This document shows, one piece after another, positions 1 through 33,149 of a stretch of DNA of 33,149 bases. The stretch's first letter is position 1. Each line of letters opens with the position of its first letter. The DNA comes from a virus, in the IMG/VR virus record IMGVR_UViG_3300032331_002725, positions 1 through 33,149 of that record; one strand, given 5' to 3'. A program made the translations under genes and the position numbers. The notes beneath the pieces are model-generated. The model was not told the DNA's origin. It saw only the letters and a list, made by a program, of their open reading frames with translations, and ran no database searches.

Positions 1-357
1 ACCTAAATGTTCTTCACCACGTACTACTACAGCAGCAAAAAAACGAGATTTTGGCTCAATTTTTTTAGCTAATTGCCAATCTTCCTTATCTGATGATTTG
101 CGAAGTTGTTTTGCAAAGTCTGCAATTGGATCAGCTTCTTTCCAATTAGTAAGAGACAAAATTGGTCCCTTAGCAAATCCATAGTGAAATTGTACTTCAC
201 GGATAGGCCATGTTTTGTCATACTTGTTTGGAAGGATACGTACTTGGTATTTACCGGGTTTTGGTTTGAAGAAAATCTTTGTATAATCGATTTTTTCACG
301 TTGTTGCCCTTTATTTTGAGCAGCGGCTAACTTCTGCTTTGCAAGATTCAAATCCAT
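1..357 (-). CDS. 32: gp32-like single-stranded DNA-binding protein (N-terminal part, runs off window)
   Basis: An ATG at 357-355 opens a frame that stays open to base 1 (119 codons), so the gene is cut by the window edge. The product begins MDLNLAKQKLAAAQNKGQQR. It continues with a basic segment FFKPKPGKYQVRILPNKYDK, then HYGFAKGPILSLTNW, and ends in the window with SRFFAAVVVRGEEHLG. This resembles the start of T4 gp32-type SSBs: a short basic LAST-like N-terminus, an 'I/V-R-x-LP' strand entering the OB fold, and a hydrophobic 'N-I-L-V-V-K-D'-like strand. In that family the protein coats ssDNA during replication, recombination and repair. The polymerase gene lies just upstream in the same direction. 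A 13-base motif shared with the polymerase gene sits 15 bases upstream of the start. The zinc-binding region of gp32 is not within the window. The assignment rests on partial sequence. Confidence 0.7.
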   Translation of the reverse strand, partial: MDLNLAKQKLAAAQNKGQQREKIDYTKIFFKPKPGKYQVRILPNKYDKTWPIREVQFHYGFAKGPILSLTNWKEADPIADFAKQLRKSSDKEDWQLAKKIEPKSRFFAAVVVRGEEHLG

Positions 358-372
358 AACTGTTTTATTTTA

Positions 373-385
373 GAATTAAATATAA
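373..385 (-). promoter_or_regulatory. Putative replication-gene promoter motif upstream of gp32-like gene
   Basis: The coding strand reads TTATATTTAATTC, 15 bases upstream of the gp32-like ATG. The identical 13-mer occurs 14 bases upstream of the polymerase start (2151-2163). It differs from the ATATTTAT(A) motif in front of structural genes by carrying AATTC after ATATTT. I interpret it as a middle or replication promoter; this is inference from identity and spacing only. Confidence 0.45.
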
Positions 386-408
386 GAACCTTAATTTAGA
401 CCGCCAAA

Positions 409-825
409 TTATTTTGACAAATCTACAATCTTGTGAATTGCAGTGTTTAATTTGCGCAATTCAGGACCTGTATTGAGTAATATACAGTTTTTGTAATCAG
501 CCCAATTTACAATAAATCTAGTATCTAATATACCTTCATTTAATGTTCTAATTAATGCATTTAAAGCATTAATTGTATATAATGTATTTGATTCTTTCTT
601 ACGATGTAATAATATTGTGTTTGGTAACGGAGAATCAGATGTATTACCCATATCGATATTATACGTGCACATTAATTCTTTGCTTTGAGGTGACTCAAGT
701 ACAAATATTTTATTGTACATAATTGTATATCGACGGTTAATATCGGAGAGAACCGTATCCAGCTCATCTGGAGTAGTAAAAGTACAGAATAATTTGTTCA
801 AATCGAAAAATATATTGTCCGTCAT
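409..825 (-). CDS. Hypothetical protein, 138 aa
   Basis: An open frame of 138 codons starts 6 bases after the polymerase stop codon, so it is probably co-transcribed and translationally coupled to it. The product (starts MTDNIFFDLNKLFCTFTTPD, ends IHKIVDLSK) shows no signal peptide, membrane segment or metal-binding cysteine cluster that I can see. It looks like a small soluble alpha/beta protein. It lies between a DNA polymerase and a gp32-like SSB, so a role in replication or recombination is plausible, but I do not recognise a family. The ATG falls inside the sequence AAATATTTATG, which resembles the late motif but overlaps the start codon and is probably coincidental. Confidence 0.8.
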   Translation of the reverse strand: MTDNIFFDLNKLFCTFTTPDELDTVLSDINRRYTIMYNKIFVLESPQSKELMCTYNIDMGNTSDSPLPNTILLHRKKESNTLYTINALNALIRTLNEGILDTRFIVNWADYKNCILLNTGPELRKLNTAIHKIVDLSK

Positions 826-831
826 AAATAT

Positions 832-2136
832 TTAGATTTTGGTTAAACCATGATATGAGGTGCCTTGTTTGATACTTACCGGGTATTGCAGCATTTCTTT
901 GATGGTAGTAAAAATTTCACCATCTTCTTTAGCATAATCAAACAAAAACGCATCATAAGTATACAATACTAATTTAGTTTTTTTATCAGTTAAATAATTA
1001 AAAACACTTTCCAATAATTTAACGTTAGTTGACGTTTCTGTACTTTGAACCACATAGTTAAATAACTTTTGTGGATTGATATTATCCAGTTGGTCACGTA
1101 TAAATATTTTATTTTCTGTGACTAGTGTGCCTCCGTATTGCAATGTATCCCATAAACTATCAACATAAGGTATTATATCTTTAAAAAATGGTTTATTTTC
1201 ATATTGACTCCAAACACCACCATATAATTGTTTAAATGTTAATTCTTTAGCTTCTTGACGTGTTACACCTAATTCTTCACCTAATACATCATATGTGTTT
1301 TCAGTATCTGGGAATTTATGATTTACAAGATTACCTATTAAGCGTGGGTGGTAACCTTGAAAATCCAATTCTATAAACATATCATTTTCAGGCTTATAAC
1401 ACATACGTTCACCATCATCCTTATTTAATGCAGCAAAATTAATACTATTATATGTGTTAGATGGGCGTGAAGTGGTTGTGTATAAATTATATTGAGAATA
1501 TATTCTGCTCTTAGATAAATTAAATTCGGGATATTGTAATTTACCTCTATAATAGTCTATAAAGCAGTCTTTATTTAGTTTTATGCCGCTTTTTTCAATT
1601 TGATAAAATACCTCTGTTGTTTTAAAATTCTGGAATTGAAATGTTGGGTGGGTAAAGGTATATTTTTTAACTATATGTTCTATTTTAGTAAATATAGCTT
1701 CACTTTCTTCATAATGTTTGCTAATTGGAATTAAACAATTAACATTAGGTAAATTTGTGTATTTACTATAATAGTAGGTATTACAGCTATTGTTTAATGC
1801 TTCTGTTAAATCAGGAAATTCAATAAAATTAATATCAAACATTTTATACGCTAATGGATAAACCCAATGCATTGATTCTTTCTTATCTAATACATACAAT
1901 TGATTTGTATTATTAATTAACCAATCAATTACTTCTGTTTGATTTAAACTAAATGATTCATTATGATCTAAACACAATATATATCCTTTTTTACTATCAA
2001 TTGGTCTAATATAAATTAGACTTAATGATGTAAGTGCAGGATGGAAATTGTCGTTTTTAGAAATAAATCTAATAAAACAATCATTAAATGGACCTAATTG
2101 GGATAGTTGATCTTTGCGTTCTATAATATAAAACAT
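832..2136 (-). CDS. Family A (Pol I-like) DNA polymerase, divergent and short
   Basis: This 434-residue protein carries the polymerase motifs of family A in order. A TSRPSNTYNSINF segment near R224 resembles the T-G-R-x-S...NLQNIP motif. Motif A is ELDFQGYHPR, with catalytic Asp at 258. The O-helix motif B is R293-x3-K297-x3-F301-x3-Y305-G306, exactly the Pol I R754/K758/F762/Y766 spacing. A YVVQSTETST segment near 361-370 matches the 'QGTAAD' region. Motif C is LYTYDAFLFD, with Asp 395. Two positions deviate: the motif A Glu (steric gate) appears replaced by His 263, and motif C reads YDA instead of HDE. The N-terminal 190 or so residues are where an exonuclease-like domain would sit, but I see no intact DxE exonuclease motif. 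T4 itself uses a family B polymerase. Rhodothermus phage RM378 is known for a family A polymerase split from its exonuclease, which fits this short form. Confidence 0.85.
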   Translation of the reverse strand: MFYIIERKDQLSQLGPFNDCFIRFISKNDNFHPALTSLSLIYIRPIDSKKGYILCLDHNESFSLNQTEVIDWLINNTNQLYVLDKKESMHWVYPLAYKMFDINFIEFPDLTEALNNSCNTYYYSKYTNLPNVNCLIPISKHYEESEAIFTKIEHIVKKYTFTHPTFQFQNFKTTEVFYQIEKSGIKLNKDCFIDYYRGKLQYPEFNLSKSRIYSQYNLYTTTSRPSNTYNSINFAALNKDDGERMCYKPENDMFIELDFQGYHPRLIGNLVNHKFPDTENTYDVLGEELGVTRQEAKELTFKQLYGGVWSQYENKPFFKDIIPYVDSLWDTLQYGGTLVTENKIFIRDQLDNINPQKLFNYVVQSTETSTNVKLLESVFNYLTDKKTKLVLYTYDAFLFDYAKEDGEIFTTIKEMLQYPVSIKQGTSYHGLTKI

Positions 2137-2150
2137 ATTTCATAACCTTT

Positions 2151-2163
2151 GAATTAAATATAA
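2151..2163 (-). promoter_or_regulatory. Putative replication-gene promoter motif upstream of DNA polymerase
   Basis: The coding strand reads TTATATTTAATTC, 14 bases upstream of the polymerase ATG at 2136. It is identical to the 13-mer upstream of the gp32-like gene, with nearly the same spacing. It lies in the short gap after the 179-residue tail-region gene and would separate replication transcription from tail-operon read-through. Promoter function is inferred. Confidence 0.45.
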
Positions 2164-2186
2164 TAAAAAATTTCTGACTTAAAAAA

Positions 2187-2726
2187 TTAAACTGTAGTAG
2201 GTTCTTTACCAGATGTGTTTGGTTCATCTGTAGAAAGAAAAGCTTTTATACCAGGCATTGTTTTATCTAAAGAATCAAGTTCTTTATCAGACATATGATA
2301 AGTAAAATTAACTTTTAATGTTTGATATAAAGAGCTAGATTGTATTTCATCAAAATTTTCTTCACTTATTTCTTTAATAGAAACAAAAATATTATTTAAC
2401 TTTTTAGCAAAATACCTTACTATGAATGGTTTTGATAAATCCTCTGGTGTTGGGGCAAAGGGTATTGATTTAATTTTTGGGTTTTCTGGATTAATTTGAG
2501 TTATGGTAGCGTATGTTTTGGTTTTAGGGTTGCTTAATAAGGGGTTAAACTTATCAGAGGTTATTTTTACTATTTCAGGAGCTTTATAATTAAAATCTTT
2601 TCCAGCAAATGTTTTATTATTTAATTCATAATAATATCCTTGATAGGGAGTTTGTGAAGGTAATACTACATATTCTTTTCCCATAGTGTATTTACCTGTT
2701 ACTATTTGACTTTTTGGTATCTTCAT
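2187..2726 (-). CDS. Hypothetical protein, 179 aa, last gene of tail-tip operon
   Basis: The gene starts 16 bases after the stop of the 957-residue hub/hydrolase gene, so it is probably the last gene of the baseplate transcription unit. The product begins MKIPKSQIVTGKYTMGKEYV and is rich in Lys, Pro and polar beta-type residues. It contains repeated Tyr-Tyr (QGYYYELNNKTFAGKDF) and ends in a Thr/Pro-rich tail. I see no signal peptide or membrane segment. Its position suggests a small structural or assembly protein of the tail tip, but I do not recognise a family. Confidence 0.8.
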   Translation of the reverse strand: MKIPKSQIVTGKYTMGKEYVVLPSQTPYQGYYYELNNKTFAGKDFNYKAPEIVKITSDKFNPLLSNPKTKTYATITQINPENPKIKSIPFAPTPEDLSKPFIVRYFAKKLNNIFVSIKEISEENFDEIQSSSLYQTLKVNFTYHMSDKELDSLDKTMPGIKAFLSTDEPNTSGKEPTTV

Positions 2727-2742
2727 TTCCCTATTTTATTAT

Positions 2743-5616
2743 TTAAACCGGTGATCTAAATACATACACATCCCAAGGACCTGCAGCACTATACACTAAA
2801 GAAGTACCATAATTTGCAGGAACACTTGATGTCCATTTAACCCCATTTCCTTTATATTGTACTCCAGCTGTAAATATTTGAGTATGACCATATCTTTTAG
2901 AACTATCACTTCCTTCTGTTCCTTTATTACAATAATTAATTATATCTCCATATCCCCAATTTTCACTGTCTACTAATTCTTTTAATTTTGCTCTAGATAT
3001 AATACCTAAAGGTGTCATACTATAACCTAATTTTTGTAACCTGTTACGATAAGCAGCATCGTTTGCATTTCCACCAGCAGCTTCAGCTATTCCTCTAGTT
3101 GGCTGACCTTTAGCAGCTGATATATAATCTCTAGCAATGTTGTAAGTATACTGAGCACACATACCTGATACTCCATTTCCTTTATGGAATACAGCATCTG
3201 TGGCTTGTACCATGGCGTCTCTACTTCCTGTTTTAGCCTTAGCTAATGCTATATTTGTATTAGTAATAGTTGCCTCGTCAACTTTATCTGATCCTATTGC
3301 TCCTGCTGCTGCTTTAACAACGGCCTTAACAGTATCAGCGTCTGCAATCTCTAAACCTCTAGGTTCATCCATAATAATAAACTGAGATTCTATAGTAGTT
3401 GTCCAGTCATTGTTTTGAACAGCATGAGATAATCCAGTAACAGTATAGGCTATTCTTTTAGGACCCGGATTGCCTTCGCCCGTTCCTTTATATCCTCTAG
3501 GAAGAAATTCATCAGGAATTTTAAATAAATTTCCTATAACCATTCCTCCTATTCCATCCATATCAATAGATAATTTAGTAGGAATAGGTTCTCTGTTTTT
3601 ATTATCAGATTTTACAATTGATCTAAAATAATTAATTATATCTTTTAAAGAATTTGAATATTTAGAAGCTTCAGCAGCATTAAAATCACCTTTTCTTTCA
3701 TAAATAGAAGGATCTATTTTAACGATAAATTCAACTAATGTTCCTAAATTATCTACTAAATTTTGAATTTTTTGTTTATTTTCTTCTGCTTTAGCATCAG
3801 CTTTAGCTTTCATTGCTTCTTCACTTTCTCCCACATACTTGCTAGGTGTAATTCTATCTATTAAATTTTGATTAAAATCAATAAGAGTATTTACATCTTC
3901 TCCTAAAACACCACCTTTAGCTTGAGCTCCAATAGCTATTATTGTAGATTGATCTTGAAATATTTGAGATTCAAGTTTATAAGATCTAACTATAGATTTG
4001 GTATTTTGTATTTGTATTGGAACTTCAAGTACTTTATTCCAATCATCATTTCTATTACCTGTATAATGAATATCTATTATTCTAGCTTTACTATCTATAG
4101 GATCTGAAAATATTTCAAAAGTTGATACATTACCTAATGCTGTTGAAATACTTGACATCATGTTTTTTAAAAAATCAAATAAAACAATGTCATTTTTTTC
4201 TTTTTTATCTTGGGATGCTAAATTAGAATCAGTTATTAATGAATAAATAAAATCTAAATTTACATATATATTCCCTATAAGTCCTAATTGTTGAGTGGTA
4301 TAGTTGCCATCTTTCCAATAATCTTGAGATAGGGTTAACATTATATTTTTAGTAGTACTAAAATCAGTATCACTAAGAACATCTTGTAATCCTAAATTTG
4401 CAGGACTAGACCACTTCATATTTTTTATAAGACAAACTGAAGGGTTAGTAGATATTTGGAATGGGTCTCCTATACAGGGTAAAAGAATAGGCTTTCCAGG
4501 GGGTTTAGGGCTCCCATTATGTTCTCCATAGTAGGCTGAGAGTTTTAATATATTTAGTGTAATTTGAGTATTTAAAACGTCTATAAAATCTTTTAAAGGC
4601 ATGTATATTTGAGCTCCATTAGTAGTAATAGTATCTTTTGCGTCTTTTCCAGCTACATCAACATTAAATCTAAAAAATGTATATCCCTTAAATACAATTT
4701 CAGGATAAATAGAAGTACTATCACCAATATGACCCTTTTTATCCGTTTCGGTTTTTGCTATTTCATATAATTCAGCAATTATACCTGCTAATTTATTTTG
4801 ATTATATGCTTTAAAAATAGGTGTATCTTTTGCAAATTTTTCAGGAGGAAGAACACCATATACACCTTTTGTTGATGAAGTACTAACATCAAAATTACCA
4901 AAATTTATTTTTAAAGATTCAAGAACTTCACCTATTGAAATTACATTAGTAGTACAATCATACCCACCATCAGGTCTGGCGCTCCAGCTATAGTTTTTTA
5001 TAATACCATAATGTCCTTCATAATTACCATCCGTAGATGATTTTGTAAATATATTTTTCCAAATTTCTTCTTGGGTTTTACCTCCATTTAATACATCATC
5101 AATAAAACTAACATTAGTTTCTAAACCTTTACTATTATTTAAATATGGTGCCCACCCCCATTCTACTAATACACTGTACCCTGGGCGCATATATAGTAGT
5201 TCTAATTCTTCTAATTGCTTAATATCCCAACATTGAAAATTAACTGTTACTTCTCTTAAAGAACCATAAGCACCTAAAGATTTTACATTTATCCCTGTAA
5301 TACCAGGCATTGGTCTTATACCAAGCATATTAGTTGCTCCTCCTGTTGTTTTAGTGCTATATGCAAATTCACCTCCTACTCCTACTCCGGATCTTAATTT
5401 ATTATTATATAAAGTTCCTCCTAATAGTATATAATCTTTAGCTAGTTTACTTTTATCCTTACCTTCTCCTACATCAACAGCAGAAGTCATTCTAATCCAA
5501 GAGTTACGAGCATTAAAATATTGTATAGCAGCAGGAGTACGTTCGTTTATTGCTTCTTGTCTAGCTTTTATTTGGTTCCTAACACCCTCTTTAAACGTAT
5601 CTTTAAATATAGACAT
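2743..5616 (-). CDS. Baseplate hub/tail-tip protein with C-terminal CHAP-like peptidoglycan hydrolase domain
   Basis: This is a 957-residue structural protein. Residues 1 to about 800 have the character of a large baseplate or hub protein: beta-rich, with YMRPGYSVLVEWGWAPYLNN near the first quarter and no membrane segments. A lysine/alanine-rich helical stretch near residues 590-620 may act as a linker. The last 145 residues form a CHAP/NlpC-like amidase domain: GNGVSGMCAQYTYNIARDY places the nucleophile candidate at Cys 820, WGYGDIINY follows, and YGHTQIFT places the general base candidate at His 911. Such tail-tip hydrolases cut the peptidoglycan locally during injection. T4 does this with the gp5 lysozyme, a different fold. 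The neighbours are a LysM-like gp53/X-type protein upstream (6-base gap) and an unknown downstream. The hydrolase part is well supported. The hub assignment (gp27/gp5-like) rests on size and position. Confidence 0.7.
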   Translation of the reverse strand: MSIFKDTFKEGVRNQIKARQEAINERTPAAIQYFNARNSWIRMTSAVDVGEGKDKSKLAKDYILLGGTLYNNKLRSGVGVGGEFAYSTKTTGGATNMLGIRPMPGITGINVKSLGAYGSLREVTVNFQCWDIKQLEELELLYMRPGYSVLVEWGWAPYLNNSKGLETNVSFIDDVLNGGKTQEEIWKNIFTKSSTDGNYEGHYGIIKNYSWSARPDGGYDCTTNVISIGEVLESLKINFGNFDVSTSSTKGVYGVLPPEKFAKDTPIFKAYNQNKLAGIIAELYEIAKTETDKKGHIGDSTSIYPEIVFKGYTFFRFNVDVAGKDAKDTITTNGAQIYMPLKDFIDVLNTQITLNILKLSAYYGEHNGSPKPPGKPILLPCIGDPFQISTNPSVCLIKNMKWSSPANLGLQDVLSDTDFSTTKNIMLTLSQDYWKDGNYTTQQLGLIGNIYVNLDFIYSLITDSNLASQDKKEKNDIVLFDFLKNMMSSISTALGNVSTFEIFSDPIDSKARIIDIHYTGNRNDDWNKVLEVPIQIQNTKSIVRSYKLESQIFQDQSTIIAIGAQAKGGVLGEDVNTLIDFNQNLIDRITPSKYVGESEEAMKAKADAKAEENKQKIQNLVDNLGTLVEFIVKIDPSIYERKGDFNAAEASKYSNSLKDIINYFRSIVKSDNKNREPIPTKLSIDMDGIGGMVIGNLFKIPDEFLPRGYKGTGEGNPGPKRIAYTVTGLSHAVQNNDWTTTIESQFIIMDEPRGLEIADADTVKAVVKAAAGAIGSDKVDEATITNTNIALAKAKTGSRDAMVQATDAVFHKGNGVSGMCAQYTYNIARDYISAAKGQPTRGIAEAAGGNANDAAYRNRLQKLGYSMTPLGIISRAKLKELVDSENWGYGDIINYCNKGTEGSDSSKRYGHTQIFTAGVQYKGNGVKWTSSVPANYGTSLVYSAAGPWDVYVFRSPV

Positions 5617-5621
5617 AACAT

Positions 5622-5927
5622 TTATCTTGTTTTATTAAATTGATCAACTAATTGTAAAACTGAATTTATATCTGTTGGTATTCTTAATTGTGTTCCTGGT
5701 GCGGGGAATAAAGCTCCATTAGTCATATTATTATTAGCGGCAGATATTACCCACCATAAGGTAGAATCACCATAATAAGAATAAGCTATAGAATCAAGTC
5801 TATCTCCAATAGTTGTAATAACATAATAATCATTCTCTGACAAAGGAATATTTGGGTAGAATTTCCCCCTATAATAAGGTCTATTATCTTGAGTTTTTAA
5901 TATAGTTGAATTTTCATATCGATTCAT
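5622..5927 (-). CDS. LysM-like baseplate protein (gp53 / tail protein X type)
   Basis: This 101-residue protein has one LysM-like module: YYVITTIGDRLDSIAYSYYG, then STLWWVISAANN, then the characteristic end 'P-G-T-Q-L-R-I-P'. This layout (short N-terminus, LysM, proline-containing end) is typical of tail protein X and of the LysM part of T4 gp53 wedge-type proteins. In contractile tails these help attach baseplate wedges to the hub. It sits between the 791-residue baseplate protein and the hub/hydrolase, with gaps of 1 and 5 bases, consistent with a baseplate operon. It is shorter than T4 gp53 (196 residues), so strict orthology is uncertain. Confidence 0.7.
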   Translation of the reverse strand: MNRYENSTILKTQDNRPYYRGKFYPNIPLSENDYYVITTIGDRLDSIAYSYYGDSTLWWVISAANNNMTNGALFPAPGTQLRIPTDINSVLQLVDQFNKTR

Positions 5928-5928
5928 A

Positions 5929-8304
5929 TTATTGTGATTTTAATATACTTCCTGTTATATATTGAACATCATTTATATTTTGAGCAATATGAGATGTAAG
6001 ATGATCTTTTTTAGATATTTTATTATCTTTATATGTTTGAGAACCAATAGGAGTAAATGTCATACTTACTTCTACAACATGGGGTAATATTAGTGGTTCA
6101 GTACCATCATTAGTTGCTAATCCTATTTCCCAAGGTGAATCTTGAGGAACTGTATAAGACACATTATTTAAAATACCAGTTTGGCCATCTATCCAGTTTC
6201 CAACAGTCATTCTTACTATTGGGCCTCTCATTAAATTATCTTTATAATCAGGCATTACATTACCCATTAAATAATTTAATTTTTGATACATTGGTTTCAT
6301 TTCCTTTTCAGACAATGCTGCTACCTTAAATCCAATATTTATTTTTCTAGAAAATCCATCATATACATAGAATTTATCTCCACGACCAGCATATTTAATT
6401 TCACTCCAATTAGCATCAGTATTATCTGTAAATTGAGTTATATATGCTCTAAAAATCATCCATGTTGCTTGGTCTGGGTTGTCTCCATTTAATGCTTGAA
6501 TTCTAAATTTAACTAAATCGTTTATATTAACTGAGTATCCTGCTATTTTTACTGTATCCCCGATTGTTCCCGCGTTAGCGCTAAATAAGGGGGTTAAGTT
6601 GATTATATCTCTTCTTTCACTACCAATTCTATTTTCACGATTAATTTTATTCCAAGGAATATTAATTTTTATTTCATTTTTTCCATTATAATAAACAGGA
6701 AGACCAGTAGATGAAGGTAATATATCTGAAAAATTACCATTTCTTTTTTTAGAAAGATCCCCATATATATCAAACTTATTTACATCATATGTTTGTCCTT
6801 TAATGTCTACTCCTCCTCTATTTCCATCTGTTACATATTTAACTCTTTTTTGTAATTCAGCATATGTTTTTAAAGAAGGGTTAGAATAATAAGCAGCAGT
6901 TTTATCTATTCCTTTTCTTATATCAGCAGAACCAGTAAGAATATTATCACCATATTTAGAAATTGAATTTTCTCCTTTTCCTAAATCAGAAGTAATTTGT
7001 ATTGGTCTAAAACCTCCTAAAGTTCCATTTTGAGGTTTCCATGTTTGAGTTCCTGAATATTTTTTTAGTTTTGTTATATCATCCAATCCTACTGGATTAT
7101 CTGCTATATTATTATCTTCTTTAGTAAAAGAGGATGTTGCAAAAGCAGATGAGGATTTAAGTGAAGCTCCTTTAAAATTTAAAGTTGCTGTTTGTGTTAT
7201 TCTTTTATTAGCACTTGCTACTTTATCTTTTGCTGTTTGATCTTTAGAATGAACATCATTAAGATTAGCAACATGATCATTTAAAGTAGTTCTTAAATTT
7301 GTATTATCACTAAGATTCCCATCAAATTGTCCCGGTCTTAGATTAGTAGGAATTACACTAAAAATAGATTTAGTATAATTTGCTGAAATTGGGTATAAGT
7401 TAGCATTGCTGCTAATTTCTATAGGTTTAAGGGTAAGATAAGATTTACCTGCTATGTTTTTGCTTTGTTGTTTTGCAAAGTTTATTTTAGAGCCATCTTC
7501 AGTAAATGAATATCTTTGTATAATAGTACTTCCTATACCATAAACAGAATCAGGACCAGAAATATATTTGTTTATTGTAAGTTGAGTAGGATCAGCATTT
7601 AATGGAGCAGATGGAATTCCTGTAACTGAACTTAAAGCACCTAAAATATTATTGAGTAAACCAAGAGTACGTTTATTTTGAGTTACATTAACTTGAAGAT
7701 CTCCTAGCTTAAATTTATTTTTATAACCTACTAATCTGTTATTTTTTCCATCACCATAATTGTTATATTCAGCAACTGCTAAATATTTTGTATCATCACT
7801 CTGTACTGGTAGTAGACCATGTCTATTAAGGTGCACACCAAAAGCTCCAACAGGAACTTGTGCTATTGTGTTAATACCTAAATTGTAAATACGAGTAGGA
7901 CCAACAGCATTTGTTAGCTTATTAGCAGTATTTACTATAAAATTACCTATATTTCTTAATAATCCACCTCCAGATGTAGGATTATCTGTTCTTAATTTCT
8001 TAGTTTCTAATTGTGGATTGGAAAGTTGTAATCCAACTTGTTTTGCAATAAATAAGGGACCTTTGGGCAAATCAACAAGGAATTTTCCTATACGAAGAGT
8101 ATCAACAACAGCAGAATTAAGAGCACCTACAGCACCTCCCCTAATAAATCCATCATCGAATTTAATCATTCGAAGTTTGTTAAAGCCGCTATCAACAGTG
8201 TTAATATCAACTTTTTGGTAGGGTTGGCCGCTATTACCTCCGCCTGGTCGATCATTTCCGTACTTAAGAGATTTTAAGTCGGTTTTTAAATCAATTAGGG
8301 ACAT
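5929..8304 (-). CDS. Large baseplate-region structural protein (possible tail-tube initiator), 791 aa
   Basis: The 791-residue product begins MSLIDLKTDLKSLKYGNDRP. It has a glycine/asparagine-rich N-terminal half with hydrophobic patches (GALNSAVVDTLRIGKFLVDL, IGNFIVNTANKLTNAVG). The C-terminal 250 residues look like a compact beta domain: FRAYITQFTDNTDANW, GFSRKINIGFKVAALSEKEM, RGPIVRMTVGNWIDGQ, then HVVEVSMTFTPIG. That last pattern recurs in phage baseplate and tube-cap proteins with a gp19-like tube fold (gp48/gp54-type), so a tail-tube initiator is my best guess. It lies between a 100-residue protein and the LysM-like protein, in the position expected for a baseplate subunit. Function is inferred from context and weak resemblance. 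Confidence 0.5.
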   Translation of the reverse strand: MSLIDLKTDLKSLKYGNDRPGGGNSGQPYQKVDINTVDSGFNKLRMIKFDDGFIRGGAVGALNSAVVDTLRIGKFLVDLPKGPLFIAKQVGLQLSNPQLETKKLRTDNPTSGGGLLRNIGNFIVNTANKLTNAVGPTRIYNLGINTIAQVPVGAFGVHLNRHGLLPVQSDDTKYLAVAEYNNYGDGKNNRLVGYKNKFKLGDLQVNVTQNKRTLGLLNNILGALSSVTGIPSAPLNADPTQLTINKYISGPDSVYGIGSTIIQRYSFTEDGSKINFAKQQSKNIAGKSYLTLKPIEISSNANLYPISANYTKSIFSVIPTNLRPGQFDGNLSDNTNLRTTLNDHVANLNDVHSKDQTAKDKVASANKRITQTATLNFKGASLKSSSAFATSSFTKEDNNIADNPVGLDDITKLKKYSGTQTWKPQNGTLGGFRPIQITSDLGKGENSISKYGDNILTGSADIRKGIDKTAAYYSNPSLKTYAELQKRVKYVTDGNRGGVDIKGQTYDVNKFDIYGDLSKKRNGNFSDILPSSTGLPVYYNGKNEIKINIPWNKINRENRIGSERRDIINLTPLFSANAGTIGDTVKIAGYSVNINDLVKFRIQALNGDNPDQATWMIFRAYITQFTDNTDANWSEIKYAGRGDKFYVYDGFSRKINIGFKVAALSEKEMKPMYQKLNYLMGNVMPDYKDNLMRGPIVRMTVGNWIDGQTGILNNVSYTVPQDSPWEIGLATNDGTEPLILPHVVEVSMTFTPIGSQTYKDNKISKKDHLTSHIAQNINDVQYITGSILKSQ

Positions 8305-8313
8305 TTATATTAT

Positions 8314-8616
8314 TTAGTAGCGTCCTTCTTTAGGTCCTAAGTCTTTGTATTTACGGCCTGGTTTGGATTTGTATATTTGAGATACAACTCCTGTTGGTGT
8401 CAGGTTTGGAGCATTTGAATCAGTTTCATCTAATCTAGATGGTTGAGGTTTATTACTCAAATTACCTTTAATTAAACGCCACTTCACATCAGGATTACCA
8501 TCAACAGAATATGTTTCATGTAATGAATTTGGTGGGATTGGATCAACTCCAAACGACTGTGGTTTTGCACCGGCTAGCCCTAGAATACTGTTTTTTAATT
8601 TGTCTAATAATGACAT
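8314..8616 (-). CDS. Small baseplate-operon protein, 100 aa
   Basis: This 100-residue soluble protein starts MSLLDKLKNSILGLAGAKPQ. Proline- and asparagine-rich segments follow, and it ends with a basic tail (SKPGRKYKDLGPKEGRY). It heads the baseplate transcription unit: the late motif lies 18 bases upstream of its ATG and the 791-residue gene follows after 9 bases. The N-terminal 'MSL.DLK' start resembles that of the next gene. The extended composition suggests a linker or small wedge component. I do not recognise a family. Confidence 0.75.
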   Translation of the reverse strand: MSLLDKLKNSILGLAGAKPQSFGVDPIPPNSLHETYSVDGNPDVKWRLIKGNLSNKPQPSRLDETDSNAPNLTPTGVVSQIYKSKPGRKYKDLGPKEGRY

Positions 8617-8634
8617 AGTTTATTGTTTTATACG

Positions 8635-8643
8635 AATAAATAT
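8635..8643 (-). promoter_or_regulatory. Late promoter motif, baseplate operon
   Basis: The coding strand reads ATATTTATT, 18 bases upstream of the ATG at 8616. It lies in the 34-base gap after the tape measure gene and fits the recurrent motif seen ahead of other late units. Confidence 0.6.
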
Positions 8644-8650
8644 TTAAATA

Positions 8651-11600
8651 TTATGCTACCTTGTATGAGCCTTGCACTAATGTTGTACCTACTTTCTTAC
8701 CATCCATATTAATAGATTGGTCTTTACTATACAATTTATTAACAGCATCTCTAACTTCATTAATTGCTGTTATCATTGGTGTAAGATCAATACCCGGTTT
8801 TATTTCTTCTTTACTTCCACCTATAGCTTCACCTATTGCTTTAATAGGAGCAGTAATAAAATCAGTAATTCCTTTAGCTGCTGAGTTAGTGGATTGGTTT
8901 GAGGCAAAATCATCTAGGGCTTCTAATTTAGATATGTCTATTGCAGATAATGCTGCTGCTACTCCTACTAATGCTCCTGCTATTGCTTGTAAAGCAGTAG
9001 CTGTTTTCATTAAACCATCACCACTAGCAGCTAAAACTTGTAATTTTTCAATAGGATCACCACCTAAAAAGGCACCAATAGCACCTATTACTCCACCAGC
9101 ACCGAGTGATGCTAAACCAATTCCTATGCCTATAAGTGCAGGACCTATTGCTAATAATTTTGCAATATCTACATCTTTTAATGAAGTAAATATAGTAGCT
9201 ATACCATTGCCAAAAGCCTCTATTGCAGGAGCCATTAATTTTAAAGCATATCCTAATGGTATTAAGGCAAGATTAAAAGCAGCTAAAGCACCTATTCCTA
9301 TCCAAAATACAGGTTCAGAGGCTGCAAGTCCAAATTCTGTTAACCCTGTAGCTAAAGACATTAATCCTTTTTGTATAAGACCCCCAGAAACTCCTAATAA
9401 AGCTCCACCTATTACTCCAGGTATCATTGCTATTAAACCAGCAGATGCTGTTATTAATCCTAATGATCCAAGGAATACTTTTTTTGTCCCCATTGCTTCA
9501 AGTCCATAAGCAATACCATACATTGCTTCTTGAAACTTTTCTCCATTAACCTTTTCAATTAATTTTATTCCTAATACTCCAGGAATCATTGCTATTAAAC
9601 CAATAGAGGAAGGAATTAAATTAAAAGCACCAAATAATACATCTTTATTTCCAAAGGCTTTTATACCTTCAGCAATATTTTGCATTTTTTCTTTAAATTT
9701 AGCTGAATTATCTCCACTTGTTTTATCTGCAGCCCCAGCTGTTTTTTCTGCTGTTTCTTTTACTTTATCGCCTCCACTTGCTGCTCCTCCAAATAAAGAT
9801 GCTCTACCTTCTTTACTAAATAATTTTTTAGTATTAAGTGCTGTTTCTTTAACACCATCTCCTATACCTTTAAAACCTTTAGCTATTGCTGGGAGTCTAG
9901 TTAAGGCAATTAGACCTAATGTAGTGTATATAACCCATGCTTGGTCAGCAAACCAAGTTATTCCTTGTATTATAGGAGCAAATAAAGCACCCACAGTACC
10001 TATTAAATTTTGTAGCTTTTCAACTATATCATTAAAGCTTTGTTGTATTTCTTTTCTTTTTTCAGCTTCTAATGCTTCTTCTTTAGTATATTCTGCTAAT
10101 GATTTACCTGCTTTTTGAGCTAATTTTTGTTTTTCTAATTGGTTAGCTAACTGGTCTGTTGTTAATCCAACAGATTCAGCTAAGGCCTTTTGTTGAAGAA
10201 CATTCATTTTGGTGAAGTCATCATAAGTACCAATATTCTTATTTAATTCTTCAGCTAATGTTACTTGATCACCCGCTAAAGCAGCTGCTCTAGCTCTTTC
10301 TAGATTCAATTGTTTACCTGTTAATAATTCTGCTTTTAGTTCAGATTCAATTGAAGAACCAAATTCAAGAAGTTTTTCACCTTGAGCTGCAGTTTGTTCA
10401 AGTGAAGTTCCTAATGCTTTAGTTGCTACTACAGCTTTAACAATACCTGCTGGGTTGGCTTGTAAATTGGCTTTTAGTTGACCAGATACTTTAGCAGCAG
10501 CAGCCATAGATTCTTTAAAAGGAACTCCAGCTTTAGCAGCATTTGCAGCAGCAACAAAAGCACCAACCATTTCATCATTTACTTTTTCTGATGATTTTCC
10601 TGTTAGTACTGATAATTTATATATTCCTGCTGCTTCTTCTCCTGTTAATCCAAATTGTTTAGTTAACATTACTTGAGTCTCAAGAGTGTCTTTTGAATAT
10701 TCAGCTACAAATCCAGTAGCTTCATTCAATTGACCCATAGCCTCAGTCATGTTTTTCATTGTGAGGTTAGTAGCATCAGAGAATACACTAGTAAGTTGCA
10801 TCTTACTAGCCATCATATCAGCCTTAACAGCACCATAACCTATATTCTTACTTATAGCTACAGAAGTTTTATTAAATTGAAACATTCCATCTACCATAGC
10901 TTTAGTCAGACCAGATATGGTAAGTAGATCTGTTATTTGTTTTACATTAAATTTTTCTTTTAATGCATCTAATACTTCTTCTTGTTTTTTTACTTTAACA
11001 GCTTGTTGTGCTAAAACAAGTTCTTCTTCAAGTTGTTTTTTAGTTTTTTCATTCGCATCAATAGTTTTAGTTATTTGTTTAACTAAATTATATTGTTCAT
11101 CAACTGCTGCTTTTGCTAATTCAATTTGTCTTTCTTTTGCAGTTATATATTTTTGAGTTTCTTTTAATTTAATTTTTTCTTGAGCTATTTCTTTAGTTAA
11201 TTCTCTAACTCTATCTCTATCTGCTTGATTTCTACGTCCTGCTAATTTAGTTAATTCAGCTTCTCTTTGAAGTTGTTCTGCTACTTGTCCTTCATATTTA
11301 TTTAATCGCTTTAGCTGGTCTTCTTCTTTGCTTATTCTATCATTATCAAGTTGTTGAAATTTTTGTTGAGCTTGCAGTTTTGCTTGTAGTAATTTAACAG
11401 CATTATCTTCAAAATTAATATTTTCTTCTTTTAATTTTTTTAATTGCCCTTCTAAATCTTTTAATGATGAAGTTCCACTTAAACGTTTTTGTGTAGAATT
11501 TGCAAGTTCTGTAGATAAATCATTTAAATCCCTAGTTAGATTTACTATGCCTTTTTCATCATCAGTTAAAGCACCTGTTACTTTTTTTTGTTTTTCGTAG

Positions 11601-11695
11601 GTACTAAGCAATTCTTTAGCCGCCTCGTTCTGCTCTTGAATGAGTCTTAAACGTTCCTGTTCTCTTTTTAGTTCTTCTGGTGTTAATTCAGCCAT
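8651..11695 (-). CDS. Tape measure protein (gp29-like role)
   Basis: The protein has 1014 residues. Residues 1 to about 245 are strongly coiled-coil (EELKREQERLRLIQEQNEAA and long Lys/Glu/Gln runs). A helical middle region follows (KTSVAISKNIGYGAVKADMM onward). The C-terminal part is Ala/Gly/Ile-rich and hydrophobic, with possible membrane-interacting helices around 568-615 and 688-885. This architecture is typical of tape measure proteins, which set tail length, fill the tube and enter the cell envelope during injection. A module of about 54 residues repeats in the hydrophobic part (GLIAMIPGVLG and GLIAMIPGVIG are 54 residues apart). Placement immediately after sheath, tube and a chaperone-like gene with a frameshift extension is the classical position. 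At about 0.15 nm per residue it would fit a tail near 150 nm. T4 gp29 is much shorter (590 residues). Confidence 0.82.
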   Translation of the reverse strand: MAELTPEELKREQERLRLIQEQNEAAKELLSTYEKQKKVTGALTDDEKGIVNLTRDLNDLSTELANSTQKRLSGTSSLKDLEGQLKKLKEENINFEDNAVKLLQAKLQAQQKFQQLDNDRISKEEDQLKRLNKYEGQVAEQLQREAELTKLAGRRNQADRDRVRELTKEIAQEKIKLKETQKYITAKERQIELAKAAVDEQYNLVKQITKTIDANEKTKKQLEEELVLAQQAVKVKKQEEVLDALKEKFNVKQITDLLTISGLTKAMVDGMFQFNKTSVAISKNIGYGAVKADMMASKMQLTSVFSDATNLTMKNMTEAMGQLNEATGFVAEYSKDTLETQVMLTKQFGLTGEEAAGIYKLSVLTGKSSEKVNDEMVGAFVAAANAAKAGVPFKESMAAAAKVSGQLKANLQANPAGIVKAVVATKALGTSLEQTAAQGEKLLEFGSSIESELKAELLTGKQLNLERARAAALAGDQVTLAEELNKNIGTYDDFTKMNVLQQKALAESVGLTTDQLANQLEKQKLAQKAGKSLAEYTKEEALEAEKRKEIQQSFNDIVEKLQNLIGTVGALFAPIIQGITWFADQAWVIYTTLGLIALTRLPAIAKGFKGIGDGVKETALNTKKLFSKEGRASLFGGAASGGDKVKETAEKTAGAADKTSGDNSAKFKEKMQNIAEGIKAFGNKDVLFGAFNLIPSSIGLIAMIPGVLGIKLIEKVNGEKFQEAMYGIAYGLEAMGTKKVFLGSLGLITASAGLIAMIPGVIGGALLGVSGGLIQKGLMSLATGLTEFGLAASEPVFWIGIGALAAFNLALIPLGYALKLMAPAIEAFGNGIATIFTSLKDVDIAKLLAIGPALIGIGIGLASLGAGGVIGAIGAFLGGDPIEKLQVLAASGDGLMKTATALQAIAGALVGVAAALSAIDISKLEALDDFASNQSTNSAAKGITDFITAPIKAIGEAIGGSKEEIKPGIDLTPMITAINEVRDAVNKLYSKDQSINMDGKKVGTTLVQGSYKVA

Positions 11696-11711
11696 TATAC
11701 CATATTGTAGA

Positions 11712-11720
11712 TATAAATAT
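11712..11720 (-). promoter_or_regulatory. Late promoter motif, tape measure gene
   Basis: The coding strand reads ATATTTATA, 16 bases upstream of the tape measure ATG. It begins 2 bases beyond the base of the hairpin at 11723-11747, so termination of the chaperone transcript and initiation of the tape measure transcript are nearly superimposed. Confidence 0.65.
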
Positions 11721-11722
11721 TA

Positions 11723-11747
11723 AAGGCGCCTATTTTTTAGGCGCCTT
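11723..11747 (-). terminator. Hairpin at the end of the chaperone extension frame
   Basis: AAGGCGCC and GGCGCCTT form an 8-bp GC-rich stem. Inner TA/TA pairs can extend it, leaving a loop of about 5 bases. On the coding strand the stem is followed by TAATATTTA, a weak U tract. The stop codon of the frameshift extension (11732-11730) lies inside the hairpin. That supports the idea that the extension is the true end of this gene. Confidence 0.6.
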
Positions 11748-12002
11748 AGAGGTATATGTCGGTTGTTTTGGAGCTATATTAGGTCGTGATATACCCTGTT
11801 TACCTTTATTATTCATCATGTTTTGCTGCTTTTCTGATTCTTCGCGTTCTTTATCATAGAATTCTTTAATTTTTTCAAATGTAAATCTACGAAGCCAAAT
11901 AGGCATACTGTATACTGTATCCCAATCATATCCACCCTTACCATGAAATACTATTTCATGTATTTGAGAAAATAAATATAATCTATATTCCAGCGTCAGG
12001 CC
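11730..12002 (-). CDS. Tail assembly chaperone extension reached by +1 (or -2) frameshift
   Basis: This frame is offset by +1 from the 252-residue gene upstream and opens at its 3' end. From the glycine codon at 12002-12000 it runs 90 codons to a TAG at 11732-11730. It reads GLTLEYRLYLFSQIHEIVF, then HGKGGYDWDTVYSMPIWLRR, a Lys/Glu-rich helix, and a basic Pro/Lys tail. The amphipathic, Trp- and Tyr-rich composition looks like real protein. It has no ATG before residue 33 of the extension, so independent initiation would lose the best-looking part. The switch point is a run of seven T on the coding strand (12009-12003): LNFF is shared, then Trp-Pro-Asp-Ala-Gly-Ile-stop in frame 0 versus the extension in the shifted frame. 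The fused product would be about 336 residues. An assembly indel in the homopolymer is the main alternative. Confidence 0.72.
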   Translation of the reverse strand, partial: GLTLEYRLYLFSQIHEIVFHGKGGYDWDTVYSMPIWLRRFTFEKIKEFYDKEREESEKQQNMMNNKGKQGISRPNIAPKQPTYTSKAPKK

Positions 12003-12741
12003 AAAAAAAGTTAAGAGAAATAGGTACAGTTATACCCTCCCCTGTATAATCTTCATCTTCAGGCTTGTATACTATATTAATATCTGGGGATACTTTACTA
12101 TAATATTCACGTAATGCTCTTGCATCTTTTGCAATAAGATAATTATCAACAAAATCACGAATTTCTTTTTGATCACGTTTACCTTCAACTGAAGTAATAG
12201 TGTGTTTTAAGCGAGTTGTAATGTCAGAAGATGAATTTGGATTAATCTTTTTTAAACCTTTAATTTCAGCATCTATTTTTTGTTCATCACCGTGTGTTAA
12301 TAATTTAAATGTAATGTTATTACTAGAGTGAGGTAAAGTAAATGAAAATTCATTTGAACCACGTTTAAATAATTTTTCATCTACTACTTTATCTTCTAAA
12401 GTAGATAAATCAACTGTTGCTTCAACTTCTTGTCCATTTGAATTAGTATACTTAAAAGAATAATCTTTACCATAACCTAATACACGAGCCGCTACTAATA
12501 TTGCATTTTTATCCCCAACTAATAGTTCATTGTAATCAATTGGTGTAATAATTAATGCTTGAAGTAGCTTATCAATTACGGTGCCATTTTTAATATAATT
12601 AGCATTAGTAAGAATATCTTCTTCCTTAGCTGTCATATATTTCATTTCAATTTCACCTTTAGCAAGTGGTGATGTTTCGGGATACAGTAAGCCTTTTGAA
12701 GGTAATGTAACTTGTTCGGTTGGGATTTTTAATTCTGCCAT
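11983..12741 (-). CDS. T4 baseplate-family (gp26/gp51-like) protein, probable tail assembly chaperone, short form
   Basis: The 252-residue product begins MAELKIPTEQVTLPSKGLLY. It continues MKYMTAKEEDILTNANYIKN, then LLQALIITPIDYNELLVGDK and AILVAARVLGYGKDY. This LPSKG...MTAKEEDIL...GDKNAIL...ARVLGYG pattern is, from memory, that of the T4 baseplate family (Pfam T4_baseplate; gp26/gp51 relatives). Members are annotated as baseplate hub or assembly proteins. The gene sits directly between the tail tube and tape measure genes, the location of tail assembly chaperones in most tailed phages. It ends NFFWPDAGI just after a T7 run. A 90-codon frame offset by +1 continues from there, so I propose a short form and a frameshifted long form. 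A late motif lies 22 bases upstream of the start. Confidence 0.75.
   Translation of the reverse strand: MAELKIPTEQVTLPSKGLLYPETSPLAKGEIEMKYMTAKEEDILTNANYIKNGTVIDKLLQALIITPIDYNELLVGDKNAILVAARVLGYGKDYSFKYTNSNGQEVEATVDLSTLEDKVVDEKLFKRGSNEFSFTLPHSSNNITFKLLTHGDEQKIDAEIKGLKKINPNSSSDITTRLKHTITSVEGKRDQKEIRDFVDNYLIAKDARALREYYSKVSPDINIVYKPEDEDYTGEGITVPISLNFFWPDAGI
12003..12009 (-). promoter_or_regulatory. Candidate programmed frameshift site (T7 run)
   Basis: In frame 0 the coding strand reads AAC TTT TTT TGG CCT. A tRNA-Phe on the second TTT can re-pair perfectly one base forward (+1, next codon GGC) or two bases back (-2, adding one Phe before GGC). Either move leads into the 90-codon extension. A -1 move gives TTG GCC TGA and stops at once. 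The next frame 0 codon is Trp TGG, a potentially slow codon. Confidence 0.6.
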
Positions 12742-12763
12742 ATAACATTTTTATTTGTGTATA

Positions 12764-12772
12764 TATAAATAT
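12764..12772 (-). promoter_or_regulatory. Late promoter motif, chaperone gene
   Basis: The coding strand reads ATATTTATA, 22 bases upstream of the ATG at 12741. It immediately follows the tube-gene terminator (12784-12808) on the coding strand, so it re-initiates transcription just after a stop. Confidence 0.65.
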
Positions 12773-12783
12773 ATGCAAAAAAA

Positions 12784-12808
12784 AGACGTTTACCAAAAGT
12801 AAACGTCT
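12784..12808 (-). terminator. Rho-independent terminator after tail tube gene
   Basis: On the coding strand AGACGTTTAC pairs with GTAAACGTCT around a 5-base loop, giving a perfect 10-bp stem. It is followed directly by a run of eight T counting the last stem base. It lies 21 bases after the tube stop codon. This is one of the two clearest terminators in the window. Confidence 0.88.
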
Positions 12809-12829
12809 CTTAAAATAAGTATTGTTAAA

Positions 12830-13318
12830 TTAGAAGTTCAATACGCAATAATCCATAGCAATTGTTAATGATAAATTAATTGCTGCGTCTCCTGAAGCCC
12901 AATCATAATCACCAAAAGTTGCAGTTTTGCAATAAGCACCTTTGATAATCCACTCACCTACTACATCACCTACAGGACCTAAAATATCTAATGTTAAATC
13001 TTTTTTATAAAAATCTGAGTAACCGTCACGGCCTGTTACTGATTCGTGTGCTAAACGAGCCCACTCCATTACTGCTTGTGCGCCAGATGGGGTTACCGGA
13101 TCGTATAGTTCTAATGTCATATCATTCCATTTAATTTTACCTTTTACTTTACGGTAAACGTTGATATGATCTAATGTAATTTCACCAGCATCAAATCCAG
13201 GAGCTGAAGCCTTTTTAATTAAGTATGATGGAATACCATCAATATACATGATAAAGCGATTTGGAACTTTGGGTTCAAATGCCGTAAACATTATTTCGTT
13301 AGCGTCTAATACTGCCAT
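12830..13318 (-). CDS. 19: Tail tube protein (gp19-like)
   Basis: The 162-residue product matches the size of T4 gp19 (163 residues) and its overall plan. It begins MAVLDANEIMFTAFEPKVPN, then RFIMYIDGIPSYLIKKASAP, a beta-rich centre with KIKWNDMTLELYDPVTPSGA, and the C-terminal YCKTATFGDYDWASGDAA before LSLTIAMDYCVLNF. The features 'P-N-R-F-x-M-x-I-D-G-I', 'V-M-E-W' and 'L-x-Y-D-x-I-T/P' are typical of myovirus tube subunits, which stack as hexamers inside the sheath. It is next to the sheath gene, as in T4. It is transcribed from its own late motif and closed by a strong terminator, consistent with very high expression. Confidence 0.93.
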   Translation of the reverse strand: MAVLDANEIMFTAFEPKVPNRFIMYIDGIPSYLIKKASAPGFDAGEITLDHINVYRKVKGKIKWNDMTLELYDPVTPSGAQAVMEWARLAHESVTGRDGYSDFYKKDLTLDILGPVGDVVGEWIIKGAYCKTATFGDYDWASGDAAINLSLTIAMDYCVLNF

Positions 13319-13343
13319 TTTATTTTAAATTTTTATTGCTATC

Positions 13344-13352
13344 AATAAATAT
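13344..13352 (-). promoter_or_regulatory. Late promoter motif, tail tube gene
   Basis: The coding strand reads ATATTTATT, 25 bases upstream of the tube ATG. It lies inside an imperfect palindrome TTGCTAT...ATAGCAA, so the leader could fold back over the motif. It directly follows the hairpin at the sheath stop codon. Confidence 0.6.
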
Positions 13353-13357
13353 AGCAA

Positions 13358-13383
13358 CTACACTCCCTATGCAGGGAATGTAG
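13358..13383 (-). terminator. Hairpin spanning the sheath stop codon
   Basis: On the coding strand CTACATTCCC pairs with GGGAGTGTAG (one G-T pair) around TGCATA. The sheath TAG stop lies at the edge of the loop. No strong T tract follows, so it may be a weak terminator or an mRNA 3'-end stabiliser. The same arrangement, a hairpin at the stop codon then a late motif, is seen before the tape measure gene. Confidence 0.5.
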
Positions 13384-15472
13384 CGCCGGTTGGTAATACG
13401 TTAAAGTTCAGAATGATAAATTCAGCTGTTTTAGTTGGTTGGATATAAATCTGACCTACTAACTGATTTCTATCGATTACATCAGGTGTATTATTTGAAT
13501 CATCCATTACTACTTTGTAAGCATACAAACCTTGACGTTGTACTACTGATTCAAGATATGGATTAACTTGAGATAAGAATCTATTACGTGTTACGTTGGT
13601 ATTTTGTTCAAATACTAGGTTATTACCTACTTGACCAATATATCCTTTAAGAGCAATTAATAAACGACGAACGTTTACTCTGTCAAGAGCAGTTGCTTTA
13701 CGTTGTAATGTTTTCTGGCCAAATACTACAACACCTTCACCAGGGAATGTAGCTAATGGATTAACATTTGCAGCATATAATGTATCACGATCAGATTGAG
13801 ATAATCTTTTTTCAGCTCTTAATACTGAAGGAACACCACCACGATTTAAACCTGCAGGAGCAAACCATTCAGCACCAACTTGATCATTGAATGCAAATAC
13901 ACCACCCATTATTGTTGATGGAGGACACCATAAAGCTTTACCTACATTGCTTGAATACAATTGAACCCAAGGATAATAAGTAGCAGCGTAGTTACTTGAT
14001 TGACCAGCTGCATTTTGAGCGGCAGTAGTAATTGAAGTTCCATAAACTCCAGCACCTATAACTGCAATTGCATCACCACGACCTTCAACTGTTGAAATAA
14101 AGGTTGAAGCAGCACTACAATCTAAACCAACACCAGGGGCTGTTAATACATTAAATTGATATTCATCTCTATTATCAAGAAGATTAAATGCTATAAGATA
14201 ATCAGCAGGAGCAAATCCTTGAATATTAGTTGCTGTTATATTTTCATTCATTAATTGAGCAGCATTGGTTGCCGGTACACCACCACTAAATGAACCATTT
14301 GAAGATACTAAGTTAGTTGTTGGTAAACCAGAAGCATAAGATCCAGTCTTAAAGTTTCCGTTGTTATCAAGAGAATCTACTTGTGGATTTATAGATTTAA
14401 TACGAACATATTGAGAAGCATTAGCATATGATCCTGTATAATCAACATAGTAATTATTATCAGCATCAATTCTAAATACTGGTTTCCAATCACCTATTAC
14501 ACGAGCGGCATAGTTTGGAAGATTTGGATCTAATGAAAGATTAGGCCAAGATTCAATATAGTTCTTTTGAGAGTTATTATCATTACCAGCACGAACAGTT
14601 AGATTAAATGTACCACTACCTGTGTTTACATTTGTAACTTCCCAACGAACGTTTGCTGTACTACCACTTGGTAAAGCACCATTAGCAAAGGAACCAGATA
14701 CAGCACCCCCACTATTATTCATTACATCACCCCAAGTTAGTGTTTCAAGAGTAAAAGCAGCAGAAGCGTTTTTAGCACCACCTAGTGTTTTAACATCAAG
14801 AATCTGTATACTTCCACTAAATTTAAATCCATTACCTACTATTTCATTATCATCATACACAGTTGCTTGTAAAGACATACTTGTTGTAGCAACTACAGAA
14901 GCTGTAATATTAAATTTAGAGGTTAATGAGTTAATTTTTGTTACTACATTACTAACAGTATCAGCAACTGTAGATCCAGTAACTATATAGTAGTTAACAG
15001 CAGTATCTACTTGAGATGTACTAGAAGTTATAAAGAAGAAACCATAAGAAGCAGAGGTTGTAAAATCTGCAGATCCCGTTAAAGTAAAAGCAGCATTATC
15101 TTTTGAAGCACTAATATTAACACTTGCAGTTGCGGCTATTCCTGAAAGGTCATAAATTGTAGATTGAGCGTATGTACTAACATTAGCAGATCCACTGATA
15201 ATTCTAGTAACTAATAATGTCTGGCCACCATTTTGAAAGTAATCTTTAGCAGCTAAAGATGTAAGATATTCATAATAATAACTACCACTTTTAAAAGTTT
15301 CGCCAAATTTAGCTACAAATTCGCTATATGACGTAACATAAGTAGGAATAAATGGTTGACCTAATACTGTAGGTCCAACGATTGCTGTGGATGTCCCTTG
15401 AATACCCCTTTGAACTAACGATCTGTCAGATTCATTTTGGAATACACCGGGAGATAAAATTTTTTCTGCCAT
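13367..15472 (-). CDS. 18: Contractile tail sheath protein (gp18-like)
   Basis: The 701-residue product begins MAEKILSPGVFQNESDRSLV, then TAIVGPTVLGQPFIPTYVTS and YFQNGGQTLLVTRI, the hallmark N-terminus of myovirus sheath proteins. The conserved C-terminal domain is clear: NPLATFPGEGVVVFGQKTLQ, then DRVNVRRLLIALKGYI, FEQNTNVTRNRFLSQVNPYL, and a terminal IYIQPTKTAEFIILNFNVLP. Between about residues 100 and 330 there is a Ser/Thr/Ala/Asn-rich beta region that probably forms the outer protease-resistant domains. T4 gp18 is 659 residues. The protein polymerises around the tube and contracts to drive injection. It is followed by the tube gene, as in T4. Its leader is long (43 bases from late motif to ATG). 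Confidence 0.95.
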   Translation of the reverse strand: MAEKILSPGVFQNESDRSLVQRGIQGTSTAIVGPTVLGQPFIPTYVTSYSEFVAKFGETFKSGSYYYEYLTSLAAKDYFQNGGQTLLVTRIISGSANVSTYAQSTIYDLSGIAATASVNISASKDNAAFTLTGSADFTTSASYGFFFITSSTSQVDTAVNYYIVTGSTVADTVSNVVTKINSLTSKFNITASVVATTSMSLQATVYDDNEIVGNGFKFSGSIQILDVKTLGGAKNASAAFTLETLTWGDVMNNSGGAVSGSFANGALPSGSTANVRWEVTNVNTGSGTFNLTVRAGNDNNSQKNYIESWPNLSLDPNLPNYAARVIGDWKPVFRIDADNNYYVDYTGSYANASQYVRIKSINPQVDSLDNNGNFKTGSYASGLPTTNLVSSNGSFSGGVPATNAAQLMNENITATNIQGFAPADYLIAFNLLDNRDEYQFNVLTAPGVGLDCSAASTFISTVEGRGDAIAVIGAGVYGTSITTAAQNAAGQSSNYAATYYPWVQLYSSNVGKALWCPPSTIMGGVFAFNDQVGAEWFAPAGLNRGGVPSVLRAEKRLSQSDRDTLYAANVNPLATFPGEGVVVFGQKTLQRKATALDRVNVRRLLIALKGYIGQVGNNLVFEQNTNVTRNRFLSQVNPYLESVVQRQGLYAYKVVMDDSNNTPDVIDRNQLVGQIYIQPTKTAEFIILNFNVLPTGATFPA

Positions 15473-15515
15473 TTTGTATAATTGTTTTTGAAAAATTTAA
15501 TAGGATTGACCTATC

Positions 15516-15524
15516 GATAAATAT
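15516..15524 (-). promoter_or_regulatory. Late promoter motif, sheath gene
   Basis: The coding strand reads ATATTTATC, 43 bases upstream of the sheath ATG. A short inverted repeat (ATAGG/CCTAT, 15500-15514) lies immediately downstream and would be at or near the 5' end of the transcript. Confidence 0.55.
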
Positions 15525-15551
15525 CTAAAAACCATTATAAAACGCAAAATC

Positions 15552-15818
15552 TTATTGGATAGATGTAATTTCTCCCGTTTCAGGGTTAATAGATCCAGTT
15601 CCGTATTTTTCTTGAAGATTATTAATTAATTCTGATTCTTTTTTTTCAATTGTTGCTAGATCATTAACTAATTGTTTTTTATTTTCCCCAAGTTTATCTA
15701 CTTGTTCTTGCAAAGCAATACGTTGAGCCTCGGCTACCCCAATTTCAAATATAGTTTGATTGTACTTTGATTGAAGATCTTTAATAGATTGTAACTCTTC
15801 TGTTGTTAATTGTGCCAT
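15552..15818 (-). CDS. Small coiled-coil protein, 88 aa (paralogue of the 85-aa protein at 16045-16302)
   Basis: This 88-residue, highly charged protein is predicted almost wholly alpha-helical (MAQLTTEELQSIKDLQSKYN onward, with heptad-like Leu/Ile/Val spacing to about residue 70). It ends with LQEKYGTGSINPETGEITSI. The ending is closely matched by LSIKYGDGSLDVNTGEIASP in the 85-residue protein two genes upstream, so the pair look like diverged duplicates. The small zinc protein precedes it by 9 bases and the sheath unit follows. Its position among structural genes suggests a scaffold or assembly factor, but the family is not known to me. Confidence 0.8.
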   Translation of the reverse strand: MAQLTTEELQSIKDLQSKYNQTIFEIGVAEAQRIALQEQVDKLGENKKQLVNDLATIEKKESELINNLQEKYGTGSINPETGEITSIQ

Positions 15819-15827
15819 AACATTATT

Positions 15828-16061
15828 TTATTGTTCCCATTTAGCTAATGGGCAAGCTTCTTTGCCTGGTTTAGGACTAAAAACTTTTTTATTTAAAGGA
15901 CAACCACACTCACCACAAACAAATGAAGCAACTGCTTTAACATATGTTTTTTTATCACATGAATCACAAACGTTAGCCCGATATTGAGCTATCGTTTGTT
16001 GATCAGGTGTTGGATTAGCAGCGGCTACCCACGATTTAAATATCTCAGATATTTTGTTCAT
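15828..16061 (-). CDS. Cysteine-rich zinc-binding small protein, 77 aa
   Basis: This 77-residue protein has a helical N-terminus (MNKISEIFKSWVAAANPTPD) and then six cysteines in zinc-ribbon style: C32-x2-C35, then C49-x2-C52-x-C54 in VCGECGCPL, and C70 in the ending KEACPLAKW. The pattern 'R-A-N-V-C-D-S-C ... C-G-E-C-G-C-P-L ... C-P-L-x-K-W' looks like a structural zinc ribbon found in small phage proteins. Its ATG lies 17 bases inside the end of the preceding gene, so translation is probably coupled. Function is unknown; DNA, RNA or protein binding are all possible. Confidence 0.8.
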   Translation of the reverse strand: MNKISEIFKSWVAAANPTPDQQTIAQYRANVCDSCDKKTYVKAVASFVCGECGCPLNKKVFSPKPGKEACPLAKWEQ

Positions 16062-16302
16062 TAGATGGAGATGCTATTTCGCCAGTATTTACATCAAGAC
16101 TTCCATCACCATATTTAATAGAAAGTTTATTAAGGTAATCTTGTTCTTGAGATACTACATTACGGTAAGATTCAAGTAATGATTCTTTGTATAAGCGATT
16201 TTCACCTAAAGCAAAAGTAATGTTATTTTTAACTTTTTTAAAACTTTGAACTTGAGCTAGTTCATCTTCAGCAATAAATTTTTTAACTGTTTCTTCACTC
16301 AT
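16045..16302 (-). CDS. Small coiled-coil protein, 85 aa (paralogue of the 88-aa protein at 15552-15818)
   Basis: This 85-residue charged helical protein begins MSEETVKKFIAEDELAQVQS. The ending segment YGDGSLDVNTGEIASPSNEQ shares the 'Y-G-x-G-S-x-x-x-x-T-G-E-I' signature with the 88-residue protein downstream. Its ATG overlaps the stop of the membrane protein gene (TAATG), and its own 3' end overlaps the zinc-protein gene. The three are therefore tightly coupled in one unit. No known family is recognised. Confidence 0.8.
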   Translation of the reverse strand: MSEETVKKFIAEDELAQVQSFKKVKNNITFALGENRLYKESLLESYRNVVSQEQDYLNKLSIKYGDGSLDVNTGEIASPSNEQNI

Positions 16303-16544
16303 TATTTTGATTTTTTAGTGATTTTTTTAGCATCTGTAGAAGCAATAGGCTTTTTAGCAGCAGGCTTTTTTACTTTTTTAATTTCTTCTTTAATTTCTCC
16401 AACTACTTCCTTAATTGCCTCTACTTTAGTTTCGATTACATCAGGAATGTTGTTGTTGTTAGCGTCAGCAATTTTTCCTTTTTTCATAGAGAAGAAAGTA
16501 GCAATAGCGGCAGCAATTAATAATACGATAATAACTGTTAACAT
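16302..16544 (-). CDS. Small single-pass membrane protein with Ca-binding-like loop, 80 aa
   Basis: I start the gene at the ATG at 16544. The longer frame to 16601 would run through the late motif at 16569-16577. From here the product is 80 residues. One transmembrane helix (MLTVIIVLLIAAAIATFFSM) is followed by KKGK and a loop DANNNNIPDVIE. That loop resembles the D-x-N-x-N-x-I-x-D calcium loops of dockerin and EF-hand proteins. A charged helix and a Lys/Ala-rich tail follow. A short N-terminal anchor with a basic tail would also fit a spanin- or holin-like accessory, or a virion membrane-contact protein. There is no lipobox. It heads the small-gene unit. Confidence 0.72.
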   Translation of the reverse strand: MLTVIIVLLIAAAIATFFSMKKGKIADANNNNIPDVIETKVEAIKEVVGEIKEEIKKVKKPAAKKPIASTDAKKITKKSK

Positions 16545-16568
16545 AAATTTTATTTTTTGGTTTACGTA

Positions 16569-16577
16569 TATAAATAT
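16569..16577 (-). promoter_or_regulatory. Late promoter motif, small-gene unit
   Basis: The coding strand reads ATATTTATA, 24 bases upstream of the ATG at 16544. This typical spacing supports the shorter start for the membrane protein. Confidence 0.62.
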
Positions 16578-16616
16578 ATAACAAAATTTGAAGACAACCA
16601 AATTTGTTTTAAAAAA

Positions 16617-18023
16617 TTATCCTACTACAAAATAACTCCAAGAATATGCTGTTGCTCCTCTTAAAGAACCATCTCCAGAAAACATTGAAAATCCGGTAGT
16701 GGATGCTGTAGTAAATGTACCTGAAACACCACCTGTTGAAAGGGAAGAACTATAACTTGCCGGTGTTACTAATACATAAGGAACTGTTGCGTATGCTGAT
16801 GAAAATGTTACTGTAAATATTGGGTTTTTAGCAGTAGGAGCGGTACCTGTAAGAAGCCTAATTATTCCTGCAACATCAGATCCACTAATACCACCACTAG
16901 CTGCTGTTCCTGCTCCACTTCCTGAGACTATAACAGGGTTGGCAGTATTTCCAATTACTTTAGGTGTAAATATACTACCAGATGATATTACTATACTACC
17001 TGAGTTTATAGTAATACTACCTGAATGGGCAAATGAACCAGTTAGTGTTATGTTTCCTATTGTTGTGTGTGAGGATCCGCTTATACTTACAGAGCCTGTT
17101 ATTACATGATTATCAGTAGCAGAATTACCTTGTTTTGTACCACCATCTGTAACTTGAAAGTCTATAAGACTACCTGAGAATACAGTAAATGAACCTGTAA
17201 CAACTGTATTTCCATTTGAAGTAAGACTACCTGTAATACCTACTGATCCTGTAAATTGTTGAGTATCTGTTAATTTACTTCCAAATATATTTGATCCTGA
17301 GGAATATTCTATAGATGAGGTAATAGTTTGTACTATTAAAGTAGTTGCAGTTATAGTACCTGCTGTAGTAATGCTACCAGTAATATTTAAAGAACCAGTA
17401 ATAATAGCACTACCACTTATATCTATACTAGCATTTAATGCTGTTTCTTTACCTACACCAACTCTAGATTGAGATACAAATAATGCTTTTTGTCCATATT
17501 GTCCAATACGAACAGTATTATCTGAAAATGCTTCTACTACAGGTAAACCGGCAATTGTATTAACTGAAAATAATGAGCCTGATAGTGAATCATTTACGCT
17601 AAATAAACGACCTGCAGCCCCATCAACCGTAAAAATTGATGAAGTTGTTAAGCTACCTGAACCTCTAAAATTAACTACGTTTACAGTACCTGATACTTGA
17701 AGTCTTGCTGCGGGGGTTGCAGTTCCTATATTTACACCTATGTTACCTGCAATTTGGGTTAATATGCTACTACTTAAACTAGTAGTATTACTCCATAAAG
17801 CAATATAATTTGTAGCACCACCATTAACGTTTGATGCTGTTAAAGCATATGATGCTGAGATAGCAATTGATGCTGAAGCAGCCCAAGAGGCAGTACCTGT
17901 TGTATCTCCAACATGAGAACCACTAAGAGAACCAGTAATTCCATTAGTTACTATAAGAGAACCTGTTATTGTAGAGTTATTTAAAGCAATGACGCCATTG
18001 CGAGCAACAAATTCATTTGCCAT
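16617..18023 (-). CDS. Repeat-rich tail fibre-like protein, 468 aa
   Basis: This 468-residue protein is dominated by Ser/Gly/Thr/Ile 'ITGSLxVTGS' and 'SGSI' beta repeats. The start is MANEFVARNGVIALNNSTIT. A short hexapeptide stretch (ASIAISASYALTASN) lies near residue 55. A cassette TATTLIVQTITSSIEYSSGS then SNIFGSKLTDTQQFTGSV also occurs in the 1376-residue fibre. The C-terminal 100 residues (FTVTFSSAYATVPYVLVTPA to AYSWSYFVVG) look like a compact globular head. The composition matches trimeric beta-structured fibres of T4-like phages, with the C-terminus likely contacting the host. Its leader has a late motif and a stem-loop. It is the last of the receptor-binding block. Confidence 0.75.
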   Translation of the reverse strand: MANEFVARNGVIALNNSTITGSLIVTNGITGSLSGSHVGDTTGTASWAASASIAISASYALTASNVNGGATNYIALWSNTTSLSSSILTQIAGNIGVNIGTATPAARLQVSGTVNVVNFRGSGSLTTSSIFTVDGAAGRLFSVNDSLSGSLFSVNTIAGLPVVEAFSDNTVRIGQYGQKALFVSQSRVGVGKETALNASIDISGSAIITGSLNITGSITTAGTITATTLIVQTITSSIEYSSGSNIFGSKLTDTQQFTGSVGITGSLTSNGNTVVTGSFTVFSGSLIDFQVTDGGTKQGNSATDNHVITGSVSISGSSHTTIGNITLTGSFAHSGSITINSGSIVISSGSIFTPKVIGNTANPVIVSGSGAGTAASGGISGSDVAGIIRLLTGTAPTAKNPIFTVTFSSAYATVPYVLVTPASYSSSLSTGGVSGTFTTASTTGFSMFSGDGSLRGATAYSWSYFVVG

Positions 18024-18032
18024 TTATGTTGT

Positions 18033-18056
18033 GTTCTAGTTCACTTTCCCTAGAAC
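18033..18056 (-). other. Stem-loop in the leader of the 468-aa fibre gene
   Basis: On the coding strand GTTCTAG pairs perfectly with CTAGAAC around a 10-base loop (GGAAAGTGAA). It lies between the late motif (18068-18076) and the ATG (18023), so it would be near the 5' end of the mRNA. It could stabilise the transcript or modulate translation. Confidence 0.55.
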
Positions 18057-18067
18057 GGGGGTTTATA

Positions 18068-18076
18068 TATAAATAT
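18068..18076 (-). promoter_or_regulatory. Late promoter motif, 468-aa fibre gene
   Basis: The coding strand reads ATATTTATA, 44 bases upstream of the ATG. This and the sheath gene have the two longest leaders, and each has an inverted repeat between motif and start. Confidence 0.6.
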
Positions 18077-18083
18077 TAATATT

Positions 18084-18779
18084 TTATAAGCCGAAGCGTG
18101 ATTTTTGTGCGTTGTAGTTTTGAGTAATTTCTGTATCTGATAAAACACGATTATATACTTGTGCTGTTGCATTATACCCACTTGTAAAAAGAGTAGTACT
18201 TACACTTCCTATCCACCACCCGTTTGTTGATGTTCTTAAACTTGTACCTGTTGTTGTTGTTGTTCCATCAAGAATTCCATTTACATAGCATTTAATTGAT
18301 GCACCTGCAGTCCAAATACCAGTAATATGATACCATGTATTAAGTGCTAATGTGATTGTACCTGTTGTTCCTAATCCAACAGTTGATGGCACTGTAGGTA
18401 CAGCTCCAGCTTGAGCAATTCCAGCAGTAGTTATATTTAATTGTAAGCTCCACCCAGACCCTGCTCCGTCTCTACCTCTACCTAAAATATATTTTGTTTC
18501 AGAATAATTATCATTATTAAACCAAATGGAAAAAGTATAATTATCTGCTGCCGAACCTGAATAAGGTGTAGATATCCAGTCATTAGTTCCATCAGTAAAA
18601 ATACTTCCGCCATTAGCAGAATTAAACGTAGGCCCGTTAGTTAATGTTCCTATAATATTATTTCCACTTAAATCTCTCCAAGTAGTTCCACTACCAGGAT
18701 AAGAATTTTTATCAGCAGCATCTAACGATAATACTAATCCATTTGTTACTATTTGTCCAAAAGCGTATTGTGTTGCCAT
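18084..18779 (-). CDS. LamG/concanavalin A-like lectin-domain protein, 231 aa (paralogue B)
   Basis: The 231-residue product is one LamG-type (Laminin_G_3) domain. Its start region is TNGLVLSLDAADKNSYPGSG then TTWRDLSGNN. The middle has NDWISTPYSG..DNYTFSIWF, NTWYHITGIWTAGASIKCYV and NGILDGTTTT. The end is YNRVLSDTEITQNYNAQKS followed by RFGL. This layout is common in phage tail fibre and adhesin genes, where it probably binds surface glycans. It has no signal peptide, consistent with a virion or fibre-attached part. It is 9 bases from the paralogue upstream and ends with the same residues. No late motif precedes it, so it is co-transcribed with its neighbour. Confidence 0.85.
   Translation of the reverse strand: MATQYAFGQIVTNGLVLSLDAADKNSYPGSGTTWRDLSGNNIIGTLTNGPTFNSANGGSIFTDGTNDWISTPYSGSAADNYTFSIWFNNDNYSETKYILGRGRDGAGSGWSLQLNITTAGIAQAGAVPTVPSTVGLGTTGTITLALNTWYHITGIWTAGASIKCYVNGILDGTTTTTGTSLRTSTNGWWIGSVSTTLFTSGYNATAQVYNRVLSDTEITQNYNAQKSRFGL
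18086..18113. repeat. Direct repeat copy 1 (3' end of LamG gene B)
   Basis: A 28-base stretch at the 3' end of LamG gene B is identical to 18791-18818 at the 3' end of LamG gene A. It encodes the shared C-terminal residues including Gln-Lys-Ser-Arg-Phe-Gly-Leu. It marks the duplication and could support homologous exchange. Confidence 0.85.
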
Positions 18780-18788
18780 ATATTATAA

Positions 18789-19487
18789 CTATAAGCCGAA
18801 GCGTGATTTTTGTGCGTTATAGTTTTGTGATATTTCATTTGCTGAGAGGGCTCTGTTGTAAACAAGCAAATTTGCTATTCTTCCAGTAAAAAAATAATTG
18901 ACTGCCGTTCTTATAACTCCTATTTTCATGGTAGTTGTATCTGATATTTGTTCAACTATAGTCGCGTTAGTTATTGTTGAATTAAAATTTCCATTTAAAT
19001 AAAAAGAAGCTGATTTTCCACTATAATTATAAGAAATAGCTATATGTTGCCAAATATTATTAGTTATTGATGTACCTGTGTCTGTTAAGTCTTTATTAGG
19101 GTGTACCCAAAAATTCATTTTATTTGCTGAAGTTATCCAAAATCCCCAACCTCCATAAGGACTAGTATTATCATAATCTTTATCTATAATTCCACCAACA
19201 ACTGCAGGAGTTGCTGTTTGAAATATCCAAGCACTTACTGATTTGTCTTGTAATTCTATTCCTAATGTGTTGTTTCCTAAATTAACATATTGTGTAGTAC
19301 CATTTAATACTATACTACCTCCATTTGAACCGTTAAATGTAGGAGAAGCAACTAAGGAGCCACTAACTGCAGATCCACCTAAATCAGTCCAAAGAGTTCC
19401 ACTACCTGGATAAGAATTCTTATCAGCAGCATCTAATGATAATACTAATCCATTTCTAATAATACTAGGTCCATCAAAAAATCCCAT
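18789..19487 (-). CDS. LamG/concanavalin A-like lectin-domain protein, 232 aa (paralogue A)
   Basis: This 232-residue LamG-type domain protein begins MGFFDGPSIIRNGLVLSLDA, then ADKNSYPGSGTLWTDLGGSA. The middle strands are TTQYVNLGNNTLGIELQD, VSAWIFQTATPAVVGGIIDK and NNIWQHIAISYNYSGKSASF. The end is VYNRALSANEISQNYNAQKS then RFGL. It shares both ends with the 231-residue protein downstream while the middle differs. That suggests a tandem duplication followed by divergence of the ligand-binding face. It lies 3 bases from the 66-residue gene upstream. A role in host glycan recognition is inferred. Confidence 0.85.
   Translation of the reverse strand: MGFFDGPSIIRNGLVLSLDAADKNSYPGSGTLWTDLGGSAVSGSLVASPTFNGSNGGSIVLNGTTQYVNLGNNTLGIELQDKSVSAWIFQTATPAVVGGIIDKDYDNTSPYGGWGFWITSANKMNFWVHPNKDLTDTGTSITNNIWQHIAISYNYSGKSASFYLNGNFNSTITNATIVEQISDTTTMKIGVIRTAVNYFFTGRIANLLVYNRALSANEISQNYNAQKSRFGL
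18791..18818. repeat. Direct repeat copy 2 (3' end of LamG gene A)
   Basis: This is the partner of 18086-18113, with identical 28-base sequence and a spacing of 705 bases. The 5' ends of both genes are also nearly identical around AATACTAATCCATTT on the plus strand. Confidence 0.85.
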
Positions 19488-19490
19488 ATA

Positions 19491-19691
19491 TTATTCACTT
19501 GGAGTTTCTTCAATACTAGTTATATCTACTACACGATATTGTCTTCCTGTTTCATCAGCAGCTTGAAGTTCAGCAGCTTTAGCTTGTGCTTCTGTTTCAA
19601 TGTAGAATTCATAAGTTGGATCTTCTGGATTAAGACGAGCTACCCAGATTGTTGGATTTCCAGGAATAAATTCCATTTGTACTTGATACAT
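19491..19691 (-). CDS. Small protein in fibre block, 66 aa
   Basis: This 66-residue acidic protein begins MYQVQMEFIPGNPTIWVARL, continues with YEFYIETEAQAKAAELQAAD, then GRQYRVVDITSIEETPSE. It looks like a small alpha/beta fold with one clear helix (EAQAKAAELQAAD). It sits between the GIY-YIG endonuclease (3 bases downstream of it) and the LamG genes. Small proteins in this position of T4-like fibre regions often serve as assembly factors, but the function is inferred only from location. Confidence 0.72.
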   Translation of the reverse strand: MYQVQMEFIPGNPTIWVARLNPEDPTYEFYIETEAQAKAAELQAADETGRQYRVVDITSIEETPSE

Positions 19692-19694
19692 ATA

Positions 19695-20390
19695 TTAGTT
19701 TTTATTTTTACAATTATTAAAGTGCCATCTTGTCATACTACTAGGTGTACCAATAGTATTACAATGGGGACATATTATTTTAGGCATATTTAATGCTGCT
19801 TCTCGCATTTTTTGTTTTGTTTCTTCTTTATGTTGTTTTCCAAATAAAGGATGTTTTTCTCCTTTTTTAGAGTCACTTATTTTTTTTCTTTGTTCTTCTG
19901 TGTGTTTGCATCCTAAATAATTTGGTTTTCTACCTTTTAAACCTTCACTTATTTTTCGTTTTGTTTCTTTGGATTTGGGTTTACCTTTATTAAGAAATCC
20001 AAAGTTTTTATTATTTTGTTTTTGCTCTTCAGACATTTTTCTACCTTTAGACCATGTGTTTAATCCTTTATGGGATTTACTCATTTTTCTTTTTGTTTCT
20101 TCACTAGCTTTAAGACCTAATCTTCCATCACCTCCTTTAGTTAAATTAACTAATGTACCTTCATTAAATGCTTTACGACCGTATTGTTTAATTAATTCCT
20201 GTTCTATTTTACATGCTTCTTCCCAAGATATATCTTCATAAAGTACTTCTATTTTTAAACCATACTTATTAACAGCATATTTCCATATTGGAGATCTTCT
20301 ATCTGTAGTATATGCTCGTTTTTTATGTCTACCTATTCCAATGTAAAATACAGTTCCGTTTTCGTGTAAATGTTTATATACTACTGCCAT
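19695..20390 (-). CDS. GIY-YIG homing endonuclease with NUMOD3 repeats and C-terminal zinc finger
   Basis: The GIY-YIG nuclease domain is in residues 1-90: VYKHLHENGTVFYIGIG carries the Y...YIG signature. Arg 21/Arg 25 follow as catalytic candidates. EEACKIEQELIKQYG supplies the conserved Glu region, and TLVNLTKGGDG is the typical end motif. NUMOD3-type DNA-binding repeats follow: ASEETKRKMSKSHKG, KSKETKRKISEGLKGRK, TEEQRKKISDSKKG and HKEETKQKMREA. The C-terminus has a C2HC-like finger (CPHCNTIGTPSSMTRWHFNN then C). It is free-standing between two structural genes, as T4-like homing endonucleases commonly are, and appears intact. The late motif is only 3 bases upstream of the ATG, so a transcript from it would be nearly leaderless. 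Confidence 0.92.
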   Translation of the reverse strand: MAVVYKHLHENGTVFYIGIGRHKKRAYTTDRRSPIWKYAVNKYGLKIEVLYEDISWEEACKIEQELIKQYGRKAFNEGTLVNLTKGGDGRLGLKASEETKRKMSKSHKGLNTWSKGRKMSEEQKQNNKNFGFLNKGKPKSKETKRKISEGLKGRKPNYLGCKHTEEQRKKISDSKKGEKHPLFGKQHKEETKQKMREAALNMPKIICPHCNTIGTPSSMTRWHFNNCKNKN

Positions 20391-20393
20391 AAT

Positions 20394-20402
20394 AATAAAT
20401 AT
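20394..20402 (-). promoter_or_regulatory. Late promoter-like motif abutting the GIY-YIG gene
   Basis: The coding strand reads ATATTTATT, ending 3 bases before the ATG at 20390. Transcription starting about 6-10 bases downstream of the motif would yield little or no leader. It could also serve the downstream 66-aa and LamG genes. Confidence 0.45.
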
Positions 20403-20441
20403 ATAAAATTTATGTTCCCTGGGGTAAATTGTATTTTATCA

Positions 20442-23400
20442 TCAAAGATAAGTTGCTGTTGCTTTTATATTCCATCCTGCTGTAGAAGAAGGAACAGTAA
20501 AATTGAATTGTGCTTGACCTGTTACTATTGCTACAGATGCAGTTACTGCTGATGTTGATCCTATATCTATAGTTGAAAAATCAGTATATTGAACTGAACC
20601 GCTAATCCAGGAAGCAATCACTTGTCCTGATCTTGCATTTGAACCACTATACAAGTTATAGTTATAAAATGCAGAATTAAAGGAACCTGTATTAGTAGTA
20701 AACACATTTGCTGTTGAAGGACTTGTTGATGATAAAACAACAGCATAATATATTTGAGTACCACCTATACTAAAACCTACTGTTGAAGTGGCATTTCCAT
20801 ATGATGATGTTAAAGAGTTAAATGCAAATGATGATGTAGTTACATAAGATGCACTTAATATATAAGATGATGTTTGGGCATTTGATGCACTTAAAGCATA
20901 TGAAGATGAAAGAACACTTCCTAGTAAAAAGGATGCTGTTTGGGCATTTGATGCACTTAAAGCATATGATGCTGAAACAGCATTAAGAATATAAGATGCT
21001 GTATTTGCTTGTAAAGCACGAGATGATGATGTAGCATTGTCTGCATTTGATGCACTAAAAGCATAGGAAGCAGTTGTAGCAAACGAAGCTGAAGTTACAG
21101 TTCCGGGTGCTGTTGTTAATATATTACCAGAAGAATCAACTGCTAGGTTAGCAGCTACTGTTCCTGTAAATGCTCCTGAGCCAGTATAGTTAGGAATTTG
21201 AATAGCTCCATTTGCAAGGTCTATTTGAAGTTTAAATGCATCACTACCAGCATTAGTTCCTCTTAATACTCTAAATTTATTTTGATAATTATCAAGCATT
21301 GAAGCTGAAGTGTATAGGCCTCCACTTGCTTGTAATAGTATTTGTCCTCCTTCACCTGTACCACCTGCAGGAGATGGACCTAAAACTAATGTGTTTTCAG
21401 CAGATCCTAATGATGAAGTACCTACTGTTAATGCATTTATTATTATTACACTTTGGTTAAGTGGATTTACATATGAAGATGTTGCAGAATATGAAGCGCT
21501 TAAGGCATATGATGAACTAACTGCATTTAGTATGTAGGAAGAAGTTATAGAATTAGATGCACTTAAAGCATATGATGATGAGATAGCATTGAGAATATAA
21601 GATGCTGTAATAGAATTAGATGCACTTAAAGCATATGAAGCACTAATTACATTTTGAGCCCAAGAAGCCGTTCCTTGTAATGAACCTGTAAATCCAAAAA
21701 GAGTAGAAGAAACTGAACCGGTTACATTTACACTTCCTGAGGCTGCTATAGCTACACTAGTTCCATTTACTGTTATTCCTGTTCCTAAGGCATTTGGGTT
21801 ACTAACAACAAAAGCAGATCCTGCTCTATCAGCGGTTCTTGTTAAAGAAAAGTTACCATCTATACTAGTGTTTGTAAGGAGAGCACCTCCTAATCTAATA
21901 GTATTACTTCCTACATCAGAAATACCATTATTAAAGGTATATGTAATTGTAGGAGCATAAGATGCACTTAAAGCATATGATGCACTAATTGCATTTAAAA
22001 TATAAGATGATGTAATAGCGTTTGAAGAACTTAAAGCATAAGACGAACTAGCAGCATTTAAAACGTAAGATGATGTAACTGCATTTGATGCTGTTAAGTT
22101 ATTTACTACACTTCCACTAACTGTTATACTTCCTGATACTGATAGGCTACCTGTAAAAATATGAGTATTAGTTATAATACTACCAAAACGACTAGAACCA
22201 GATACATAATCAGTAGATGATGTTATAGTTTGAACTATAATTGTTTGTGCTGTTAATGTTCCTCTAACAGTAAAGTTATCTGCTGTTGAAGCAGTAACAG
22301 CATTGGTTGCATTAGTAGACCAAGAAGCAGTATTAACATTTGTTGCCCAAGAGGAAGTTAAAGCATTATTTGCCCAAGATGCAGTATTAACATTTGTTGC
22401 CCAAGATGCTGTCATTGCATTAACAGCATTATTTGACCAAGATGCTGTAGATATAAAAGATGCAGTTTGAGCATTTGATGCACTAAGTGCATATGATGCA
22501 CTAATAGCGTTTAAAACATAAGATGCAGTTTGAGCATTTGATGCACTAAGTGCATATGATGCACTAATAGCGTTTAAAACATAAGAGGATGTTACCGCAT
22601 TTTGAGACCAACTTGATGTTCCAAAAAACGAACCACTAAAAGCAGAAGCAGATATAGTTCCGGTTGAATTTAAAGAACCAGTAATACTATAATTACCAGT
22701 TAATGATTTTGAATTAACCCATAGAGCTCCATTATAAACTAATAAATCTCCAGACGTTCTACTAGCAATGGATACATCTGCAAGTCCAGCTAATGTACTG
22801 GCTATAGGAGCGGTACCTGATGACCCTATTCCTCCTACATTTCTAAATAATCCAGCTTGAATAATAGCGGCTTCACTAGCGTTTAATAAGTCACGCGCTG
22901 GGGTTCCTGTTCCTCCACCTTGAATAATAATATACCCTAATAATATTCCGTTTTGAGCAGTATTAGGAGCTTCTAAAAAAGTTTCAGTATCAATACCATT
23001 TTTTGCATCTACTAAATTACCGTATCTAGCATTACCATAATAAACAATAAAGGCATTTGTTGGTGAATTTGGAATCCAAAAAACTCTTTGAATACTAAAA
23101 AAACCCGCACCTACTGCAGTTAAAGTTCCTGTTGTTGTGTCAACATATTGTTTACTATCAATTGCTGTATATCCAGCATTTGCAATACCAGTGTCAATTA
23201 TAGGAGTAGATCCAGAAATATAATAACGATAAATTTTAGATATATTAATATCAGGATCAGATGTTAATGATGGATGATTTGGATTATTAACATAGTTAGA
23301 TCCATTATTGTAAGCAGTACCGCTTGATTTTTTAATACTTAATGTTGGTGAACTACCACTAGCTTGTAATGTATGGCCTGATATTTTTAATGGTCCAAAA

Positions 23401-24572
23401 GCTCTTAAAAAGTCATCTGTTCTTTGAGCATACCCATATGCTAATTGAGGAGCGTTATAAACACCAGTAGATACGCTACCTGATAAGTGTAGTACAACTC
23501 CTAATTCAATTTGAGTATCCCATTGGTTAGTGTCTGTACTACCAATTGGAACTGTTTGTTGATTAATAGAACCATTTGAAGTTAAACTAATATAAGTAAT
23601 TTTAGCTGAACCTGAATAAATTATAGGTTGGTTAGTAAAATTACCCCATTTGAGATATTGTATTGTTGGGAAAGGATCTGTACTGCCTGTTGATGCATTT
23701 AAACTTACTATAATACCACTACCTGAGGATAAATTAAATGTAGTTGATCCTGGAGTTGAACTTAATACTCCACCAGATAATATACCTGTATATAAATTTC
23801 CTTCTAACCAACGTAAACGAGTTGTATTAGTATATCCTGAGCCATTTTGGGAAAAGTATAGATCATTTGTAGATCCACTTACATAAATGTAAGAAGCTGA
23901 TATTGAATTATCTATACTTGTTGATATAGGATCAAAACGAGTATATCCATTAACTTGAGTATCACCATATATTCTAACTGTAGGGTTGATAGTACCTAAA
24001 GAGCCGGATATTATAATACTGCCAGATAAAGTTGTGTTACCATATAAATTATTATTTCCTATCTGTGTAGTAGATCCTGTTATTAATAAGCTACCAGTTA
24101 ATGTAGTGCTTCCTATTAATGTGTTTGATCCACTAGTAAATAAACTACCAGTTACTGTTTGGTTTCCTTTAAAAATATTTGAACCTGTAGTTGCAAATAC
24201 AGCAGAACCAGTACCACTTAATAAAATAGAGTTAGCCGCTAAAGATGCACTTAAAGCATATGATGCACTTAAGGCATATGATGCACTAATAACATTTAAA
24301 ACATAAGATGCTGTTGTAGCGTAGCTAGAAGATCCAAATAATGAACCTGTAATACTACCACTAACATTTACAGAACCGGTAACAGTTAAACTACCTGTTA
24401 TAATAGCAGAACCAGTATAAGGAAAAGATGAAGCATTAGCTACATATGATGCAGTTATAGCATTTAAAGCCCAAGATGCAGTCCCATACAGAGAACCTGT
24501 AATTCCATCAGTTACTGTTAATGTTCCACTAACAAAAAATGAACTTGTTGCTATGCCACTATCTATTATCAT
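20442..24572 (-). CDS. Very large repeat-rich tail fibre protein, 1376 aa
   Basis: The 1376-residue product begins MIIDSGIATSSFFVSGTLTV and alternates three kinds of sequence. First, 'ITGSLxVTGS' beta repeats. Second, long runs of a hexapeptide close to Y-A-L-S-A-S, with linkers such as SYVLNAISASYALSASN. Third, a unique central region near residues 200-580 (SGHTLQASGSSPTLSIKKSS to LNASEAAIIQAGLFRNVGGI) that looks like a folded domain. The cassette TAQTIIVQTITSSTDYVSGS is shared with the 468-residue fibre. The last 110 residues (FSIGGTQIYYAVVLSSTSPS to STAGWNIKATATYL) are a probable C-terminal head. The repeats imply a long trimeric shaft. Its ATG is 13 bases after the 981-residue gene, with no late motif between, so the two form a unit. 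Host receptor binding is inferred. Confidence 0.82.
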   Translation of the reverse strand: MIIDSGIATSSFFVSGTLTVTDGITGSLYGTASWALNAITASYVANASSFPYTGSAIITGSLTVTGSVNVSGSITGSLFGSSSYATTASYVLNVISASYALSASYALSASLAANSILLSGTGSAVFATTGSNIFKGNQTVTGSLFTSGSNTLIGSTTLTGSLLITGSTTQIGNNNLYGNTTLSGSIIISGSLGTINPTVRIYGDTQVNGYTRFDPISTSIDNSISASYIYVSGSTNDLYFSQNGSGYTNTTRLRWLEGNLYTGILSGGVLSSTPGSTTFNLSSGSGIIVSLNASTGSTDPFPTIQYLKWGNFTNQPIIYSGSAKITYISLTSNGSINQQTVPIGSTDTNQWDTQIELGVVLHLSGSVSTGVYNAPQLAYGYAQRTDDFLRAFGPLKISGHTLQASGSSPTLSIKKSSGTAYNNGSNYVNNPNHPSLTSDPDINISKIYRYYISGSTPIIDTGIANAGYTAIDSKQYVDTTTGTLTAVGAGFFSIQRVFWIPNSPTNAFIVYYGNARYGNLVDAKNGIDTETFLEAPNTAQNGILLGYIIIQGGGTGTPARDLLNASEAAIIQAGLFRNVGGIGSSGTAPIASTLAGLADVSIASRTSGDLLVYNGALWVNSKSLTGNYSITGSLNSTGTISASAFSGSFFGTSSWSQNAVTSSYVLNAISASYALSASNAQTASYVLNAISASYALSASNAQTASFISTASWSNNAVNAMTASWATNVNTASWANNALTSSWATNVNTASWSTNATNAVTASTADNFTVRGTLTAQTIIVQTITSSTDYVSGSSRFGSIITNTHIFTGSLSVSGSITVSGSVVNNLTASNAVTSSYVLNAASSSYALSSSNAITSSYILNAISASYALSASYAPTITYTFNNGISDVGSNTIRLGGALLTNTSIDGNFSLTRTADRAGSAFVVSNPNALGTGITVNGTSVAIAASGSVNVTGSVSSTLFGFTGSLQGTASWAQNVISASYALSASNSITASYILNAISSSYALSASNSITSSYILNAVSSSYALSASYSATSSYVNPLNQSVIIINALTVGTSSLGSAENTLVLGPSPAGGTGEGGQILLQASGGLYTSASMLDNYQNKFRVLRGTNAGSDAFKLQIDLANGAIQIPNYTGSGAFTGTVAANLAVDSSGNILTTAPGTVTSASFATTASYAFSASNADNATSSSRALQANTASYILNAVSASYALSASNAQTASFLLGSVLSSSYALSASNAQTSSYILSASYVTTSSFAFNSLTSSYGNATSTVGFSIGGTQIYYAVVLSSTSPSTANVFTTNTGSFNSAFYNYNLYSGSNARSGQVIASWISGSVQYTDFSTIDIGSTSAVTASVAIVTGQAQFNFTVPSSTAGWNIKATATYL
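22458..22583. repeat. Perfect tandem 63-base duplication in fibre gene
   Basis: Two adjacent identical copies (22458-22520 and 22521-22583) encode a 21-residue unit equivalent to QTASYVLNAISASYALSASNA. Perfect identity implies a recent slippage or recombination event. Adding or removing copies would lengthen or shorten the fibre shaft in frame. Confidence 0.92.
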
Positions 24573-24585
24573 CTATTTGTACATA

Positions 24586-27531
24586 TTAAAAGGTAGGGTA
24601 ATTTAATGAACTCTCTCCAAGTATACTATTTCCACTATCTATAGTTGTAAATCTAAGTAATGAGGTTGTACTTCCTGATAGATATGGATTATTGCCTCCA
24701 GGCCAGTATACATTACTATCCCATGTCAGGCTATTTTCATCTGTTGTTTTTACTAAATGAGTTGATTCATATGCTTGATTTGTAGGAATATTAGCAAAAG
24801 TAGGAATTAAAGAAAATGCTTGACTTCCTGTTATAGAAGTAAAAGCTAAACTTATTCCTCTATTTCGACCAGTAGTATAAGTTCCTCCAAAAATACCCGG
24901 ATCTATTGCCCCTGAAGTATAAGAATTAGCTGTAGCTACCATTACTGCCCTATAAATACTACCAACAGGAGATCTAAAAGAACCAGAAGCTACTAAAGTA
25001 AATCCTGAAACTGTTGAAATATCGGTTACATCTTCTTGAACAAATCCTATAACGACTCCAAAATTATTATAAGAAGGAGTAATAATAGGAGGAGGATTGG
25101 GAGGAGATGAATTAACAGAAGAAGCAGATACTACATAAGAAGTAACAGCAGGTGGGTATGGTGATGATATAGTAGCTGTATTAACGTTTCTAAGCAATAA
25201 TGAAAATCCTACGCTAATATCACTAGTAGTTGTTGTTCCAAAATTTACTACAGGATCACTTGGTGGTGTACTTCCCGTTTGTATTAAATAAAATAATGAA
25301 AATGCAGTATCATTAAGATTAGGAACATTAATTAATGAAGAAGTAATAACTGTCCATCCAGTAGAAGCAGTGACAGCATTATTAGTAGTTGTTGCTCCTA
25401 TTAAGTAAAGATCGCCTTTTTGACTTCCAGAGGGTAATGGAAAAGCTAAGGAACTACTATTTACAAAATTAAATACAGAAGCACTAACAAGACTTCCAGT
25501 GTAGTTAAGACTTTTAGTTACATATGAAGATGTATAGGTAAAAAAAGTATCAATTGAACAGTCTATTGTTAATCTTCCTTGCGTTGTATAATAGTCATTG
25601 CTTGAAGAAATTAAATATGGTGAATTATATATTTGAGGAATTATAGAAGGTTCATCAGTTAAATATTGACCATATATTTTATTTCCTCCATCTATAGTTA
25701 ATAATTTATATGTAGAAGTTTTTCCTGGGGTTACAGTTGGGTTAATAACGCCATCAGGCCAAATTACATTATATGAATTGAGTGAGCTTGTCCATAAAGC
25801 ACTATTTGTTGCTTCTACTTTTACCAAATGAGTCATTTCATATGACTGATTTGTAGGAAAATTAGTAAAAGCAACAGTTTTAGGAAGAGATATACTTCCA
25901 GACAATGAAGAAAAAGCTACAGTTACTGATACCCAAGATCCAGAAGCTGATGTACCTCGTTGTTGAAATTTTCCAGGATTTACTATAGTTGATCCTGTTA
26001 CTTTTGAAGCAGCCATAGCTGCCATAACAGCATTTGTTGCAGTTCCAACACTGCCTGATGCTCTTAAAAAATAGCCTCCACTACTTCCTGTTGGTTCAGA
26101 AATATTACTTACAATTGAATTTATATAACCCAAACCAACTACTAAGCTATTAGCAGCTGAAGAAGTAATAGCTGTAAAGTTGGGCATACCGTTATTTGCA
26201 CCTGCTGAACCGGTTGTAAATGTAAAAGAGGAAGTATTGGCATTTCTAATTAATAATGCAAAAGCAACAGTTTGAGTTGATACATTTGTTAGTATAGGAT
26301 TAGCAGGAACTATACTACTTGTTTGTACTAAGTATATTGTTCTAGCGTTAGTATTACCACTAATTGTACTATCTATACTTGTCCATCCTGAAGGGAGATC
26401 AGGTGTTCCTGATGCTGTTGTACGAGTTGCTATTCCAACTAGATAAATATCTCCATTTACACCTCCAGAAGGTAAAGTAAGAGGAGTTCCAGAGACATAT
26501 GCAGTAGAAGAAGTTATTGAAGCTGAATAAAAACTTGATGAGAAATAATAGCTTTGAGAATTATATGAAGCCGTCCATGCAAAAACAGTAGTAGTAGAAC
26601 AATCTACTAAAAGTCTATTTTCATATAATGTATTATAAAAAGTATTAATTATACTTGAAGATACAAAGCTTGAAGTTAATAATGATGGGATAACGGGTGC
26701 TAAATAAGATGCACTTAAAGCATAAGATGCACTTAAAGCATAAGATGAACTAATATTAGTAACTCCTTGTACTACTAAAGTAGCATAACCAACAGCAGGA
26801 TAAGAAAATGTTACTACTGTTTGATTTAATGTTATTGATTGAATATTTTTAGGAATTATTACAAATCCATTTCCATCATATATAGTAACTGCAGGATATA
26901 GATTATTTAAATTATGATTGATAGTCCATGTTGTAGATGGAGTAGATTGAGTATAAGTATAAGATGCCCCTTGTGTATTTAAAGCATATGATGCTGTTAA
27001 AGAATATGAACTAGAAAGGGAATTTATAGCATATGATGAAGTATCAGTGTAAGATGAACTAACAGTATAAGATGAACTTAAGGCATATGATGCACTTAAG
27101 GCATATGATGAACTAATAGCATAAGATGAACTAATAGCATAAGATGAATAAGAAGCAGTTACTGCTCTTTGTGCCCATGAAGCTGTTCCTACTGTTGATG
27201 ATATATAATCAGTTCCGGCTGTGGCTGCGGATATAGCAGTTCCATCACCCTTAATAAGGCCAGAAACTGTTGTTTTAATTGTAATTATAGGAGTTAGTGA
27301 AGAACTAAGTACTGTTCCTGCAAATCCATTTGCTGTTGCTACAGATACATTTGTTACACTACCACTTCCAGCACCACCACCTCCACCTGCACTTGCTGTT
27401 GAATAATAAAATTTACCTCCTTCGTCTGCTACTATATATCTAGTTAAGGAAGAGCTTTCCTCAAGTACTACTTGTAAAGCAGCAAAATCGGCATGTCCGC
27501 CTTGTCTAGGTATATTTATGGTAGTTCCCAT
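24586..27531 (-). CDS. Large tail fibre/adhesin with duplicated C-terminal module, 981 aa
   Basis: The N-terminus (MGTTINIPRQGGHADFAALQ then RYIVADEGGKFYYSTASAGG) is a likely attachment region ending in a Gly linker. About 100 residues of hexapeptide repeats follow (SYAISSSYALSASYALSSSY). Two homologous modules of about 320 residues then occur, near 309-625 and 655-981. They share 'L-x-x-D-C-S-x-x-T-x-F', 'P-S-G-x-x-x-G-D-x-Y-L', 'N-Q-x-Y-E-x-T-H-L-V-K' and 'T-I-D-x-G-N-x-I'. Each module has one Cys. The gene follows the gp15-like gene and starts the host-recognition block from its own late motif. The order fits a baseplate-proximal or fibre-tip adhesin. The exact virion position is unknown. 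Confidence 0.8.
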   Translation of the reverse strand: MGTTINIPRQGGHADFAALQVVLEESSSLTRYIVADEGGKFYYSTASAGGGGGAGSGSVTNVSVATANGFAGTVLSSSLTPIITIKTTVSGLIKGDGTAISAATAGTDYISSTVGTASWAQRAVTASYSSYAISSSYAISSSYALSASYALSSSYTVSSSYTDTSSYAINSLSSSYSLTASYALNTQGASYTYTQSTPSTTWTINHNLNNLYPAVTIYDGNGFVIIPKNIQSITLNQTVVTFSYPAVGYATLVVQGVTNISSSYALSASYALSASYLAPVIPSLLTSSFVSSSIINTFYNTLYENRLLVDCSTTTVFAWTASYNSQSYYFSSSFYSASITSSTAYVSGTPLTLPSGGVNGDIYLVGIATRTTASGTPDLPSGWTSIDSTISGNTNARTIYLVQTSSIVPANPILTNVSTQTVAFALLIRNANTSSFTFTTGSAGANNGMPNFTAITSSAANSLVVGLGYINSIVSNISEPTGSSGGYFLRASGSVGTATNAVMAAMAASKVTGSTIVNPGKFQQRGTSASGSWVSVTVAFSSLSGSISLPKTVAFTNFPTNQSYEMTHLVKVEATNSALWTSSLNSYNVIWPDGVINPTVTPGKTSTYKLLTIDGGNKIYGQYLTDEPSIIPQIYNSPYLISSSNDYYTTQGRLTIDCSIDTFFTYTSSYVTKSLNYTGSLVSASVFNFVNSSSLAFPLPSGSQKGDLYLIGATTTNNAVTASTGWTVITSSLINVPNLNDTAFSLFYLIQTGSTPPSDPVVNFGTTTTSDISVGFSLLLRNVNTATISSPYPPAVTSYVVSASSVNSSPPNPPPIITPSYNNFGVVIGFVQEDVTDISTVSGFTLVASGSFRSPVGSIYRAVMVATANSYTSGAIDPGIFGGTYTTGRNRGISLAFTSITGSQAFSLIPTFANIPTNQAYESTHLVKTTDENSLTWDSNVYWPGGNNPYLSGSTTSLLRFTTIDSGNSILGESSLNYPTF
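26708..26743. repeat. Tandem 18-base repeat, two copies
   Basis: GATGCACTTAAAGCATAA is present twice in direct tandem. It encodes the hexapeptide Y-A-L-S-A-S on the minus strand. Near-identical 18-mers recur in all three fibre genes, for example around 24244-24290, 21960-21980, 20890-20960 and 27071-27150. Confidence 0.85.
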
Positions 27532-27553
27532 TAATTAAATTTATTATATCTAA

Positions 27554-27562
27554 TATAAATAT
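27554..27562 (-). promoter_or_regulatory. Late promoter motif, fibre block
   Basis: The coding strand reads ATATTTATA, 22 bases upstream of the ATG at 27531. It lies in the 62-base gap after the gp15-like gene. Confidence 0.65.
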
Positions 27563-27593
27563 CAGAGTGAATCAAAACGGGATTTATTTAAAA

Positions 27594-28442
27594 TTACAAA
27601 CTACCTGTTGTTTCAAATGTAAATATAACTTGTGCTGGTGAGTAGTGTAGATTAGTATCTGATAAGTGTTGGTTGATTGTGTTTGGAAGTAAATATCCAT
27701 TTACTTTTAAAGTAACATTAGTGGTTGCTACTCTATCCTCACCACTATTAATAATATTAGTTGTAGCAAAGCTATCAATTGATGTTCTAAATTGATATCT
27801 ACTCTTATCACCCCAATATGAATCAGCAGCAAATTCTATCGATTCAATTATACTGTTATTTTGTTCTACAAAGTTTGTAAATATAACACATTCATATGAT
27901 ATAGTAACATAATCAGGTACTACAGAAACATAATATTGTTTTGATGGAATTCTATTGTTTAAAATAGAAAACTTATCATATTGGTTTTGTTGGTTGTATC
28001 TTGTTTCAAATGTTTGAAATAAAGCAGCCAAATTACCATCTATCTTATTACCTAAATATCTATTTTTATCAATACTAGTTCTTTTATACATTATAAGAGG
28101 AACTACTAATTTACCATTAGTATCTCTATAATATCCATCTGATTGAACTGATTTCCAACGTTCAGGAGAACCATATATGATAGGAACAGTTATTACATTT
28201 CCATCTTGTACTACTGTTGGTAAAATGCTTGTTTCAAAATAATATTTAATAGCATAATCAATATCCTCTAAACCAATAGAAAAATCTTTTATATTATCCT
28301 GTTTACGAGAAGTATTATTTCCTCTATTATCTCTATGAGTAAATACGTTTTGACTAAAAGGTTTACCTGAGTTGAGATAAGGAGTAATAGTATCTTGTAC
28401 TATCTCGGATTGGTTTTTTGGTATCGGTTTTCTATCACTCAT
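27594..28442 (-). CDS. 15: Tail completion / sheath-terminator protein (gp15-like)
   Basis: The 282-residue product is close in size to T4 gp15 (272 residues) and shares its landmarks. An early helix (EDIDYAIKYYFETSILPTVV) is followed by VITVPIIYGSPERW, matching the 'R-V-P-I-T-Y-A-S-x-E' segment. VVPDYVTISYECVIFTNF matches the 'M-x-Y-E-L-S-I-F-T-x-Y' strand, and VEQNNSIIESIEFAADSYWG matches the 'I-V-E-Q-I-L-P' helix. A late 'V-T-L-K-V-N-G-Y-L-L-P' strand also fits. In T4, gp15 caps the tail top and joins it to the neck. The ATG overlaps the stop of the gene before it (TAATG). It is the last gene of the neck operon. Confidence 0.82.
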   Translation of the reverse strand: MSDRKPIPKNQSEIVQDTITPYLNSGKPFSQNVFTHRDNRGNNTSRKQDNIKDFSIGLEDIDYAIKYYFETSILPTVVQDGNVITVPIIYGSPERWKSVQSDGYYRDTNGKLVVPLIMYKRTSIDKNRYLGNKIDGNLAALFQTFETRYNQQNQYDKFSILNNRIPSKQYYVSVVPDYVTISYECVIFTNFVEQNNSIIESIEFAADSYWGDKSRYQFRTSIDSFATTNIINSGEDRVATTNVTLKVNGYLLPNTINQHLSDTNLHYSPAQVIFTFETTGSL

Positions 28443-28825
28443 TATATTCTACCTTGTTTTTGAAGATCTAATAACTTACCTAAAGCATCCATTGCTCTAA
28501 ATAATTCATTATGCAATTTATTTATTTTTTTAGCTACTTCTTTAATATCAGGATTAGATGAAAAAGTAAAAATATCAAATTCTTTTTTATTATTAATAAT
28601 ATCTCTTTTAACTTGATCTATTCTAGGTAAATTAATTACTTGAGATACACTAGTTTCTGGACGGTTAGGGTCAGGAGGCATTGGTACTGCTAATGATCCT
28701 TGTCTAAACAAATCTTCTTTTTCTTCAGGAGATAAATCAGCAATAGTAAGTTTTCTATTTGTAGGTTTATCAGCGTATATTTTTTTAGGTTTTTCTAATT
28801 CTTGTAAAATGTCTAATAATTTCAT
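28442..28825 (-). CDS. Hypothetical neck-operon protein, 127 aa
   Basis: This 127-residue protein is charged, with a Pro-rich middle (AVPMPPDPNRPETSVSQVIN) and a helical C-terminus (KEVAKKINKLHNELFRAMDA then LGKLLDLQKQGRI). It could be an assembly factor that folds on a partner. It lies 10 bases after the 113-residue gene and overlaps the gp15-like start (TAATG). T4 has no obvious counterpart between gp14 and gp15. No family recognised. Confidence 0.82.
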   Translation of the reverse strand: MKLLDILQELEKPKKIYADKPTNRKLTIADLSPEEKEDLFRQGSLAVPMPPDPNRPETSVSQVINLPRIDQVKRDIINNKKEFDIFTFSSNPDIKEVAKKINKLHNELFRAMDALGKLLDLQKQGRI

Positions 28826-28835
28826 TTTATATATT

Positions 28836-29177
28836 TTAATATGATCCTACTTTAATAATTGTATTATAGCGAGGTATAAATTGTAATAAACCAGGAACTT
28901 TGTTTTTAGTTACAGCATCAATACCAATTTCTTTAATTGAAGATTTTGCATCTCCTCTACCAATATATTTTATTTTAAGTAAAGAATATTCATAATCTTT
29001 AGTTGCTTTAGCATTTAAAAAATCACTTTGTTCAATAGTAACAACAACTACACCATTTAAAGCTCTAATTTCATTATAAATTTCAACTTTATTTTGATCA
29101 GCTCTTGTTTTAATAAGAACATCACATCTAAAAATTGTTATACCTTCGTTTAATAATATTTTACCTAATAATCCCAT
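28836..29177 (-). CDS. Hypothetical neck-operon protein, 113 aa
   Basis: This 113-residue protein begins MGLLGKILLNEGITIFRCDV, with alternating beta strands and helices (KVEIYNEIRALNGVVVVTIE, YEYSLLKIKYIGRG). It suggests a small ferredoxin-like alpha/beta fold, though I cannot assign a family. Its ATG overlaps the preceding gp14-like stop in TAATG. The location between gp14-like and gp15-like genes argues for a role in the head-tail connection or its assembly. Confidence 0.82.
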   Translation of the reverse strand: MGLLGKILLNEGITIFRCDVLIKTRADQNKVEIYNEIRALNGVVVVTIEQSDFLNAKATKDYEYSLLKIKYIGRGDAKSSIKEIGIDAVTKNKVPGLLQFIPRYNTIIKVGSY

Positions 29178-29782
29178 TAGCTATACTTAATTAAGTTAAG
29201 AGTTGTTGTTCTTGTTAGATAAGCATTCAATGTAAATAATATAATTTGTCCTGGTGTTCCTAAAGAAGCTCCGGCATCCCCCGCTCCAGGTATTGTTATA
29301 AATGATCTATCTACTGTATTTACTTGATAATATCTTTCTTGATCTGTTATTATATCTCCTACTTCAGGAGTAAAATTTAAATCTTCTAAATTTAATCTAG
29401 GTATAGTTACTTTTATAGTTTGATTAACATCAGGGCCATATTCAGTATCAGTATAGGCAAATTCTCCTCTATCAATTAAACATTTTACTTCAACAGGAGG
29501 ATAATACCATTTTTCTATTGATTCTCCATACATATTAACTTTAGTTTTATACAAATCTATTTTAAAATATCCAACTTTCATATTGGAAAAATTTATAGCA
29601 GCTTGTGTTGCTTGATCTATATAAAGATTTTCAATAACTCCTGTTCCAACAGTAGGTGGTTGAGAAGGAGCAGGAGGAGTACCCTGTTTTGTAGCAGAGG
29701 CTGTAGGAGAAGTTGCAGGAAAATTTCCGCTATCACAATCTCCTAAATTAACATACTTTTGTACTCCTAAAAATTGTTTCAT
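29177..29782 (-). CDS. Neck protein (gp14-like)
   Basis: This 201-residue protein follows the gp13-like gene with no gap and overlaps the next gene. After a Pro/Ser/Thr-rich N-terminal tail (residues 20-47), the body contains YYPPVEVKCLIDRGEFAYTD, LNLEDLNFTPEVGDIITDQE and RYYQVNTVDRSFITIPGAGD. A 'P-E-V-G-D-x-I-x-x-x-x-x-x-Y-x-V' segment followed by a beta strand resembles gp14 and other head-completion proteins. T4 gp14 is larger (256 residues). Gene order (gp13, then this, then gp15) is the strongest argument. Confidence 0.6.
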   Translation of the reverse strand: MKQFLGVQKYVNLGDCDSGNFPATSPTASATKQGTPPAPSQPPTVGTGVIENLYIDQATQAAINFSNMKVGYFKIDLYKTKVNMYGESIEKWYYPPVEVKCLIDRGEFAYTDTEYGPDVNQTIKVTIPRLNLEDLNFTPEVGDIITDQERYYQVNTVDRSFITIPGAGDAGASLGTPGQIILFTLNAYLTRTTTLNLIKYS

Positions 29783-31405
29783 TTAGAATATATAAATCGG
29801 TAAAGGAATCTGTTGTAGAGTATCACGAGTAAAGCCAGCTTCAAGTTGTTTACGCTCTAATTGACCTTTTCTTGATGTTTCATTTAACATTTCCTTTAAC
29901 TCAGTTATTAAAGTTTCCTTTTCAGTTCTAGCATCAGCTACCAATTCAGATCCTTGTAATGAACCAACACCTTGAACATTAACATTTGCAAATTGAATAC
30001 GAATATGTGCTTCAATTTCTCTACTTAATGCTAAAGTATATTTAAATATCCAGGTTCTGCCTATAGTATTAATTTTAGAATAAATTGGATTTCTAAAAGG
30101 AGCATTCATTATATCAGTAACGATATTTGTTCTAGTATCTCTTACAGGAGTATATTTGTCAGTTATTTTAATATATTCAAAACGTAAAAGTCTTTCTCTA
30201 TCTGGGATAGGGAATATTCTTAATTGATTATTTACTAAATCAAATGACCAAGCTGCTTTTCTAATTTGGTCATTAAATTCAATTGCTTGAATTTTTTGAA
30301 CATCAAAGCTAATAGGCATTAGTAAGAAATTAATACCAGGAGAAAATTGACCAAATCCAAATGTTTCAAGTAATGATTGGATTCCAGTACCGGTACCAGC
30401 ATATGGATCAAAATATCTTACAATTGCAGGTGGTTCTTCATAAAATACTCTTCTAACTTCAATTCTATCCCCTGGGCTTAGTGATGCTGATTTTGCAGCC
30501 CAGTCATTTAGATCATAATTTTGAACTCCAGCAGACATTATTAGGCTAGCTGTTATTACATTATAATTTCCTCCAACTCCTGCTTCTTCAGCATAATTGT
30601 CAGCAATAGTAGTAGTTAATGTAGCAAAATTATTATTAATTAATTTATTATTTAATTCAGGTTCTAAACTATCTTGAATATAAACAGTAGGAATAGACCC
30701 TGTTCCGAATATTGCGTTTCCTCCTGCTATTTGAGGGCTTGTAGTAAAAAGATAAACATAACTACTGCCTGAAGTAATGATAGAGCCACTTGTAGGACCT
30801 CCTGTTCTATTAAGTTGGCTATAAACATATGTACTTAAATCAACAGTTAAACCAGTATTAGCAGTTACAAATTCTGTAGCTAATGTTATTGATTTAACAT
30901 AATCAGTATTAGGTAATACAAAATCACCTATTGAAGCTGATATTACATAAACATCATTATTAACAATTGATTGGGAAAAATGAGTATCGTAATTAATATC
31001 AGCATATGTTGCTAATCTTGCAGCTGACCAGGTTACAGGAGAATTAATATCTATACTATTAACATAAGTAACAGTATTATTGCTAAAAGGTGCTGTATTA
31101 GAACCTTCTATATTAATATAATTATCTCTAACTTTATATTGATAAACTAAATTACCATAAGTAGTAACTGCTTCTTCAAAAGCAGCATATACAGTAAGAT
31201 CACTAATATTTAGTTGGGTAAGACCTAAACCGCTAGCTCCTAAACGTTGTGCTACAAAGCGTGTACAGCTTTTAGCATCGCGAACGAATTCAGGGTCATT
31301 AGTATAATACTCAAATGGAGTATTACATTTAACAGGATTTAAATATGATGTATCACCATAATATTCATCCCACAGTCTTTTTAGATTTATTGCTTTTGCG
31401 CCCAT
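29783..31405 (-). CDS. 13: Neck protein (gp13-like), enlarged, 540 aa
   Basis: The 540-residue product starts MGAKAINLKRLWDEYYGDTS and contains DLTVYAAFEEAVTTYGNLVY, an N-terminal helical neck-like region. The last 120 or so residues match the gp13-type ending: RTWIFKYTLALSREIEAHIR, then ARTEKETLITELKEMLNETS, QLERKQLEAG and LPIYIF. In T4, gp13 joins gp14 in the neck that seals packaged heads and binds tails. T4 gp13 is about 309 residues, so this one carries roughly 230 extra. The extra part seems to be the Ser/Thr/Asn-rich beta region around residues 100-280. It lies directly after PhoH and has its own late motif. Confidence 0.75.
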   Translation of the reverse strand: MGAKAINLKRLWDEYYGDTSYLNPVKCNTPFEYYTNDPEFVRDAKSCTRFVAQRLGASGLGLTQLNISDLTVYAAFEEAVTTYGNLVYQYKVRDNYINIEGSNTAPFSNNTVTYVNSIDINSPVTWSAARLATYADINYDTHFSQSIVNNDVYVISASIGDFVLPNTDYVKSITLATEFVTANTGLTVDLSTYVYSQLNRTGGPTSGSIITSGSSYVYLFTTSPQIAGGNAIFGTGSIPTVYIQDSLEPELNNKLINNNFATLTTTIADNYAEEAGVGGNYNVITASLIMSAGVQNYDLNDWAAKSASLSPGDRIEVRRVFYEEPPAIVRYFDPYAGTGTGIQSLLETFGFGQFSPGINFLLMPISFDVQKIQAIEFNDQIRKAAWSFDLVNNQLRIFPIPDRERLLRFEYIKITDKYTPVRDTRTNIVTDIMNAPFRNPIYSKINTIGRTWIFKYTLALSREIEAHIRIQFANVNVQGVGSLQGSELVADARTEKETLITELKEMLNETSRKGQLERKQLEAGFTRDTLQQIPLPIYIF

Positions 31406-31427
31406 TATTTAAGTAGTATTTAACACG

Positions 31428-31436
31428 TATAAATAT
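31428..31436 (-). promoter_or_regulatory. Late promoter motif, neck operon
   Basis: The coding strand reads ATATTTATA followed by CGTGT, 22 bases upstream of the gp13-like ATG. It drives a unit of five genes ending with the gp15-like gene. The same extended sequence, ATATTTATACGTGT, is at 32698 before the HNH gene. Confidence 0.65.
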
Positions 31437-31446
31437 TGAGTAGTTA

Positions 31447-32115
31447 TTATTTTCCATATTCATACTCAAGTATTCTGCCTACTAAATCAGAGCGGTGATT
31501 CTCTTTCAATTTAATCCACTTAATTTCATCTATTTTTTTGGATAGTTCAATAGCATAACTTAAGCCGTTTATTTCACCCGTTGACGTTTTAATATCGGTC
31601 TGTTCGTTGTCACCATTGATAACAATTTTACCAGTTTTTCCTAAACGTGTCAATATGGCTAGCATTTCACCTTTAGTTAGGTTTTGTGCTTCCTCAACAA
31701 TCAAAATATCATCAATAGTTTTACCTCTGATAAACTGAACGGGCATTGCTTTAATTTTGCCTTCAGAAATTAAATCTGGAACTTCGTGTTTATTGGAGCA
31801 GCATTTATTAAGGTTTTCAACAAGTGCTTCCATATATGGATCAAATTTACCATTAATGTCTCCAGGGAGAAATCCTAAACTTTTACCAACTTCAATTGCT
31901 GCTCTTGTATTGTAAATACATTCTATTTGTTTTTTCTTTAAAAAATCTAATGCTGCTTGAGCACATACTAATGATTTACCACTACCTGCTCTACCTGTAA
32001 CTATTACTATTTGATTTTCTACTATTAATCGTTTTGCTTCTTTTTGTTCTTCATTTAATTGTAATGCATTAACTGCTTTAATTTCATTTTTACGCACGCG
32101 ATTAGGTTCCTTCAT
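31447..32115 (-). CDS. phoH: PhoH-like P-loop ATPase
   Basis: The 222-residue protein consists of a PhoH domain. Walker A is VTGRAGSGKS (Lys 45 region). IECIYNTRAAIEVGKSLGFL with PGD matches the 'T-R-P-x-x-x-x-G-E-x-L-G-F-L-P-G' segment. Walker B is DDILIVEEAQNLT, and the sensor region is KIVINGDNEQTDIK. PhoH proteins are widespread in T4-like and other phages; an RNA helicase- or nuclease-related function has been proposed, but the role in infection is not settled. The gene lies between the HNH endonuclease and the neck operon. Its late motif overlaps the stop codon of the HNH gene. It looks intact. Confidence 0.93.
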   Translation of the reverse strand: MKEPNRVRKNEIKAVNALQLNEEQKEAKRLIVENQIVIVTGRAGSGKSLVCAQAALDFLKKKQIECIYNTRAAIEVGKSLGFLPGDINGKFDPYMEALVENLNKCCSNKHEVPDLISEGKIKAMPVQFIRGKTIDDILIVEEAQNLTKGEMLAILTRLGKTGKIVINGDNEQTDIKTSTGEINGLSYAIELSKKIDEIKWIKLKENHRSDLVGRILEYEYGK

Positions 32116-32135
32116 AAACGATGTGTGTTGTTTCT

Positions 32136-32144
32136 TATAAATAT
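32136..32144 (-). promoter_or_regulatory. Late promoter motif, phoH
   Basis: The coding strand reads ATATTTATA, 20 bases upstream of the PhoH ATG. It touches the HNH stop codon (32146-32144), so insertion of the endonuclease gene left the PhoH promoter intact. Confidence 0.62.
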
Positions 32145-32692
32145 TAAACTAACTTATCCGACTTAATTCTATTTTCAGTTATAGTAAGTGGTTGTGTGTT
32201 AGTATAATGAAACGATCCTCCTTTAGCTAATGGAAATATATGGTCTATTTCCCAATAATTTCCATAGTTATCCCAATTCATTTCTAGTGTAAACATTGGT
32301 TCAAGATATTCTTTGTATTCTTGAATTGTACATCCTAAATAGTCGATACTGCTTTGTGATTTACCTTCTTTAAGGTGGAAATTGATTAGTGCGTTGATTG
32401 CGTGGCGGAGGCGGAAGAGTGGATCTGTATCCATTTTATCTCTATTCCATTGACGATAATAGTCTTTGTTGTTGTGGTAGTGAAATTTCATCAACTTATT
32501 GTGATGATCTTTATTTTCTTTATGCCATTTATTAGTACGAGCATTATGTTCTTCTTTATTACCAGAATAATACTGTTTCTTTTCTTTTCTCATACATTCA
32601 CTACAATAGCGATGTAATCCATCTTTTTCTCCTTTACGTTTGTAAAAGTTATTTATTGGTTTTTTTATATTACAAAGTTTACATGTTTTCAT
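32144..32692 (-). CDS. HNH homing endonuclease with N-terminal zinc finger
   Basis: I start at the ATG at 32692 (182 residues, MKTCKLCNIKKPINNFYKRK) rather than the one at 32710. The upstream codons lie within the late motif, and MKTCKLC is a natural start for this family. The N-terminus has a four-cysteine zinc finger (CKLC then CSEC). A basic helical region follows (KEHNARTNKWHKENKDHHNK read loosely). The HNH domain is at the C-terminus: YWEIDHIFPLAKGGSFHYTN, with catalytic His in IDH, Asn in TNTQPL, and the ending ENRIKSDKL. The gene is free-standing between the major capsid gene and PhoH, a common insertion place for T4-like homing endonucleases. It appears intact. Confidence 0.9.
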   Translation of the reverse strand: MKTCKLCNIKKPINNFYKRKGEKDGLHRYCSECMRKEKKQYYSGNKEEHNARTNKWHKENKDHHNKLMKFHYHNNKDYYRQWNRDKMDTDPLFRLRHAINALINFHLKEGKSQSSIDYLGCTIQEYKEYLEPMFTLEMNWDNYGNYWEIDHIFPLAKGGSFHYTNTQPLTITENRIKSDKLV

Positions 32693-32697
32693 ACACG

Positions 32698-32706
32698 TAT
32701 AAATAT
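32698..32706 (-). promoter_or_regulatory. Late promoter-like motif abutting the HNH gene
   Basis: The coding strand reads ATATTTATACGTGT, with only 5 bases between the motif and the ATG at 32692. It sits just after the capsid terminator (32716-32740). A transcript from it would have little or no leader. Confidence 0.5.
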
Positions 32707-32715
32707 ACAAAAAGA

Positions 32716-32740
32716 AGACCCGAGTATCAAACTCGGGTCT
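32716..32740 (-). terminator. Rho-independent terminator after major capsid gene
   Basis: AGACCCGAG and CTCGGGTCT form a perfect 9-bp GC-rich stem with a 7-base loop. On the coding strand it is followed by TCTTTTTG. It isolates the highly expressed capsid gene from the HNH gene. A second small inverted repeat, TTAGCC/GGCTAA (32747-32764), lies between the stop codon and this terminator. Confidence 0.9.
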
Positions 32741-32779
32741 CTTATTTTAGCCTTACGGGGCTAAGTATTATGATTTATA

Positions 32780-33149
32780 TTACAAAGTGTTTAAACCAGC
32801 TACATAAATTTTTCCGTAGTAGTCCGGACGAATCATTTTCTTTGCATACCTTGTCATCAATCCTTTACGTGGAGTAAAGGTAGATGGGTCATACAATAAT
32901 GGAGTCATGATCAATGGAACATATGGAGCAAAAACAGCACCACATTCTAAAAATTGGTTACCTTTATAACCCATAAGGATTACATTTTCAGTCATATAAG
33001 GATTTTTATAAACCTTATAACGGCTGTTTAAAGAACCAACCTTTTGAATACCGAAGTTGTACTGTAATTTTTCGCCATCACCGTCAGCTGCAAATCCAGG
33101 AATAGATTCTAGGATAGTTGCAACAGTTGGAGAAGTTACTAAGAAATTA
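32780..33149 (-). CDS. 23: Major capsid protein (gp23-like), C-terminal part
   Basis: The reading frame is open to the end of the window and shows the last 122 residues. These include NFLVTSPTVATILESIPGFA, GSLNSRYKVYKNPYMTENVI, LMGYKGNQFLECGAVFAPYV, PLIMTPLLYDPSTFTPRKGL and MTRYAKKMIRPDYYGKIYVA. The series 'G-x-L-N-x-R-x-K-V-Y-x-x-P-Y ... V-I-L-M-G-Y-K-G ... Y-V-P-L-x-M ... F-x-P-x-x-G-x-x-T-R-Y' is the gp23-family C-terminus of T4-like phages. The start and any prohead cleavage site are outside the window. A strong terminator follows. Confidence 0.95.
   Translation of the reverse strand, partial: NFLVTSPTVATILESIPGFAADGDGEKLQYNFGIQKVGSLNSRYKVYKNPYMTENVILMGYKGNQFLECGAVFAPYVPLIMTPLLYDPSTFTPRKGLMTRYAKKMIRPDYYGKIYVAGLNTL

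Follow-up and report, generated by a model that had tools for sequence, protein, structure and literature searches.

A probable programmed +1 frameshift at a conserved UUU_Y codon in a putative tail assembly chaperone gene of the T4 baseplate family

Introduction

Can a tail assembly chaperone gene of the T4 baseplate family be lengthened by a programmed frameshift? Frameshifted tail assembly chaperones, including gpG/gpGT of lambda, have been reviewed in general, and T4 was named there as an exception to the conserved tail chaperone frameshift (Atkins et al., 2016; PMC5009743), T4-like phages having two separate genes, one for a short protein and one for a longer fusion (PMC10274946). The question is raised by a 33,149-nt viral sequence (positions 1 to 33,149 of IMG/VR record IMGVR_UViG_3300032331_002725; hereafter the window), for which an earlier note had proposed, from the letters alone, that a +1 or −2 frameshift produces a long chaperone just before the tape measure gene. 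Comparative tests of frame offset, slip codon and selection support a programmed frameshift giving a long form, and we put at roughly 0.9 the probability that a +1 slip lets the locus specify a tail assembly chaperone in a short and a long form.

The locus and its overlapping frame

On the minus strand, the sheath and tube genes are followed by a 252-aa PF12322 gene, an overlapping extension and the tape measure gene (Table 1). This order, of which the earlier note had claimed the part from the tube onwards, is borne out by the phrog_4542 and phrog_23 matches and by the homology of the 1014-aa gene to the gene annotated as tape measure in Flavobacterium phage immuto (immuto_3-5A; 25% identity, E 6e-43); two overlapping ORFs lie between tube and tape measure, as in G/GT-type loci. 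At the gene end the coding strand reads ATT TCT CTT AAC TTT TTT TGG CCT GAC GCT GGA ATA TAG. As claimed, the 252-aa frame runs six residues (WPDAGI) past the T7 run before its stop and a 90-codon +1 frame continues. The +1 frame is open from 12029 to the stop at 11730-11732 (99 codons from stop to stop), and the 90 codons downstream of the slip read GLTLEYRLYLFSQIHEIVFHGKGGYDWDTVYSMPIWLRRFTFEKIKEF... The early ATG that the note had found lacking is indeed absent from it: this frame has neither ATG, GTG nor TTG from nine codons upstream of the slip to 20 codons downstream. A canonical −1 heptamer (X_XXY_YYZ) with a −1-frame extension was not found in the window, where the extension lies in +1. 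The extension stop falls inside a terminator-like hairpin, again as claimed (10-bp stem; one such hairpin found, 0.4 expected). The 65 nt around the extension stop fold below −9 kcal/mol in 209 of 243 +1 relatives, a count made without a shuffle control.

Table 1. Features of the tail assembly locus in the window.
Feature	Positions	Strand	Remarks
Sheath protein	13367..15472	−	phrog_23 E 6.7e-65; Pfam sheath domains
Tail tube protein	12830..13318	−	phrog_4542 E 3.7e-21
Putative tail assembly chaperone N-domain, short form, 252 aa	11983..12741	−	PF12322 T4_baseplate / phrog_150
Putative slip site, T7 run in AAC TTT TTT TGG	12003..12009	−	UUU_Y in 275/275 unique +1 relatives
Slip-site codons	AAC 12010-12012, TTT 12007-12009, TTT 12004-12006, TGG 12001-12003	−
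C-domain after +1 shift, 90 codons + stop	11730..12002	−	no early start codon; predicted fusion product 336 aa
Terminator-like hairpin over extension end, before tape measure gene	11723..11747	−	10-bp stem
Tape measure protein, 1014 aa	8651..11695	−	homology to phage immuto_3-5A tape measure

Other genes of the window, likewise on the minus strand, include two that encode very long proteins of 1376 and 981 aa (20442-27531), with repeats such as SASYALSASNA and ITGS, which are likely tail fibres. Three NUMOD3 motifs (Pfam E 7.5e-26) mark the gene at 19695-20390, within the tail fibre region, as a probable homing endonuclease; a Laminin G-like (Concanavalin A-like) domain is encoded at 18084-18779 (Pfam E 1.1e-17), with a similar gene adjoining at 18789-19487, and a PhoH-like protein at 31447-32115 (Pfam E 2.8e-50).

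Conservation of the offset and the slip codon

A scan of viral contigs yielded 80 close relatives of the PF12322 protein (73–94% identity) on separate metagenome contigs, and in all 80 the extension (63–96% identical) is again offset by +1, which makes the overlap more than a chance occurrence. Homologues of the translated +1 frame, for which the earlier note had suggested a search, exist and overlap PF12322 genes. In a wider set the extension is in the +1 frame in 256 of 259 loci; the wider scans together gave 347 loci with a detectable extension, and among the 285 that are sequence-unique it is in +1 in 275 and otherwise in 10. The note had also named reads with six or eight T, giving one continuous gene, as counter-evidence; none of the relatives has a repaired single frame.

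At the same codon pair, every one of the 275 +1 loci has UUU with U or C as its next base (UUU_Y), as does one of the 10 others (Fisher 3e-16 over the 285 unique loci); because the sequences are related, this P overstates the number of independent events, and the tree described below is the better guide. The commonest forms of the site are TTT TTT TGG (208 loci), TTT CTT TGG (37) and TTC TTT TGG (12), besides rarer ones, and the T run is broken in 55 of the 275 (TTT CTT, TTT CTA or TTC TTT) with the offset unchanged, while only six carry an X_XXY_YYZ heptamer. From the TTT and TTC usage of the individual loci, 33 of 256 would be expected to lack UUU_Y, and none does; this excess has a log10 P of −17 over the 256 loci and −4.8 over 96 dereplicated ones. 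The extension is under purifying selection as measured by pN/pS, which over its core is 0.24 when read in +1 but 0.85 and 1.9 when read in the two remaining frames.

The +1 layout is shared by isolated phages of Flavobacterium (immuto), Microcystis (Mel-JY01), Bacillus (SP-15), Listeria (LIS04) and Streptococcus (GXN1), and by LR756508, a 484-kb uncultured phage. Searches with the extension profile recover LIS04 at E 0.001 and GXN1 at E 0.007, and an alignment of the Firmicutes-phage extensions to the window family scores E 1.2e-6. Annotations deal with the extension variously: it is unannotated in LIS04 and GXN1, represented only by a fragment from an internal start in SP-15 and immuto, and given as a separate hypothetical gene in Mel-JY01. 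Rhodothermus phage RM378, with its TTT TTT TGG and an open frame in +1 but no match to the extension profile, is a tentative candidate that we do not count. Each of 17 genome or contig records (up to 490 kb; several may be incomplete) contains a single N-domain gene, with no further copy in fused form, as expected if a frameshift supplies the long form.

Competing explanations

That the extension is a separate small gene, whose translation re-initiates or uses a non-standard start close to where the first gene ends, is suggested by the separate small genes annotated in Mel-JY01, SP-15 and immuto, and by an ATG at the extension start in three loci (L180, L185 and LR756511). We consider it improbable, as 174 of 256 loci have no ATG between the upstream +1 stop and 20 codons past the slip, and the window and 95 others of the 256 have neither ATG, GTG nor TTG over that stretch; moreover, the extension is conserved as protein upstream of any internal ATG (GLTxEYR...), and the retention of UUU_Y beyond codon usage is not needed for re-initiation. 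The seven-T run of the window and most relatives could invite RNA polymerase slippage, yielding mRNAs with a base gained or lost, and the window taken singly would be compatible with an assembly indel or a decaying gene. The 55 loci with a broken run (including TTT CTA TGG) keep the same offset, which makes polymerase slippage and assembly error poor explanations; the former is very unlikely, and indel or decay, as a general explanation, can be given almost no credence when the offset recurs across many metagenomes, in 275 unique loci, and also in isolated phages whose genomes are finished, with the extension under purifying selection.

The direction of the shift is a subtler matter. On TTT TTT T, +1 and −2 (as in Mu) both give UUU pairing and lead to the same frame, and TTT CTT TGG permits a weak −2 pairing via G-U, although +1 re-pairs best there. 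A −2 shift on TTC TTT TGG would put tRNA-Phe on UCU, and TTT CTA TGG offers no −2 re-pairing at all; since these two forms re-pair only by +1 on UUU_Y, +1 is favoured and −2 has little to recommend it. A +1 slip at UUU_Y is the simplest common rule for all site variants, and of the earlier +1/−2 proposal it is the +1 half that is preferred.

A programmed +1 frameshift is thus by far the best reading of these comparisons, which demonstrate a conserved offset, a conserved slip codon, purifying selection and one gene copy per genome. We infer that the shift is ribosomal and of low efficiency and that both forms have chaperone roles. Most ribosomes would terminate after the 252-aa N-domain; in a minority, tRNA-Phe in the P site on UUU would slip +1 onto the next UUU (UUC in relatives), GGC would be read in the new frame, and a helical C-domain of roughly 90 residues would be added. 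If the parallel with lambda gpG/gpGT holds, coating of the tape measure protein would fall to the short form, and recruitment of tail tube subunits to the long one. Across 60 dereplicated loci, the 60 nt past the slip fold only slightly more stably than their shuffles (mean z −1.06), and the margin over control positions (0 to −0.9) is slim; no clear stimulatory RNA structure was found in these loci, and 219 of 256 have no Shine-Dalgarno-like word upstream of the slip.

Domain families and known systems

The 252-aa protein matches PF12322 (E 2.5e-7; 31 bits, above the curated cut-off of 24.5) and phrog_150 (E 5.5e-14), and 34 of 48 relatives match PF12322 at E up to 0.01. AlphaFold models of the N-domain (pLDDT 90.5) and of the extension (a helical hairpin plus a long helix, pLDDT 80.9) were made separately. 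The top PDB fold match of the N-domain is the HK97 tail assembly chaperone 2ob9, a weak one (E 0.67, probability 0.60), and a sequence search of the PDB with the fusion alignment found nothing. As the window extension singly gave only weak matches to PHROGs and Pfam (12.6 bits against DUF6760, PF20546, below the curated cut-off of 27), a family profile was used instead. DUF6760 is matched by nine of 49 relatives at E up to 0.1 (best 1.6e-5), and positions 70-119 of the 121 of phrog_634, the gp51 family, by four of 49 extension members (E no higher than 0.1, 0.008 at best); hhalign aligns the extension with the gp51 family at a probability of 20% (E 0.001), and the whole fusion profile with T4 gp51 at only 1% (E 0.047). 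All C-domain matches to tail assembly chaperones, DUF6760 and the gp51 family are weak; they are suggestive of homology between the extension and the C-terminus of T4 gp51, which probably carries the same C-domain. In view of this resemblance, the long chaperone for which T4 uses a second gene is probably what the frameshift supplies here. Gene position, the frameshift and the weak fold and family matches together point to a short and a long tail assembly chaperone. The earlier note's link between the T4 baseplate family and the general chaperone system is accordingly probable in a refined form: it would run through gp51 as the long form, gp51 itself probably carrying the C-domain.

Among known systems, T4 gp26/gp51 (PF12322) share the N-domain family, with two genes there and one gene plus a frameshift here. 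Vladimirov, Gautam and Davidson reportedly identified T4-like chaperone genes already in 2022. Lambda gpG/gpGT have the same order of tube, chaperone, overlapping extension and tape measure and the same extension without a start of its own, the short and long forms being predicted in the window family; in lambda and in most other systems the shift is −1 and takes place on a heptamer, whereas the window family would shift +1 on one UUU with U or C after it, and its N-domain is of the T4_baseplate family, unlike that of gpG/gpGT. A −1 frameshift (GTTTTT) has been described in tail chaperones of Vandenendeviridae and Andersonviridae (PMC12846349), at the same contractile-tail chaperone locus and with poly-T near the gene end, and differs in direction. 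The haloarchaeal myovirus HSTV-2 is reported as very likely having a +1 frameshift in its tail chaperone gene (PMC5009743, PMC8211752), a likeness in direction in an archaeal virus. The one-base P-site slip on CUU U or UUU Y has counterparts in prfB (RF2; CUU_UGA) and influenza PA-X (UUU_CGU), and the GXN1 site, UUC UUU CGU, has the same UUU_CGU core as PA-X. These genes are unrelated; the window family has no stop codon in the A site, unlike prfB, and mostly no Shine-Dalgarno-like stimulator.

Natural changes of mode

The exceptions to the +1 rule fall into a few groups. In ten loci (L126/L277 and L278 to L286; 57–67% identical to L126, some incomplete or duplicate) a canonical −1 heptamer, A_AAU_UUC, occupies the same place throughout (8/8 among sequence-unique loci), and the extension is in the −1 frame in the nine that the extension profile matches; L284, the remaining locus, lies on a contig that breaks off shortly past the gene and has no profile match and no frame assignment. 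L180 and L185 have their ATG just past the stop and lack UUU_Y. A start of its own in relatives, which the earlier note had named as evidence against a frameshift, is seen in these two and in LR756511, and is rare. In a tree of 80 sequences, built by a quick method and rooted on the Bacillus, Listeria and Streptococcus phages (themselves +1), the nine −1 rows form one clade and L180 and L185 another (99% each), both nested among +1 sequences. There are, on this tree, two changes of mode.

Other −1 cases occur further afield. Locus L368, from a deltaproteobacterial MAG, seemingly has its extension in the −1 frame, with the canonical heptamer absent, and in the Aeromonas phages phiAS5 and avDM12-TAAL, of the T4 family, a similar C-domain follows U_UUU_UUC in the −1 frame. 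As poly-T −1 signals in T4-like chaperone genes are cited in published work (PMC12846349), the arrangement in the Aeromonas phages may already be known. Agrobacterium phage Atu_ph07 (1944-2784) and Pseudomonas phage Cygsa01 (772-1682) have C-domain-like frames in −1 offset at the gene end; the former has both U_UUU_UUC and an overlapping ATGA, either of which may set its mode, and in the latter the following small gene bears the annotation of a putative baseplate hub assembly catalyst.

UUU_Y-directed +1 shifting is likely to have been the ancestral route to the long chaperone in a large T4-type branch of contractile-tailed phages of Bacteroidota, Cyanobacteria and Firmicutes, from which one lineage would have passed to −1 through a canonical heptamer and another to a start codon of its own, the frame being free to change while access to the C-domain was kept.

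Implications

In the published phage genomes examined, the annotation of the extension, which is missing, split off or internally started, can now be corrected. The putative +1 site is minimal, with no stop codon and no obvious stimulator, and its hundreds of natural variants form a test set for +1 slip efficiency. If our reading is true, the T4 chaperone family uses frameshifting in many phages and in both directions, and the two-gene arrangement of T4 would represent one among several ways of obtaining this pair of proteins.
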